Shown here: positions 1-64,000 of the stretch, piece after piece
Layout: each line of letters starts with the position of its first letter
Numbering within the stretch: position 1 is the stretch's first letter
Assembly: GCF_015840915.1 (NCBI RefSeq)
Contig: NZ_CP060398.1
Location: 2,294,001 to 2,358,000 of the forward strand
Length of the DNA stretch: 64,000 nucleotides
Direction of reading: 5' to 3'
Source: Synechococcus sp. CBW1002
GTDB lineage: Bacteria > Cyanobacteriota > Cyanobacteriia > PCC-6307 > Cyanobiaceae
Program-made: the position numbers and the translations under genes
The notes under the pieces: generated by a model
Told to the model about the DNA's origin: nothing
Database searches by the model: none
What the model saw: only the letters and a program-made list of their open reading frames with translations

Positions 1-198
1 AACCAGCAACTGCCATTCGCCACCCTCCCCGGCATCACCCTCCAGAGGAGGCACCGTCAAGGTGGCGGCCAGCGGCGAGTCACTGTCCGTTGCCGGTGTG
101 GTGACTTCCGGGGCCTGCGCAGCCTCCACGGCAGGAGCCGGGGGGGTGGGCAGGCCGGCATCCTCGGCGGACGGCATCGGGCTGGAACTGTCGACCAT
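1..198 (-). CDS. Partial hypothetical protein (N-terminal 66 residues)
   Basis: The reading frame starts at the ATG whose complement is at 196-198 and runs off the left edge, so only the first 66 residues are visible. They are rich in Pro, Ala, Ser, Asp and Glu, a low-complexity acidic leader ending in a GEWQLLV segment. Such acidic leaders precede the CAAD membrane domain in some cyanobacterial proteins, but the diagnostic part lies outside the window, so that identity is only a guess. No signal peptide or membrane segment is visible in the part seen. It lies upstream of and on the same strand as nothing else in the window except the DUF39 gene, which ends 182 bases before its start. Confidence 0.5.
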   Translation of the reverse strand, partial: MVDSSSPMPSAEDAGLPTPPAPAVEAAQAPEVTTPATDSDSPLAATLTVPPLEGDAGEGGEWQLLV

Positions 199-380
199 GG
201 GTCCAGGCAGGGCTGGAGCGGAGCTTACGGCGACCTTTCCATGCGTTCCAGGCGGGAGGCCTTGAGATGGAGATCCCTGGAGATGAACTCTCAGGCGTTC
301 CACGAGGGCCTTCAGGCCACAGGCTTCAGCGGTCCTCTGGCTTGAGGCAGGCGTGGTCTCCCGGCGTCATGGGACACCCT

Positions 381-1511
381 TCAGGGATCAAGGGGAAGCA
401 GGGCTGCTCTCTCCGTCAGGGGCTGCAGGGGCAGTCTCAGGGGGAAACGTCCCTCCTGCAGGCGTTGCACCAGCTCCTCGGCGATCTCGGCCGCCAGGCG
501 GATGCTGTGGGCCGGAGCGCAGCGCAGCGATCGGCCACTGACCTGCACCCGACCCGCCAGCAGCTGGGCATAGGGCACCCCGCCGAAGCTGGGCTTGATC
601 CGCCGCGGGATCGACAGGTCCAGCACCGGTGCCTCCAACTGTTCATGGGGCGCGGCGGCGCGGCGGGCGACGGCCTCGCTGAGCAGGGGGACCGGTGCCG
701 CCAGCGCCACCAGCAGGGCACTGCCCTGCCCCTCGAAATGGCTGGCCCGCAGCCAGCGCAGATCAAGATCGGCCAGGTCCACGCTCACCGCCGCCACGGC
801 GCCGGGCGTGCGGGCATGGCCGCTGGCCTGGCGTCGTGGCCGGGGCTGATGGCCGCTGCCCGCCCCCACCACCACGCCCAACCCACCAGCCACCAGTACC
901 GGTGACCCCGGCCCCAATCCGGCCAGGCCCGGCATCGTCAGGCCGATGCTGCCGGCACCGCCGCAGCTGAACAACGCGTTGCCGAAGGGACCCAGCAGGG
1001 GGCCGTAGGGGGAGCGGATCAGCCCTTCGGCGCTGCTCACGGCCACCACGCCGTTCTCGCTGATGGCGCGATGCAGGCTGAGGCGAGCCACGCCGATGCG
1101 ATCAAGGTCAAGGCTGGTATGCAGTTCCGGACGGGGCTGCAGAGGCGTGGCCTCGCCGGTGGCCGCCAGACTCACCCGCTGACCGGCCAGCAGGTTCGCC
1201 AGCACCTGGGCGCCCCCAGCGGCGATCGGCAGCAGCAGCTCGCCCGGCCCGGCTCCGGCCAGGGCCGCCACCCCATCCACCTGCGCCTCCCGGATCCGGA
1301 TCGGGGGATCGGTGGGGCCCAGGCCGAGCAACAGGCACCCCTGATCGATGAAGCTGGCGTCGGCGGCCACCACCACATCGGTTGCGGCGTAGGCCTGCTC
1401 CAGCCCCAGCTCCGCCACCCGCTGCCGGAAAACGGCGGCCGTGCAGACCCGCAACGTGCCCTGCCGCTGCCGCCGCTGCAGATCGACCTCAGTGCGAACC
1501 GCTCGGCTCAT
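381..1511 (-). CDS. DUF39 / homocysteine biosynthesis family protein
   Basis: This 376-residue protein matches the HcyBio (DUF39, COG1900) family. In methanogens and sulfate reducers, family members are linked to a route that puts sulfide into aspartate semialdehyde to make homocysteine. The family signature at the C-terminus is clear: a VPYAQLLAGRVQVSGR stretch, then APAHSIRLAAEIAEEL and GRFPL. The central part has the FSCGGAGSIGL and glycine-rich LVAGGLG segments usual for the family. There are no CBS domains or ferredoxin domain, and the ferredoxin-like partner seen in archaea is not adjacent. The ATG start is 40 bases from the divergent gyrA start. Family assignment is good; the reaction in a cyanobacterium is inference. 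Confidence 0.85.
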   Translation of the reverse strand: MSRAVRTEVDLQRRQRQGTLRVCTAAVFRQRVAELGLEQAYAATDVVVAADASFIDQGCLLLGLGPTDPPIRIREAQVDGVAALAGAGPGELLLPIAAGGAQVLANLLAGQRVSLAATGEATPLQPRPELHTSLDLDRIGVARLSLHRAISENGVVAVSSAEGLIRSPYGPLLGPFGNALFSCGGAGSIGLTMPGLAGLGPGSPVLVAGGLGVVVGAGSGHQPRPRRQASGHARTPGAVAAVSVDLADLDLRWLRASHFEGQGSALLVALAAPVPLLSEAVARRAAAPHEQLEAPVLDLSIPRRIKPSFGGVPYAQLLAGRVQVSGRSLRCAPAHSIRLAAEIAEELVQRLQEGRFPLRLPLQPLTERAALLPLDP

Positions 1512-1551
1512 GGGGCTTCGATAAACTGCCGTCTTCTAGAGACGGTCGTGC

Positions 1552-4164
1552 ATGGCGGATCCAAGCGGGCCCGGACCCACAGGCCCCGGGGAATCCGACG
1601 GGCGGATCATCCAGGCCGACCTTCGCAACGAGATGTCGCGCTCCTATCTGGAGTATGCGATGAGCGTGATCGTGGGCCGGGCCCTGCCCGATGCCCGCGA
1701 TGGCCTGAAGCCGGTGCATCGCCGCATCCTCTACGCGATGTACGAGCTGGGTCTCACCAGCGACCGGCCCTACCGCAAATGCGCCCGGGTGGTGGGCGAG
1801 GTGCTGGGTAAGTACCACCCCCACGGCGACACAGCGGTCTACGACGCCCTGGTGCGGATGGCCCAGGACTTCTCGATGCGCATGCCCCTGATCGATGGGC
1901 ATGGCAACTTCGGGTCGGTGGACAACGATCCGCCGGCGGCGATGCGCTATACCGAATCGCGCCTCCAGGCCCTCACCACCGACAGCCTGCTCGAAGACAT
2001 CGAGAGCGAAACGGTCGATTTCGTCGACAACTTCGACGGCAGTCAGCAGGAACCGACGGTGATGCCGGCGCGCATCCCCCAGCTGCTGCTGAATGGCTCC
2101 ACCGGCATCGCCGTGGGGATGGCCACCAACATTCCGCCCCACAACCTCACCGAACTGATTGATGGCCTGCTGGCCCTGATCGCCGATCCCGAGCTCGACG
2201 ATCGTCAGCTGCTGGCCCTGGTTCCCGGGCCGGACTTCCCCACCGGCGGCCAGATCCTCGGCCGCCGGGGCATCCGCGAGATGTACACCACCGGCCGCGG
2301 CTCGGTGACGATGCGCGGTGTGGCGATGATCGAGACCGTGGAGGCCAAGGGCCGTCCGGACCGCGATGCGGTGATCATCACCGAGCTTCCGTATCAGACC
2401 AACAAGGCGGCGCTGATCGAGCGGATCGCCGAAATGGTGAACGACAAGAAGCTGGAGGGCATCGCCGACATCCGCGACGAATCGGATCGCGATGGTATGC
2501 GGATCGTGATTGAACTGCGGCGTGATGCTTATCCTCAGGTGGTGCTGAATAATCTGTTCAAGCTCACACCGCTCCAGAATAATTTCAGCGCCTATATGCT
2601 GGCGCTGGTCAAGGGCGAACCGGTGCTGCTCACCCTGCGCAAGATGCTGCAGGTGTTCCTTGAGTTCCGCATCGAGACGATCGAGCGACGCACGCGCTAC
2701 CTGCTGCGCAAGGCCGAGGAGCGCGATCACATCCTGCTCGGCCTGCTGATCGCGCTTGACAATCTCGACGCGATCATCGCCCTGATCCGCAGCGCGGCCG
2801 ACACCGCCACCGCCCGCATCGCGCTGACCGAGCAGTTCGGCCTGACCGAGATCCAGGCCGACGCGATCCTGCAGATGCAGCTGCGGCGCCTCACCGCCCT
2901 GGAGGCCGACAAGATCAGGCTGGAGCACGAGGATCTGCTCGCCAAGATCACCGACTACAAGGACATCCTGGCCAGGCGGGAGCGGGTCCTGGGCCTGATC
3001 GAGGAGGAACTGCAGGCGATCCGCACCCGTTACGGCTCGCCCCGCCGCACCGAGATCCTCGATCTCGAAGGTGGCCTCGAAGACATCGACCTGATCGCCA
3101 ACGAGCGCTCCGTGGTGTTGCTCACCGAGAACGGCTACCTCAAGCGGATGCCGGTGAGTGAGTTCGAGGCCACCAGCCGCGGCACCCGCGGCAAGGCGGG
3201 CACCAAGAGCCAGGGCGAAGAGGCGGTGAAGCTGTTCATCAGCTGCAACGATCACGATGCCTTGCTGCTGTTCAGCGATCGCGGTGTGGTGTATTCCATC
3301 CCCGCCTACCGCGTGCCGCTCTGCAGCCGTGCCGCCAAGGGAACACCGGTGGTGCAGTTGCTGCCGATTCCGCGTGAGGAGGCCCTCACCTCCCTGCTGG
3401 CCGTGAGCGACTTCGACGACAGCATGCAGCTGCTGATGTTGACCAGCGGCGGCTACATCAAGCGCACCAATCTGTCGGCCTTCGCCAATATCCGCTCCAA
3501 TGGTCTGATCGCCATCTCCCTGGAAGATGGCGATGCCCTCACCTGGGTGCGGCTCGCCCTGCCCGGCGACAGTGTGCTGATCGGCTCACGCCAGGGCATG
3601 ACCATCCACTTCCGTCTCCTCGATGAGGAACTGCGGCCGCTGGGACGCACGGCCAGGGGTGTGCGGGCCATGAATCTGCGCGCCGGTGATCGGTTGGTGA
3701 GCATGGATGTGCTGCCCGTGGAGCTGGCCGATCGGGTCGCCCGCAGTGCCATCAGCGAGGACGATGGTGATAGCGAAGCCGATGGCCAAGAACTCGCCCC
3801 GTCCGAAGGGCCCTGGGTGCTGGTCGCGTCAGCCAGTGGGCTGGGCAAGCGGGTGCCGGTCGATCAGTTCCGACTCCAGAAACGGGCCGGCATGGGCCTG
3901 CGCACCATGAAGTTCCGCCGCGATGGCGACGTGCTGGTGGGCCTCAAGGTCGTGGGCAGCGGCGAGGAATTGCTGCTGGTGAGCGAGCGCGGCGTGATCG
4001 TGCGGATGCAGGCCGATGCGGTGCCGCAGCAATCGCGCGCCGCCACAGGGGTGCGACTTCAGAAGCTGGATTCCGGCGACCGCCTCAGCGAGGTGGTGCT
4101 GGTACCGCCGGCGCCTGAGGAGGAGGAGGAGGAACTCCCGCCCGTTCCCGATCCCGAGGTCTGA
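1552..4164 (+). CDS. gyrA: DNA gyrase subunit A
   Basis: This is the breakage-reunion subunit of the A2B2 gyrase that introduces negative supercoils using ATP. The 870 residues are normal for the family. The winged-helix core carries [31 protein letters not shown] and the catalytic tyrosine at about residue 133 in [10 protein letters not shown]. The position equivalent to E. coli Ser83 is Thr. The C-terminal beta-pinwheel has six repeats and a degenerate GyrA box (SRGTRGKAG) near residue 545. The tail is acidic, with a run of Glu. ParC is the alternative, but the recognisable GyrA-box region favours GyrA. crtL follows after 8 bases, so the two may be cotranscribed. Confidence 0.96.
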
Positions 4165-4172
4165 GGTCCGTC

Positions 4173-5402
4173 ATGGTCGATGTCCTGGTGATCGGCAGCG
4201 GACCGGCGGCGCTGGCGATCACGGCCGCCCTCGGCAGGTGCGGCGTCAACGTGATCGCCCTGGCGCCTCAGCCCCCTGAGACCCCCTGGGAGAACACCTA
4301 CGGGGTCTGGGGCGAGGAGGTGGACAGCCTGGGGATGAGCCATCTGCTGGCCCACCGCTGGAGCAACACGGTGAGCTGGTTCGGGCCCGAACCCCTCAGC
4401 CACGAGCGGGACTATGGCCTGTTCGATCGCCACAGGCTGCAGCAGCACTGGCTGGAGCAGGGTCGCGCCACCGGCGTGGTGTGGCAGTGCGGCCAGGCGA
4501 CCCGGATCGAGCACGGCTCCCACCAATCCACGGTGAGCCTGGCCGATGGCAGCCAGCTGCGGGCTCGACTGGTGCTGGATGCCAGCGGCCATCAGCCGGT
4601 GTTCGTCCGGCGGCCCGATCGGGGGCCCGTGGCCGGCCAGGCCGCCTACGGAATCGTGGGGCGGTTTTCGGCGCCACCGGTGGATCCGAGCCAGTTCGTG
4701 CTGATGGATTTCCGCGCCGACCACCTCGCGCCGGAGGAGCGGCAGCAACCGCCCACCTTTCTCTACGCGATGGATCTGGGCGATGGCGTGTTCTTCGTGG
4801 AGGAGACCTCCCTCGCGCTGGCTCCGGCCGTTCCCTTTGCCGTGCTGAAACAGCGCCTGCAACGCCGCCTCAGCCATCGCGGCGTGGCGGTGCAGGAGAT
4901 CCATCACGAGGAGTTCTGCCTGTTCCCGATGAATCTGCCGCTGCCTGACCTGGATCAACCCGTGGTGGGCTTTGGCGGGGCCGCCAGCATGGTCCATCCC
5001 GCCTCGGGCTACATGGTGGGCGCGCTGTTGCGCCGGGCGCCGGTGCTGGCCGAGGCGATGGCCGAAGCTCTGGCGGATGCGCAGTGCCCCACGGCGGAGC
5101 TGGCCCGGCGCTCCTGGCGAGCCCTCTGGCCGCAGGAGCTGCGCCGCAAGCATGCCCTGTATCAGTTCGGCCTCGAGAAGCTGATGCGGTTTCCCGAGGA
5201 GCAGATCTGCCACTTCTTCGAGACCTTCTTCCACCTGCCGAATCGGCAGTGGTATGGCTTCCTCACCAACACCCTGCCGCTGCCGGAGCTGGTGGGGGCC
5301 ATGCTGAAGCTGTACGGATCTGCCCCCTGGGACGTGCGCTGGGGCCTGATGGAGCCCCGCGGACGCGAGGCGGATCTGCTCACCCGGGTGCTTACGCTCT
5401 GA
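4173..5402 (+). CDS. crtL: Lycopene beta-cyclase
   Basis: This enzyme cyclises the ends of lycopene to make beta-carotene, feeding zeaxanthin synthesis in the photosynthetic membranes. The 409-residue protein opens with a dinucleotide-binding loop (VLVIGSGPAALA, residues 4-15) and has the cyclase signature NTYGVWGEEVDSLG near residue 45, as in plant and cyanobacterial CrtL enzymes. Further family features are LDASGHQPVFV, the FFVEETSLA segment and HPASGYMVG. The start lies 8 bases after the gyrA stop, suggesting coexpression. It ends 22 bases from the convergent GH57 gene. The bacterial CrtY family is a distant alternative; length and motifs favour CrtL. Confidence 0.93.
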   Translation: MVDVLVIGSGPAALAITAALGRCGVNVIALAPQPPETPWENTYGVWGEEVDSLGMSHLLAHRWSNTVSWFGPEPLSHERDYGLFDRHRLQQHWLEQGRATGVVWQCGQATRIEHGSHQSTVSLADGSQLRARLVLDASGHQPVFVRRPDRGPVAGQAAYGIVGRFSAPPVDPSQFVLMDFRADHLAPEERQQPPTFLYAMDLGDGVFFVEETSLALAPAVPFAVLKQRLQRRLSHRGVAVQEIHHEEFCLFPMNLPLPDLDQPVVGFGGAASMVHPASGYMVGALLRRAPVLAEAMAEALADAQCPTAELARRSWRALWPQELRRKHALYQFGLEKLMRFPEEQICHFFETFFHLPNRQWYGFLTNTLPLPELVGAMLKLYGSAPWDVRWGLMEPRGREADLLTRVLTL

Positions 5403-5424
5403 GCCTCACGGTTCCTGCAACCGA

Positions 5425-6990
5425 TCAGGGGATGCTGGACCAGTCGGCGGCATTGAGCAGAGGGAAAAGGCCATCTTCCCGTTCCACCGCCGCCAGCCAG
5501 CTGCCACTCAGCTCGTTGCCCTGATCGATCGCCTCCATCAACCGCCAGAAGCGATCGAGGTGGCGGTGGATGCGCTCACGGGCCAGATCGGTGGTGGTGC
5601 CGGCCCGCAGGATGAAGCTCCAGTCGGAGCTCTGGGCCAGCAGCAGCTCCCGGCCGGCCTGGGTGAGCAGATCGCGCTGATGTTCGCTGCCCACGCCGCG
5701 GTTCACCCGCCGCACCATCGCCTGGGAGGCGCGATGCCACTGGGGAACCACCCAGGCGTTGGTGTCGTTCAGCCAGTAGTCGTGATACCCCCCCTGGCCC
5801 CAGCTGGAGGGAGAGGGGCGGCAGACCTGCAGTTGATCCCCACCGGTCAGCACCTCGCGCAGGTGGCAGAAGCGCACACCGCTGCCAGGCGCCTGCCGGA
5901 ACAGCTCCGCCAGGAACCCCGGCCCCTCGAACCACCAGTGGCCGAACAGTTCCGCGTCAAACGGTGCCACCAGCAATGGCGGCCGGTCCATGGCCGAGCC
6001 CAGGGCCTGCAGCTGATCCGTGCGGCCGGCCAGATAGGCGGCGGCATGCTCCGCCAGGCGAGTCTGGGCCGCGGCGGGGTCATAGGGACGCTTGCGATCG
6101 AGAGGACAGTCGCGGCCACTCACACAGTGCAGCTTCAGACCGAGCGGCCGGCGACTGGTGATGCCGGCCTCGTCCAGCACCTCATCGCTCAGATCCCAGC
6201 CGAGATCGCGGTGGAATTCGCGGTACACCGGATCACCGGGATACCCCTCGCTCGCACTCCAAACCGGCAGGGTGGAGGCACTGTCGCGTGCGAAGAAAGC
6301 CACACCCGCCGGCGAGCAGATCGGCGCATAGACGCCGTACCGGGGTCTGGGCAGCGCATGCAGCAGACCGTGGCCGTCGAGCAGGGAGTAGCGCAGGCCG
6401 GCGCTGACCATCACCTGATCGAGACCTTCGTAGTAAGCGCATTCCGGCAGCCAGATGCCGAGGGGACGCTCCCCCAGCAGGCGCTGGTGCTCGCGGATGG
6501 CGGTGAGCAGCTGGGCCCGGACCGCCTCAGGGGTGTGGCGCAGCAGCGGCAGATAGCCGTGGGTGGCGGCGCAGGTGATCAGATCCAGCACCCCCCGTTG
6601 CTGCAGGGCCCGAAAACGGGGCAACAGGGTGCCGCCGCTGGCCCGGAACTGGTCGGCTGCGGCCTGGAGGCGCATGTCCAGATCCAGAACCGCGTCCCGG
6701 TGCGTGGATGGCGCCAGAGCCAGGAGCTGCTGACGTTGCTCCAGCCAGGCCGGGAAGCGGGCGTTCAGATCGGCGTCGCAGAGCAGCGACAGCAGGGTGG
6801 GGGAGAGCCCCAGGGTGAGGCGCGGCTGCTGCTGCGGGTCAGCCGCGGCCGCCTCCAGCATGGCCAGCAGCGGCAGGTAACACTCCTGCAGCGCCTGAAA
6901 GTACCAGTCTTCCTCCAGGGATCCCGGATCCCCCGAGCGCACGTAGGGGAGATGGGCGTGGAGCACCAGGGCCAGATTCCCTGCGGCCAT
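5425..6990 (-). CDS. GH57-family 1,4-alpha-glucan branching enzyme (DUF1957)
   Basis: The predicted role is to create alpha-1,6 branches in glycogen by cutting and transferring alpha-1,4 chains. The 521-residue protein has the GH57 (beta/alpha)7 signature order: an N-terminal LVLHAHLPYVR with the active-site histidines, GIWLPECAYYEGLD with the putative nucleophile Glu183, and VAPFDAELFGHWWFEGP with the putative acid/base Asp345. The C-terminal helical domain contains the HYDYW-like GGYHDYWLNDTNAWV stretch. This is the family of the archaeal branching enzyme TK1436. Some GH57 members are amylases or glucanotransferases; the DUF1957 architecture favours branching. It is divergent from the NYN gene, 65 bases away. 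Confidence 0.88.
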   Translation of the reverse strand: MAAGNLALVLHAHLPYVRSGDPGSLEEDWYFQALQECYLPLLAMLEAAAADPQQQPRLTLGLSPTLLSLLCDADLNARFPAWLEQRQQLLALAPSTHRDAVLDLDMRLQAAADQFRASGGTLLPRFRALQQRGVLDLITCAATHGYLPLLRHTPEAVRAQLLTAIREHQRLLGERPLGIWLPECAYYEGLDQVMVSAGLRYSLLDGHGLLHALPRPRYGVYAPICSPAGVAFFARDSASTLPVWSASEGYPGDPVYREFHRDLGWDLSDEVLDEAGITSRRPLGLKLHCVSGRDCPLDRKRPYDPAAAQTRLAEHAAAYLAGRTDQLQALGSAMDRPPLLVAPFDAELFGHWWFEGPGFLAELFRQAPGSGVRFCHLREVLTGGDQLQVCRPSPSSWGQGGYHDYWLNDTNAWVVPQWHRASQAMVRRVNRGVGSEHQRDLLTQAGRELLLAQSSDWSFILRAGTTTDLARERIHRHLDRFWRLMEAIDQGNELSGSWLAAVEREDGLFPLLNAADWSSIP

Positions 6991-7055
6991 GGGCTTGCGG
7001 CGATGCGGGCAGTGTAGGCCTCGCCCCTAGGCTGAACGTTGTCGCCCTCCACCCC

Positions 7056-7610
7056 ATGCAGCTGGTCCTGGCGGTTGACGGTCACGGCATGTTTTATGCC
7101 CAGCAGAAGCTGGGTTGGTTCTTCGATCCCCGCCGCCTGCTGGAGCTGGCCCGCGAGCAGGCGGGTGGGGAACCAGCCAGCGCCTTCTGGTACGCGGGTC
7201 TCAAGGATCACACCGATCAGCGCCCCTTCCGGGACGCCCTCACCAGCCTGGGATTCACCGTGCGCACCAGGCCCCTGCGGGAGTTCGGCGGAGGCGACGC
7301 CGAGACCCGTCACTACGGACGGGCCAATCTCGAGGTGGAGATCGCCATCGATCTGATGGCGGTGGCCGGCCGCACCGACGAGGTCTGGCTGCTGAGCGGC
7401 AGTCGTGACCTGGAGCGGCTGGTGGAGGTGCTGCGGGCCCGGGGCCTGCGCATCGTGGTGATGAGCACCGAGGGGATGGTGGCCCGGGAACTGCGCAACG
7501 CCGCCGATCGCTTCGTGGACCTGGCCAGCCTGCGGGAGCGCCTCGAAAAGGCTGAGGCCCTGCAGGCGCCCGTGTTCCAGCGCCAGGGAGCGGCCCAGGC
7601 GACCCCCTAG
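7056..7610 (+). CDS. NYN domain protein (LabA/DUF88 family)
   Basis: The 184-residue protein belongs to the NYN/PIN-like group, whose members are predicted ribonucleases; LabA of Synechococcus elongatus, a clock-output factor, is one relative. The N-terminus shows the family start [21 protein letters not shown] with the first conserved Asp at residue 7. Later acidic sites follow: GLKDHTDQ, the central [10 protein letters not shown] helix and [18 protein letters not shown]-x-V-V strand then leads into the usual [15 protein letters not shown] end. No membrane or extra nucleic-acid domain is seen. The position between a glycogen enzyme and leuA gives no clear clue. The family is confident; the RNA substrate is unknown. 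Confidence 0.85.
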
Positions 7611-7647
7611 ACTCCACTCAACTCATACTCATTCCGACTTAACTGCC

Positions 7648-9273
7648 ATGGCCCGCGATCCTGGCCGGGTGCTGATCTTCGACACCACCCTGCGCGACGG
7701 CGAGCAGTCGCCCGGTGCCAGCCTCAACCTCGAGGAGAAGCTGGCCATCGCCCAGCAGCTGGCCCGGCTCGGTGTGGACATCATTGAGGCCGGCTTTCCC
7801 TTCGCCAGCAGCGGCGACTTCAACGCCGTGCAGCGCATCGCTGCCAGCGTCGGCACCCCCGAGGGACCCGTGATCTGCGGCCTTGCCCGCGCGGCCCAGG
7901 GCGATATCAAGGCCTGTGCCGACGCCGTGGCCCCGGCGGCCCGCCGCCGCATCCACACCTTCATCGCCACCAGCGACATCCACCTGGAGCACAAGCTGCG
8001 CAAATCCCGCACCGAGGTGCTGGCGATCACCGCTGAGATGGTCGCGTACGCCCGCTCGCTGGTCGACGACGTCGAGTTCTCCTGCGAGGACGCCGGCCGC
8101 TCCGATCCGGACTTCATGTACCAGGTGATCGAGGTGGCGATCCGGGCCGGGGCCACCACGATCAACAACCCCGACACGGTGGGTTATGCCACGCCGTCGG
8201 AATTCGGTCAGCTGATCGCGGGCATCAATGCCCACGTGCCCAACATCGACCAGGCCGTGATCTCGGTGCACGGCCACAACGACCTCGGCCTGGCCGTGGC
8301 CAACTTCCTCGAGGCCGTCAAGCACGGCGCCCGCCAGCTGGAATGCACGATCAATGGCATCGGCGAGCGGGCCGGCAATGCCTCCCTTGAGGAGCTGGTG
8401 ATGGCCCTGCACGTGCGGCGCAGCTACTTCAACCCCTTCCTGGGCCGTCCGGCAGACAGCACTGAACCGCTCACGGGCGTCCGCACGGAGGAGATCACCA
8501 AGACCTCGCGCTTGGTGAGCAATCTCACCGGTATGGCGGTACAACCCAACAAGGCGATTGTGGGGGCCAATGCCTTCGCCCACGAATCGGGCATACATCA
8601 GGATGGCGTGCTCAAAAATCGCCTCACCTACGAGATCATCGACGCCCGCACCGTGGGGCTCAGCGACAACCGCATCTCGCTGGGCAAGCTCTCCGGCCGC
8701 AGTGCTTTTCGCGCCCGACTGGAGGAACTCGGCTACACTCTTGAGCGCGAGGATCTCGACGACGCCTTCGCCCGCTTCAAGGAGCTGGCCGACCGCAAGC
8801 GCGAGATCAGCGACCGCGACCTTGAGGCGATCGTCAGCGAGCAGGTGCAGCTGCAGGATGAGGCGCGTTTCACCCTCAAGCGGGTCCAGGTGAGTTGCGG
8901 CACGGGGCTGCAGCCCACGGCCACCGTCACCCTGCAGACGGCCGATGGCGCCGAATGCACCGAGGCGACCATCGGCACCGGTCCTGTGGATGCGGTCTGT
9001 CAGGCCCTGAACCGGCTGGCCGGGGTGCCCAATGAGCTGGTGGAATTCAGCGTCAAATCGGTCACCGAGGGCATCGATGCCATGGGCGAGGTGACGATTC
9101 GCCTGCGGGCCGCCGGGGTGCTCTACTCCGGCCATTCCGCCGACACCGACATCGTGGTGGCAGCGGCCCAGGCCTTCGTGAACGCGCTCAACCGCCTCGT
9201 GGCAGGAGCCCAGCGAGCCCCTCTGCATCCCCAGAAAGCGCCCCTGCCGGTGGCCGAGATTCCGAGGCTCTAG
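7648..9273 (+). CDS. leuA: 2-isopropylmalate synthase
   Basis: This enzyme catalyses the first step of leucine synthesis, joining acetyl-CoA and 2-oxoisovalerate. The 541-residue length matches cyanobacterial LeuA. The TIM-barrel opens with [13 protein letters not shown] (metal-binding Asp). The [13 protein letters not shown] segment carries the HxH metal ligands, and [12 protein letters not shown] is the family signature. [12 protein letters not shown] follows, then [16 protein letters not shown] leading to the C-terminal leucine-feedback (LeuA dimer) domain, residues ~390-525. Homocitrate and citramalate synthases share the barrel, but the full-length regulatory domain and the pattern fit LeuA. 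The start is ATG, 37 bases after the NYN gene. Confidence 0.96.
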
Positions 9274-9458
9274 ATCGATGGGCCGCTCCCTGCCGCTGCT
9301 GCAACGCTGGAGCTAATGCAGGCTGCGCCTGCTGCTCTGAGCTGTGGCGCTGGGCGACCTGCTGCTTGAGGCCAGGGAGGTGGCAGGCAGCGCAGCGTTG
9401 AGGCGGTGTGGACCCAGCTAGCCTTCAGCCGCTTCAGGGACCCCCGAACCGCCGCGCC

Positions 9459-10307
9459 ATGTCCCGTTCCGCCAGCGGTCGGTCCCGTCCCTCCCTCACC
9501 CATGGCGTGCAGCTGGCGGTGCTGTTGCTGGTGGCCCTGTTGATGCTGCTGCCCCTGCTGTGGCTGGTGAGCACGTCGCTCAAGGGACCCGCCGAGGACA
9601 TCTTCACCAGCCCTCCGGCCCTGCTGCCGGCCCAGCCGAGCCTGCAGGCCTATGGGCGGCTGTTCACCGAGAATCCGCTCGGTCTCTACCTGCGCAACAG
9701 CGCCATCGTCAGTGCCCTGGCGGTGCTGGCCAATCTGCTGTTCTGCTCCCTGGCGGCCTATCCCCTGGCCCGGCTGCGTTTCGCCGGTCGCGGCCTCGTG
9801 CTGGCCCTGGTGGTGGCCACGATCCTGATTCCCTTCCAGGTGGTGATGATTCCGCTGTATCTGCTGATGGTGCAGATCGGCCTGCGCAACACCCTCTGGG
9901 CCCTGATCCTGCCGCAGGCGGCCACCGCCTTCGGCATCTTCCTGTTGCGTCAGAGTTTCCTGGGGGTGCCCGTGGAGCTTGAAGAGGCAGCCCGGATCGA
10001 CGGCTGCACCCCCCTGGGCGAATGGTGGAACGTGATGATCCCGGCGGCCCGCGCCGATCTGATCACCCTGGCGATGTTCGTGTTCATCGGCACCTGGAGC
10101 GATTTTCTCTGGCCCCTGGTGATTCTCGACGACCCTCAGCTCTACACCTTGCCGCTGGGGCTGCAACAACTGGCCAGCAGCTTCTCCCTCGACTGGCGCC
10201 TGGTGGCTGCAGGCTCGGTGGTGTCGATTCTGCCGGTCCTGGTGCTGTTCATCGGCCTGCAGCGCTACATCCTTCCCAACGCCAGCGGCGACGCGGTCAA
10301 GGGCTGA
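9459..10307 (+). CDS. Carbohydrate ABC transporter permease (MalG/UgpE type)
   Basis: This is a 282-residue inner-membrane permease subunit of a CUT1-type sugar importer. It has about six hydrophobic segments, the first at residues ~17-35, and the EAA loop ELEEAARIDGCTPLGEWW that docks the ATPase. The family end, YILPNASGDAVKG, matches the usual Q-x-Y-x-x-x-G-x-x-x-G-A-V-K-G form. Start choice: the ATG at 9459 precedes a normal basic leader; a GTG at 9408 in the same frame adds 17 unlikely residues. No binding protein, ATPase or partner permease lies next to it, so it must work with subunits encoded elsewhere. The sugar is unknown. Confidence 0.88.
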   Translation: MSRSASGRSRPSLTHGVQLAVLLLVALLMLLPLLWLVSTSLKGPAEDIFTSPPALLPAQPSLQAYGRLFTENPLGLYLRNSAIVSALAVLANLLFCSLAAYPLARLRFAGRGLVLALVVATILIPFQVVMIPLYLLMVQIGLRNTLWALILPQAATAFGIFLLRQSFLGVPVELEEAARIDGCTPLGEWWNVMIPAARADLITLAMFVFIGTWSDFLWPLVILDDPQLYTLPLGLQQLASSFSLDWRLVAAGSVVSILPVLVLFIGLQRYILPNASGDAVKG

Positions 10308-10312
10308 CCCCT

Positions 10313-10765
10313 TCAGGGATTGGCACCCGGATTGGCTGGCCGGCTCGTCGATGAGGCCGACGGAGCTGGGGCTGGGCTCGATGGGGCCGGTGCCTCCACA
10401 GCCGGAGGGATCTCCAGTTCGGGAGCCACCTGGCGCCGGCTGATCTGGCGGACTTCGACGCGCAGGCGATCCTGTTGTCCCTGCAGATTGGCGATCGAAC
10501 CCTCCAGGGACTCGAGCTTGCGCAGCCGCTCGGAGGTGCTGCGCAGCTGCTGTTCCAGAATCGTGGTGCGCTCCAGGGCACGGGAGTGCTCCAGCCCTTC
10601 GACCCGATCGCGCAGCTGGCGCAGGCTGCGGCTCTGCTCGCGGTACTTGCCGAGGATCACCACGAACAGCACCACGAGCATCGTGGAGATGCCCACCAGA
10701 AGCCAGGGAACCCACAGGGGTGCCTCGGGCAGGGAGGGGCTTCGACTGCTGGAGGCGGGTGCCAT
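10313..10765 (-). CDS. Small membrane-anchored coiled-coil protein
   Basis: This is a 150-residue protein I do not recognise by name. One membrane helix spans about residues 17-38 (WVPWLLVGISTMLVVLFVV). A heptad-rich coiled coil follows from residue ~45 to ~112, with regular Leu/Val/Ile spacing among Arg, Glu and Gln. The last ~35 residues are a Pro/Ala/Ser tail. The short, neutral N-terminus and the helix near it suggest a single-pass protein with the coil on one face; orientation is not certain. The ATG start was chosen because it begins just before the membrane helix, while longer readings upstream are low-complexity. The PGM1-like ligase ends 95 bases upstream on the same strand. Confidence 0.7.
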   Translation of the reverse strand: MAPASSSRSPSLPEAPLWVPWLLVGISTMLVVLFVVILGKYREQSRSLRQLRDRVEGLEHSRALERTTILEQQLRSTSERLRKLESLEGSIANLQGQQDRLRVEVRQISRRQVAPELEIPPAVEAPAPSSPAPAPSASSTSRPANPGANP

Positions 10766-10860
10766 CGCGGCGAAACGGCGTGTCTGGTTCGATCCTGGCC
10801 GGTCGCCTCTCCCCTGGCCACCCATGGCTGAGCTCTGCAATGGCTCGGCCCAGCCCAGAC

Positions 10861-12366
10861 TCAGCCCTGCAATCGCCCCGCCCCCCGCAGCAGGGCCTCC
10901 TGGGTGCCCTGATACACCGCAGCGGCTTCCTCGGGGCTGCGGCCGATGCAGGTCATGCCGAGCTTGCCGTATTGCGACAGGCAACCGAGCAGATGGAAGA
11001 GGCTGCCGCGCAGATGGGCTGGATCGAAATGCAGCCCCGCCTCGGCCACCAGATCGATCAGATCCTCCGGCAGCAGCCCCCGCAGGCGGGGATCGCAGAG
11101 ATTGTCGGTGGCTTCGTAGTAAAGGGCCTGGCCTGAGGGGGAGAGGAAGGCGCCAGTGGAGGGATCGAGCCGGCCGCTGGTGGTGTGGCGCAGGGCCATG
11201 AAGGGATGGGTGGTCCCCCCCTGGCGCAGATTCACCTCGATGGCCTGAAGATCCCAATGGCCTGAAAACCTCCGGGCCACCACGTCGACGGCGTAGCGCT
11301 CCAGCGCCCCTTCGGCGGCGAGGGCCTCCCCGACAAGCCGGCCCATCTCCATCAACGGCTGGCGGTAGGCGGCATGGGCAGGGAAGGAACAGCCTTCGAA
11401 GGTCTGGCCGGAGCTGCCGCCCAGCCGCTGCTCATGGGTGGAGAGCACCTCCACGAAGCCATCGGGATGGATCATGCCCTGCACGCTGGGGGTGCTCTGC
11501 TGCTCGCCCCCCTCCAGCCAGGCCTCCACCAGGGCCCCCTGCCGGGCCAGCAGCTCCAGCCAGTGCTGGCTCGGCATTGGCAATCGCTCCAGGGCCTGCC
11601 GCATCACGGCCAGACGCTGGCCGGCGCTGTGGCCGGGCAGATCCAGAGGCTTGAGATCGAGCCTGGCATTGCCCTCGCCGCTGAAGCCCTCGTTGAGCTT
11701 CACCACCAACCGCCGCAGCCCTGGGTTGTGATCCCAGAGATCCACGGCCGCTGCCGCCAGATCCTCCAGGGTGAACACCACGCCACTGCCCGGAGGATGG
11801 GGCACACCACAGCGGGCAAACAACTCACGGCTGCCGGCCTTGGTGCCCCAGTGGGCCAGGGCGGGATCGCAACCCAGCAGCGGAACCTGCAGGCGCTCGG
11901 AGAGGCTCCGCTCCAGATCGGTCACCGTGTAGCAGCTCAGAAAGCTGCGCCCTGGCCGCAGCTGCTCGCGGATGCGGGCCAACAGGGCCGGCCGCTCCAG
12001 AAGCTTGGCGGTGAGCGGCCGCGGCGAAGCGTCGTTGGTGTCGAACAGGTGCAACCGGCGGCGGGCATGGGAGGCCGGCATGCCGGGCAACAGCTCCAGC
12101 ACCGCATCCACCACCAGCTCCGGCAGCAGCGTGCTGGTTACGTACACCACCCGCACGCCTGGATGGCGCAGCCGGATCAGATTGAAGAGCTGGCGTTCTT
12201 CGTAGTGGTGGACGCCGGTCACCAGCTGGATCTGGTGCTCCTCCATGGTGAGCGACGGCACCACCAATTGATCGAACCGGGCGTCGGCCCGATCGCCGTG
12301 ATCGCCCCAGTGCCCACCCCAGCCCTGCCGCAACTGGGCCTGGAGCTCCGCGAAGCTGAGCGCCAT
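10861..12366 (-). CDS. PGM1-related ATP-grasp peptide ligase
   Basis: The 501-residue protein resembles the family around PGM1, the ATP-grasp ligase that joins a nonproteinogenic amino acid to ribosomal peptides in pheganomycin synthesis. Visible ATP-grasp features are RLVVKLNEGFSGEGNARLDL (lysine and glycine-rich loop), VEAWLEGGEQQSTPSVQ, and the metal-binding end WDLQAIEVNLRQGGTTHP. The C-terminal part (YYEATDNLCDPRLRGL onward) is the PGM1_C-like region. The N-terminal ~200 residues form a Rossmann-like prelude. The substrate is not known; cyanobacterial homologues are common and need not make antibiotics. The ATG at 12366 begins ALSFAELQ; in-frame starts at 12390 and 12417 are possible. 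It is divergent from the J-like gene by 105 bases. Confidence 0.8.
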   Translation of the reverse strand: MALSFAELQAQLRQGWGGHWGDHGDRADARFDQLVVPSLTMEEHQIQLVTGVHHYEERQLFNLIRLRHPGVRVVYVTSTLLPELVVDAVLELLPGMPASHARRRLHLFDTNDASPRPLTAKLLERPALLARIREQLRPGRSFLSCYTVTDLERSLSERLQVPLLGCDPALAHWGTKAGSRELFARCGVPHPPGSGVVFTLEDLAAAAVDLWDHNPGLRRLVVKLNEGFSGEGNARLDLKPLDLPGHSAGQRLAVMRQALERLPMPSQHWLELLARQGALVEAWLEGGEQQSTPSVQGMIHPDGFVEVLSTHEQRLGGSSGQTFEGCSFPAHAAYRQPLMEMGRLVGEALAAEGALERYAVDVVARRFSGHWDLQAIEVNLRQGGTTHPFMALRHTTSGRLDPSTGAFLSPSGQALYYEATDNLCDPRLRGLLPEDLIDLVAEAGLHFDPAHLRGSLFHLLGCLSQYGKLGMTCIGRSPEEAAAVYQGTQEALLRGAGRLQG

Positions 12367-12471
12367 GGCTGGCCGCCGGACTGTCCCCATGCTGCTGAGC
12401 CGAGGCCGCGGCGCCAACCCTCCGAATCGTCATGGGTAGCCTGCGGGGATCGAGCCGGATGGGATGGCCGC

Positions 12472-13038
12472 TTGAGCAGAGCCCACCATCGCCCGCCGCC
12501 CCGCTGGTGGGACTCCCTCTTGATCGGGCTCACCAGCATGGTGATCGGGACTGTCCTGGCGCGGTTCATCCTGGCGATGGCTGAGCAGGCTCGCCGTAGC
12601 GGCAATCTCGAGCAGGCCTTCGACAGCACCGTGATGCTGTTCTCCCCGGCCATCTTCCTGCTGGCCGGCGCGGGGCTGATCAGCCGCGGCCTGCTGGGTC
12701 TCTCGAGTGCGCTGTTGCAACGTCGGCCGCGCCATCGGTCCCAGTCCGAGCCCCCGCCTTCCTCCGGCCCTCCGACATCCTCCCTCCATGCTGAAGCCGA
12801 TCCCCAGCGCGCCCAGCCGGGCCATGATCGTTACCGACGAGCCTGCGCCGAACTTGGTGTCCTTCCAGGCAGCTCCTGGCCCGTGATCCGGGCCACCTGG
12901 CGCCGCAAGCTGCAGGAGTGGCACCCTGATCAGGGAGGTGATCCTGAGCTCTGGTATCGCCGGCTGGCGGCCTACACGCTGCTGGAGGCCTGGGAACGAT
13001 TCGAGGAAGACAGCCCAGACCAGATTCCGAAAGAGTGA
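12472..13038 (+). CDS. Two-helix membrane protein with J-domain-like C-terminus
   Basis: This 188-residue protein starts at a TTG, because no ATG or GTG lies in frame before the first membrane segment. Two hydrophobic segments, about residues 17-40 and 60-85, are followed by a polar linker. The C-terminal ~70 residues run YRRACAELGVLPGSS, WRRKLQEWHPDQGGDPE and a final helix. The HPD at residues 151-153, after a basic helix, is the Hsp70-stimulating motif of DnaJ proteins, so a membrane-tethered J-like domain is likely. The pattern HPDQGGD is typical of bacterial J domains. The partner DnaK and any client are unknown. It is convergent with the PgpH-type gene, 17 bases away. Confidence 0.75.
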   Translation: MSRAHHRPPPRWWDSLLIGLTSMVIGTVLARFILAMAEQARRSGNLEQAFDSTVMLFSPAIFLLAGAGLISRGLLGLSSALLQRRPRHRSQSEPPPSSGPPTSSLHAEADPQRAQPGHDRYRRACAELGVLPGSSWPVIRATWRRKLQEWHPDQGGDPELWYRRLAAYTLLEAWERFEEDSPDQIPKE

Positions 13039-13055
13039 CCGTCGGCGTTTGCTGA

Positions 13056-15143
13056 TCAGGCGCTGTACGCCTTGCGGGCGGGGATCGGGTAGGGGATGCG
13101 ACGGTGTCGCATCCGTTTCCAGACCCGTACAAAGGCGCGCACCAGCAGCTCCAGATCGGCCTGTCCCAGTCCGCTGCGGGCCAGCTGCCCGTCGTGGCGG
13201 CGCGCTTCGATGATCCGCCTCACCATTGCGCCCGCCTCCTGCTCCGAGGTGCCCGGGGGAAGAGATCGCAACGCCGCCTCGCATCCATCAGCGAGCATGA
13301 GAATGGCGGTTTCAGGGCTGCGCGGAGCCGGCCCCCGGTAGCGGAAGGCGGATTCCGGAACAGATGGATCCCGCTCTCGCGCCTGGTAGAAAAAATATCC
13401 CATCTTTAAGGTGCCCTGGTGCTCGGGAATGAAGTCCGCCAGGGGGCTGGGAAGGCGATAGCGGCGGGCAAGCTTCAGCCCTTCATCCACATGGGCCTGA
13501 AGGATCTCAGCACTGCGGAAGGGGTCATTGAGGCCGTCGTGGGGATTCTCCCCGTCTCCCTGATTCTCGATGAACCACTGCGGAGCATGCAGTTTGCCCA
13601 CATCGTGATACAGAGCACCTGTGCGGATCAGGTCCACATCCGCCCGGATGGCCCGAGCACCCTCCTCTGCCAGGCCGGCAATCATCAGGGTGTGTTCGAA
13701 GGTGCCGGGTGCCTCACAGGAGAGACGACGCAGCAGGGGCCGCTCCAGATCGGCCAGTTCCAGCAGTCGCGCCCGAGTCAGCAACCCGAAGGAGCTCTCC
13801 ACCAGCGGAGCCAGGAGCACGCCAGCCATCACCAGGCCACCCATCAGCAATGCTTCACTCAGCAGCTGGGCGGCGTCTGGCAACCGGCCATCCGTGACTC
13901 CCGTCAGCCCGGCCAGCTGCACCAGCAGCCATTGCAGCACCAGGGCGGCGGTGGGAAGCAACACCGCCAGCTGCAGCAGCTGCGCACGGTTGCGCTGGCG
14001 GCTGGCCACGATCGCCGCCGCCGCCGCGATCGCCGCCGCCAGCAAGACCCGCACGTTCAACAACGCATCAAGTGGAAGCGGCCAGAGCAGGGAGGCCCCC
14101 GCAAGCCATGCCAGCCCCGCCACAGTGCCTAAGCCCTCTGCCAGCAGCAGGGTGGGCGGCACCAGCAGGGCCATCGGGCTGGCGGCCGGACCCAGCCAGA
14201 GCTTGAAGGCCTGAACCCCCAGCAGCATCCCCAGCACGAGCAGCGCATGACGCGGTTCGGCCCGGGCCCGCCATCGGCGCAGAACAAGGAGGATGACCCC
14301 ACAGGTGGCCATGGCCTCGGTCACGTGCTGCAACCAGGCCAACGGCCTCGGTTGGCGGCTCACCAACCCGAAGTAATCGAGCACGTCGTAAGCCTGCGAG
14401 CTGATCGCCTCTCCCTGACGGATGATCAGATCACCACGCTTCACGGCGATCGTGGGAACACCTTGCTGGGTCACCAGATCTTCAATGCGGCGCTGGGTGA
14501 GAGCCGCATCGGTGCGAAGATTGCTGTAACCAGCCACAGATTCCGAGACCAGCCGCGCAGCCAGCCGGCGGCCCGTACTCGGCAAACCCTCGAAGTGAAG
14601 GCCAGCAGCACTGGCGAGCTGGCTATCGGCCACGCTCGCAACCAGGCCCTGGCTCAGCATGCGGGCCTGCACCTGGCGCACCTGCTTGATCCAGTCAGTC
14701 CATTGGGTCGGGGTGAGCGATTCGAGCCACGCCTGCTCGTCTGGACTGAGGGTCTGGGCGCCAAGGCGCTGTTGCGGAGAGGTGATCGAGATCTGAAGGC
14801 GACGCAGCTCCTGCTCCAGGCGGTCTTTCAGTTCACGAGTCGCCCGATCATCCACCACCTGCACATGGCTGCGGGGCACCAGCTGACTGCGGCGCAGCTC
14901 CAGCTCCTCGCTGTCGACCACGGTGGCATCTCGGGGAGCCTGGGCCGTGAACGGGGCCGGAAATCCAGGCTGAAGACTGGGTTGGGTGAGCCAGGGCCAG
15001 CTGGTGATCAGCGCCACCAGAACGCACATCAGCAGGACACCTGCTGTGGCCTGCAGGCTCCAGGTGGCCAGAGGCTGTCGAGGGCATTCCAGGCGCACGA
15101 ATCGTCGCCACAGAGTCCTGGCACGACGCTGTCGAATCCCCAT
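13056..15143 (-). CDS. PgpH-type 7TM-HD domain phosphohydrolase
   Basis: This 695-residue protein has the PgpH layout. A first membrane helix at residues ~30-50 is followed by an extracytoplasmic region of about 220 residues (7TMR-HDED type), then seven membrane helices between about 280 and 480, and a cytosolic HD domain. The HD motifs are [15 protein letters not shown] and the doublet [12 protein letters not shown], with later [12 protein letters not shown] and IPEHQG. In Listeria, PgpH degrades the second messenger c-di-AMP, so that is the likely reaction (inference). The ATG at 15143 was chosen because it gives a short basic leader. folD is divergent, 76 bases away. Confidence 0.9.
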
Positions 15144-15219
15144 GGACAACACGCTAGCGAGGGCACTGCTGAGGCGGAACAACCCAGGCAAGCTGGATGG
15201 CGAGATGCCTCGGATGTGC

Positions 15220-17678
<2,459 letters not shown>

Positions 17679-17682
<4 letters not shown>

Positions 17683-19148
17683 GCAGAGCCTCCCGCAGCT
17701 CGGCCGCCGCAGCACCCGCAGACAACGGCGAGGGGCTCACCGCCGATCAGCACCAGGCCCTGACCGCCTTCGCCACCTGGCTGGAGGCCCCCGCCGACGG
17801 CACCCCCTTCGTGCTGCAGGGCTTCGCCGGTACCGGCAAGACCTTCCTGTCGATGCGGTTTCTGGCGCTGGCGGAGGCCGCCTGCCTCTGCTGGACCGTG
17901 GTGGCGCCGACCCACAAGGCCGTGGGGGTGCTGCGTCACCATCTGCAGCGGCAGGGCCTGCAGCCCACCTGGTATCCCTCCACGATCCACCGGTTGCTGC
18001 GCCTGAAACTGCGGCGGGAGCGGGATCTGGAACGCTGCGAGGAAACGGAGCAGACCGCCGCCGCCCTTGAATCGCTGGGGCTGGTGCTGGTCGACGAGGC
18101 CTCGATGGTGGATGGCACCTTGCTGGAAATCACCCTGCGCTGTGCCCATCCGTTCCGCACCCGGTTGGTGTTCGTGGGCGATCCGGCCCAGCTGCCGCCG
18201 GTGGGGGAGCCGAGCAGTCCGGTGTTCGCGATCGGGCGGGCCCAGGGAGCGGCCCTGCAGCAGGTGGTGCGCCATCAGGGACCGGTGCTGCGCCTGGCCG
18301 AGGGGGTGCGGCTCGGAGCCCTGCCCTGTCGCCAGCCGCCACCCCTGCGGCCCCTGTGCAGCCCCCAGGGACAGGTGGCGTTGCTGGACCGGCGCGCCTG
18401 GCTCACGGCCGCCCAGGCGGCGCTGCAAGGCTCCGCCGCAACGGCCGACCCCGATCAGGTCCGGATCCTCTGCTACACCAACCGGCGGCTGGAGCAACTG
18501 GTGCCGATCGCCCGCCGAGCCCTGCACGGAAGCATGGCCGACCAGCTGCCGGTGCTCCCCGGTGAGGTGCTGATCAGTCGCACCGCCGTGATGGCACCGG
18601 CCTGCCGCGAGGGGGCGGAGGCGGCAGAGGAGCCCGACATGGTGCTGGGCTCCAACCGCGAGCTGGTGGTGCAGGACGTGCAGCCCGAGCGCTGCGATCT
18701 GCGCGACTTCGGCGTCGAGGAGGCACCCTTGATCGACACCCTGACGGCTGCGGTGGAAGCGGGTGAAACCCAGCTGCAGCTGCGCCTGCTGCCGCCGATC
18801 GGCTCCTCCGGCCGTGGGGCCCTCGAGGCGGTGCTGACCAAGCTGCGCCAGGAGGCGCGCGAGGCCGGCCGCAAGGGCGGCAAGGCGCTCTGGCGGCGGT
18901 TCTTTCTGTTGCGCGATGCCTTTGCCTCCCTGGGGCCGGCGGCCGTGCTCACGGTCCATCGCAGCCAGGGCAGCACCTTCGGCGAGGTGTTCGTCGATGG
19001 GGATGTCTTCTGGCCCCAGGATGAACGGCTGCGGCGCCAGCTCATTTATGTCGCGGTGAGTCGGGCCGCTGAGTCGGTCTCCCTGGCTGCGGGTCCAGGC
19101 AACCCCGCCGAGCAGGAGCAGTGGCGACGCTGGCTCGAGGGGGGATGA
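17679..19148 (+). CDS. RecD/Dda-like superfamily 1 DNA helicase
   Basis: This 489-residue ATPase has Walker A GFAGTGKT at residues 48-55, THKAVGVLR (motif Ia), LVLVDEASMVD (Walker B), GDPAQLPPVGE (motif III) and the C-terminal motifs TVHRSQGSTFGEVFVD and YVAVSRAAE (V and VI). This order marks a 5'-3' helicase of the RecD/Dda group acting on DNA ends or forks; the precise role is not known. There are no RecBC-like extra domains. The start is TTG at 17679, overlapping the preceding stop in TTGA; it gives a natural N-terminus, and no ATG is nearby. It ends at a pair of hairpins. Confidence 0.88.
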
Positions 19149-19183
19149 CGTCTCCTGCAGACGTCGCAACCCGGAGGGGTTGC
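19147..19183. terminator. Paired hairpins between convergent genes
   Basis: Two perfect inverted repeats lie head to tail. The first has a 7-bp stem at 19147-19153 and 19159-19165 with a 5-base loop. The second has a 7-bp stem at 19166-19172 and 19177-19183 with a GGAG loop. They overlap the helicase stop codon and sit before the stop of the convergent GAP gene. There is no T-run after either stem on either strand, so a classic intrinsic terminator is not proven; a bidirectional transcript-end or stabilising structure is the likely role. Confidence 0.5.
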
Positions 19184-19199
19184 AACCTGCAGATGTTGC

Positions 19200-19928
19200 T
19201 CAGCTCATCGGCAGCAGCAGGCCGTCAATGCCCTGCCAACCGAGATAGCCAGCCAACAGAAGGCTGACCCCCGCCACGATCAGTTCGCCCCGTTCAAACA
19301 GCCAGGTCTTGGCCCGCTTCAGCAGCGGCAGCACACGATCACTGCCCAGCAGCAGCACGGCGGCAAAGGGCACCAGCAGCAGCACGGTGCTGGCAAGGCT
19401 GAACAGCAGGGTGATCAGCGCTTCCTGGCCCCGGCCCAGGCCGGAGGCCAGCAGGCTGCCGGCCGTCTTGGCATAGAGGAACAGGTCTTCGGGGCTGATC
19501 ACCTGCAGCACGCCACTCAGTCCCAGCAGCAGCGGCAGAGGCATGGCGCAGAAACGGTCCAGCTGGCTGGTCCAGCTGGGGGGCTGATCACCGGCGGCGC
19601 TGCGGCCCAGCAGTTCGCGCAGGCCCAGGGCCAGCAGGGCTCCGGCTCCGAGCAGATCGAGGCCGGTTCGATGGACCGAGCCCTTCTCCATGCCCAGCAG
19701 CAGGCCGTGCCCGATGGTCACCAGCAGAGTCACGGTGAGCACGGAGGTGAACAGCCAGCCCGCCACGAACCAGCCGCCCCGCCGCAGCGGGTGTGGACCG
19801 AGCAGCAGCAGGAACAGCAGCCCGAGATGGACCGGTGAGAACCCCACCGCCAGTGCGAAGGCGCCGAGCTCGCCCAGCAGGGCGGCGGGCAACGAAACGG
19901 ACGATGCGGCGTTAGCAAGGATGGACAT
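19200..19928 (-). CDS. GAP-family (SfLAP-like) membrane protein
   Basis: The 242-residue protein has about six hydrophobic segments and resembles the GAP / sulfolipid-1-addressing family (PF11139), relatives of mycobacterial Sap, thought to help move small molecules or glycolipids across membranes. Family features are LALAVGFSPVHLGLLFLLLL near the start, LGPHPLRRGGWFVAGWL and the mid-protein VISPEDLFLYAKTAG. The substrate is not known. The ATG at 19928 (MSILANAASS) was chosen because the longer frame upstream runs into the phosphatase gene. It is the last gene of a six-gene run on this strand that begins with zwf. Confidence 0.78.
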   Translation of the reverse strand: MSILANAASSVSLPAALLGELGAFALAVGFSPVHLGLLFLLLLGPHPLRRGGWFVAGWLFTSVLTVTLLVTIGHGLLLGMEKGSVHRTGLDLLGAGALLALGLRELLGRSAAGDQPPSWTSQLDRFCAMPLPLLLGLSGVLQVISPEDLFLYAKTAGSLLASGLGRGQEALITLLFSLASTVLLLVPFAAVLLLGSDRVLPLLKRAKTWLFERGELIVAGVSLLLAGYLGWQGIDGLLLPMS

Positions 19929-19944
19929 GGGTCGGTCGCTGCCT

Positions 19945-20583
19945 TCAGGGCCACTGCACCGGGGCATTCCAGCGCAGGATCACCCGTTGCTCCCGTTCCT
20001 GACCGAGCACACCGATACAGGCCGTGTCCAGCGCCAGCAGGGAACCGCCGGCCGCGCCCAGCCCCAGCCAGGTGCCGGCAAGGCTGCGTAGGAGATGGCC
20101 GTGGGCGAAGAGGGCCACCCGCGTGGGGGCAGCGGCAGGCCCGGGGTTCGCTCCAGCGGAGATCGGCGCTGCCGCCAGAGCAACGGCCTGGGCGATCACC
20201 CGCCGGCAACGCTGCTCCACGGCCTCCAGGGTTTCCCCCTCAGGGCAGGGATGGCTCCAGACCGTCCAGCCCGGAACGGAACGGCGGATCTCGGCGGTGG
20301 TGATCCCCTCATAGGCGCCGTAATCCCACTCCTGAAGGTCGTCGCAGGGGCTGGCCTGTCCAGCCAGACCGGCCAGCTCGCAGGTGCGCAAGGCCCGCTG
20401 CAAGGGGCTCACCAGCACCGCCGTGAAGCGATAGCGAGCCAGAAGCGGTTCCAGGGCACGGGCTTCCTCCTCCCCTTCCGGCAGCAGGGGCAGATCGGTT
20501 CGGCCGGTGTGGCGGCCGCTGCGAGCCCAGGCGGTGGCGCCATGACGCAGCAACCACAGTTCCAGAGGCGCAGCAGCGGGCAA
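19945..20583 (-). CDS. Histidine phosphatase family protein
   Basis: This is a 212-residue phosphoglycerate-mutase-like phosphatase. The phosphohistidine motif LWLLRHGATAW (LRHG) is at residues ~11-16. The second half has VLVSPLQRALRTCELAG and LFAHGHLLRSLAGTWLG, whose His is the second catalytic base, and WDYGAYEGITTAEIR. The fold acts on phosphosugars, phosphate esters or alpha-ribazole phosphate. A CobC-like role in cobalamin synthesis is possible because cobB lies two genes upstream, but the motifs do not discriminate. The start is a TTG at 20583; no better in-frame codon is close to the LRHG motif. The acyP gene lies 35 bases upstream. Confidence 0.85.
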   Translation of the reverse strand: MPAAAPLELWLLRHGATAWARSGRHTGRTDLPLLPEGEEEARALEPLLARYRFTAVLVSPLQRALRTCELAGLAGQASPCDDLQEWDYGAYEGITTAEIRRSVPGWTVWSHPCPEGETLEAVEQRCRRVIAQAVALAAAPISAGANPGPAAAPTRVALFAHGHLLRSLAGTWLGLGAAGGSLLALDTACIGVLGQEREQRVILRWNAPVQWP

Positions 20584-20618
20584 GGAGGAGCCTGTGGATG
20601 TCGCCTTGGTGGAGTCGA

Positions 20619-20885
20619 TCAGGAGCGCACCTCAAACCAGTCTTCGCCGGTGACCGGGATCTGGCTGGTCACCACCCGGTTGACGCGGGCATGGAGCGGG
20701 CCCTTGTCACACCAGAGTCTGAAGTCGTTGAGCTGGCTGAGCTGGCCTTCCGCTTCAATCTCCACCGTGCCATCGGGTCGGTTCCGCACCCAGCCAGCCA
20801 GACCCAGGCCCACCGCAGCGCGGCGACAGGCCTCGCGGTAGCCGACCCCCTGCACCACACCCTGGGCAATCAGGCGCCAGCGCAT
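20619..20885 (-). CDS. acyP: Acylphosphatase
   Basis: This is a compact 88-residue enzyme hydrolysing carboxyl-phosphate bonds in acyl phosphates. The active-site arginine is Arg17 in GVVQGVGYREACRRAA and the catalytic asparagine is Asn35 in GWVRNRPDGTVE, followed by the family EGQLSQLNDF region. Length and motifs fit the classical AcyP family. The ATG at 20885 is a standard start. It lies between cobB, which ends 32 bases upstream, and the phosphatase gene downstream, all on one strand. Confidence 0.93.
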   Translation of the reverse strand: MRWRLIAQGVVQGVGYREACRRAAVGLGLAGWVRNRPDGTVEIEAEGQLSQLNDFRLWCDKGPLHARVNRVVTSQIPVTGEDWFEVRS

Positions 20886-20917
20886 CAGGGGTGAGGCCGT
20901 GGGCGGCTCCCGGCGGC

Positions 20918-22351
20918 TCACGAAACTGGACGAAGTGTCAGGGGCGCGGCGCGGACGGCTGCGGCGGCCAGGCGTCTCGGTATCTTCGGGCAACCAGCCC
21001 AGTGGAGATGCAGCCAGGAAGCGTGCATCGTGCCGCTCGTCCATCCCTCCGCCCTCCGCGGATTTCCCCAGCCTTCAAGCTGCCACAGCCGGTCGCAGCT
21101 GGCTACGTCGCGCGACATTTCGGGATCATCTGTGAGCTGCCAGCGATGGAATTCATGGCCCACCAGCCGCTCTCCGCGGCGCACCAGCAGCCCGTCCCGT
21201 TCCCCCACGGCCTCCCGATAGCCGAGGCTGAGGCTGCCGCGACGGGCCGAGAAGGGCAGCAGCCCCGCCATCCCATGGCGGCGACCCTGCTGGTCTTCCA
21301 GAGAGCGGCCCAGCAGCAGCAGTCCGCCGCACTCCGCCACAAGGGGCACACCGGCGGCCGCGGCCTGCCTCAAGGCGCCGAGGCTGCGGTGAGCGGCCGC
21401 CAGCGCCGGGGCGTGCAGCTCCGGATAGCCACCGGGCAGCACCACAGCGCGGCAGCCGGCTGGCAGGGGCTCATCCGCCAACGGGCTCCAGGCCCGAGCC
21501 TCCAGGCCGAGGGCCCCCAGCAGTTCGGTGGCTTCCGGATAGCGGAAATGGAAGGCGGCATCGCTGGCGATCGCCAGCGGCAGGGGGGCGCCCTTGAGAG
21601 CGTCCCCTGCAGAGTCAGTGGCCACCGGCGTGAGGCACCAGCGGATCGGATCCTGCTGCTGGGGCAGGGCAGCCGGCGGTGAAAGCAGCGGCCAGAGCCG
21701 CTCCAGGTCGAGATGGTGCTCCGCCAGCGCGGCCCAGGCCGCTTCCCGCGCGTCCAGGTCGTTGACTTCCTGCGGTGGCAGCAATCCCAGATGACGGGAG
21801 GGAAGCTCCAGGGCGGGCGACACCGGCAGAATCCCCAGCAGGGGCACGGCGATGGCATCGAGGGCCTCCCGCAGCAGGGCACGATGCCGGTCGCTGGCGA
21901 CGCGGTTCAGCACCACCCCGGCCAGCCGCACCGGCGGTGGCCCGTGATCCCGGAAGCCCCGCACCAGGGCTGCGATCGAACCAGCCTGCCGCGAGGCTTC
22001 CACCACCAGCACCACCGGCAGATCCAGCAGGTCGGCCACCTCGGCTGAACTGCCCGCACTGGTGGGGCCGCGGCCATCGAACAGGCCCATGACCCCTTCC
22101 ACCAGGCAGAGGTCGGCCCGGCTGCCATGCCAGTGGAAACTGCGGCGCACCCACTCGGGGCCACACAGCAGGGTGTCGAGGTTGCGGCAGGGCTGGCCGC
22201 TGACACGAGTCAGCAACTGCGGGTCGAGGTAGTCAGGCCCCACCTTGAAGGGCTGAATCCGCAGGCCCCGCCGCCGGGCCAGTGCTGCCAGGGAGAGGCT
22301 GAGCAGGGTCTTGCCGCTGCCGCTGGAGGGGGCGGCGATCAGGCAGGCCAT
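20918..22351 (-). CDS. cobB: Cobyrinate a,c-diamide synthase
   Basis: This enzyme amidates the a and c side chains of cobyrinate using glutamine and ATP in cobalamin (pseudocobalamin in cyanobacteria) synthesis. The 477-residue protein has the N-terminal ATPase loop APSSGSGKTLLSLSL, FKVGPDYLDP and LVEGVMGLFDG. It ends with a class I glutaminase domain carrying the nucleophile in VAECGGLLLLG and the LVGHEFHRW segment. Domain order and length match CbiA/CobB. It sits 32 bases downstream of opcA on the same strand; a regulatory link between the pentose phosphate genes and this step is not obvious, so the order probably reflects a packed genome. Confidence 0.93.
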   Translation of the reverse strand: MACLIAAPSSGSGKTLLSLSLAALARRRGLRIQPFKVGPDYLDPQLLTRVSGQPCRNLDTLLCGPEWVRRSFHWHGSRADLCLVEGVMGLFDGRGPTSAGSSAEVADLLDLPVVLVVEASRQAGSIAALVRGFRDHGPPPVRLAGVVLNRVASDRHRALLREALDAIAVPLLGILPVSPALELPSRHLGLLPPQEVNDLDAREAAWAALAEHHLDLERLWPLLSPPAALPQQQDPIRWCLTPVATDSAGDALKGAPLPLAIASDAAFHFRYPEATELLGALGLEARAWSPLADEPLPAGCRAVVLPGGYPELHAPALAAAHRSLGALRQAAAAGVPLVAECGGLLLLGRSLEDQQGRRHGMAGLLPFSARRGSLSLGYREAVGERDGLLVRRGERLVGHEFHRWQLTDDPEMSRDVASCDRLWQLEGWGNPRRAEGWTSGTMHASWLHLHWAGCPKIPRRLAAAAVRAAPLTLRPVS

Positions 22352-22383
22352 GGGGTTGGGATGTCCGGCCCCGGGCCGGTTGC

Positions 22384-23682
22384 TCAGTCGGGCAGCAGCT
22401 TGGCAGCCAGAGGGGCGGCAGCGGCCAGCAGGGGGTTGGTGCTGTCGTGACCGCCGGACAGCAGGCGGGCCACCTCCATCTCCTCGCTTTCCGAGGGCAC
22501 CGGCACCACCTCCTCAGCCAGCTCCATGCTGGCCACACCGCCGGCCTCGAGCCGCATGCAGCCACCGGATTCCGAGCAGAGAATCACGCACAGAGGTGGT
22601 CGGCCGATCGGTTCGCAGATCAGGCGCAGACCCACCAGGCTGCCCGGGTGGGTCTTGGGCACGCCCACCGGTACGGGCATCTGGCGGAAGCGCACCGCCA
22701 CCCCATCGGTGCGCACAAAGTCAGCGCCGATCCCCTCGCCGAGGTCATCGCCTCCCACCCGGTAGCTGCTTTCGAGGTGCCAGCCGAGTCGATCGGCGAT
22801 CCAGGCGGCCAGCAGCAACCCCTTTACCGGATGGGTTCCTTCCACGTCGATGTCGAGCTGCACCACATGGTTGAGCGCATCCCGGCGACTGGGGGGATCG
22901 AACACCATTGCCAGCGATTCGCGCCAGCTGCGCAGCCGCAGCCAGTTGAGATCATTGAGTGCCTGGCCGGCCTCGATCCGCTCCTCCAACACATCGAGGC
23001 AGCGCCGCGGCCGCCCCATGGAGCTGTCCACGATCAGCCGCCGTGCCACCGGTGCCAGGGATTCGAGCATCTCGGGGGCTTCGTCGAGGTAGCCGTTCCA
23101 CCACACCCAGCAGGGCAGATCACTTCCCACCAGCGGGTTGACCAGATCCAGGCCCTGCTGCAGGGCGGCCATGCCACCGCGCAACACCACCACATCGCCG
23201 CAGGCCGGTCGGGTGCCGCCATCTTCAGGCAAGGGGCAGTAGGCCGCCACCAGGGTCTCCAGGGCTTCGGCCGGCTCCAGGGTGGGAGCCAGGGTGATCA
23301 GTCGACGGGGCATGTGGGCGCTGATCGCCCCATCCACATGGCGGCCGCGCAGATCGTTGGCCTTGCGATCGCCGGGCTGCTGGCCGAGGGACCAGGCCAG
23401 ATCCGGCGCCAGCGGGGCCGTGCTGGGCGGCAGGCCGCAGTCGGGTACGGCGGCGACGGCCTCACGCACCAGGTCGTCACTGAGCAGGCCGGTGATCGGG
23501 CCATCGAGGCGGCCGGTGCGGATCAGGTGCTGCTCCAGCCAGGCCGGATCCCAGACCAGCAGGGTGAAGGTGGCGGCGCCGCTGGAGCCCTCGAGGTTGT
23601 GGGTCCAGAGGCGTTCCAGGTAAGGAGTCACCTCGGAGGGAGGTAGTTCCAGGGGCGCCTGAAGGGTGAGCTGGGTGGACAT
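22384..23682 (-). CDS. opcA: Glucose-6-phosphate dehydrogenase assembly protein OpcA
   Basis: OpcA is the cyanobacterial allosteric effector that raises G6PDH affinity for glucose-6-phosphate and is a redox target of thioredoxin. The 432-residue protein has the family segments TFTLLVWDPAWLEQHL, the cysteine-containing RPACGDVVVLRG and the WVWWNGYLDEAPEMLESL region, plus the C-terminal LICEPIGRPPLCVILCSESGGC stretch. Candidate redox cysteines occur in the middle and near the C-terminus. zwf is immediately upstream, 54 bases away, which is the standard order and supports the assignment. Confidence 0.95.
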   Translation of the reverse strand: MSTQLTLQAPLELPPSEVTPYLERLWTHNLEGSSGAATFTLLVWDPAWLEQHLIRTGRLDGPITGLLSDDLVREAVAAVPDCGLPPSTAPLAPDLAWSLGQQPGDRKANDLRGRHVDGAISAHMPRRLITLAPTLEPAEALETLVAAYCPLPEDGGTRPACGDVVVLRGGMAALQQGLDLVNPLVGSDLPCWVWWNGYLDEAPEMLESLAPVARRLIVDSSMGRPRRCLDVLEERIEAGQALNDLNWLRLRSWRESLAMVFDPPSRRDALNHVVQLDIDVEGTHPVKGLLLAAWIADRLGWHLESSYRVGGDDLGEGIGADFVRTDGVAVRFRQMPVPVGVPKTHPGSLVGLRLICEPIGRPPLCVILCSESGGCMRLEAGGVASMELAEEVVPVPSESEEMEVARLLSGGHDSTNPLLAAAAPLAAKLLPD

Positions 23683-23736
23683 GGTGAACAGACGGAGGGC
23701 GCGGGATCTGAAGCGTTGGGGGTTGGTCTGGAGACT

Positions 23737-25260
23737 TCAGGGACGGCGCCAGGCCAGCTCGTCGTCGGCCAGCAGGCTGTCGGCTGCGGCGGGTCCCCAG
23801 GTGCGGGCTTCGTAGGGATGCACCGGCAACTGCCAGGGGGCTTCTTCGATCAGCTCCAGCAGGGGTGTGTAGAGGCGCCAGGCGGCCTCCACCTCGTCGC
23901 TGCGGGTGAACAGGGTGGCGTCGCCCAGCATGGCGTCGGCCAGCAGGCGCACATAGCCCTCGTCGGAGGGTTCTCCGAATGACTCGTCGTAAGAGAAGCC
24001 CATATCCACCGGACGGCTGCGCATGCCTGAGCCCGGTGCCTTCACCTCGAAGCGGAACTCGGCCCCCTCATCGGGCTGAATGCGCAGGATCAGCTGGTTG
24101 GGGGTGGGGGCACCCCCAGCCGCATCGAAGAGGTGAACCGGTGCCTGGCGGAAGGTGAGCACCACTTCCGAGAGGCGTTTGGGCAGCCGTTTGCCGGTGC
24201 GGAGGTAAAAAGGGACCCCCTGCCAGCGCCAGTTGTTGATGAACAGCTTCATGGCCACATAGGTCTCGGTGGTGCTGTTCGGATTCACTCCCGGTTCCTG
24301 GCGATAGCCGCTCAGGGGCCTGGTGGCGCTGCCACCAGCGGCGTACTGGCCGCGGACGCAACACTTCCAGGGTTCTGCCTCATTGGCCAGCTGGGCGGCC
24401 TGAAGCACCTTGGCCTTCTCGTTGCGCATCGCCTCGGGATCGAAGCGACCCGGCGGCTCCATGGTGGTGAGCGCCAGCATCTGGGTGAGGTGGTTCTGCA
24501 CCATGTCCCGCAGGGCACCCGAGGTTTCGTAGTAACCGGCCCGTTCTTCCACGCCCACGGTTTCGGCGGCGGTGATCTGGACGTTGTCGATGTAGTTGCG
24601 GTTCCAGATCGGCTCGAAGATCGTGTTGGCGAAGCGCAGAACAAGGATGTTCTGGACCGTTTCCTTACCGAGGTAGTGGTCGATCCGGAAGACCTGGCGC
24701 TCCTTGGCACAGGCCTGCACGATGCGGTTGAGCTCCTGGGCGCTGCCGTAATCACGGCCGAAGGGCTTCTCGATCACCACCCGGCTGCGCTGCGGATCCT
24801 CGAGCAGGCCAGCCGCCGCCAGGGCACGGCAGCCACTGCCGTAGTGGGCAGGCGAGACCGAGAGGTAGAAGGTGCGGTTGCCACGGGTGGCCCGTTGCCG
24901 ATCGATCTGATCGAGACGCTGGCCAAGGCGCACCACGTCGGCGGGCTGCTCCAGATCCACAGGCTCGTAGAACAGGCCGGAGGCGAACTGGGCCCAGGCC
25001 TGCTGGTGCTGTTCCACTTCCTCGGCCAGGGCCTCCGCCATGCGGCTGCGGAATTCCTCGTCGCTCCAGGGACGGCGGGCACAACCCAGCACGGCAAATT
25101 CGCTGGGCAAGCGGCGCTGGCGGAACAGCTCGAACAGAGCCGGGATCAGCTTGCGGTGGGTGAGATCCCCGCTCGCCCCGAAGATCACCAGACATTGCGG
25201 CGGGATCACCCGCTCCTGACGGAGCCCGACCCGGAGCGGATTGGTGAGGGTGACGGTCAT
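23737..25260 (-). CDS. zwf: Glucose-6-phosphate 1-dehydrogenase
   Basis: Zwf oxidises glucose-6-phosphate with NADP in the oxidative pentose phosphate pathway, the main dark carbon route in cyanobacteria. The 507-residue protein starts with the NADP loop IFGASGDLTHRKLIPALFEL, carries the active-site motif RIDHYLGKETVQN with the conserved Lys, and has VVIEKPFGRDYGSAQELN. The length is normal. The ATG at 25260 (MTVTLTNPL) was chosen as the first that gives a short leader. opcA is 54 bases downstream, so the pair is probably cotranscribed; upstream lies a 337-base non-coding stretch before petH. Confidence 0.97.
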   Translation of the reverse strand: MTVTLTNPLRVGLRQERVIPPQCLVIFGASGDLTHRKLIPALFELFRQRRLPSEFAVLGCARRPWSDEEFRSRMAEALAEEVEQHQQAWAQFASGLFYEPVDLEQPADVVRLGQRLDQIDRQRATRGNRTFYLSVSPAHYGSGCRALAAAGLLEDPQRSRVVIEKPFGRDYGSAQELNRIVQACAKERQVFRIDHYLGKETVQNILVLRFANTIFEPIWNRNYIDNVQITAAETVGVEERAGYYETSGALRDMVQNHLTQMLALTTMEPPGRFDPEAMRNEKAKVLQAAQLANEAEPWKCCVRGQYAAGGSATRPLSGYRQEPGVNPNSTTETYVAMKLFINNWRWQGVPFYLRTGKRLPKRLSEVVLTFRQAPVHLFDAAGGAPTPNQLILRIQPDEGAEFRFEVKAPGSGMRSRPVDMGFSYDESFGEPSDEGYVRLLADAMLGDATLFTRSDEVEAAWRLYTPLLELIEEAPWQLPVHPYEARTWGPAAADSLLADDELAWRRP

Positions 25261-25492
25261 CGCGTGGGATCCAGGCGCCTGTTCCCTCCTGTTTAACGAG
25301 GGCGGGGCTCCATCGCTGGAGCGCATCGGTTTTCGGCGGCTTCTGTCGGGAATCCCTGATCATGGCCGCGCCTGTCGCTTCACAATCCGCGCAGGTTCCG
25401 GCCGCTCAGGCATGACCCGTGCTCACAACACGCATGGGCCGCAAACAACAACCACAAAGAATGGCCTCAAACAGAGATAAAATGCTGGCCAT
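25261..25492. other. Non-coding stretch between zwf and the petH terminator
   Basis: I see no gene here. A short forward reading frame beginning at 25419 runs through the petH terminator and has no family resemblance, so it is not called. The region must hold the zwf promoter, since zwf is transcribed leftwards from 25260, but no confident -35/-10 pair could be picked by eye. The 25441-25490 part is A-rich compared with its GC-rich surroundings. Confidence 0.5.
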
Positions 25493-25517
25493 AAAAAAGT
25501 CCGCCAAAGGCGGACTT
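25493..25517 (-). terminator. Intrinsic terminator of petH
   Basis: Read on the minus strand, a 9-bp perfect stem (25509-25517 pairing with 25497-25505) with a 3-base loop is followed by a T-run that corresponds to the A's at 25493-25498. It lies about 80 bases beyond the petH stop, so it is a well-formed rho-independent terminator for petH. Confidence 0.88.
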
Positions 25518-25597
25518 GTCAGTTCTGAAGGCCTGATTGATTTGGATCAAACGATTGTTGACGTTCGAAGCAGATCTGCGGATCAATCCGGTCTCGT

Positions 25598-26776
<1,179 letters not shown>

Positions 26777-26912
26777 TCAGTCCTCTCAAAAATCGGTTTG
26801 ATCATAGAGAATCTGTGCCTGCCACTCCCAATCGCGGTTAGGGTTGCAGCTTCCAGGCCGATCCCACTCCAGAGTGCTCGGCTGGCGCCAACCCTCCCCA
26901 CGAACCGTTCTG

Positions 26913-27488
26913 GTGCAGCCCTTGGCCACCGTTTCCGTTCCCGTCTCCCTCTCCCGCGCCCTGCAACTCCCCTCCAGCGAACCCAGTTGCAGACTCGACA
27001 CCATCCAGCAGGAGATGGAGCGTCTTCCCCAAGGGACCAGGCGGCTCGCGGTCCAGTTGCGTCTTGATCTGGATCCTGGCTGGCTCTGGACCGTTCTCAC
27101 CGATTACGAAGGGCTCTGCCGCTTCATCCCCAACCTGGCAGTCTCGCGGCTGCTCTGGCGCCGAGGCTGCACTGTGGGTCTGGAGCAGATCGGGACCCAG
27201 CAGTTCTGCGGTCTGCGTTTCAGCGCGGCGGTGGAGCTGGAGCTTCAGGAGCGTCAGCCTGAGGGGCGTCTGGATTTTCGAATGGTGCGTGGCGATTTCC
27301 GTCGCTTCGAGGGGGCATGGATCGTGGACCGGGATTCCTCCGGCACCTCCCTGCTGTACGAATTGCTGGTGCAAGGCAAACCCGGCATGCCGATCGGCCT
27401 GATCGAGCAGCGTCTGCGCGACGATCTCGCCGCCAATCTGCGTGGAGTCCAGCAGGAGGCCCTCAGGCGAGCAGCCCTGCAGGCCTGA
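26913..27488 (+). CDS. SRPBCC / START-like protein
   Basis: The 191-residue protein shows a START/SRPBCC (polyketide cyclase / COQ10-like) helix-grip domain. The characteristic parts are DPGWLWTVLTDYEGLCRFIPNLAVSRLL, the beta-strand GLEQIGTQQFCGLRFSA, and MVRGDFRRFEGAWIV leading to the long C-terminal helix. Such domains hold lipids or polyketide-like ligands; the ligand is unknown. Start choice is uncertain: GTG at 26913 or TTG at 26922; a TTG at 26844 would add 23 poorly folded residues. It is divergent from petH, so the ~140 bases between them serve both genes. Confidence 0.75.
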   Translation: MQPLATVSVPVSLSRALQLPSSEPSCRLDTIQQEMERLPQGTRRLAVQLRLDLDPGWLWTVLTDYEGLCRFIPNLAVSRLLWRRGCTVGLEQIGTQQFCGLRFSAAVELELQERQPEGRLDFRMVRGDFRRFEGAWIVDRDSSGTSLLYELLVQGKPGMPIGLIEQRLRDDLAANLRGVQQEALRRAALQA

Positions 27489-27597
27489 GTCAACGGTTCT
27501 GCCCCTGAATCCGCGCCACTGCAGAAAGCCCGCAACGTGGCAAACCAAATCTGGCTCAGAAGCAAGATGCCAGATTGGAATGCAGAACGTCTGAGCA

Positions 27598-27622
27598 CAA
27601 AAAAAGCGGCTTTCATGCCGCT
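27598..27622 (-). terminator. Terminator after tRNA-Glu
   Basis: On the minus strand, a 6-bp GC-rich stem (27617-27622 with 27605-27610) with a 6-base loop is followed by a T-run (A's at 27599-27605 on the plus strand). It lies ten bases after the tRNA-Glu 3' end and fits an intrinsic terminator for that gene. Confidence 0.82.
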
Positions 27623-27631
27623 GATCTTGCA

Positions 27632-27704
27632 TACCCCCAAGGGGATTCGAACCCCTGTCGCCTCCGTGAAAGGGAGGTGTCCTAGGCCTCTAGACGATGG
27701 GGGC
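27632..27704 (-). tRNA. trnE: tRNA-Glu (UUC anticodon)
   Basis: A 73-base cloverleaf can be folded on the minus strand. The acceptor arm is GCCCCCA/TGGGGGT with a G-U closing pair, as in chloroplast and cyanobacterial tRNA-Glu. The D arm carries TAGAGGCCTAGGA, the anticodon loop is CTTTCAC with the TTC anticodon, and the T arm holds GGTTCGAATCC. The CCA end is not encoded. In cyanobacteria Glu-tRNA also feeds tetrapyrrole synthesis through glutamyl-tRNA reductase, so this RNA serves both translation and chlorophyll/heme supply. Confidence 0.97.
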
Positions 27705-27817
27705 ATGGACTCGGTGGGAACGGTTAGATGCCGCCTCGCCGATGGAGAGAACCTACGGTTCGGACGGACCCTTCGTCAAGCTGAAACGCCGGGCCGCAAT
27801 CCCTTTGCCGAGGGTGT

Positions 27818-29050
27818 CTAGCTGGAAGGGTTAGGCGAACGCACCTGGCCATTCCAGACAGGAACGGTGACATGGAAACAGGCTCCACGCTCGGGCTCCG
27901 AGACCACCCAGATGCGGCCACCATGCACTTCAGCGATGCGGCGGCACACCGCCAGCCCAACCCCATAGCCGGATGTGCTGCCGGAGGTCTGGGGTAGGCG
28001 CACCCTGTCCTGGAAGATCCGTTCCTGCTCGTCGTCGGGGATGCCAGGGCCGCTGTCGCAGACGATCACCTCCACCCACTGGCTGGTGCGGTGCCAGAGG
28101 CGAAAACTGACGCGGCCTCCACCGGGTGTGTACTTGAAGGCGTTCTCCAGCAGGTTGAGGAACACCTGGCGCATGCGGCGTGGATCGGCAAACACGTCCG
28201 GCAAGTCACCGGGGATGTCGGTGACCAGTTCCACTTCCCGGCCCACCCAGAGCTTCTCGAGTTCAAGGATGGCCTCCGCTGCCACATGACCCAGCGCGAG
28301 GCGCTGGGGATTGAACAGGGCTTCCCAGCGGGTGGTGCCCACCTCGAGCAATTCCTTGGAGAGAGACTCCATGTCGTCGAAACGTCGACGCAAGACGTCC
28401 CGAAAGCGGATCTCATCGATCTGGCCGAGGCAGTGGCTCTGTAGCGCCAGTTTGGCCACCGTGAGCGGGGTTCGCAGCTCGTGGGCCACCATCCGCAGCA
28501 GCTTTTCCTGGCCTTCCAGGCGTTCAATCAGGGTCTCGTTCTCCTGCCTCATCACCAGGAGCTGATCTTCCAGAAGCTGCTCGCGCGGTGTACGGCCACT
28601 GTCGACCAGGGGGGTCTCAAGCCCGACGGCCAGGGTGGCCGCGACCTCAGCCTGTTGCCAGCGCGGCACCCAGTTGCGCAGCTGCTGGGTGAGGGTGTTG
28701 CCAGCAAACACTTGCTTCGGCGCAGGCTCAAGTTTCACCAGGGCGGGTGTGGCCACCAGACGGTGCAGCTCCAGCAGCTCCGGATGCAGCACCGGATCCA
28801 CGACCTCCAATCGCAGGTCCGCGGTGCAGTCCTCGCTTTTGAGATAGCGCATCAGGCTGCGCAGATCGGGTCCGGCCAGGTGCTGACGCGTGGCCACCAG
28901 CAGGAGTCTCAGCCCCCTGACAGGCGCTTCGGGGCCGTGGTCTTCCGCAGCGGAGGGTGGCCACTGGTGGGGTGGCGAACCGGCATGGTCAACAGTGTCG
29001 CGCAAGCGTTCGCCGCTTACGGGGGCATTCAGCACAGGTTCCGCCGCCAC
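27818..29050 (-). CDS. sasA: Circadian clock output histidine kinase SasA
   Basis: SasA binds KaiC through a KaiB-like domain and signals via RpaA to drive clock-controlled transcription. In this 410-residue protein, the KaiB-like N-terminal domain begins at [20 protein letters not shown] (residue ~47). A linker follows, then the dimerisation helix with the phospho-His in [18 protein letters not shown], and the HATPase with [13 protein letters not shown] (N box), [10 protein letters not shown] (G1) and [18 protein letters not shown] (G2). No receiver or membrane domain is present. The start is GTG at 29050, uncertain because the first ~45 residues are low-complexity; a later start is possible. 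The kai genes are not in this window. Confidence 0.93.
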
Positions 29051-29215
29051 AGCCGCGCCTCCCAGGCAGCAGAGTCCACCCTATGCCGGGTGGCCAATCT
29101 GGCAGAACCCGTCTAGACCTTGGCGAGGGGAGGGCAGGCCCGATCCAGACCTCCAAACCGAGCTCCATTCATGCATCCTCTGATCGGCAGAAGGATTCCC
29201 GTCTCGGAGGGGGGC

Positions 29216-29752
29216 ATGCCCGCACCGATTCACCGCAGCCGCATCCAGCTCGACAGCAGCCTGCGGCGCTGGTTCCACCGCAACCTGGGGCTGTGGCGGT
29301 CGCGGCGCACGCTCTACTTTCCCGACGACGAGATCCTGCAGCTCGATATCCAGCTGCGCATCGAGGAGATCAGCCCCTCGATCGAGGGCGAGACCGCCTA
29401 CCGCTTCACCTGGTGGTCGGAGCACGCCGAGGGCCTGATCGAGCGCAAGCCTGGCTACCAGCGTGCGGGCTCAATCACCGCCCACCTCTGTGGGCACCAG
29501 TTGCAAGGGTCCTGCGGCTACCCGTTCAGGTCTCCCACTGAATCCCAGCTCCGCCAGGTGGACGAGCATGAACTCATCCTGAAATCCATCGACGAGGGCT
29601 GGCAGATCCTCGATCACATCCGCCTGGTGGATCAGGATCGTTTCCGGGCCCGCTCGATCTATGCCTGGTTGGACGGCAGCCTCCACCTGGTGGAGACCCA
29701 TCACGATTCCCGTCTGCCAAGCGACACGCTTGCGGCTGTCCCGTCCGACTGA
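29216..29752 (+). CDS. Conserved cyanobacterial protein of unknown function
   Basis: The 178-residue protein is not recognised with certainty. It has no membrane segment or signal peptide and is rich in aromatic and charged residues: FHRNLGLWRSRRTLYFP, a beta-rich centre with FTWWSEHAEG and GCGYPF-like parts, and a final SIYAWLDGSLHLVETHHDSRL. The pattern of W/R-rich strands suggests a calycin-like beta-barrel as in CpcS/CpcT bilin lyases, but the usual lyase residues are not evident, so this is only a suggestion. The ATG at 29216 was chosen because a strong GGAGGGG lies just before it; an ATG at 29171 is in frame. Confidence 0.75.
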   Translation: MPAPIHRSRIQLDSSLRRWFHRNLGLWRSRRTLYFPDDEILQLDIQLRIEEISPSIEGETAYRFTWWSEHAEGLIERKPGYQRAGSITAHLCGHQLQGSCGYPFRSPTESQLRQVDEHELILKSIDEGWQILDHIRLVDQDRFRARSIYAWLDGSLHLVETHHDSRLPSDTLAAVPSD

Positions 29753-29788
29753 CGGCCCAGGAACGATGCAGCAGCATGGGGGCTCACC

Positions 29789-30259
29789 ATGGCCAGAGTC
29801 TTGACCTCCCTGCTAAGCCGTCGTTTTTCCCTGCTGGTTACTCCTCTTCTGGCCGCCCCTCTTCTGACACTCCCCCTGGTGCTGGATCCTTTGGCCGCCC
29901 TGGCGGCTCCTGCCACCGAGGAGGAGATGTCGCTCTACACCCGCATCGCGGCGGTGAATGTATGCATCGCCCGCTCAGCCGGGGTGGAATTCGACAAGGC
30001 CGTGAGCATCGCTGGTGAGACCATCGCCCAGCTGATCCAGGGCCAGCACGATGGCGCCATCCAGCAGGTCGGCAGCAAGCCCCTCTCGATCGAGGAGCTG
30101 CGGCGCGGTTCGATCAATTCGGCCGTGCTTGGGGCTTCCGAGGTGTGCCCCAAGGATGTGCCACCCGAGGTGATGAAAAAGGTGCAGGAGGCTCTCAAGC
30201 AGAGCGAGGCAGCTCCAGCGCCTCGGGGCGCGGCCGCCCCGGGGCCCACGGCCCCATAG
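29789..30259 (+). CDS. Small exported protein, cyanobacterial
   Basis: The 156-residue protein begins with a likely signal peptide (basic MARVLTSLLSRR, then a hydrophobic stretch to about residue 40, AALAAPA, ending in a plausible A-x-A cleavage). The mature part contains YTRIAAVNVCIARSAG and SINSAVLGASEVCPKDVP, with two cysteines that could form a disulfide. This pattern is found in picocyanobacterial proteins that some databases loosely label cAMP phosphodiesterase; I see no catalytic motif to support that label. The C-terminal ~20 residues are Ala/Pro-rich. Function is unknown. Confidence 0.75.
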   Translation: MARVLTSLLSRRFSLLVTPLLAAPLLTLPLVLDPLAALAAPATEEEMSLYTRIAAVNVCIARSAGVEFDKAVSIAGETIAQLIQGQHDGAIQQVGSKPLSIEELRRGSINSAVLGASEVCPKDVPPEVMKKVQEALKQSEAAPAPRGAAAPGPTAP

Positions 30260-30353
30260 GTCGAGTTGTCTCAACCGTCGCAAGGCTCAGCCCCGCGCGG
30301 TTTCTGTTATTTCGCTGGCCATCCAGGCCGATTCCCCCCGCTCTGCCAACTCC

Positions 30354-33050
30354 ATGGCCGTTGTGCGCCTCGCGGACTACCGTCCCGCGCCCTTCCTTCT
30401 GGATCGCGTCGACCTGACGGTGCGGCTGTTCCCTGACCACACGGAGGTGGAGGCAGCGCTGGCGTTCCGGCCCAATCCGGCGGCCATGCCGACGGAAGAC
30501 GGCCATCCCGAGTCCCTGCTGCTGCAGGGGCTCGATCTTGAGCTGCTCGATCTCAGCCTCGATGGCGAGCCCGTCGCCGCGGCGGCGATCCAGCACATGC
30601 AAGGGCAGTTACGGATCCTGGAGCCACCAGCGCGGCCGTTCCTGTTGCACAGCCGCGTTCGCCTGCACCCCGAGACCAACACAACCCTGGAAGGCCTATA
30701 CGTGAGTGGCGGGCTCTACACCACCCAGTGCGAAGCCGAGGGGTTCCGGCGCATCACCTTCCACCCCGACCGCCCGGATCTGCTCAGCCGCTTCCGGGTG
30801 CGGATCGAAGCAAATCGCTCCGCCTGCCCGGTGCTGCTCTCCAATGGCAACTGTGTCGAAACCGGAAGTCTCGAGGCCGAAGCGGGCAGCGAAGCCGAAC
30901 GCCACTACGCCATCTGGGACGATCCCTTCCCCAAACCCTCCTATCTGTTCGCCCTGGTGGCCGGACGCCTTGAGGAGGTGCGCGATCAGTTCACCACAGC
31001 CTCGGGTCGTTCCGTGCTGCTGCGGATCCACGTGGAACCGGGCGACAGCCCCTACACCGGCCATGCCATGGCTTCACTCAAACGGGCGATGGCCTGGGAT
31101 GAACAGGTGTACGGCCTGGAGTACGACCTCGATGAGTTCAACATCGTCGCGGTGCGCCACTTCAACATGGGCGCGATGGAAAACAAGAGCCTGAATATCT
31201 TCAATTCCAAGCTGGTGCTGGCCGATGCCGAAACCGCCACCGATGCGGAACTGGAGCGGATCGAGAGTGTGATCGCACACGAATACTTTCATAATTGGAC
31301 CGGCAATCGCATCACCTGTCGCGACTGGTTCCAGCTTTCGCTCAAGGAGGGGCTGACCGTCTTTCGCGATCAGTGCTTCAGCGCGGACCTGCATGGAGCG
31401 GCCCTGAAGCGAATCGAGAATGTCTCGCTGCTGCGCAATACCCAGTTCCGCGAAGATGCCGGCCCCACGGCCCATCCGGTGCAGCCGGATCACTACCAGG
31501 CGATCGATAACTTCTACACCACCACGATCTACGAAAAGGGATCGGAACTGATTCGCGCTCTGCACACGCTGCTTGGTGCCGAGACCTTCCAGCGCGGCAT
31601 GGCCCTCTATGTGGAGCGCCATGACGGCACCGCGGCCACCTGCCAGGACTTCGTGCAGGCGATGGAAGACGCAGCGGCCGGCTCTGCCAGCTTCGATTTC
31701 GCCCAGTTCCGGCGTTGGTACCACCAGGCCGGCACGCCGGTGCTGCAGGTGAACCGCCGCTGGGATGGTGCGGCGGGGGTGCTGGAGCTCACCCTGCGGC
31801 AGCACACCCCGCCCACGCCGGGCCAGCCCGACAAGCAGCCCCTGGTGATTCCGCTGGTGCTGGGCCTGGTGGATCGGGCGGGCCAGCCCCTGCCCCTGCG
31901 CCTGGCCGGGGAGTCGCCCTCGCAGGCGGCCGCCGCCGAGCTTCAGGGCGCCTGGGGCAAGGAGAGCCGCCTGCTGGTGATCGATCAGGCGGAACAGCAG
32001 CTGCGCTTCGAGGGCTTGCCGCCGGAGGGCCATCCGCCGGCCCTGTCGTTGCTGCGGGGTTTCTCGGCTCCGGTTCGGCTGGAGATCGGTCGTTCCACCG
32101 CCGAGCTGGTGCATCTGCTGGCCAGCGACAGCGACCCTTTCGCTCGCTGGGATGCGAGCCAGGTGTTGCTGCGCAAGGCCCTGGTCGCCCGAGCCAGCGG
32201 GCAGCCCCATGACCAGCTGGAGGAGGAGCTGATCGATGCCTTCGGCCGCATCCTCAGCGATCCCTCCCTCGCGGAGGCGAGCCGCAGCATCCTGTTGGTC
32301 GCTCCTGGGATGGCGGAGCTGGAGGAGGCCATGGTGGAACCTGATCCTCCGGCCCTGGTCGCTGCCGGGCTGGCCCTCCAGCGCCGCTTCGGTGAGGCCC
32401 ATGCCGAGCTGCTGGCCCACACCCTGGAACGCTGCCGGGCCTATTGGGGGATGGAATGGCCGCAGGGCAGCGGCGCCCGCATGCTCACCGGCCGGATCTG
32501 GGCCTGGCGGATCGCCGCCGGCGACGGGGCGATGGCAGCAATGGCCCGGGATGCGGTGCACGGGCCATCGATGACCCTGTCCCGTTGCGGACTGCAGGCG
32601 CTGCAGGCCCATGCCATCCCGGAGCGGCAGGAGGCGATGGCGGCCTTCTTTGAGCGCTGGCAGGACCGGCCCGTGATCCTCGATGCCTGGTTCGCCCTGG
32701 AGGCCGGGGCGCCCTTCGCCGATGGCCTGGAACGGGTGGCGCGTCTGCTGGAGCACCCGCGCTTCGATCCCATGGCCCCCAATTCCGTCCGGGCGGTGCT
32801 GGGCGGCCTGGCAGGCAACGCGGTGGTCTTTCATGCCGCCGATGGCCGTGGCTACCGCTTCCTGGCGGAGCAGATCGCCGCCCTCGACGGCCGCAACCCG
32901 ATCACGGCCTCACGCCTGGCGAAGGTGTTCAGCCGCTGGCGGAGTTATGGCCCCGAGCGGCGCGAGCGAATGGCCGAGGCCCTGAACCTGTTGGCGGCCG
33001 CACCGTTGTCCTCCAACACCCGCGAGGTGGTGGAGCAGTGCCTGGGCTGA
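30354..33050 (+). CDS. pepN: Aminopeptidase N
   Basis: PepN is a zinc aminopeptidase that removes N-terminal residues from peptides in the cytosol. The 898-residue protein is family-size. It carries the exopeptidase motif MGAMENKSLNIFN (GAMEN near residue 272), the zinc motif HEYFHNWTGNRITCRDWFQLSLKEGLTV (HExxH near 309 and the third ligand Glu 23 residues later), and the catalytic Tyr region YEKGSELIRALHTLLG. The C-terminal part is the alpha-helical DUF3458 domain typical of bacterial PepN. The ATG at 30354 opens with the usual VVRLADYRPAPFLLDRVDLT. Confidence 0.97.
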   Translation: MAVVRLADYRPAPFLLDRVDLTVRLFPDHTEVEAALAFRPNPAAMPTEDGHPESLLLQGLDLELLDLSLDGEPVAAAAIQHMQGQLRILEPPARPFLLHSRVRLHPETNTTLEGLYVSGGLYTTQCEAEGFRRITFHPDRPDLLSRFRVRIEANRSACPVLLSNGNCVETGSLEAEAGSEAERHYAIWDDPFPKPSYLFALVAGRLEEVRDQFTTASGRSVLLRIHVEPGDSPYTGHAMASLKRAMAWDEQVYGLEYDLDEFNIVAVRHFNMGAMENKSLNIFNSKLVLADAETATDAELERIESVIAHEYFHNWTGNRITCRDWFQLSLKEGLTVFRDQCFSADLHGAALKRIENVSLLRNTQFREDAGPTAHPVQPDHYQAIDNFYTTTIYEKGSELIRALHTLLGAETFQRGMALYVERHDGTAATCQDFVQAMEDAAAGSASFDFAQFRRWYHQAGTPVLQVNRRWDGAAGVLELTLRQHTPPTPGQPDKQPLVIPLVLGLVDRAGQPLPLRLAGESPSQAAAAELQGAWGKESRLLVIDQAEQQLRFEGLPPEGHPPALSLLRGFSAPVRLEIGRSTAELVHLLASDSDPFARWDASQVLLRKALVARASGQPHDQLEEELIDAFGRILSDPSLAEASRSILLVAPGMAELEEAMVEPDPPALVAAGLALQRRFGEAHAELLAHTLERCRAYWGMEWPQGSGARMLTGRIWAWRIAAGDGAMAAMARDAVHGPSMTLSRCGLQALQAHAIPERQEAMAAFFERWQDRPVILDAWFALEAGAPFADGLERVARLLEHPRFDPMAPNSVRAVLGGLAGNAVVFHAADGRGYRFLAEQIAALDGRNPITASRLAKVFSRWRSYGPERRERMAEALNLLAAAPLSSNTREVVEQCLG

Positions 33051-33110
33051 GGGCGCTTCAGCGGGCACAGCACGATGGCCGAGGCGAGCCGCGGCTCAGC
33101 GAAACAGCCT

Positions 33111-34418
33111 TCAGCGAAAGATCTGCCCATGCAGTCGGCGGAAAGCGGCCTTCCTCTGGGCGCCCCCCTCCGGTCCGGCGTGCTGGCCCCAGAGCCCTTC
33201 CCAGTAGAAGTAAATGACGCCGTGGCCCCGCTGGGCCGCCAGGCGCGCCTTCTCCTCCAGCTGGCTCATCGGCGGCGTGCGGCCCCCGAAGCCGGCCAGG
33301 ATGCCGATCTCCACCGGCATGCCCCACTGCCGCGCCTTCACCAGGGCCGGCTGATTGAGATCCTTGGCGAAACCGGCCACGGAATAGGCGTAGTTCTGCA
33401 CCACCAGGTCGTCGATCAGTTCCCCCAGCGCCCACAGCTCCCAGTCCTGCAGCCAGTGGTTGTAGGCGAAACGGAACGGGCCGGGCGAGAGGCTCACCAC
33501 CGTGCGCCGATCCCGATCCAGCTTGCCGAGGGAGCTGCGCAGATCCCGCAGCAGTCCGGTGAGTTGCTGCCGCCGCCAGCGCATCCAGTCCCGGTCGGTG
33601 GCGTTGTCGGGTGGTTCGCGGCCGGTCTCGGCGCGGTAGAGCGCCCGGGTGTAGGGGTCGTAGCCCAGATCCACGGGCCAGGCGAAGTGGTCGTCGAGCT
33701 GGATGCCGTCCACTCCGCAGCGCTGCACGATCTCGCTGACCAGACCGATGAAGCGGCTGCGCACTCCCGGATGGGCCGGATTGAGCCACACCCGCAGGTC
33801 CTTCAGCGGCGATGTGCGCAGATCGGCGCCATGCATCGCATAGAGGCTGCTGCCATCGCGCCGCTGGAGCAGCCACTCTGGATGGCGGCGTACCACCTCC
33901 GCATCGGCCGGCTCCATCAGGCCGTATTCAAACCAGGGAATCACCTGCAGGCCGCGGCGCTGGGCGGCTTGGGTGAGCCGGCAGATCGGATCGAGGTCGG
34001 CACCGGCCCGCAGCAGGGCCGGCTCCATGGGCGCCCAGCGGCTGCGGTGGAAAGTGGTGCCTCGGCTCCAGACGTTGGGGTAGAGGGTGTTGAAGCCGGC
34101 ATCGGCGAGCTCCTGAACCGCCCGCTCGATCCTGCCGGCGTCGTAGTACAGCGGGCTCGGACTGTTCGTGAGCCACACCCCGACACGCCGGCCACCACTG
34201 GCCTGCAGCAGATCCTGCAGGCGCGGGCGGGGTTGGGACTGCGGCGCGGAGCGATTGGGGGCCGGAGCTCGCCGATCGCGCTCCACCGCACCGGTTGGGA
34301 CGGCCGCAGGGCCGGAGACGAAGGCTGCTGCCAGCGCAAGGGCGCCGCCCAGTCTCAGCAGCCTGTAGAGGGGATGCTGCGACTCAGCGGAACATCGAGC
34401 TGACAGAGCTCTCTTCAT
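33111..34418 (-). CDS. GHL10 / DUF187 glycoside hydrolase-like protein
   Basis: The 435-residue protein has a likely N-terminal signal or anchor helix (YRLLRLGGALALAAAFVSGP) followed by a GHL10 family TIM-barrel (family 10-like, DUF187). Family marks include VGVWLTNSPSPLYYDAG, FNTLYPNVWSRG, the catalytic-region DGIQLDDHFAWP, and VVQNYAYSV and VIYFYWEG near the end. Family members act on cell-envelope or exopolysaccharide sugars; no substrate can be named. The ATG at 34418 lies inside the 3' end of prs, giving a 35-base overlap on the same strand, so expression is likely coupled to prs. An ATG at 34442 is in frame but overlaps even more. Confidence 0.83.
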   Translation of the reverse strand: MKRALSARCSAESQHPLYRLLRLGGALALAAAFVSGPAAVPTGAVERDRRAPAPNRSAPQSQPRPRLQDLLQASGGRRVGVWLTNSPSPLYYDAGRIERAVQELADAGFNTLYPNVWSRGTTFHRSRWAPMEPALLRAGADLDPICRLTQAAQRRGLQVIPWFEYGLMEPADAEVVRRHPEWLLQRRDGSSLYAMHGADLRTSPLKDLRVWLNPAHPGVRSRFIGLVSEIVQRCGVDGIQLDDHFAWPVDLGYDPYTRALYRAETGREPPDNATDRDWMRWRRQQLTGLLRDLRSSLGKLDRDRRTVVSLSPGPFRFAYNHWLQDWELWALGELIDDLVVQNYAYSVAGFAKDLNQPALVKARQWGMPVEIGILAGFGGRTPPMSQLEEKARLAAQRGHGVIYFYWEGLWGQHAGPEGGAQRKAAFRRLHGQIFR

Positions 34419-35391
34419 GAATACGCCAGATCGCTTCTCCAAGCATGTTGGCCACCGAGAGAACCTGGAGCTGCGGGAACGAGCGCTCCGGGACCAACGG
34501 GATGCTGTTGGTCACCACCACTTCTTCGAACAGGCCAGGGGTGGAGAGGCGCTCCACCGCCGGCGGCGAGAACACGGCATGGGTGGCGCAGGCGAGCACC
34601 CGGGCAGCACCCCGTTCCCGCAGCAGCTTGGCGCCCTGGTAGATGGTGCCGCCGGTGTCGATCATGTCGTCGATCAACACGGCGGTTTTGTCGGCCACAT
34701 CCCCGATCACGGTGAGGCTCTCGGCCACGTTGTGACCACTGCGCCGTTTGTCGATGATCGCCAGGGGGGCATCGTTCATCTGCTTGGCGAAGGCGCGGGC
34801 CCGGGCCACCCCACCCACATCCGGCGACACCACGACCACCTCCCCGAGGTTGCGGGTGCGGAGATAGTCGACCAGCACCGGTGAGCCGTAGATGTGATCG
34901 CAGGGGATATCGAAATACCCCTGGATCTGGGAGGAATGCAGGTCCATCGCCAGCACCCGATCCACACCGGACTTGACCAGCAGATTGGCCACCAGTTTGG
35001 CCGTGATCGATTCGCGGCCGGCGGTCTTGCGGTCGGCGCGGGCGTAGCCGTAATAAGGGATCACCGCGGTGATCTGCCGGGCCGAGGCGCGGCGGCAGGC
35101 ATCCACCATGATCAGCAGCTCCATCAGGTGATCATTCACCGGAGCGCAGGTGGGCTGGATCAGGAAAACATCGCAGCCGCGGATCGACTCCTGAATCTGG
35201 ATGTACAGCTCGCCGTCGGCGAAGCGCTTGATCACGCACGGGCCATCCGGAACCCCCAGGTAGGCGGCGATCTCGCGGGCCAGATGGGGGTTGGAGGAGC
35301 CGCTGAACAGCCGCAGCCGCCGCGTGTCCTGGGCTGACTGGGTGGGACTGGACTGCTGCTCCACCCGATCAGCGGTCAAGAAACTGGTCAC
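34384..35391 (-). CDS. prs: Ribose-phosphate pyrophosphokinase
   Basis: Prs makes PRPP from ribose-5-phosphate and ATP for nucleotides, His, Trp and NAD. The 335-residue protein contains LFSGSSNPHLAREIAAYLG at the start, ADGELYIQIQESIRGCDVFLIQ, AMDLHSSQIQGYFDIPCDHIYG, the flexible-loop DKRRSGHN and the PRPP-binding VLIDDMIDTGGT. The start is GTG at 35391 (MTSFLTADR); the reading frame stays open upstream but that part is low-complexity and implausible. The 3' end overlaps the start of the GHL10 gene by 35 bases. It is divergent from the next gene by 56 bases. Confidence 0.95.
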   Translation of the reverse strand: MTSFLTADRVEQQSSPTQSAQDTRRLRLFSGSSNPHLAREIAAYLGVPDGPCVIKRFADGELYIQIQESIRGCDVFLIQPTCAPVNDHLMELLIMVDACRRASARQITAVIPYYGYARADRKTAGRESITAKLVANLLVKSGVDRVLAMDLHSSQIQGYFDIPCDHIYGSPVLVDYLRTRNLGEVVVVSPDVGGVARARAFAKQMNDAPLAIIDKRRSGHNVAESLTVIGDVADKTAVLIDDMIDTGGTIYQGAKLLRERGAARVLACATHAVFSPPAVERLSTPGLFEEVVVTNSIPLVPERSFPQLQVLSVANMLGEAIWRIHEESSVSSMFR

Positions 35392-35447
35392 GGCGGACGC
35401 AAGCGCGACGGCGGAGTTTCGATGGTAGAAGCGACCCGTCCCAGCCA

Positions 35448-36047
35448 GTGCGAACAAGCGTGAAGTTTTCCGGCCTGGCCACGCCCCTGAGAGTGGTGCT
35501 GGCCTCAAGCGGCCGAGCCGACCAGGTGGCGGCCCTCCTGAGCGACCAGGCTCCACGGCTGGCGGCGGCCCTGGGCCTGCCGCTGCACACCCTGACGCCG
35601 GCCGCTTGCCCCCACCAGGCCCTGCATCAGCTGGAGGCCATCGTCGGCCCCTGGCTGGCCGCGCTCCCCTGCGATCCGGGCCTGCTGCTGGAGGATCCGG
35701 CCAGCGCTGCAACGCATCACTGGGCCGAGGCGCTGGGGGGCTGGCGCCAACCCAGCCTGCTGCTGCTGCCGGCCGACAGCCTCGCCACGGGCGCTCCCGC
35801 GGCCACCACAGCCCTGCTGCGGCAGTGGCAGGTGCCCCTGCTCGGCCTGATCCAGGGCGGTGGCCCCTGGGAGCCAGCCCGGCGCCGGAGTGACGGACTG
35901 CCCTGGATCGGCTGGCTACCGGAGGCTGGGCGGCCTGAAGCGGTCTTGTCGGAGGCCGTCGAGCAGGAGTGGACCGAACAGGGCATGGACGCCATGCGGC
36001 TCAGCCTGGAGGCTCGCTGGCTGCAGCTACAGGCTGAGCTGGACTGA
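35448..36047 (+). CDS. Conserved hypothetical protein
   Basis: This 199-residue protein is not recognised. The N-terminal half reads VVLASSGRADQVAALLSDQAPRLAAALGLP, then PSLLLLPADSLATG and VPLLGLIQGG, and GLPWIGWLPE, giving alternating beta and alpha stretches compatible with a Rossmann-like P-loop-type fold but without a Walker motif. The pattern recalls dethiobiotin synthase or CobB-like NTPases that have lost the loop; this is a weak inference. The start is GTG at 35448; GTG at 35460 is close and also possible. It lies between prs (divergent) and an LCP gene (convergent, 11 bases away). Confidence 0.65.
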   Translation: MRTSVKFSGLATPLRVVLASSGRADQVAALLSDQAPRLAAALGLPLHTLTPAACPHQALHQLEAIVGPWLAALPCDPGLLLEDPASAATHHWAEALGGWRQPSLLLLPADSLATGAPAATTALLRQWQVPLLGLIQGGGPWEPARRRSDGLPWIGWLPEAGRPEAVLSEAVEQEWTEQGMDAMRLSLEARWLQLQAELD

Positions 36048-36058
36048 GCATGGACCGC

Positions 36059-37114
36059 TCAGGTCTTCGTCTTCCAGGGCGGCAGGGGGGCTTTGGTCTC
36101 GAGCTGCCGCAGGCCGCCGTATGTCGCTTTGGCCGGCCCCAGCGGCAGCGACAGGAAGCGCACCTCCCCAGGGCGGGCCAGACCAGCGGCCAGCAGGCTG
36201 AGGGTCTCGCTGGGCTCGAGGTTCGTGTCCACCTCGCTGCGCAGCTTCTGCACCAGGTCCGGCAGATTGGCCAAGCGGGCCGGCTGAGCCAGGCTCTCAA
36301 TCAGGGCGAGCACCACCAGCTCCTGCTGCTGGCGGCGACTGAGCTCGCCGAGGCTGGGATCGCGGTAGCGCAGCAACTGCTCCACCTGGGCACCGTCGAG
36401 TTGCTGCAGACCGCTCTGCAGATCAATGCGGTAGCCCTGCGCCTTGTCTTCGTAGAGCATCTTGCGGGGTGGATTGACCTCCAGCCGGCCCAGGGCATCC
36501 ACCAGGCTGCGCAGTCCGGCGCGGGAGAGCACCAGATAGCGGTCCGGCTCGCCGGGCTCCAGCTTCAGCAGTTCGCGCACCGCATCGCCGGTCAGGGCGA
36601 CCCCGCCCGTGCGGTAGAGGCTGCCCAGAGCCTGGGGACGTTTCTGACCAGGCAGATTCACGGCCAGTTCAGTGGGCAGGCCGAGCACCTGCAGAGGACC
36701 TTCCGGATCGACCCGCACCAGCAGCAGCGCGTCGCTGTTGGGGCTCGGGGCAGGCTTGGCGGCGGTGGCGTTGTCCTTCGCGGCGGTGTCCTGAGCGGGC
36801 GACGCGCTGGTGGCTGGCGGGGTCTGGGGTGAGCCAGGCAGGCGATCGGAATCCAGCCCCACCACCAGCAACGTGATCGGCCGGCGTGGTGGCTCGGCCA
36901 GATCGCTTGCTGTGCTGGGGCGGTCGTCGGGGCTGCGGGAGTCCTGAACGGGCCAGATCCAGCCCAGCACGGAGATGCCGAGACCAGCGCCGGCGAGGGC
37001 GATGACGACACGGCCCAGGGCTCGCCAGCGATGGCCCTTGCCGACGGGGCGGACCCGCGGCGCGGCGGAATGTTCCGCTGAGGAGCTGGAGGTGGAAGGG
37101 TCGGTGTCCCGCAT
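36059..37114 (-). CDS. LytR-CpsA-Psr (LCP) family protein
   Basis: LCP proteins transfer undecaprenyl-linked glycopolymers onto peptidoglycan. The 351-residue protein has a short cytoplasmic leader, one membrane helix at about residues 35-55 (VVIALAGAGLGISVLGWIW) and an extracytoplasmic domain. LCP landmarks are ITLLVVGLDSDR, SDALLLVRVDP, VLGLPTELAVNLPG (with polyprenyl-phosphate contacts) and RYRDPSLGELSRRQQQELVVLAL, which is the family RxRxxxGDxxRxxRQ-like signature in a relaxed form. The conserved Arg and Asp are present. An Ala/Pro/Ser-rich insert lies at residues ~95-130. The ATG at 37114 was chosen; an ATG at 37123 is in frame. Confidence 0.85.
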   Translation of the reverse strand: MRDTDPSTSSSSAEHSAAPRVRPVGKGHRWRALGRVVIALAGAGLGISVLGWIWPVQDSRSPDDRPSTASDLAEPPRRPITLLVVGLDSDRLPGSPQTPPATSASPAQDTAAKDNATAAKPAPSPNSDALLLVRVDPEGPLQVLGLPTELAVNLPGQKRPQALGSLYRTGGVALTGDAVRELLKLEPGEPDRYLVLSRAGLRSLVDALGRLEVNPPRKMLYEDKAQGYRIDLQSGLQQLDGAQVEQLLRYRDPSLGELSRRQQQELVVLALIESLAQPARLANLPDLVQKLRSEVDTNLEPSETLSLLAAGLARPGEVRFLSLPLGPAKATYGGLRQLETKAPLPPWKTKT

Positions 37115-37207
37115 GGGGGGCATGGTGCCCGCAGGGCTGGTGGCCCCCACTCTGGCTCAGCCCGGGGATTTGCCCCGCTGGGCCGGGTGGCCGATAGGTT
37201 GTGGGCC

Positions 37208-38467
37208 GTGGAGTCAGCCCACCCCCCTTCCTTGACCGCAGCCTCCAGCACGCCGTCCGGCGCCACCGCGGGCTCCGCCACGCCACCGCACGAGCGGTCC
37301 CGCCCCCTGGCCAAGGGCAGCGTCTATCCAGCCAAGGACCTCTGCAGTCAGTGCGGCCTCTGCGACACCCGCTGGGTGGCCTACGTGCGCCGCGCCTGCG
37401 CCTTTCTGAGCCAGAACTTCGAGACCATGGAGGCGTCCGCCCACGGTCGCAGCCGCCGGCTCGATGACGAGGACGAGCTCTACTTCGGCGTGCAGCAGCG
37501 GATGCTTTCGGCCCGGCTGCAGCAGCCGATCGCCGGAGCCCAGTGGACCGGCATCGTCAGCCGGATCGGCGTGCGAGCCCTGGAGACCGGTCTTGTCGAT
37601 GCCGTGCTCTGCGTGGGCCAGAGCCCTGACGATCGCTTCACCCCCGTGCCGGTACTGGCCCGCACCGCCGAGCAGGTGCTGGCGGCCCGGGTCAACAAGC
37701 CCACCCTCTCGCCCAACCTTGAAGTGCTGGAGCAGCTGCCCGGCAGCGGCATCCAGAGGTTGCTGGCCATCGGCGTGGGCTGTCAGATCCAGGCCCTGCG
37801 GGCCGTGCAGACGACCTTGCCTCTCGACGAGCTCTACGTGCTGGGGCTGCCCTGCGTCGACAACGTCAGCCGCGAAGGCCTGCAGACCTTCCTCGAAAGC
37901 GCCAGCCGCTCTCCCGCGACGGTGGTGCACTACGAGTTCATGCAGGACTTCCGCATCCACTTCCGCCACAGCGACGGCAGCGAGGAGACCGTTCCGTTCT
38001 TCGGGCTGGACACCCCGAAGCTCAAGGATGTCTTCGCCCCCAGCTGCCTGAGTTGCTTCGACTACACCAATGCCGGTGCCGATCTGGTGGTGGGGTACAT
38101 GGGGGCCAGCTTCGGCCGCCAGTGGATCACGGTGCGCAACCCCAGGGGGCAGGTGCTGCTGGATCTGGTGGAGCCCGAGCTGGATACCGCTCCCGTCACC
38201 AGCCGCGGTGATCGGCGTGCCGCCGTGCAGCAGGGCATCGACGCCTACGACAAGGCCCTGAAACTGCCCCGTTGGCTGGCCGAACTGGTCGGTTTCCTGG
38301 TGCAGCGGGTGGGCCCGCAGGGTCTGGAGTACGGCCGCTTCTCGATTGATTCCCACTTCACCCGCAATGCCCTGTGGCTGCGGCGCCATCACCCGGAGAT
38401 GGCGGAGCGTCATATCCCCGCCTTCGCCCGTCGGATCGTTGAGCGCTACCGCATCCCCTCTCCATGA
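37208..38467 (+). CDS. bciB: Ferredoxin-dependent 8-vinyl reductase (BciB type)
   Basis: The 419-residue protein belongs to the F420 hydrogenase/dehydrogenase beta-subunit family. Synechocystis slr1923 and its relatives reduce the 8-vinyl group of divinyl (proto)chlorophyllide using ferredoxin. Iron-sulfur ligands lie in CSQCGLCDTRWVAYVRRACAF near residue 50 and in APSCLSCFDYTNAGADLVVGY. Family segments ARVNKPTLSPNLEVLE and GVGCQIQALRAVQ are also present. The related 7-hydroxymethyl chlorophyll reductase of plants is the main alternative. The start is GTG at 37208 (37187 is also possible). Its stop overlaps the malQ start in ATGA. Confidence 0.88.
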   Translation: MESAHPPSLTAASSTPSGATAGSATPPHERSRPLAKGSVYPAKDLCSQCGLCDTRWVAYVRRACAFLSQNFETMEASAHGRSRRLDDEDELYFGVQQRMLSARLQQPIAGAQWTGIVSRIGVRALETGLVDAVLCVGQSPDDRFTPVPVLARTAEQVLAARVNKPTLSPNLEVLEQLPGSGIQRLLAIGVGCQIQALRAVQTTLPLDELYVLGLPCVDNVSREGLQTFLESASRSPATVVHYEFMQDFRIHFRHSDGSEETVPFFGLDTPKLKDVFAPSCLSCFDYTNAGADLVVGYMGASFGRQWITVRNPRGQVLLDLVEPELDTAPVTSRGDRRAAVQQGIDAYDKALKLPRWLAELVGFLVQRVGPQGLEYGRFSIDSHFTRNALWLRRHHPEMAERHIPAFARRIVERYRIPSP

Positions 38468-40047
38468 GTGACCGCCTCTGCGGGGTGCTGCTGCATCCCA
38501 CCGCCCTGCCGGGCACGCCGGTGTGCGGCACCTTCGGTTCGCACGCCCATGCCCTGATCGACCTCCTGGCCGATCAGGGCATCGCTGCCTGGCAACTGCT
38601 GCCCCTGGCCCCCACCGACGGCACCGGCTCCCCCTACAGCTCCCCCAGCGGGTCGGCCCTCAATCCCTGGCTGCTGGATGCAGACGATCTGGTGACCCAG
38701 GGCTTTCTCGAGCCTGGCGATCTGGAGGCCCTGCCGAGCGATGGCTCCGAGCCGATGGCTGAGAGCTCCGCTGGAGCTCCCGGGCCGGCACCGCTCGACC
38801 TGAGCCTGGCCCCAGCCCGGGCGGCGGCCCTGGGTCGTCTGCTGGTCCAGCGCTGGGCCAGCCAGCCGCTGGACCAGAAACAGCGCTTTGGCCGCTGGCG
38901 CCGGCAGCAGCGTTCCTGGCTGCGGGACCACTGCCGTTTCATGGTGCTGCGGCGGCTGCAGGAGGGCCAGCCCTGGTGGAACTGGCCCGGCCCCCTGGCC
39001 CGCCGCCACAGCCGTGCCCTGCGGACCCTCGATCAACAACACGGCCCAGCCCTGCTGGAAGAGGGGTTGCTGCAGTGGCATCTGCAGCGTCAGTGGGATG
39101 GGCTGCAGCGCCATGCCCACCGCCGCGGCGTGCAGCTGATCGGTGATCTGCCCTTCTATGTGGCCCACGACAGCGCCGATGTCTGGCGTCACCGCTCCCT
39201 GTTCTCCCTCCAGTTCGACGGCAGCCTCGCCCAGCAGAGCGGTGTTCCGCCCGACTACTTCTCCGCCACCGGCCAGCTCTGGGGCACCCCGGTGTACCGC
39301 TGGAGCGCCCACTGGCTGGGGGGGTTCCGCTGGTGGCTGCGGCGCCTGGGTCGCCAGCTTCAGCTGTTCGACCGGCTGAGGCTGGATCACTTCCGGGCCC
39401 TGCAGGCCTACTGGAGCATCCCCGGCAGCGACACCACCGCCCAGAACGGCACCTGGCAGCCCTCCCCAGGCTGGCCCCTGCTGGCGCTGCTCTGGCTCGA
39501 CTGCTGGCGGCGCGGCGGGTTGCTCCCCGATGGCCGGCTGCCCCTGATCGCCGAGGACCTGGGGGTGATCACGCCAGCGGTGGAGGCGCTGCGCGACAGC
39601 TTCGCCCTGCCCGGCATGAAGATCCTCCAGTTCGCCTTCGATGGCAACGCGGACAATCCCTACCTGCCGGCCAACTACCGCGGCAACCGCTGGGTGGTGT
39701 ACACCGGCACCCACGACAACGCCACCAGCCGCAGCTGGTGGGATGGGCTCGATCAGGGCGGCCGCGACCGGGTCCGCGCGGTTGTCGGCGCTGACGTGAC
39801 GGCGCCGGGCTGGCAACTGCTGGAGGCAGCCCTGGCCACCGAGGCCGAACTGGTGGTGGTGCCCTTGCAGGACCTGCTGGAACTGGACGACCGGGCCCGC
39901 TTCAACACCCCTGGAACCACCGGTGGGAACTGGTGCTGGCGCCTGAATCGATCGATCAGTGACCTGAAAGGTCCGCTGCTCGGTTTCGGCCGGCTGGCGG
40001 ATCGCTACGGACGCTCCTCGCCGGTGGGTCTGGGAGGAGCGGGCTGA
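38464..40047 (+). CDS. malQ: 4-alpha-glucanotransferase
   Basis: MalQ (GH77, amylomaltase/disproportionating enzyme) transfers alpha-1,4-glucan segments in glycogen and maltodextrin turnover. The 527-residue protein shows GVLLHPTALPG near the start, WQLLPLAPTDGTGSPYSSPSG, GVQLIGDLPFYVAHDSADVWRH, the nucleophile region LRLDHFRALQAYW, the acid/base LIAEDLGVITPAV and the TGTHDNATSRSWW motif. Its start overlaps the bciB stop. Its 3' end overlaps the convergent RodZ-like gene by 43 bases. Confidence 0.96.
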   Translation: MSDRLCGVLLHPTALPGTPVCGTFGSHAHALIDLLADQGIAAWQLLPLAPTDGTGSPYSSPSGSALNPWLLDADDLVTQGFLEPGDLEALPSDGSEPMAESSAGAPGPAPLDLSLAPARAAALGRLLVQRWASQPLDQKQRFGRWRRQQRSWLRDHCRFMVLRRLQEGQPWWNWPGPLARRHSRALRTLDQQHGPALLEEGLLQWHLQRQWDGLQRHAHRRGVQLIGDLPFYVAHDSADVWRHRSLFSLQFDGSLAQQSGVPPDYFSATGQLWGTPVYRWSAHWLGGFRWWLRRLGRQLQLFDRLRLDHFRALQAYWSIPGSDTTAQNGTWQPSPGWPLLALLWLDCWRRGGLLPDGRLPLIAEDLGVITPAVEALRDSFALPGMKILQFAFDGNADNPYLPANYRGNRWVVYTGTHDNATSRSWWDGLDQGGRDRVRAVVGADVTAPGWQLLEAALATEAELVVVPLQDLLELDDRARFNTPGTTGGNWCWRLNRSISDLKGPLLGFGRLADRYGRSSPVGLGGAG

Positions 40048-41006
40048 GCGACGGGAGTCTCCGGTCGTTTTGGGGCCGGGGGGGCGGCGATCACGGCCGG
40101 GTAGCGGAAGCGGCCAGCGGGATTGCCAGCCAGGGGGGGCAGCGGCGCCCCGTTCCAGCGCACCGCCCGTGCCGCCGCGGCCGGTTCGATCCGCAGCTCG
40201 AACGGCGGCAGGATCGGCAGGCTGAGCGTGCCGTTCACGCCCTCCAGACGCGTGTTTCCTCCCTGGGAGGGGGTGATCTCCACCTGGCTGGGGGCGGCCA
40301 GCTCCAGGCTCAGCACCCCGAGCGTCTCCGGGCTTCCCTTGGCCAGCTCCCGCCGCAGCTGGGGGAGCCCCTGACCTCTGGCCGTGAGCGTCAGGGGACG
40401 CAACTCCGGATGAATCGCCAGCAGCTGCGCGGCTGGATCCTGGGTCCGCACCTGTTCGGAACGGGGCAGGGGGGAAATCGGCCGCGAGCTCAGCAACCCC
40501 TCGGCGGCGAGGCGCTGCTGCTGCAGGTTCACCGCGTACACCAGGCCCAGGGTGAGCAGGCCGTAGAGCACCGTGCCCTGCCAGGTGGTGAAGACATCGA
40601 TCGAGCCGGGGGTGAAGCGCTGCAGCAGCATCCGGCGACTGGAAGGCCGGGCCTCGTTCACCGGCGCAGGCAGGGCCGCATCGAGACTCCCGGGGGGGAG
40701 TGCCAGGTATCGCTCAATCAGCGGCAGCATGGTGCGTAGGTAGGTCACCTCCGGCAGGCGGTCACGCCAGCCGCGCTCGAGCGCCTCCAGCACAGGGGTG
40801 CTGATGCGGGTTTCCTGGGCGAGTTCCCGTAGGTTGAGGCCGCGGGCCTCGCGCTGCTCCCGCAGCTGCCGTCCGGCCAGCAGCAGCGGATCCTGTTCGA
40901 CCCCGCTGGGACCGCCGGTCGGGGATTCGGGCCGGGAACGCCGGAGCCAGCCCAACAGGCGCCGCGGCACGGAGCGCGTCGAGGGCTTACCGGGGCGGAG
41001 GTTCAC
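40005..41006 (-). CDS. RodZ-like helix-turn-helix membrane protein
   Basis: The 333-residue protein resembles RodZ, which links MreB to the membrane. It has an N-terminal HTH_25 domain (GRQLREQREARGLNLRELAQETRIS, near residue 48), one membrane helix at about residues 148-168 (GTVLYGLLTLGLVYAVNL), and a C-terminal extracytoplasmic domain with a Pro-rich tail. Cyanobacterial RodZ-like proteins share this layout; assignment of cell-shape function is inference. The start is GTG at 41006, supported by GTGA overlap with the rluB stop. It overlaps the convergent malQ by 43 bases at its 3' end. The usual C-terminal DUF4115 is not obvious. Confidence 0.75.
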   Translation of the reverse strand: MNLRPGKPSTRSVPRRLLGWLRRSRPESPTGGPSGVEQDPLLLAGRQLREQREARGLNLRELAQETRISTPVLEALERGWRDRLPEVTYLRTMLPLIERYLALPPGSLDAALPAPVNEARPSSRRMLLQRFTPGSIDVFTTWQGTVLYGLLTLGLVYAVNLQQQRLAAEGLLSSRPISPLPRSEQVRTQDPAAQLLAIHPELRPLTLTARGQGLPQLRRELAKGSPETLGVLSLELAAPSQVEITPSQGGNTRLEGVNGTLSLPILPPFELRIEPAAAARAVRWNGAPLPPLAGNPAGRFRYPAVIAAPPAPKRPETPVAQPAPPRPTGEERP

Positions 41007-41728
41007 GCAGACGCGACCAGAGCCTCCCATTCTTGTGGGTCGAGCTCGCGCCACTGGCCTTCCGCCAGATCACCGAGTGTGAGATCACCGATCGCCGTGC
41101 GTTGGAGATCCAGCACGGGATGGCCGAGGCGTTCGCCGGTCCGGCGGATCTGGCGGTTGCGCCCCTCACGCATCTCGAGCTCCAGAAGGCAGCTCTCGCG
41201 GCCCTGGCGCAGCACCCGCAGCCCCACCGGCGCGCTGGGCCGTCCGTCGAGCTGAACCCCGGCCTGCCAGCGGCGCAGGGTCGCGGCATCCGGGCGTCCG
41301 GCCACCCGCACCCGATAGGTCTTGCGGTGGCCATAACGGGGGTGGGTGAGCCGCAGGGTGAAGCTGCCGTCGTTGCTGAGCAGCAGGGCGCCGCGGCTGT
41401 CGGCATCGAGACGGCCCACCGGATGCAGGCCATCGCCTTGACGCCAGGCCAGGGGCAGCAGGTCCATCACGGTGGTGCGCCCGTGGGGATCGTGACAACT
41501 GCAGAGCACCCCCACGGGTTTGTTGAGCAGCAGAACCCGCGCCGGCAGCCGCTCGCCAAGACGATGGCCATCCAGCTCGACCCGGTCCAGCTGCGGGTCA
41601 GCCCGCTCGCCCAGCTCCGCCACGACGCCATTGACCCGCACCCGCCCCTGGCGCAGCCAGTCTTCGGCCCGGCGGCGCGACCCCAGACCAGCGGCGGCGA
41701 TCAGTTTCTGCAACCGTTCGGCGGCCAT
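41003..41728 (-). CDS. Ribosomal large or small subunit pseudouridine synthase (RluB/RsuA family)
   Basis: The 241-residue protein begins with an S4 RNA-binding domain (RLQKLIAAAGLGSRRRAEDWLRQGRVRVNGVV) and continues with the catalytic domain, containing the nucleophile Asp in PVGRLDADSRGALLLSNDG and the family parts LLNKPVGVLCSCHDP and EGRNRQIRRTGERLGHPVLDL. This is the RsuA/RluB/RluE/RluF group that modifies uridines in rRNA; RluB (23S) is the most common in cyanobacteria. The ATG at 41728 gives a normal S4 start. It overlaps the next gene at GTGA. Confidence 0.9.
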   Translation of the reverse strand: MAAERLQKLIAAAGLGSRRRAEDWLRQGRVRVNGVVAELGERADPQLDRVELDGHRLGERLPARVLLLNKPVGVLCSCHDPHGRTTVMDLLPLAWRQGDGLHPVGRLDADSRGALLLSNDGSFTLRLTHPRYGHRKTYRVRVAGRPDAATLRRWQAGVQLDGRPSAPVGLRVLRQGRESCLLELEMREGRNRQIRRTGERLGHPVLDLQRTAIGDLTLGDLAEGQWRELDPQEWEALVASA

Positions 41729-41837
41729 GGCAAGGGGTGAGCGGCCCTGCGCCCATTGTCCTGCGCGCAAGGCGGAACGATTCCGGAATTTGATGGTAGG
41801 TTTACGAAACAGGCAAGTTTCCTAACTCCGCCACCCC

Positions 41838-42827
41838 ATGCCTTCCCTCTCCCTGGTTGCCACCGCCGGCTCCGCCACGGGGCCCCACGGCGATCTGGTG
41901 CGCTCCTACCTGCGCGACATCGGCCGGGTACCACTGCTCACCCACGAGCAGGAGATCACCCTCGGCCGTCAGGTCCAGGAGCTGATGGCCCTCGAAGAAC
42001 TCCGCGAGGAACTCACTCTGCGTTGCGGCGGCCAGCCGCCCAGTGAGGAGCAGCTGGCCGTTGAAGCCAGTCTCACGGTGGCCCTGCTCAAGCGCCGGCT
42101 CGCCAACGGCCGCCGCGCCAAGGAGCGGATGGTGGCCGCCAACCTGCGGCTGGTGGTGAGTGTGGCGAAGAAGTACACCAAGCGGAACATGGAACTGCTG
42201 GATCTGATCCAGGAGGGCACGATCGGGCTGGTGCGGGGCGTGGAGAAATTCGATCCCACCCGCGGCTACAAGTTCTCCACCTACGCCTACTGGTGGATCC
42301 GCCAGGGGATCACCCGGGCGATCGCCGAAAAGAGCCGCACGATCCGCCTGCCGATCCACATCACCGAGACCCTCAACAAGCTCAAGAAGGGGCAACGGGA
42401 GCTCAGCCAGGAGCTGGGCCGCACCCCCACCGTCACCGAGCTGGCGGTGTTTGTCGAACTGCCGGAAGACGAGGTCAAGGAGCTGCTCTGCCGGGCCCGC
42501 CAGCCGGTCAGCCTGGAAACCAAGGTGGGCGACAGTGAGGACACCGAACTGCTCGACCTGCTGGCCGGCGATGGCGTGCTGCCCGAGGAGCTGGTCGATG
42601 GCGAGTGCCTGCGGGGCGATCTGAGCTCCCTGCTGGAGCAGTTGCCGGAACTGCAGGGACGGGTGTTGAAGATGCGGTTCGGCATCGACGGTAACGAGCC
42701 GATGAGCCTCACCCTGATCGCCAAGACCCTCGGCATGAGCCGCGACAAAACCCGCAACATCGAGCGGCGAGCTTTGGAGGGAATCCGTTCCCGCTCCGAG
42801 CTGCTGCAGGGATACCTGGTGGCCTGA
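41838..42827 (+). CDS. Group 2 RNA polymerase sigma factor
   Basis: This is a 329-residue sigma70-family factor of the nonessential type found in several copies in cyanobacteria. Region 1.2 ([22 protein letters not shown]), region 2 ([36 protein letters not shown], and the 2.3-2.4 [19 protein letters not shown]), region 3 ([19 protein letters not shown]) and region 4 ([11 protein letters not shown] and the helix-turn-helix [21 protein letters not shown]) are all present. Region 1.1 is missing, so it is group 2 (SigB/C/D-like) rather than SigA. A short hairpin (41806-41810 with 41817-41821) lies just before the start and may affect translation. Confidence 0.93.
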
Positions 42828-42838
42828 TCGATTCCTCA

Positions 42839-42898
42839 GAACAGCTGGATGCCGAAGCACTGGACTTCGAAGAACAGATCTTCGAAGAACTGGACTTC
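42839..42898 (+). repeat. Four tandem 15-bp imperfect repeats
   Basis: Four head-to-tail 15-base units occupy 42839-42853, 42854-42868, 42869-42883 and 42884-42898. Each starts with GAA or GAAG and the last three end in TTC; units 2 and 4 differ at few bases. Two copies of the palindrome CTTCGAAG arise at the junctions. In one forward frame they would encode pentapeptides close to E-x-L-D-F. They lie just after the sigma factor stop and before a convergent gene. Confidence 0.8.
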
Positions 42899-42926
42899 AG
42901 AAAAGTGAATGGAGAACAATCCCGCC

Positions 42927-43478
42927 TCAGAAAAACTGGTCGAAGTTGTCGAAGTCCACGGCTTTGAAGCTGCCATTCTCCACCTGTTCCATCAGGCGCT
43001 CCAACTGCACCCACAGGGCTCCCGCTGTCAGCATCGACAGCACGAACGACACCAACAGGGCGGCACCGGCGGAGAATCCGAACACCTGCAGGCTGCCGCC
43101 GATGAACAGGGTCACGCCGATCACCAGGCCGGTATAGGGCAGGGTGGTTTCCCATTGGCCCAGCGGCAGGAGTTTGAGGCGGTCCTGCTTCCAGCCATCG
43201 AGGCGATTCTGCACCAGCCGGGCGAAGGTGAGCCCGCACAGCACCGCGATCGCCAGACCGGCACCGGCCAGCAGGTACGGAGGCTGCACCAGGGTGGCGT
43301 ACTCCAGAAAGATGTCATCGGCATCGAGGTCGCCGAACAGGCCACTGGCGGCATCCAGAGCCGCTTCCGACAGATTCACCGGGGCCGGATCGGGGGCGCC
43401 ACTCGGCGAACCGAAGCTGCCGCCCAGCACCGCAACGGCAGAACAGAGAGAGGATGGGCCGCTGGCGAGGAAGCTCAC
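42927..43478 (-). CDS. Conserved cyanobacterial membrane protein
   Basis: The 183-residue protein is not recognised by name. The first ~60 residues include a weak signal-like stretch and an Asp-rich part (GDLDADDIFLEYATLVQPP). Three hydrophobic segments follow, at about 66-86 (LLAGAGLAIAVLCGLTFARLV), 115-135 and 138-158 (ALLVSFVLSMLTAGALWV), and the end is acidic and aromatic (VDFDNFDQFF). This general layout occurs in cyanobacterial thylakoid or envelope proteins; no function can be assigned. The start is GTG at 43478. It is the downstream neighbour of the ABC1 kinase on the same strand, 42 bases from it. Confidence 0.7.
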   Translation of the reverse strand: MSFLASGPSSLCSAVAVLGGSFGSPSGAPDPAPVNLSEAALDAASGLFGDLDADDIFLEYATLVQPPYLLAGAGLAIAVLCGLTFARLVQNRLDGWKQDRLKLLPLGQWETTLPYTGLVIGVTLFIGGSLQVFGFSAGAALLVSFVLSMLTAGALWVQLERLMEQVENGSFKAVDFDNFDQFF

Positions 43479-43520
43479 GGAATCGGTCGGACGGTGCCGC
43501 GACCCTAGAACTGGGTCTGA

Positions 43521-45170
43521 TCAGGCTGCGGCGGCCAGGGGATTGAGCCGGGCGAGCACCCCGCTGGCCAGCTTGCGGGCTGAGAAGGTGCGGCGCATCA
43601 GACCCAGCAGGGCCCGCAGATCTTCGGTGTGGAGCCGGTCGTTCCGCACCAGGGTGAGCAGCAGACGCTGACGCAGGCTGCTGCCGCCAGGGCCAAGCAG
43701 GAGCCGCAGGCCATCGGTGGCCACCGGCAGCAGATCCGGACTGGTCTGGTCGCCTTCCACCACCTGCAGCAGATTTTCGAGCCGCTCGATGCGCAGGCGG
43801 CCATCGCGGTCGAAGATCACCTCCAGCAGCTTCTCGCGCATCTCGGCGGTGTCCCCCGCCAGCAGGCGCCGAGCAACATAGGGATAGGCGACCCGGATGA
43901 TCTTGAAGCTGGGATCCAGCCGCAGCGCCAGCCCTTCCTGGCTCACCACGGCACGGATGATCAGGGCGAAGCGGGCCGGCACGCGGAAGGGGTAGTCGAA
44001 CATCAGCTCCGAGAAGCGATCCGTGATCGCCTTGAAGTTGAAGCTGCCCACATTTTCGCCAAGCGCCCCGCCCAGCACCTCCTCCAGTGCCGGCAGGATC
44101 GGGGTCAGGTCGGCATTGGGATTGAGGAAGCCGAGATCGATGAAGTCCTGGGCCAGGGCGGCGAAGTCACGGTTGATCAGGTGCACCACCGCACCGGTGA
44201 GGGTGAGGCGATCGGCATTACTGATCGAGTCCATCATGCCGAAATCCACATAGGCCATATGGCCCATGGCTCCGGTCTTGCCAGGCAGCGCAAACAGATT
44301 GCCCGGATGGGGATCGGCGTGGAAATAGCCGAACTCGAGCAGTTGCTGCAGGCCGGAAATCACGCCGGTGCGGATCAGGGCGGCGGGATCGAGATGGCGC
44401 GCCTCCAGCTCCTGCCGGTTCTGAAGCTTCACCCCATTGATCCACTGGGTCGTGAGCACATGACGGCTGGAGAGCTGCCGGTACACCCGCGGAACGATCA
44501 CCTCCGGGTGGTCAGCGAACAGAGCAGCGAATCGCTCGGCATTATCAGCCTCGCAGTGGTAGTCGATCTCTTCAAACAGGGTGCGGCCGAATTCATCGAT
44601 GATCTCAGCCAATCCGAAACCGAGGTTGAGCGGCAGGATCGGGGCTGCCGCCACGCCAAGCAGTCGGATGATCGCCAGATCGCGGCGCAGGATGTAAGGA
44701 AGGTTGGGTCGCTGCACCTTCACAGCCACCCAGTGGCCATCGGCCAGCCGGGCCCTGTACACCTGGCCGAGGCTGGCCGCGGCCATGGGGTAATGGGGGA
44801 ACTCCTCGAACAGCTGTTCCACCGGAGCGCCCAGCTCGGCCTCGATCAGCGCCAGGGCGGTCTCGTGATCGAAGGGGGGAAGGTTGTCCTGCAGCTGGGT
44901 GAGCTGCTCCAGCCAGTCGCGCCGCACCAGGTCGGGACGGGTGGAGAGCGCCTGGCCCACCTTGATGAAGCAGGGGCCCAGGTTGGTGAGGGTGGTGAGA
45001 ATGCGCCGGGCCAGACGCTGCTGCACAGCCCGATCGCGGCTGTTGCCCTGCACGACCAGCACCAGGGCCAGGCCGCCCAGCTGGCTCAGCACCACCACCA
45101 GCCGGGCGATCAGCAGCCAGGGGCGACGCAGCAGCCAGCGGCGGTCAGCGCTGGCGTCGTAAGAGGGCAC
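43521..45170 (-). CDS. ABC1/AarF/UbiB-family atypical kinase
   Basis: ABC1 kinases regulate quinone and tocopherol metabolism in photosynthetic membranes. This 549-residue protein carries the family core: CFIKVGQALSTRPDLV (KxGQ), the Ala-rich loop AAASLGQVYRA, invariant lysine in VAVKVQRPN, EIDYHCEADNAERF, HADPHPGNLFAL (catalytic) and YVDFGMMD (Mg-binding DFG). The C-terminal ~150 residues include two short hydrophobic stretches. No ATG is in frame near the natural N-terminus; GTG at 45170 (MPSYDASADRRWLLRRP), preceded by GAGGAG, is chosen, though a non-canonical start some 14 codons upstream is possible. Confidence 0.88.
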   Translation of the reverse strand: MPSYDASADRRWLLRRPWLLIARLVVVLSQLGGLALVLVVQGNSRDRAVQQRLARRILTTLTNLGPCFIKVGQALSTRPDLVRRDWLEQLTQLQDNLPPFDHETALALIEAELGAPVEQLFEEFPHYPMAAASLGQVYRARLADGHWVAVKVQRPNLPYILRRDLAIIRLLGVAAAPILPLNLGFGLAEIIDEFGRTLFEEIDYHCEADNAERFAALFADHPEVIVPRVYRQLSSRHVLTTQWINGVKLQNRQELEARHLDPAALIRTGVISGLQQLLEFGYFHADPHPGNLFALPGKTGAMGHMAYVDFGMMDSISNADRLTLTGAVVHLINRDFAALAQDFIDLGFLNPNADLTPILPALEEVLGGALGENVGSFNFKAITDRFSELMFDYPFRVPARFALIIRAVVSQEGLALRLDPSFKIIRVAYPYVARRLLAGDTAEMREKLLEVIFDRDGRLRIERLENLLQVVEGDQTSPDLLPVATDGLRLLLGPGGSSLRQRLLLTLVRNDRLHTEDLRALLGLMRRTFSARKLASGVLARLNPLAAAA

Positions 45171-45288
45171 CAGCTCCTCGACGGGAGCCTGGGTCTGGGC
45201 AAAGGACGCAGTGATGGCGGTGGCTCCTGGGTCTTGGCCCTTGGGAAGAGGAAACTCTAGGAATGTCTGCCCAGGGACCTGCGATCCA

Positions 45289-46734
45289 GTGACCCTGCTT
45301 CCCGACCTGCCCTGGTTCCGACCGCAGTCCAGTCCGGCGGCACCGCTGCTGGCGGCCCTGCGGGCGGGTCGCGGCGAACTGGCCTTGCATCTGCCGGCCC
45401 ATGGCCGCGGCCGGGGCCTGGCTCCGGAGCTGCGCCAGTTGCTGCGCCAGCCGCCCGGCTGCTGGGATCTGCCCGAATTGCCCCGCTTCGGCGGACCACT
45501 GGAGGCCACAGGGGCGGTGGCTGAGGCGCAGGCCCTCGCCGCTGAGCTGCTCGGGGCGCAGCGCTGCTGGTTCGGGGTCAACGGGGCCAGCGGCCTGCTG
45601 CAGGCGGCCCTGCTGGCCCTCGGCCAGCCCGGCGATCGGGTGCTGCTGCCCCGCAACCTGCACCGCAGCCTGCTGCATGGCTGCGTGCTGGGCGGACTCG
45701 AACCCCTGCTCTACGAGGTGCCCTTCGATCCGGCCACCGGCCTGTGGCATCCACCAACACCGGAGCTGCTGGAGCGGCTGCTGCAGGCCGCCTCTGCTCC
45801 GGGCTTGCCGGGAACCCAGGCCCGGCTGCCAGGTAGCCGGATCGCGGCACTGGTGCTGGTCAGCCCCACCTATCACGGGTTTCGGGCCGATCTGCCGCCG
45901 CTGCTGGCCCAGGCCCACGCCGCGGGGCTGCCGGTGCTGGTGGATGGCGCCCATGGCTGGGGTGAGGCCCTGGCTGCCGGGGCCGATCTGGAGGTGCTCT
46001 CCCTGCAGAAGAGCGGCGGGGGCCTTGCCCAGAGCGCTGCGCTGCTGAGCCGGGGCGAGCGGGTCGCGGTGGCGGCGATCGAGCGGGCCCTGCTCTGGCT
46101 GCAGACCTCCAGCCCCAGTGCCCTGCTGCTCACCTCCGCGGCCGCAGCGCTGGGCCACCGGAGCAGCCGGGCGGGCCAGCGTCAGCATCAGCGGGCTCTG
46201 GCGCTGGCCGCACGGCTGCAGCAGGCCCTGCGGCAGAGGCAACTGCCGCTGGTGGAGACGGAGGATCCCCTGCGACTCGTGCTCAACACCGCCGCCCTGG
46301 GGATCAACGGTCTCGAGGCCGATGACTGGCTGATGGAGCGCGGCGTGGTGGCCGAACTGCCGGAACCCGGCACGCTCACCTTCTGCCTCGGCACCTGCCC
46401 GCCGGCTGGCCTGCGCCGGCTGCCGCAGCACCTGGCCGCCCTGCGCACGGCGCTCGGCGCCGATCCTGCCCCACCCTTCGAGCCACCGCCGCTGCCGCCT
46501 CTGGCCTGCCTGGAGCTTCCCCTGGCCGCGGCCTGGAGATCCCCCCGCGAGTTCGTGCCGCTGGAGCGGGCCTGCGGACGCATCGCCGCCGAGCCGCTCT
46601 GCCCCTATCCACCCGGCATTCCACTGCTGATCCCCGGAGAACGGATCGACGCCAGCCGCGCCAGCTGGTTGCAGAGGCAGCGGCGGCTCTGGCCCGGCCA
46701 GATCGCTGATACGGTGGCGGTTGTGGCCGGATGA
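45289..46734 (+). CDS. Orn/Lys/Arg decarboxylase-family PLP protein
   Basis: The 481-residue protein resembles the fold-type I Orn/Lys/Arg decarboxylase major domain, plus the C-terminal domain (LERACGRIAAEPLCPYPPGIPLLIPGE). Family features: FGVNGASGLLQAALLAL, PRNLHRSLLHGCVLGG, VLVSPTYHGFRADLP and VLVDGAHGWGEAL (Asp for the PLP ring). The lysine is in LSLQKSGGGLAQSAALL; the preceding residue, normally His in S-x-H-K, is Gln. Whether it is an active decarboxylase is uncertain. The start is GTG at 45289. Its stop overlaps cbiT in ATGA. Confidence 0.85.
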   Translation: MTLLPDLPWFRPQSSPAAPLLAALRAGRGELALHLPAHGRGRGLAPELRQLLRQPPGCWDLPELPRFGGPLEATGAVAEAQALAAELLGAQRCWFGVNGASGLLQAALLALGQPGDRVLLPRNLHRSLLHGCVLGGLEPLLYEVPFDPATGLWHPPTPELLERLLQAASAPGLPGTQARLPGSRIAALVLVSPTYHGFRADLPPLLAQAHAAGLPVLVDGAHGWGEALAAGADLEVLSLQKSGGGLAQSAALLSRGERVAVAAIERALLWLQTSSPSALLLTSAAAALGHRSSRAGQRQHQRALALAARLQQALRQRQLPLVETEDPLRLVLNTAALGINGLEADDWLMERGVVAELPEPGTLTFCLGTCPPAGLRRLPQHLAALRTALGADPAPPFEPPPLPPLACLELPLAAAWRSPREFVPLERACGRIAAEPLCPYPPGIPLLIPGERIDASRASWLQRQRRLWPGQIADTVAVVAG

Positions 46735-47387
46735 GACGGCAGATGGCGGAACCCGGCCCCGATTCTCCGGGCTCGCACGCTGACCAGGACGGCAGCCGCT
46801 ACCTCTGGGATTTCGTGACCCCGGGGCTGCCGGACAACGCCTTTGAAGATGCCCCGGGCTTCAGCCCCACCCCCCTGGAACTGCGGGTGATGCTGCTGGC
46901 ACACCTGCGGCCGCGCGCCGATTCGCTGGTCTGGGACATCGGCGGCGGCACCGGTGCCCTGGCCCTGGAGATCGCCCGGCTGATGCCCGCCGGCGAAGTG
47001 CACACCCTGGAGCGGGATCCGGAGGCGATCGCCCTGCTGGAGCGCAACCGTCGCCGCTTCGGGATCCCCAACCTCCACATCCACCCCGGCCAGGCCCCCG
47101 CCGATCTCCACACCCTGCCGCCCCGTCCTGATCGGGTGGTGCTGGAGGTGGGGCGTCCCCTCGGTGAGGTGCTGCAGGCGGTGTGGCCATCACTCACCCC
47201 CAGCGGCCGGCTGGTGATCAGCACCACCAGCCTCGAGGGTCTGGTGGATGCCACCGACACCCTCACCCAGCTGCAGGCCCGCGACGTGCATGTGGTGCAG
47301 GCCACCGTGCACCGCATGCAGCGGCGCGGCAGCCAGGCGAAGCTGGCCGCGGCCGAGCCGCTGTTTCTGATCGCGGCCGAGCGCTGA
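46731..47387 (+). CDS. cbiT: Precorrin-6B C15-methyltransferase (CbiT/CobL C-terminal type)
   Basis: CbiT methylates C-15 and decarboxylates a corrin precursor in cobalamin synthesis. The 218-residue SAM enzyme has a motif I of VWDIGGGTGALALEIARL and the usual TLERDPEAIALLERNRRRFG, followed by PDRVVLEVGRPLGEVLQAVWPSL with GGR-like spacing. The first ~40 residues are a Pro/Ser/Asp-rich leader. It matches stand-alone CbiT in cyanobacteria. The start overlaps the decarboxylase stop. Another SAM methyltransferase is the alternative, but size and motif spacing favour CbiT. Confidence 0.85.
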   Translation: MRRQMAEPGPDSPGSHADQDGSRYLWDFVTPGLPDNAFEDAPGFSPTPLELRVMLLAHLRPRADSLVWDIGGGTGALALEIARLMPAGEVHTLERDPEAIALLERNRRRFGIPNLHIHPGQAPADLHTLPPRPDRVVLEVGRPLGEVLQAVWPSLTPSGRLVISTTSLEGLVDATDTLTQLQARDVHVVQATVHRMQRRGSQAKLAAAEPLFLIAAER

Positions 47388-47444
47388 AGGTCGGCCCCGA
47401 CAATCGGCCGCCGCCCTCCTGCCTGTCCCTGCCATTCCCCCGTC

Positions 47445-48338
47445 TTGCTGCCGTCCCCCCGCACTGCCACCTCCCTGTCCCGGCTGCTGAGCGGTTGGGC
47501 GGCGGGGGGGTTCGGGCTGGTGGTGGTGCTGCTGGGCGGCTGGTGGTTCACCGTGGCCCTGGGCGTGATCGTGCATCTGGGGCTGCTGGAGTTCTTCCGC
47601 ATGGCCCAGTTCAAGGGGATCCGGCCTGCCACCAAAACCACCCTGGTGGCCTGTCAGATCCTGCTGTTCACCACCATGGCCGCCACTGATGGCGGCGGCT
47701 GGCTGGCGGTCGACCTGTCAGCGGCGGTGCTGCCGGTGTCGGGGGCGGTGATCTGCGGCTGGTTGCTGTTGCAGCCGGTCACCGGCACGATCGCCGACAT
47801 CGCCGCCTCGATCTTCGGGCTCTTTTATCTGGGCTTTCTGCCGAGCTACTGGATCAAGCTGCGCGAGCTCGCCGATCCGATGCTGGCCCCGAATCTGGCC
47901 TCAGCCCCGCCGCTGTTCACCCCCGGCATGGCGCTGATGCTGCTGGCCTGCCTGCTGATCGTGGCCACGGACATCGGCTCTTACATGATCGGTCGCCGCC
48001 TGGGCCGGCACCCCCTCTCGCCGATTTCCCCCGGCAAGACGGTGGAGGGAGCCCTGGGCGGAGTGGGCTGTGCCGTGCTGGTGGGTGTGCTCGGAGGCGT
48101 GCTGCTGGGCTGGCGCTGGGGCTGGCTGGTGGGGGGCGTGCTCGGCGGGGTCGTCGCTCTGTTCGCCCTGGTGGGCGATCTCACCGAATCGATGATGAAG
48201 CGGGATGCCGGTCTGAAAGATTCCGGTGATGCCATCCCCGGCCACGGCGGCATTCTGGATCGGATCGACAGTTACTTGTTCACCCCGGCGGTGGTGTATT
48301 CGCTGGTGAGCCTGGTGCTGCCGCTGCTCGACCGCTGA
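47445..48338 (+). CDS. cdsA: Phosphatidate cytidylyltransferase
   Basis: CdsA makes CDP-diacylglycerol from CTP and phosphatidate, the precursor of phosphatidylglycerol in the membranes. The 297-residue protein has about eight hydrophobic segments and the CDS signature GDLTESMMKRDAGLKDSG leading to AIPGHGGILDRIDSYLF. The rest of the protein (ATDIGSYMIGRRLGRHPLSPISPGKTVEG) is typical. The start is TTG at 47445, the only start codon close to the leader LPSPRTATSLSRLLSG. The PAP/fibrillin gene follows after 14 bases. Confidence 0.95.
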   Translation: MLPSPRTATSLSRLLSGWAAGGFGLVVVLLGGWWFTVALGVIVHLGLLEFFRMAQFKGIRPATKTTLVACQILLFTTMAATDGGGWLAVDLSAAVLPVSGAVICGWLLLQPVTGTIADIAASIFGLFYLGFLPSYWIKLRELADPMLAPNLASAPPLFTPGMALMLLACLLIVATDIGSYMIGRRLGRHPLSPISPGKTVEGALGGVGCAVLVGVLGGVLLGWRWGWLVGGVLGGVVALFALVGDLTESMMKRDAGLKDSGDAIPGHGGILDRIDSYLFTPAVVYSLVSLVLPLLDR

Positions 48339-48352
48339 ACCTCGCCCCGCTC

Positions 48353-48913
48353 ATGACCGCACCACCCGACACCGCCGAAGCCTGCCGCCGGGCCCTGCTC
48401 GAGGCCCAGGCCCATCCACCGCCGCAGCGCCGGGATCTGCGGCCCGTGGTGGAGCAGCTGGAGCGGCTGCAGCCGGCGGATCTGGAACGGGACCGGGCCC
48501 TGCTGCGCGGGGTCTGGGAGCTGTTCTGGAGCAGCAGCTCCCAGCCCTGGCTGCGGGAGGCCCCCTGGCTGGAGAATCTGCAGGTGCTCGATCCGGAGGC
48601 CGGCCGGGCCATGAATCTGCTGCGGCTGCGGGGACCCCTGGGGGGAGTGGCGGCGATCAGCGTGGTGGCGGCCATCGCCGTCGAAGGCCGCCAGCGTGTG
48701 AGCGTGCGCTTCGAGCGGGGCGGCTGGATCGGCCCCACCCTGGGGGCCTGGCGCCCCGAGCTGCTGGCCCGGGTGCGGCAGGCCACGCCGGCCTGGCTCG
48801 ACATCACCGTGCTCGACCAGGAGCTGCGCCTCTGTCGCGGCAACGCCGGCACCCTCTTCGCCCTGCGGCGCCGGCCGGATCTACGGCCGGAAGACCTGCT
48901 GCCGGCCGCCTGA
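48353..48913 (+). CDS. PAP/fibrillin family protein
   Basis: Plastid-lipid-associated (fibrillin) proteins bind lipids on thylakoid plastoglobules. The 186-residue protein is close to the family: LERDRALLRGVWELFWSSSSQPWLREAPWLENLQVLDP at the front and DITVLDQELRLCRGNAGTLFALRR at the end, the WxxxW core being characteristic. The central GGVAAISVVAAIAVEG is one hydrophobic strand of a beta barrel. The start is ATG 14 bases after cdsA, so the pair may be cotranscribed. The ~110 bases after the gene hold no gene that I can support. Confidence 0.85.
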   Translation: MTAPPDTAEACRRALLEAQAHPPPQRRDLRPVVEQLERLQPADLERDRALLRGVWELFWSSSSQPWLREAPWLENLQVLDPEAGRAMNLLRLRGPLGGVAAISVVAAIAVEGRQRVSVRFERGGWIGPTLGAWRPELLARVRQATPAWLDITVLDQELRLCRGNAGTLFALRRRPDLRPEDLLPAA

Positions 48914-49025
48914 GAGCCTTCCAGCGCTGGGGTCAGGCCAGGCGGGGATGGGCGAAGTTCTGGGTGAAGTCCATGGCGGGCAGGGGCGGGATACTTCCGC
49001 TCTAGCCAGTCCGGGGAACCCCGCC

Positions 49026-50036
49026 ATGGTCCAGGAGCCAGAGATTCTCGATGTCGATCTGCTCCGGTTCGAACGCGGCGATGGAGCTGCCCGGCGGGCG
49101 GTGGTGGATGGGGTGCGCCGCAGCCTGGCCACGGGCTTCGTCTACACCAGCAGCGATCTGCCCGAGGACCTGCTCGATACCGCCTACGGAATGCTGGCGC
49201 GGTTCTTCGCCCTGGAGCCAGAGGTCAAGCAGCGCTTCCGGGCACCCGGCAGCCATGGCCAGACCGGCTACACGGGGCTTCTGGTGGAAACGGCCGCCGG
49301 CAGCGAGCAGGCGGACTGGAAGGAAATGCTCAACTGGGCCGCTCCGCTGGCGGCGGCTCATCCCCTGCGGCGGCGCTATCCCCATCTCTATCCCGAACCG
49401 GTGCTACCCGAGCAGGTGGTGCCCGGCATCACGGCCGTACTGGGCCACTTTCATGCTGCCGTGGCTGATCTGCAACGGCGCGTTCTGCGGGTGATCGCTC
49501 TGGGGCTCGGCTGCGCCGAGACGCTGTTTGAGGAGATGGTGCAGGACGCCCCCACCCTCACCCGCGCGATCCGCTACCCACCAATGGCGCAGGCCCCCAG
49601 CAGATCGCACCTGTGGGCGGCTGCCCACGGCGACATCAACCTGATCACGGCCCTGCCGCGGGCCACGGGGCCGGGCCTGCAGGTGAAGGTGCAGGGCCAG
49701 TGGCGGGATGCCCTGCCGCCGTCTGGGCGGGTGATCCTCAACAGCGGCCTGATGCTGGAGCGGCTCAGCAATGGCCTGATCCCAGCCGGCTGGCACCGGG
49801 TGGTGGCACCTCCAGGCAGCAGCGAGCAGCGGCTCAGTGTGGTGCAGTTCTGCCACGCCCGCCCCTGGACGGTCCTGGCGCCCCTGCCCAGTTGCTGCAC
49901 AACGGAGAACCCACCGCGCCATGCCGGCATCAGCGCGGCCGATGCGCTGGAGGATGTGCTGTTTCAGATTCAGCTGCTGGAGACACCAAGCCCTGCGGAA
50001 TCGTCGCCGCCCCTGGATCAGAGACAGCCGTCGTGA
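49026..50036 (+). CDS. 2OG-Fe(II) oxygenase, isopenicillin N synthase-like
   Basis: The 336-residue protein is a member of the plant-type/IPNS-like dioxygenase family. An N-terminal DIOX_N-like part (ILDVDLLRFERGDGAARRAVVDGVRRSLATGFVY) precedes the jelly-roll. The iron triad is H-x-D in WAAAHGDINLITALP and a second His in AGWHRVV, and the 2-oxoglutarate Arg-x-Ser is RLSVVQF. The substrate is unknown; cyanobacterial homologues are rarely characterised. The start at 49026 (MVQEPEILDVD) is preferred over longer readings. The first gene of a short forward series, it precedes the sugar-kinase-like gene by 127 bases. Confidence 0.85.
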   Translation: MVQEPEILDVDLLRFERGDGAARRAVVDGVRRSLATGFVYTSSDLPEDLLDTAYGMLARFFALEPEVKQRFRAPGSHGQTGYTGLLVETAAGSEQADWKEMLNWAAPLAAAHPLRRRYPHLYPEPVLPEQVVPGITAVLGHFHAAVADLQRRVLRVIALGLGCAETLFEEMVQDAPTLTRAIRYPPMAQAPSRSHLWAAAHGDINLITALPRATGPGLQVKVQGQWRDALPPSGRVILNSGLMLERLSNGLIPAGWHRVVAPPGSSEQRLSVVQFCHARPWTVLAPLPSCCTTENPPRHAGISAADALEDVLFQIQLLETPSPAESSPPLDQRQPS

Positions 50037-50163
50037 GGCGCTTGCCGGAGTTGGCCGTAAAGGTTTCGTTCACCCATGGCAGTCTGTCGGCGCGCTGTCA
50101 CCACGGCTGAACCCAGGCTGGCGGAAGCGTGTCAGGCTGCGGCCCGGTTTGCGGCCGAGACCC

Positions 50164-51309
50164 ATGATCCAGGCTTCGGTCGCCCATGGGCACGAGCTCC
50201 GTGAGATCGCCGCCCAGTTTCATCCCGGCGCGGGCATCATCGCCATTGAGCCCCTGGGGCAGGGCAATGTCAACGACACCTTTCTGGTGTCGCTGGCTGG
50301 ACAGACCCAACCACCCCTCGTGTTGCAACGCCTTAACAGGGAGGTCTTCCGCCAGCCGAAGCTGGTCATGCGCAACATGCAGATCGTGACCCGGCATGTC
50401 GCCGCCCGTCTGCAGGACCTTCCGGATGATCCCGACCACAGCGGCGCCTGCAGGCGCTCCTGGGAGATGCCGCACATCCTTACCCCAACCGATTCTGCCG
50501 ATCCCTGGGTGGAGCGCGATGGCCAGATCTGGCGGGCCATGACTTATGTACCGGCCGCCCGCAGCCTGGAGATGGCCCGGGATCCGGCGCAGGCGCGTGA
50601 AGTGGGCTATGGCCTTGGCATGTTTCATCACCTGATCAGTGATCTCCCGGTCGATCAGCTGGCAGACACGCTGGAGGGATTTCACATCACCCCCACCTAC
50701 CTGGCCCAGTACCACCAGCTGCTGGGTCGTTGTTCAGCGCCGCCCTCGGCGCAGGAGCACTGGTGTCAGCAGTTCATCGAGAGCCGCCAGTCGCTGGCGC
50801 CGGTGCTGGAGGAGGCCAAGGCCCGCGGTGAGCTGCAGCTGCGCCCGATTCACGGCGATCCGAAGATCAATAACGTGATGCTGGATGCCGCCAGCGGCGA
50901 GGCCATCGCCCTGATAGATCTCGATACCGTCAAACCGGGATTGGTTCATTACGACATCGGCGATTGCCTGCGTTCCTGCTGCAACACCCTCGGTGAGGAA
51001 AGCCGTAATCCTGAGGCGGTGCAGTTCGATCTGGGGCTATGCGAAGCGCTGCTGGAGGGTTATCTGTCCGTGGCCCGGCAGTTCCTCACCACCGCCGATC
51101 ACCAGTATCTCTATGCGGCGATCCGGCTGATCGCTTTTGAACTGGGTCTGCGCTTCTTCAGCGATCATCTGGCTGGCAACGTGTATTTCAAGACCAGCGA
51201 TCCCCTCCAGAACCTCCGGCGCGCCCAGGTGCAGTTCCGGCTTGTCGAAAGCATCGAAGCGCAGGAAGGACCGATTCGGGCGCTGCTGAAGCGGCTGGGG
51301 GGAGCCTGA
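50164..51309 (+). CDS. Aminoglycoside phosphotransferase-family kinase (NahK-like)
   Basis: The 381-residue protein has the APH/choline-kinase-like fold. It starts with GQGNVNDTFLVSL and PPLVLQRLNREVF (nucleotide-binding strand), then the catalytic loop LRPIHGDPKINNVML with Asp and Asn, and IALIDLDTVKPGLVHYDIGD for Mg binding. This matches the N-acetylhexosamine kinase (NahK) group more than antibiotic kinases. The substrate is inferred to be a sugar or amino sugar. The start is ATG at 50164. The next gene starts one base after its stop, so they are coupled. Confidence 0.82.
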   Translation: MIQASVAHGHELREIAAQFHPGAGIIAIEPLGQGNVNDTFLVSLAGQTQPPLVLQRLNREVFRQPKLVMRNMQIVTRHVAARLQDLPDDPDHSGACRRSWEMPHILTPTDSADPWVERDGQIWRAMTYVPAARSLEMARDPAQAREVGYGLGMFHHLISDLPVDQLADTLEGFHITPTYLAQYHQLLGRCSAPPSAQEHWCQQFIESRQSLAPVLEEAKARGELQLRPIHGDPKINNVMLDAASGEAIALIDLDTVKPGLVHYDIGDCLRSCCNTLGEESRNPEAVQFDLGLCEALLEGYLSVARQFLTTADHQYLYAAIRLIAFELGLRFFSDHLAGNVYFKTSDPLQNLRRAQVQFRLVESIEAQEGPIRALLKRLGGA

Positions 51310-51310
51310 G

Positions 51311-51922
51311 ATGGGAGTCCAGTCGGAGCCTGAGATGGAACCCCAGCTGCAGCCGGAGGCCCAGAGCTTCACCCTGGTGCCGTTCCGCAGCGCCCCCGCC
51401 ACACCCGACCATCCCACCGCCGACCCATGTCTGCCGGGACTCTCCCTGACGGGCTTCATCCAGCGCCTGGGCCCGGAGCTGCGGATCCACTACTGCCTGC
51501 GGGCCCCTCTTGCCGAGTTGCTGGTGCCTCCACCGGCACAACAGCCGCAGCGCTGTGATGGCCTCTGGATGCACACCTGCCTGGAGGCCTTCCTGGCGGT
51601 GGAAGGGGACGATCGCTACTGGGAGATCAATCTCTCGCCTTCGGGCGATTGGAACGTCTATCGCCTCGAGGGCTATCGCCTCGGCCTCACCCCCGAAGCC
51701 AGCGTCAGGGCGCTGCCCTTTCTCAGCCAGCAAAGCCCCCAGCAGCTGGAACTCGCGTTTCACTGCCACCTGCCGCCACCTCTGGCGGCAGCCGCTTCCG
51801 TGCAGGTCGGCATCAGCGCCGTGATCGAGCACCGCGGCGGCGCCCTCAGCACCTGGGCCCTGGACCACCCTGGCCCCGAAGCCGATTTCCATCGCCGCGA
51901 GGGTTTTCTGCTGCGGATCTGA
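51311..51922 (+). CDS. DOMON-like domain protein
   Basis: The 203-residue protein has the DOMON-like form: FTLVPFRSAPATP near the start, LRIHYCLRAPLAELLVP, LWMHTCLEAFLAVEGDDRYWEINLSPSGDWNVYRLEGYR as the central signature (a WEINLSPSGDW sequence is diagnostic), and HPGPEADFHRREGFLLRI at the end. Such beta-sandwich domains bind heme or sugars; the ligand is not known. It directly follows the kinase gene, with one base between stop and start, so a shared role in carbohydrate handling is possible (inference). Another in-frame ATG is at 51335. Confidence 0.85.
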   Translation: MGVQSEPEMEPQLQPEAQSFTLVPFRSAPATPDHPTADPCLPGLSLTGFIQRLGPELRIHYCLRAPLAELLVPPPAQQPQRCDGLWMHTCLEAFLAVEGDDRYWEINLSPSGDWNVYRLEGYRLGLTPEASVRALPFLSQQSPQQLELAFHCHLPPPLAAAASVQVGISAVIEHRGGALSTWALDHPGPEADFHRREGFLLRI

Positions 51923-51943
51923 TTGGTCGGATCTGTCGCCAAT

Positions 51944-52210
51944 TCAGAGCCCCAGCTGCCGACGACCCACGACCATGCCAAGCCAGTAGCCCCCTGCCAG
52001 CACCAGCAAGCCCGGGGCGGTGAGCGCCTTCAGCAGCAGCAGCGCCCCCACCAGCCACGGCACCATCAGCAACAGGCCCATGCCGAGTTGGTTCTGGCGG
52101 CGGGCCAGCCGGCCACCGCCCTGGACCAGGGCAGGCACGCCACGACCGAGGCCGAAGCCGAGCAGACCTCCCAGAAGACCTCCCATCAGAATGGAGACGA
52201 TCGCAAACAC
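51944..52210 (-). CDS. Small three-helix membrane protein
   Basis: This 88-residue ORF encodes a nearly all-hydrophobic protein. It has a glycine-zipper first segment (MGGLLGGLLGFGLGRGVP, residues 9-26), a basic turn (RLARRQNQ), then two helices (GMGLLLMVPWLVGALLLL and APGLLVLAGGYWLGMVV) and a basic end. No family was recognised. The start is GTG at 52210; an in-frame ATG at 52186 would drop eight residues. It lies between the DOMON-like and protease genes, on the opposite strand to both. Confidence 0.6.
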   Translation of the reverse strand: MFAIVSILMGGLLGGLLGFGLGRGVPALVQGGGRLARRQNQLGMGLLLMVPWLVGALLLLKALTAPGLLVLAGGYWLGMVVGRRQLGL

Positions 52211-52310
52211 GAGGAACGAACAACGGATTGGAGCAGTCTGATCCTGGCCCGTTACGCCAGCGGCCGCTGGCGCTGATCCTGCTGCGGCCCAGCCGGCTGC
52301 GGGCCCTCGG

Positions 52311-53225
52311 ATGAGCAGACACGCGAAGGCCCTGAGTGCCCGGCAGGTCTTCCTCCGCAGGGCCGATGCCGTCGTGGCCGTCGAGGTGGCCGACGGGATG
52401 GGCGCCGGTGTGGTGCTGAGTCGATCCGGGTTGATCGCCACCAGTCACCACCTGATCGAAGGCTGGAGCCATGCGAAGGTCCGCTGCCGGGATGGGCGTT
52501 GCAGTGCGGCGCCGATCGTGCGCTCCTTCCGCGACTGCGACCTGGCCTTCCTGCAGCTGGATGCCGCCACCGCCGCGGACACCTGCCGGGGGATTCATGG
52601 GGCCCTGATCGCTGATCGCGCCCCAGCGGGGCGGCTGCCTGCCATCGGGGAAACGGTCTATGCGATCGGCCATCCTCTCGGCCTCGACTACACGCTCACC
52701 CAGGGAATCGTGAGCGGCGTGGACCGGGAGATCGAGGGGCGCCGCTTTCTCCAGATCGATGCGGCGATCAACCCAGGCAACAGCGGCGGCCCCCTCTACG
52801 ACGTCCATGCCGAGCTGGTGGGCATCATTGCCTGCACGCGGCTGGAATCGGAGGGGCTCAACTTCGCTGTTCCGGCCGTTCGGCTCTACCAGCTGTTCAA
52901 CCTGTACCGGCAGGAACGCCAGCAGGGTGTCCTGCAGTACTGCAGCGTCTGCGGAGCGGCCAGCCGCGACCTTCACTACTGCGATCACTGCGGCGCCCTG
53001 CTGGCCCGGATTGATCCCAGCTTGGAGCCTGCTGAGGAGGAGTCGGCAGAGGAGCCTGCAGACCCGCAGCCCTCAGGGCTGGAAGCAGAGGGTGTCGTGG
53101 ATCCGGGTATCGATCCAGCTGCCGATCCCGTTGCCGATCCAGTGGCGAGCAGCGCCTGTCCGGTCTGCGGGAGCTTCTGCCAGCCGCAGCAGCGATACTG
53201 TGCGGTCTGCGGTGCCACGCTGTAG
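52311..53225 (+). CDS. Trypsin-like (S1C) protease with two zinc-ribbon motifs
   Basis: The 304-residue protein has a HtrA-like catalytic core with the full triad: His47 in LIATSHHLIEG, Asp77 in RDCDLAFLQL and Ser158 in NPGNSGGPL. There is no PDZ domain. C-terminal to the core are two zinc-ribbon motifs: YCSVCGAASRDLHYCDHCG near 209-228 and a second at the very end, CPVCGSFCQPQQRYCAVCG, separated by an acidic, Glu/Asp/Pro-rich linker. No signal peptide is visible, so a cytosolic protease is likely. The architecture is unusual. The 100 bases upstream hold no gene. Confidence 0.88.
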   Translation: MSRHAKALSARQVFLRRADAVVAVEVADGMGAGVVLSRSGLIATSHHLIEGWSHAKVRCRDGRCSAAPIVRSFRDCDLAFLQLDAATAADTCRGIHGALIADRAPAGRLPAIGETVYAIGHPLGLDYTLTQGIVSGVDREIEGRRFLQIDAAINPGNSGGPLYDVHAELVGIIACTRLESEGLNFAVPAVRLYQLFNLYRQERQQGVLQYCSVCGAASRDLHYCDHCGALLARIDPSLEPAEEESAEEPADPQPSGLEAEGVVDPGIDPAADPVADPVASSACPVCGSFCQPQQRYCAVCGATL

Positions 53226-53268
53226 CGGCCGGCTCCCCTGACGGGATCGATTCCCTGCCTGTGTCCCC

Positions 53269-53784
53269 TTGGCAACACTGCCGCGATTCCTGGCGGAGCT
53301 GGTGGCGAGATTGTCGCTGCCGCCACAACCGGTCAGCCCGGTGGAAGATGCGGTGGATCTGGTGGACGAGGTGCTCGAGAGCCTGGGAGTGAGCGGTCAG
53401 CGGCAGGATGGCGAGGAGGGATTCGACTGGAGCTTTCAGGTGGGCAGCGCCCCGATCGAGGTGGCGATCCATCCCAACCCTGTGCTGGGCGAGCTGACTC
53501 TGGAGGTCCGCTCGCCGATGCTGAAACTTCCCTGCGGCAATCTGCTGGCCCTGTACCGCCGCTGCCTTGAGCTGAACCGGATCGTGGTGGGCTGCTCGAT
53601 CGGTGTCGATCAGGACGTGCTCGTGGTGGCCGAGGAACGCCGCCTGCCTGGTCTGGATCCACCGGTCTTTCTGCAGATGCTGCTCAACGTGGCCAGCGCC
53701 GCCGATCAGTTCGATGACGAGCTGGCCATGGAATTCGGCGCCATCAAGCTCGGGCAGGAATCGGCAGACCCCGATCCGGAGTAG
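53269..53784 (+). CDS. YbjN/type III secretion chaperone-like protein
   Basis: The 171-residue protein resembles YbjN-type (CesT-like) chaperones: FDWSFQVGSAPIEVAIHPN, ELTLEVRSPMLKLPCGNLLALYRRCLELNRIVVGCSIGV and the acidic C-terminal helix AADQFDDELAMEFGA. Similar domains bind client proteins; none is known here. The start is TTG at 53269, chosen as the only start codon close to the leader TLPRFLAELVARLSLP. It follows the zinc-ribbon protease by 43 bases on the same strand, so the pair is probably cotranscribed. Confidence 0.75.
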   Translation: MATLPRFLAELVARLSLPPQPVSPVEDAVDLVDEVLESLGVSGQRQDGEEGFDWSFQVGSAPIEVAIHPNPVLGELTLEVRSPMLKLPCGNLLALYRRCLELNRIVVGCSIGVDQDVLVVAEERRLPGLDPPVFLQMLLNVASAADQFDDELAMEFGAIKLGQESADPDPE

Positions 53785-53848
53785 CAGCCCCGATCCCAAG
53801 GATGGGGCCAGGATCAGAATGCCGCCATCCGATCCTGCCGCGACGGTC

Positions 53849-54373
53849 ATGCCGACTCCCTCGCAACTCCTGCCGGAAGCCGACCGCGATCTGCTGCGGA
53901 TCCTCTGCTGCGTGGCCTGGTCGGATGGGGATTTCGCTGCCGAGGAGAAGCAACTGCTGCAGCGGCTGGTGGCGACCTACTTCCTGCCCGAGGTGGATCC
54001 GCTCAGCGCTGCTGATACTGCCGAGGCCCTGGCCGATGAGGCCATGCAGATGGAGGGGATCGAGGAGCTGGTGCAACGCCTGCAGACCGAATCGGATCGC
54101 CAGCTGGCCCTGAAACTGGCGTTCATGATGATTCGTGTCAGCACCAGCCCTGGCGACGCCTCCAGCATCAATCCGATGGAGCGGGTGGCGTACCGGCGGC
54201 TGGTGGAGGCCCTGGGGCTGGGCGAAGCCAAGGTGCAGGAATGCGAGTGGGCGGCGGAGCAGGAGCTGCGTCAGCACTCCGGCCTGCGGGGCATCCTGGC
54301 GAGCCGCTTTGAGTGGCTGGGGGCCTGGCCGTCGCAGGAGCTGCTGGAGACTCCCGGCATGCAGTGGCTCTGA
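53849..54373 (+). CDS. TerB-family protein
   Basis: This 174-residue, mostly helical protein matches the TerB (tellurite-resistance) domain: LLRILCCVAWSDGDFAAEEKQLLQRLVATYF is the typical first half with the acidic D-G-x-F/x-x-E-E, and AFMMIRVSTSPGDASSINPMERVAYRRLVEALGL the second, repeating the pattern. The family has two helical bundles that bind divalent metal. No other ter gene is nearby. The start is ATG at 53849; another ATG at 53819 is in frame. It is convergent with hypA, 19 bases away. Confidence 0.75.
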   Translation: MPTPSQLLPEADRDLLRILCCVAWSDGDFAAEEKQLLQRLVATYFLPEVDPLSAADTAEALADEAMQMEGIEELVQRLQTESDRQLALKLAFMMIRVSTSPGDASSINPMERVAYRRLVEALGLGEAKVQECEWAAEQELRQHSGLRGILASRFEWLGAWPSQELLETPGMQWL

Positions 54374-54392
54374 GGTCCAACTGTGAGCGGCG

Positions 54393-54800
54393 TCACGGAT
54401 CCCGAAAGGAATCCGCCGCCGAATCCAGAGACTCAATGTCTGAAACAGCTTGCTCTGGAACCTCCAGTTCCAGAGAGATCAGCTCCAGCTCCCGTCCATG
54501 CCGCAGCTGCCGGCTGATGGCGCCGCAACCGGGGCAGGTGGGGTCGCCACCGGCGCCGCTGAACTCCAAGGCGCAGACCTGACAGAACCAGCTGGCGGCC
54601 ACGGGCTCGATCCGCAGGGTGGAGCCCTCCGCCAGGCTGCCTTCCATCACCACGGCATGGGCGAAGTGGAGGGCCTCGGCCTCCACGCCGGCCAGGCTGC
54701 CGATCCGCAGGGTGATCGCCACGATCCGACCGCCGTCGTGGGCCAGGGCCTGCTCCACCGCCAGATCCCGCAGCTGCTCCAGCAGGCTCAGTTCGTGCAT
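54393..54800 (-). CDS. hypA: Hydrogenase nickel metallochaperone HypA
   Basis: HypA delivers nickel to the NiFe hydrogenase active site together with HypB. The 135-residue protein starts with the nickel-binding MHELSLLEQLRDLAVE (His2) and has a zinc site of the form CxxC...CxxC in FCQVCALEF and DPTCPGCGAIS. The size is normal. Its start is preceded by GGAGG and overlaps hoxW by 13 bases on the same strand, showing close coupling. Other hyp genes (B-F) are not in this window. Confidence 0.93.
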   Translation of the reverse strand: MHELSLLEQLRDLAVEQALAHDGGRIVAITLRIGSLAGVEAEALHFAHAVVMEGSLAEGSTLRIEPVAASWFCQVCALEFSGAGGDPTCPGCGAISRQLRHGRELELISLELEVPEQAVSDIESLDSAADSFRDP

Positions 54801-55366
54801 GCGTCCTCCGGCCCGGCCAGCCAGCGCCATAGCAGGGCACGGGCCTCGGGCACCTGGCGTTGCAGGCGTGGCGACCAGTGGGTGCCATGGCCGAAAGACT
54901 CGCCCGGCACCAGCAGCACCCAGGCCGCCGGTCTATGGCCGTAGACCCGGGCACAGAGCTGGAGCAACTGCTCGGCCCCGCAGCGATGCGCACCCAGACC
55001 GCCATCCCTTGAGCAGTCCGCCGCCGCGCCATCGGCACCGCCCTCCACGCTGTCATCCGCGTCGCCCTCAGGGCAGCGCTCCCCTTGGCAAGACACGGAT
55101 GCCAACCGCTCCAGACGCGGCTGATCAGCTCCTCGATCGCCGGCGTCAGCGAGCCAGGCATCCACGAACAGCACCCGCTCGCTGCGGGCCAGATCCGCGG
55201 CCAGTTCCGGCAACAACTGGTGGCAAGGACGCAGCTCAAGCTGCACAAGGAACTCCTGCGCCCGGCTGTCCTGCTCCAGGTCCTCCACCAGCCACCGGCC
55301 CACCCCGTCGTCCTGGCGGAGGGGGTTGCCGATGCCGATCACCAGAACCGTCGGCTCCGCTGCCAT
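54788..55366 (-). CDS. hoxW: Bidirectional hydrogenase maturation protease HoxW
   Basis: HoxW clips the C-terminal extension from HoxH once nickel is in place. The 192-residue protein shows VLVIGIGNPLRQDDGVG at the start (Ni-sensing Asp/Glu region), RVLFVDAWLADAGD near 65-78 and a later LVPGESFGHGTHWS. Residues ~79-125 are a Cys/Asp/Gly-rich segment with no counterpart in the compact (~150-160 residue) family, so an insertion is likely. It lies directly after hoxH with 22 bases between them, and hypA follows with overlap. Confidence 0.88.
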   Translation of the reverse strand: MAAEPTVLVIGIGNPLRQDDGVGRWLVEDLEQDSRAQEFLVQLELRPCHQLLPELAADLARSERVLFVDAWLADAGDRGADQPRLERLASVSCQGERCPEGDADDSVEGGADGAAADCSRDGGLGAHRCGAEQLLQLCARVYGHRPAAWVLLVPGESFGHGTHWSPRLQRQVPEARALLWRWLAGPEDACTN

Positions 55367-55388
55367 CAGTACCGCCGGCGAGCCGCCA

Positions 55389-56849
55389 TCACTGCCGTTG
55401 CCGCGCCGCCAGCAGCGCTCCATCGGCAGCGCGCAGCTCGATCCGCAGGGGCATCTGGCCTGCCGCGTGGGTGGAGCAGGACAGGCAGGGATCAAAACAG
55501 CGAATGCCGGCTTCGACCCGGTTGAGCAGGGGCTCGGGGATCTCGGCCTCGGCTGCCACCGGCTCGGCGATGAACTCCCGGGCGATCTGGACCACGGTGC
55601 GGTTCATGGCCAGGTTGTTCTGGCCGGTGGCGATGATCAGATTCACCCGGGTGATCAGGCCGTCATCGTTGACCCGGTAGTGGTGAAACAGGGTGCCGCG
55701 CGGGGCCTCGCTCACCCCCACCGCCTCCTGGGCGTTCAGGGAGGCACGGGCGCGGATGCGGCCCTCCATGAGGCTGTCATCGGTCACCAGCTGCTCGATC
55801 CCCTCCAGGCAGGCGACGATCTCCACCAGCCGGGCGTGGTGATACGCGAAGGAGGAGGTGACAACGCGACCGCCGCTGGCCGCCGTGCCGCTGCGCTGGC
55901 GGAACTCGATCAGCTCGGCATCGGCCCAGGGGGTACCGATCGCCTCACACACATTCAGCCGTGCCAGGGGACCCACCCGGTAGAGGCCATCGGGGTAGCC
56001 CCGCGGCTTGTAGTAGGGGAATTTCAGGTAGCTCCAGCTCTCCACCGCCTCGCCCAGAAACGAGACGTAGTCGTCTTCCGAGAGGTCGTCGGCCACGATC
56101 CGGCCGTCGCTGTCGATGAAGCGGATCAGGCCGTCGATGCACTCCCAACGGCCGCCTGGCCCCACCAGGCCCATGAACAGGGAGGGAAAGTCGCCGAAGC
56201 AGCGCTGCTCGTGCTGCAACGGCCCATCCAGCAGCGTTTTGTACATCTCCAGGGCCAGGGCCACCGTGGCCCTGGCCTCCGGCAGCCGCTCCAGGATCCA
56301 CTGCCGCGCCTCGGCGCTCAGGGGCGTGCGCACGCCGCCGGGCACAGCCCAGGCCGAGTGAATCTTGCGGCCGCCCAGCAGCTCCAGCACCTGCTGGCCG
56401 AACTGACGCAGGCGGATCCCGGCACGCGCCAGGTCGGGATCGGCCGCCATCAGGCCGAACACATTGCGGTGGGCCGGATCGCTCTCCCAGCCCAGCAGGA
56501 AATCAGGACTGCTGAGGTGGAAAAAGGAGAGGGCGTGGCTCTGACAGATCTGGGCGAGGTTGAGCATCCGCCGCAGCTTGCGCGCCGCCGGCGGCGGCTG
56601 CACCGCCAGCAGCTTGTCGCCGGTCTTGGCAGCGGCCAGCAGGTGGCTCACCGGGCAGATGCCGCAGATCCGCGCCGTGATGCCGGCCATCTCGGTGAAG
56701 GGCCGTCCCTCGCAGAAGGTCTCGAAGCCGCGGTATTCCACCACGTGGAAGCGGGCATCGGCGATGCGCCCGTCGTCGTCGAGGTGGAGGGTGATCTTGG
56801 CGTGACCCTCGATGCGGGTGACGGGATCGATCGTGATCGTGCGGGTCAT
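55389..56849 (-). CDS. hoxH: Bidirectional NiFe hydrogenase large subunit
   Basis: HoxH carries the NiFe(CN)2CO active site. The 486-residue protein has the two nickel motifs: [10 protein letters not shown] (Cys62, Cys65) near the start and DPCLSCSTH (Cys455, Cys458, His461) near the end. The 25 residues after His461 are the maturation peptide removed by HoxW. A ribosome-binding GAGGAG sits 5 bases before the ATG. It is separated from hoxY by an efflux cassette; the nearest upstream gene on the strand, the channel-like protein, ends 67 bases away. Confidence 0.97.
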
Positions 56850-56916
56850 GCGATCTCCTCAGCCGAAGCCCATCCACCACCTTCAGCATGGCCCGAATCC
56901 AGCTGCCTGGCTGGCC

Positions 56917-57516
56917 TCAGCCGGGATCGCCGTTCCGGGCGATGGGGTGGCTTGTGAGTCGGCCTTCGGCCTCGAGGCGCAACGACATGGTGCGCTGCAC
57001 CACGTACACCAGCTGGGCAGTGCTCCAGCCGGCCATCAGCACACCGTTGACGGCTTCCGCCACGCTGAGCAGACGCCAGCAGGCCGGCAGGGTCACATCG
57101 CCATAACCCAACGTGGTGTAGGTGATCCCCGAGAAATAGAGGCTTCCTCCCAGGCCAGGGAATAACCCCAGACCCCGATACACCAGGGCCCAAAGCAGGA
57201 TTTCCACCAACAGGGCCAGGGCCGTGAGCAAGGCCATCACCAGAATCACCAGCAGCCGGCGCCAGCTGCGGCGGGCGCACCAGGCGTTCAGTCGTGGCCG
57301 GTGGGTGAGTTCCGCCTGAATCACGGTGACCAGGGCGTGAACCATGGCGGTGACGATCAGCATCCCCAAGCCAAGGCCCAACTGACCCGCCAGGCCCATG
57401 CAGCGGCTGGATGCCTCAAGGGGGCGGGCCTGGGCAACGGCTGGCAGCGCTGCTGCGAAGAAACCAAGGACCACGGCAGGCCTGAGCCTGGTCTGACCGG
57501 GAAAGCGTGACATCAT
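56917..57516 (-). CDS. Two-helix potassium-channel-like protein
   Basis: The 199-residue protein has an N-terminal signal-like region, then a first pair of membrane helices (GLGMLIVTAMVHALVTV; LLVILVMALLTALALLVEILLWAL) and a pore region SLYFSGITYTTLGYGDVTLP with the K+-type filter TLGYGD, followed by a last helix (VAEAVNGVLMAGWSTAQLVYV). This is the Ion_trans_2 class of small two-transmembrane potassium channels. The regulatory domain usual in larger channels is absent. Its start overlaps the FUSC stop in ATGA, so it is translationally coupled to the FUSC gene. Confidence 0.85.
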   Translation of the reverse strand: MMSRFPGQTRLRPAVVLGFFAAALPAVAQARPLEASSRCMGLAGQLGLGLGMLIVTAMVHALVTVIQAELTHRPRLNAWCARRSWRRLLVILVMALLTALALLVEILLWALVYRGLGLFPGLGGSLYFSGITYTTLGYGDVTLPACWRLLSVAEAVNGVLMAGWSTAQLVYVVQRTMSLRLEAEGRLTSHPIARNGDPG

Positions 57517-58625
57517 CGTGGTCGGGCGGACGCCGGACTGGGCATCTCCGGCATCGGCAACCCGAGCCAGCTGGCCTCCTCTCGAGCAGCGGGCAAGCAG
57601 CGCTCCAGCTCCTGGGGACAGGCACTTGGGTCGCCCCTGAGCTGGTTGTAACGGCGCAGGGCGGAGTTTGGGAAGAGCAACAGGCCAACAGCCAGGGCCA
57701 GGCCGCAACCCATCAGGTAATCGATCCATCGATTCGGGATGTACCAGGCCACCAGGGGGCCATAGCCGATGAAGGCCACACCGCTGGAGATCAGCGCGGT
57801 GCGCAGGTAAGCGGTGCCGTTGAGCGCGATCAGCAAGGCCGCCGTCCCGCCCATCACCAGTCCCGTCTGCAGGCTCCCCATCCCCAGGGTGTTGAACACC
57901 AGCAGGGGCATGAGGATGCCGAGGCTGACCCCCACCATGCGGTCCCGAACCCGGGCGAGAGTGTCGCCGATGCTGTCGTTCAGCAGCAGCACCACCCCGA
58001 AGTAGAGGTATTTCGGCGTCACCGCGCCCACACCCTCGCCGATGGCCAGGGCGAGGCTGGCGAACACCAGCTTTCGCCAGAAGAACGGCGATGCCAGACC
58101 CTGGCGCATGCTCTGGGCCAGGGGAGGATCCATCTGTTTCTCCGGGGCCGCCGCGACGGGTTGGGGCGTCACTGCCGGTGCAAAGGCGACCTGTATCACG
58201 GTGCCGGTGACCAGGCCGAGGGTGATGGCGATCAACTCCTGACCCCAGGCACTCCAGCTGGGCGAGCTGCTCAGCAGGGGCAGCACCCCCGCCACGGCTA
58301 TCACCCCGGACAGCAGCCGCAGTTTTGCCGGCAGCATCAAGGTGAGGACCTGCATCAACGCCGCCACCAGTCCGAACACGAACACCTGCGGCACGGAGGC
58401 CAGGGCCAGACCCACGCTCACCCCGATCGCCATGCAGACCCCGACCAACACCAGCAGCACCGGATAGATCGCCAGGGGCCAGCGGCTGAAATCAGGTCGC
58501 ACCACCAGGGCCGCGATCACCGAGCCATAGGCGATGGCATCGCCGCTCAGGCCGATCCCGCCGCAGACGGCACCGGCAAAGGCGGCCGCCAGGCCGATCA
58601 CCAGGGCTGCGCGCAGCTGGGTCAT
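57513..58625 (-). CDS. FUSC-family inner-membrane transporter
   Basis: The 370-residue protein has about ten hydrophobic segments in two halves, matching the FUSC family (relatives of AaeB, YccS and aromatic-acid exporters). Family-like parts are GGIGLSGDAIAYGSVIAALVVRPDFS near the start and the second-half AVTPKYLYFGVVLLLNDSIGDTLARVRDRMVGVSLGI. It is about half the length of AaeB and has no large cytosolic domain. The stop of the 58-residue membrane protein is directly followed by its ATG, and its own stop overlaps the channel gene, so the group is one operon. Substrate unknown. Confidence 0.85.
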   Translation of the reverse strand: MTQLRAALVIGLAAAFAGAVCGGIGLSGDAIAYGSVIAALVVRPDFSRWPLAIYPVLLVLVGVCMAIGVSVGLALASVPQVFVFGLVAALMQVLTLMLPAKLRLLSGVIAVAGVLPLLSSSPSWSAWGQELIAITLGLVTGTVIQVAFAPAVTPQPVAAAPEKQMDPPLAQSMRQGLASPFFWRKLVFASLALAIGEGVGAVTPKYLYFGVVLLLNDSIGDTLARVRDRMVGVSLGILMPLLVFNTLGMGSLQTGLVMGGTAALLIALNGTAYLRTALISSGVAFIGYGPLVAWYIPNRWIDYLMGCGLALAVGLLLFPNSALRRYNQLRGDPSACPQELERCLPAAREEASWLGLPMPEMPSPASARPR

Positions 58626-58802
58626 TCAGGAGGGGGGTGGACGCAGGGCCTGCGCCCAGCCCACCAGCAGCACCACCAGCAGCAAGGCCACCCAGAACCA
58701 CAACCGCGGTGGCGAGCTGATGATGGCAATCACCAGCAGCACCAGGGCAATCCAGGGGGCGGGTTGGCGCCAGGGCGCCAACCATCGATCACGGTGGTTC
58801 AT
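58626..58802 (-). CDS. 58-residue two-helix membrane protein (AaeX-like position)
   Basis: A short ORF of 58 residues starts with MNHRDRWLAPWRQP and has two hydrophobic segments (WIALVLLVIAIISS and LWFWVALLLVVLLVGWAQAL) and a Pro-rich end. Its TGA is immediately followed by the FUSC ATG, which supports it being a real gene. In Enterobacteria, AaeX (DUF1656) is a similarly tiny membrane protein beside AaeA and AaeB; the position and size here suggest an analogue, although the sequence need not be homologous. Confidence 0.7.
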   Translation of the reverse strand: MNHRDRWLAPWRQPAPWIALVLLVIAIISSPPRLWFWVALLLVVLLVGWAQALRPPPS

Positions 58803-58832
58803 CGGTTGGCACGCTTCATCGGTAGACCCCTC

Positions 58833-59993
58833 TCATCGCTCCGCCCCCCCCAGCCAGCGGAGGAACGGCAACACGAAACTCACCAGAGAACGGCGCTCCA
58901 CCTCCACCTTGGCCTTGGCGGGCGTGCCGTTCTCCAGGGGCAGATCGGGGCCCTGACCGCTGCTCCAGCGCAGGCCACTGGGGGTGGCGGCGGCTTCCAG
59001 CGCCACGGTGACCAGTTGCACCGGAGCGGTGATCTTGTCGGTTGCGGTGGCCAGGGGATCGCCACCTTCGCCGACGGCGGCCTGACGGCTGCGGGCGATC
59101 AGGCTCTCGGCCAGCTCGGGATCACCCACGGCCCGGCTCACCTCCGCCAGGTCGGCCGTGGCGGGTGAAATGGCCAGGATGCGCCCCTCCAGTGAGCCGA
59201 AGCGCTGGGAGGTTCCTCCGTAACGATCGCGCGTCTGCAGGAGGGGATCGAGCTGAATCGCCGCTCCCGGGCGCAGCCTCACGGCGTCGGCATCACTGAA
59301 CAGGGCCGTGGCCAGGCGAGGCCGGCTTTCCTCCCGGGGGCCGGGCCCGAGGGTGCCCAGCCGCTGTCCCGGCAGAACCGCCTGGCCCGGACTCACCGAC
59401 AGACTCAGCAGCCGGCCGGAGCGGGGTGCCAGCACATCCTGGCCCTCCCGCTGGGCCTCCAGTTCGGCGCGACTGGCATCGATCTGGGCCAATTGCGCCT
59501 CCAGGGCCTTGATCTGGCTCTGGTTGCGGAGATAGAGGTCCTGCGCTCCCACCCACAGGGGGCTGTAACGGGGGATGACCTCCTCGCGGCGCAGGTTCTC
59601 CAGGGCCTGCAGTTGCTTCAGCACCGGCTGATTCGACGTGCGAAGGGCCGCGATCTGGGCACGAATCGCCTCCTGCTGGCGGGTGAGCGCCTCTCCCTGG
59701 CGGACCAGGGCATTGGGATTGGGTCCTACCGCACCCGCACCCGCCGCCGCCTGGTCCAACCGACTCAGACTGGCCAGCAGATCACCCCGCTGCACCACAT
59801 CACCGATGCGCCGATGCAGTTGCTGCACCTGGCCCGGTGACCGTGCATAAAATCCCGATCGGCTTTCGGGTTGGAGCAGCACGGCACTGCCCTCGACCTT
59901 CACCGCTACAGCCGGTGACAGAGCCCAAGCACCCGTCAATCCGGTCACCAGGGCCATCGGCAACAGACGTGGGGCACAATCCAAGCTGGCCAT
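58833..59993 (-). CDS. HlyD-family membrane fusion protein
   Basis: The 386-residue periplasmic adaptor has one N-terminal membrane helix (LPMALVTGLTGAWALSPAVAV), a biotinyl-lipoyl half-motif (GFYARSPGQVQQLHRRIGDVVQRGDLLASL), a long coiled coil at residues ~90-185 and the second lipoyl half and beta-barrel (VLAPRSGRLLSLSVSPGQAVLPGQRLGTLG). It would join the inner-membrane FUSC permease to a TolC channel. The 30-base gap to the small membrane protein and divergence from the TolC-like gene support a tripartite unit. The ATG at 59993 is chosen; a TTG at 60017 is in frame. Confidence 0.9.
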   Translation of the reverse strand: MASLDCAPRLLPMALVTGLTGAWALSPAVAVKVEGSAVLLQPESRSGFYARSPGQVQQLHRRIGDVVQRGDLLASLSRLDQAAAGAGAVGPNPNALVRQGEALTRQQEAIRAQIAALRTSNQPVLKQLQALENLRREEVIPRYSPLWVGAQDLYLRNQSQIKALEAQLAQIDASRAELEAQREGQDVLAPRSGRLLSLSVSPGQAVLPGQRLGTLGPGPREESRPRLATALFSDADAVRLRPGAAIQLDPLLQTRDRYGGTSQRFGSLEGRILAISPATADLAEVSRAVGDPELAESLIARSRQAAVGEGGDPLATATDKITAPVQLVTVALEAAATPSGLRWSSGQGPDLPLENGTPAKAKVEVERRSLVSFVLPFLRWLGGAER

Positions 59994-60052
59994 CACGCCT
60001 GGCGTTACTGCAATCAATCAACCTTATCTACTTTAGGCTCTGCCAAATTTCC

Positions 60053-61546
60053 TTGGTTCAGGGTTTGGGTCGCCGGTTCGGTTGGTTGGGCACGTTCGCG
60101 ATCCTGACCCAGGGCCTTGCCTCCGGTCTTCTTCCCTGCTGGGCTGCCGCCCCGATCGACACGTCTGCAACGGATTCCCTCCTGACCCTCAGCCGGCAGC
60201 AGGCCCTGGAGCTGGGGCTGGGACGGTCGTTGAGCCTGCGCAGTCAGGTGATCACGGTGGAGGAAAATCAGGCCCTGGTTGGGCTGGCCCGCTCCCGTTT
60301 TCTGCCCAAGCTCGACCTGGTCGCCCTCGGGACCTTTGCCCAGGTCAACACCAACATCGGCTTCATTTCCAACCTGCCCACCATCGGTGATCTGAATCTC
60401 AACCTCGGCACCGACAGTTCAGCGCTGATCAACAACACATTTGTGAATCTGGGGCTGATCCTGCGGGTGCCCCTGCTCGATTTCAGCCGCAGCCCGATCC
60501 AGCAGGCCGCCAGGGCCGATCTGGAGGCCGCCCGGTCCGAGCAGGCGGAACAGCAACGTGTCGCTCGCTTCGAGATCCTCAGCCGCTACCTCTCGGCCCA
60601 GGTAACCGCTGCCCAGATTCCCGTGTGGGAAAGCTCCCTGACCGTGTCCCAGAGGTTGCTGCGCGACGTGAACGCGATCCGGCGCGAAGGTCTGGCGCCC
60701 CGCATCGACACGTTTCAGGCCGAAGCCCTGATCCAGTCCGACCTGCAGGGGCTTGCGGAAGCCCAGGCCCAGCACACGATTGCCCTGAGCGCCCTGGCCC
60801 GGCTTCTGAATCTGCCGGCCGCAACCCGGATTCAGCCCAGCGACCCGCTGCAGCCCGACCCAGCCTGGCAACCCACCCTGGACGAGAGCCTGCGGCAAGC
60901 CCTGGCCCAGCGGCCGGCCCTGGAAAGCCTGGAACACCGGCGTCAGGCGCAGGAGGCCAAGGTGCAGCTGGCCCGGGCCGGCCGATTGCCGACCGTGGGA
61001 CTGCTTCTGGGTGGAGGCATCAGCGGAGATTGGCTGGACATCCCCGGCGCGAGCGCCACCTCCAGCCTCAACAGTGGCCGTGGCAGTAGCCGTAGCAATG
61101 GCCGTGGCCTTGGGGTCAACCTGCCGACCGCCACCACCAGCGGCAGCGCCTCGGGCAGCTTCACCGACTGGGGCGCCGCCATCACCGTGCGCCAGCCCCT
61201 CTACGACGGCGGCCAGAGCCGCGACACGATCGCCCTGGCCCGCCGCCAGCTCGCCCAGGCCGAGATCGCCATCGAGCAGGCCCAGCAGGCGATCATCCAG
61301 AGCGTGGAAACTTGGTACGCCACCCACCAGGCCGCCGCTGCCCAGTCCGTTGCGGCCCGAGCAGCGATCACCGCTGGCCAGCGGTCCGTGGATGATGCAC
61401 GGCTGCGCTACCGGGCCGGTCTGGCCCCGATCACGGAGGTGTTGATCGCGCAGCGGAACCTGCAGCTGGCCCGCTCCGCCGAGGCGACCGCCATCTACCG
61501 GTGGAATCTGAGCCGGGCTGCCCTGGAACTGGAGACCGGCCTCTGA
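60053..61546 (+). CDS. TolC-like outer membrane efflux protein
   Basis: The 497-residue protein has a signal peptide (GWLGTFAILTQGLASGLLPCWAAA) and the OEP repeat pattern: two homologous halves with long amphipathic helices (TLSRQQALELGLGRSLSLRSQ; ARADLEAARSEQAEQQRVARFEIL; LDESLRQALAQRPALESLEHRRQAQEAKVQLARAG; IAIEQAQQAIIQSVETWYAT). A Ser/Gly-rich insert (about residues 335-380) lies in the second half. The start is a TTG at 60053 or 60065; no ATG is near the signal peptide. It would provide the outer-membrane channel for the divergent HlyD/FUSC set. Confidence 0.88.
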   Translation: MVQGLGRRFGWLGTFAILTQGLASGLLPCWAAAPIDTSATDSLLTLSRQQALELGLGRSLSLRSQVITVEENQALVGLARSRFLPKLDLVALGTFAQVNTNIGFISNLPTIGDLNLNLGTDSSALINNTFVNLGLILRVPLLDFSRSPIQQAARADLEAARSEQAEQQRVARFEILSRYLSAQVTAAQIPVWESSLTVSQRLLRDVNAIRREGLAPRIDTFQAEALIQSDLQGLAEAQAQHTIALSALARLLNLPAATRIQPSDPLQPDPAWQPTLDESLRQALAQRPALESLEHRRQAQEAKVQLARAGRLPTVGLLLGGGISGDWLDIPGASATSSLNSGRGSSRSNGRGLGVNLPTATTSGSASGSFTDWGAAITVRQPLYDGGQSRDTIALARRQLAQAEIAIEQAQQAIIQSVETWYATHQAAAAQSVAARAAITAGQRSVDDARLRYRAGLAPITEVLIAQRNLQLARSAEATAIYRWNLSRAALELETGL

Positions 61547-61569
61547 GGCAGGCTGATCAGGGCCTGTCC

Positions 61570-62135
61570 CTAACCGAACCGCAGCAGGTCGGGCCCCGCC
61601 AGCTCTGGACGTTCCCCCCGCAGCAGCGGCTCGAGACAGGCGCGGATCCGCTCGGCGGAGGGCGGGCAGCCGGGCAGGAAGACATCCACCGGGATCACCT
61701 CGTGCAGCGGCAGCACCCGCTCCAGCAGCTCCGGCACGATGCCGGGAGCATGGGGATGCTGAGCTCCCTGGTCGGCCAGCTCCAGGTAACCGCGATCCAG
61801 CACGCTCTGGCGGCTGCCGCCATCCACCTCGGCCCAGAGGTTGCGCAACGCCGGCACGTTGCCGGTCACCGCGCAGTCGCCGAAGGAGATCACCAGGCGG
61901 GTGCGCTGGCGCAGCTGCAGGGCCAGCTCGAGATTGTCGGCATTGGCCACGGCCCCCTCCACCAGACAGACATCCACCTGCTCGGGATAGGTCTTGATGT
62001 CGCTGGCCACCGGCGAGAACACGATGTCCACGTGCCTGGCGAGTTCGAACAGCCACTCGTCAAGATCGAGAAACGACATGTGGCAGCCGCTGCAGCCGGC
62101 CAGCCACACGGTGGCGAATCTCAACTTGGGGGCGG

Positions 62136-62139
<4 letters not shown>
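61570..62139 (-). CDS. hoxY: Bidirectional NiFe hydrogenase small subunit
   Basis: HoxY carries the proximal 4Fe-4S cluster that wires HoxH to the diaphorase part. The 189-residue protein has [10 protein letters not shown] (Cys16, Cys19), [13 protein letters not shown] and [13 protein letters not shown] for the remaining ligands, as in other hox small subunits. The start is GTG at 62139, overlapping the hoxU stop in GTGA; this coupling decides the start. The hox run stops here: the next gene in the same direction is the efflux adaptor, with the TolC-like gene on the other strand between. Confidence 0.95.

Positions 62140-64000
<1,861 letters not shown>

Follow-up and report, generated by a model that had tools for sequence, protein, structure and literature searches.

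The analysed window, a stretch of 64,000 nucleotides, originates from the freshwater cyanobacterium Synechococcus sp. CBW1002, whose genome of 3.85 Mb consists of a single contig. Its minus strand carries a compact gene cassette in the order HlyD, 58-aa ORF, FUSC and K+-channel-like ORF, and a TolC-like gene is oriented divergently on the plus strand. The gene for the HlyD-type, putatively periplasmic adaptor (58833–60017, minus strand; HlyD_3, 39.4 bits) has two candidate starts, a TTG at 60017 and an ATG at 59993. It is followed by the ORF of a predicted two-helix membrane protein of 58 aa (58626–58802, minus strand; ATG start, TGA stop), whose TGA is directly abutted by the ATG of the gene for the FUSC-type permease (57513–58625, minus strand). 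The permease comprises 370 aa and reaches 31.3 bits with FUSC_2 (PF13515; cut-off 25.6), which assigns it to the FUSC family. The ATG of the channel-like ORF (57516) overlaps the FUSC stop codon; this ORF (56917–57516, minus strand) combines an Ion_trans_2 domain (PF07885, 41.7 bits) with a GYG filter (TTLGYGD), the features of a 2-TM K+ channel, whose conductance is a prediction from sequence. The TolC-like outer membrane factor (60053–61546, plus strand; PF02321 [OEP], 156.9 bits) probably starts with a TTG at about 60053. The first-pass annotation had located an exporter of adaptor, tiny membrane protein and permease at 57513–59993, and this gene set is confirmed by the ORFs and by Pfam. 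A scan of positions 54300–63000 revealed no promoter-like site, and terminator-like sites occurred at shuffle level, so that the transcript units are deduced from gene order alone.

The cassette interrupts a hydrogenase operon, a circumstance that the first-pass annotation had left unremarked. It separates the gene of the hoxY-type hydrogenase small subunit on its upstream flank (61570–62202; PF01058, 103 bits) from that of the hoxH-type [NiFe] hydrogenase large subunit (55389–56849; PF00374, 103 bits), which is located directly downstream of the pump genes. The upstream part continues with hoxU (62136–62855; NF005745 HoxU, 386 bits, cut-off 333) and a hoxF-type diaphorase subunit that runs off the end of the window (62852–64000; PF01512 and PF10589). 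Downstream lie a hoxW-like hydrogenase maturation protease (54788–55495; TIGR00072, 58.4 bits, cut-off 47.45) and a hypA-like nickel chaperone (54393–54830; PF01155, 87 bits); all these genes are on the minus strand. The same insertion between hoxY and hoxH is present in three other genomes (L045, L120 [same contig as L047] and L156), and in L122 uninterrupted hox genes are found about 4 kb past the channel gene. The four hox-embedded adaptors are placed on one side of a branch (support 74/87, 73% of bootstrap trees), and a single origin of the hox-embedded form is plausible but not firm. Two of these four cassettes carry a damaged pump gene, namely, TolC in L045, which is split by a transposase-bearing insert, and FUSC in L156, the frame of which is broken, thus indicating that the copy may be dispensable there. 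Expression of hoxH might depend on the promoter of the pump genes or on read-through across the opposing TolC gene. By chance, two Azospirillum plasmids were also seen to carry a series of HlyD, FUSC and DUF1656 genes followed by those for an ATP-binding protein, HupU and a nickel hydrogenase large subunit.

The synteny of the small gene is strict. A search with the small-protein profile in 300 genomes of the window's family detected a small ORF at a distance of 6–280 bp from 44 of the 46 type-A FUSC genes (matches at E below 1e-30), type A denoting the layout of the window with HlyD, small gene and short FUSC. The two exceptions are fragments: the match in G258 starts at contig base 6, and that in G291 is a 267-base remnant. 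Among 46 loci from another scan, that of named genomes, HlyD and FUSC enclose the small frame in 44, i.e., in all testable ones, the remaining two beginning inside FUSC; several named loci represent the same contigs as loci of the 300-genome set and the two counts therefore overlap. Nearly all FUSC relatives in the named scan carry the label Synechococcus, Cyanobium, Vulcanococcus, Synechococcaceae or uncultured cyanobacterium, with a few odd exceptions. A weak match in G046 (L009) with partial protein coverage and no full-length adaptor match alongside was dropped as chance. Across the phylum, the small profile matches 15 of 292 genomes, nine of which belong to the window's family, and matches outside that family are thus few. 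Homologs beside FUSC and HlyD are what the first-pass annotation had asked for, and neither outcome that it regarded as fatal, an unconserved frame or a separation of FUSC and HlyD in all relatives, was encountered. It had also added a divergent TolC-like and a coupled K+-channel-like gene to the system, both of which are present in the window. The divergent TolC gene is indeed found in all 41 named loci whose contig extends that far, but the channel gene occurs in only 9 of 46 and is lineage-restricted.

Comparison of 13 small-gene sequences gave pN < pS in 78 of 78 pairs (mean pN 0.154, mean pS 0.436; computed over a 36-codon core), and the residues L23, P32, W35, F36 and W37 are invariant in 43 family members from four types of loci. 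The AF2 model of the 58-aa protein, which is of modest confidence (pLDDT 70, pTM 0.39), predicts helices at residues 16–28 and 34–53 with the conserved P-x-x-W-F-W at the turn between them. We define the family by a length of about 50–90 aa, two helices, the invariant P-x-x-W-F-W and a gene location beside an HlyD adaptor, and the window protein belongs to it. The 58-aa frame is a genuine gene, and its substitution pattern is indicative of purifying selection. No Pfam or NCBIfam family matches the protein over cut-off, and the weak matches are scattered over many unrelated families, none of which was adopted as a name. Among solved structures, the small-protein profile hits a single entry, a peptide of 30 residues (E 0.017), which we regard as chance. 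The first-pass annotation had expected the tiny gene to be easily missed by length filters, and it has indeed been overlooked: in Leptolyngbya sp. BL0902 it is recorded as a ‘hypothetical protein’ of 177 bases, and in Fischerella sp. NIES-4106 it is unannotated.

Four kinds of loci have a member of the small family behind HlyD. Apart from type A, these are type B, whose permease is divided between proteins of 333 and 364 aa (L072, L114, L117, L118, L178), type C with a full-length FUSC in one chain (L075, L112, L113, L119, L175 and L176, including Leptolyngbya and Fischerella; 718–763 aa in L075, L112, L113, L175 and L176), and type D, in which HlyD and the small gene are accompanied by TolC and no FUSC is found within the 16 kb fetched (L115, L116). 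The reverse cases are equally informative. A TIGR03794-type HlyD of CBW1002 that abuts two ABC exporter genes lacks the small gene and leaves no space for one; a 768-aa FUSC beside ribBA-like genes in G559 (L177) has neither adaptor nor small gene; and no adaptor or small gene was found alongside an orphan split FUSC pair in the CBW1002 genome (L198). The presence of the small gene with HlyD in all locus types and its absence from the ABC-linked HlyD and the adaptor-less FUSC genes document that the small family tracks the adaptor. In the CBW1002 genome (G000) the family is detected at only three places, and its three HlyD–small gene sets and three FUSC permeases may pair one to one.

Permeases of the AaeAB type consist of two membrane halves that each bear a large soluble domain, and measure about 650 aa or more. 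The window permease lacks this layout of one soluble domain per half. Its AF2 model (pLDDT 88, pTM 0.84) exhibits two helical halves with about six membrane helices each and only a short C-terminal tail. The first-pass statement that the protein is about half of AaeB accordingly holds for its length and not for its membrane part: both helical halves are present in the model and it is mainly the soluble domains that are missing. Residues 166–370 match plant ALMT channels (VIA Z 12.7, 4.2 Å over 202 residues). Helical bundles may yield unspecific Z values below about 13, so that the case for ALMT lies in the distance to the remaining matches: Z is 8 or more in nine chains, all of them ALMTs, and 5.3 in the next best; Foldseek alone ranks ALMT (E about 0.45) below MFS matches by E-value. 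We conclude that, at the level of the model, the C half has a fold kinship with plant ALMT anion channels, which are channels without adaptor or TolC and differ in this respect from the window pump. In hhalign comparisons, the C half aligns with the split type-B permeases at 93% and 90% and weakly with type C, and for the N half neither homology to other FUSC halves nor any clear match was detected; the N half might nevertheless represent a diverged FUSC half. An internal repeat was rejected, the hhalign comparison of N half and C half not being significant, and no solved structure was found to match the permease profile.

The adaptor is most similar to the HlyD proteins of NHLP systems. Its best NCBIfam model is TIGR03794 (NHLP HlyD), with 102.4 bits below the cut-off of 156.2, and five relatives exceed this cut-off (the type-B and type-D paralogues of CBW1002, L113, Leptolyngbya and Fischerella). 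The AaeA model NF007850, which is the top model for the five proteobacterial adaptors scanned, does not match it. In the adaptor tree, adaptors with a small partner cluster together (88/92), and the six of AaeA type form a group of their own (100/99); the support of the joint small-bearing group lies under the starred threshold, and the row of the ABC-linked adaptor is very long. Small-bearing adaptors also have a similar tail, roughly R-x-x-x-S/T-Y/F-x-x-P-x-F/L-R-x-x-x-G, that was not seen by eye in the AaeA rows of the alignment. With the NHLP HlyD model as its nearest, the window adaptor is best assigned to the NHLP class and outside the AaeA class.

This class membership raises the question of whether the locus encodes an exporter of NHLP bacteriocin-like peptides, the more so as RefSeq names the Leptolyngbya adaptor ‘NHLP bacteriocin system secretion protein’. 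The adaptor class is indeed common to the window pump and the NHLP export systems, in which a TIGR03794 HlyD works with TIGR03796/TIGR03797 ABC proteins, but here FUSC replaces the ABC/peptidase pair and a two-helix protein is added. The window adaptor is surrounded by the small protein, FUSC, the channel, TolC and hox genes, and the ABC-linked HlyD of CBW1002 is a separate locus elsewhere in the genome that does without the small gene. A search for NHLP leaders was uninformative, as neither the genome nor the controls gave a match. Considering the FUSC partner and the sub-threshold score of the window adaptor, we regard peptide export as unlikely. Even less can be said for the small ORF as a mere coupling or leader frame without a working product. 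It abuts or nearly abuts its neighbors, as translational coupling frames do, but the excess of pS in every pair and the five invariant residues argue against such a role, and in the split-FUSC and HlyD/TolC loci the small gene is not adjacent to FUSC in the same operon; this explanation is highly improbable.

As a third alternative, the locus might encode a genuine AaeAXB pump for aromatic-acid efflux, with the small protein as a diverged AaeX and the adaptor as a diverged AaeA. The first-pass annotation had called the system AaeAXB-like, and the analogy of the components stands: like AaeXAB and YdhIJK of E. coli (DUF1656, HlyD, FUSC), the window combines a FUSC permease, an HlyD-type adaptor and a short membrane protein in one operon. 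AaeX has two helices, as is predicted for the 58-aa protein, and the full-length type-C permeases of cyanobacteria align with AaeB-type permeases with a probability of 94.5% (hhalign). AaeX homology and an adaptor of the AaeA class are not supported. The profile–profile comparison of the small family with DUF1656, represented by eight proteins from E. coli and plasmids, resulted in hhalign probabilities of 0.2% and 0.1%, and homology to AaeX was rejected. PF07869 does not match the window's small protein and exceeds its cut-off in none of 194 cyanobacterial genomes, while one of 14 control genomes passes. The order in E. coli is aaeX-aaeA-aaeB, unlike HlyD, small gene and FUSC in the window; the adaptor belongs to another clade, the permease has 370 aa versus 655, and TolC is encoded alongside. 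A true AaeAXB pump is therefore quite improbable. The small protein is best read as analogous to AaeX and acquired independently; it occupies an AaeX-like place in the pump and has no detectable homology to AaeX, suggesting that a part of this kind may have been gained separately by two pump lineages.

A small DUF protein as fourth component of a FUSC pump has been described for the Bucl8-associated fusCDE pump (PMC7682875). The two systems have in common the concept of a FUSC pump with four parts, one of them a small polypeptide, but the organisms and the outer membrane component differ, and the window's small protein lacks a Pfam family. In the open-licence literature searched, including passages of PMC7682875, PMC8277102 and PMC5186783, neither this small protein nor a hox operon with an inserted pump was found to be described, and the accessible main text of PMC5186783 mentions neither HlyD nor TolC. 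The view of the first-pass annotation that this combination is undescribed in cyanobacteria thus agrees with that literature.

We favor as the probable reading a cyanobacterial four-part FUSC exporter in which the small protein accompanies the adaptor and has a likely clamp or assembly role. An exporter of HlyD, FUSC and TolC with a two-helix tiny protein, as proposed by the first-pass annotation, is supported. The FUSC permease would reside in the inner membrane and move the substrate, probably an organic anion, to the NHLP-class adaptor in the periplasm, with the TolC-type channel, the product of the divergent gene, as exit through the outer membrane. The 58-aa protein, presumably spanning the inner membrane with its two helices, would most likely be a subunit for assembly or clamping, by which the adaptor is kept on the permease. 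Genomic context and conservation make it best understood as a conserved, hitherto unnamed mini-subunit of this exporter. A more far-reaching scenario, which we consider improbable as a whole, comprises the independent gain of an unrelated two-helix mini-subunit in two FUSC lineages, together with a hox-embedded pump whose genes are expressed jointly with that of the hydrogenase large subunit and which exports the organic anions of dark fermentation while the K+ channel balances the charge.

If two FUSC lineages each possess an unrelated mini-subunit, the joint between FUSC and adaptor would mechanically need one. The function of AaeX/DUF1656 is poorly understood, and should a second, unrelated two-helix subunit serve FUSC pumps, it would become testable by swapping and deletion. 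The occurrence of the permease as one short chain, one long chain or two split chains provides a natural series for the role of the soluble FUSC domains. Where adaptors adjoin FUSC permeases, their naming as ‘NHLP bacteriocin system secretion protein’ should be taken with caution. An overlooked family of membrane microproteins is now tied to a definite genomic partner and given a role that can be tested.

The hox hydrogenase operon of Synechococcus sp. CBW1002 (window 54393-64000) is split between hoxY and hoxH by the pump cassette, and this interruption is common to the window and three of the compared loci, L045, L120 and L156. Two of these hox-embedded copies are damaged. The TolC gene of L045 (genome G227) is split by an insert of about 2.8 kb with frames that, judged from their translation, are presumably transposase-like. 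In Synechococcus sp. CS-1330 (L156), a short insertion and a shift disrupt the FUSC frame (9001-10184), and the locus no longer has a channel gene.

A second FUSC-hydrogenase neighbourhood is represented by the gene order of two Azospirillum plasmids (L083, L084), in which genes for an ATP-binding protein, HupU and a nickel hydrogenase large subunit are located downstream of HlyD-FUSC-DUF1656. The cyanobacterial pump is also found on a contig (L139) of a metagenome-assembled genome whose record title reads Bifidobacterium breve; this contig is probably mislabelled or misbinned.

The small gene is conserved in the HlyD/FUSC interval of the Fischerella sp. NIES-4106 plasmid (L176, 4875-5099), where it is absent from the record's gene table. 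The CBW1002 genome also contains an orphan split FUSC pair without adaptor (L198, 6373-8201; about 1.141 Mb), a possible partner of the type D locus (HlyD-small gene-TolC) at 3.756 Mb. At about 1.92 Mb, two ABC genes and a HlyD gene abut in an NHLP-like exporter (L197, 1656-7378), a locus that lacks the small gene. The cut-off of TIGR03794, the NCBIfam HlyD model of NHLP systems, is exceeded by the FUSC-linked adaptors of L175 (Leptolyngbya sp. BL0902, 3403-4905), L113 and L176 (all one-chain FUSC), L072 (split FUSC) and L116 (without FUSC in the fetched 16 kb), for which the name "NHLP bacteriocin system secretion protein" is probably misleading.
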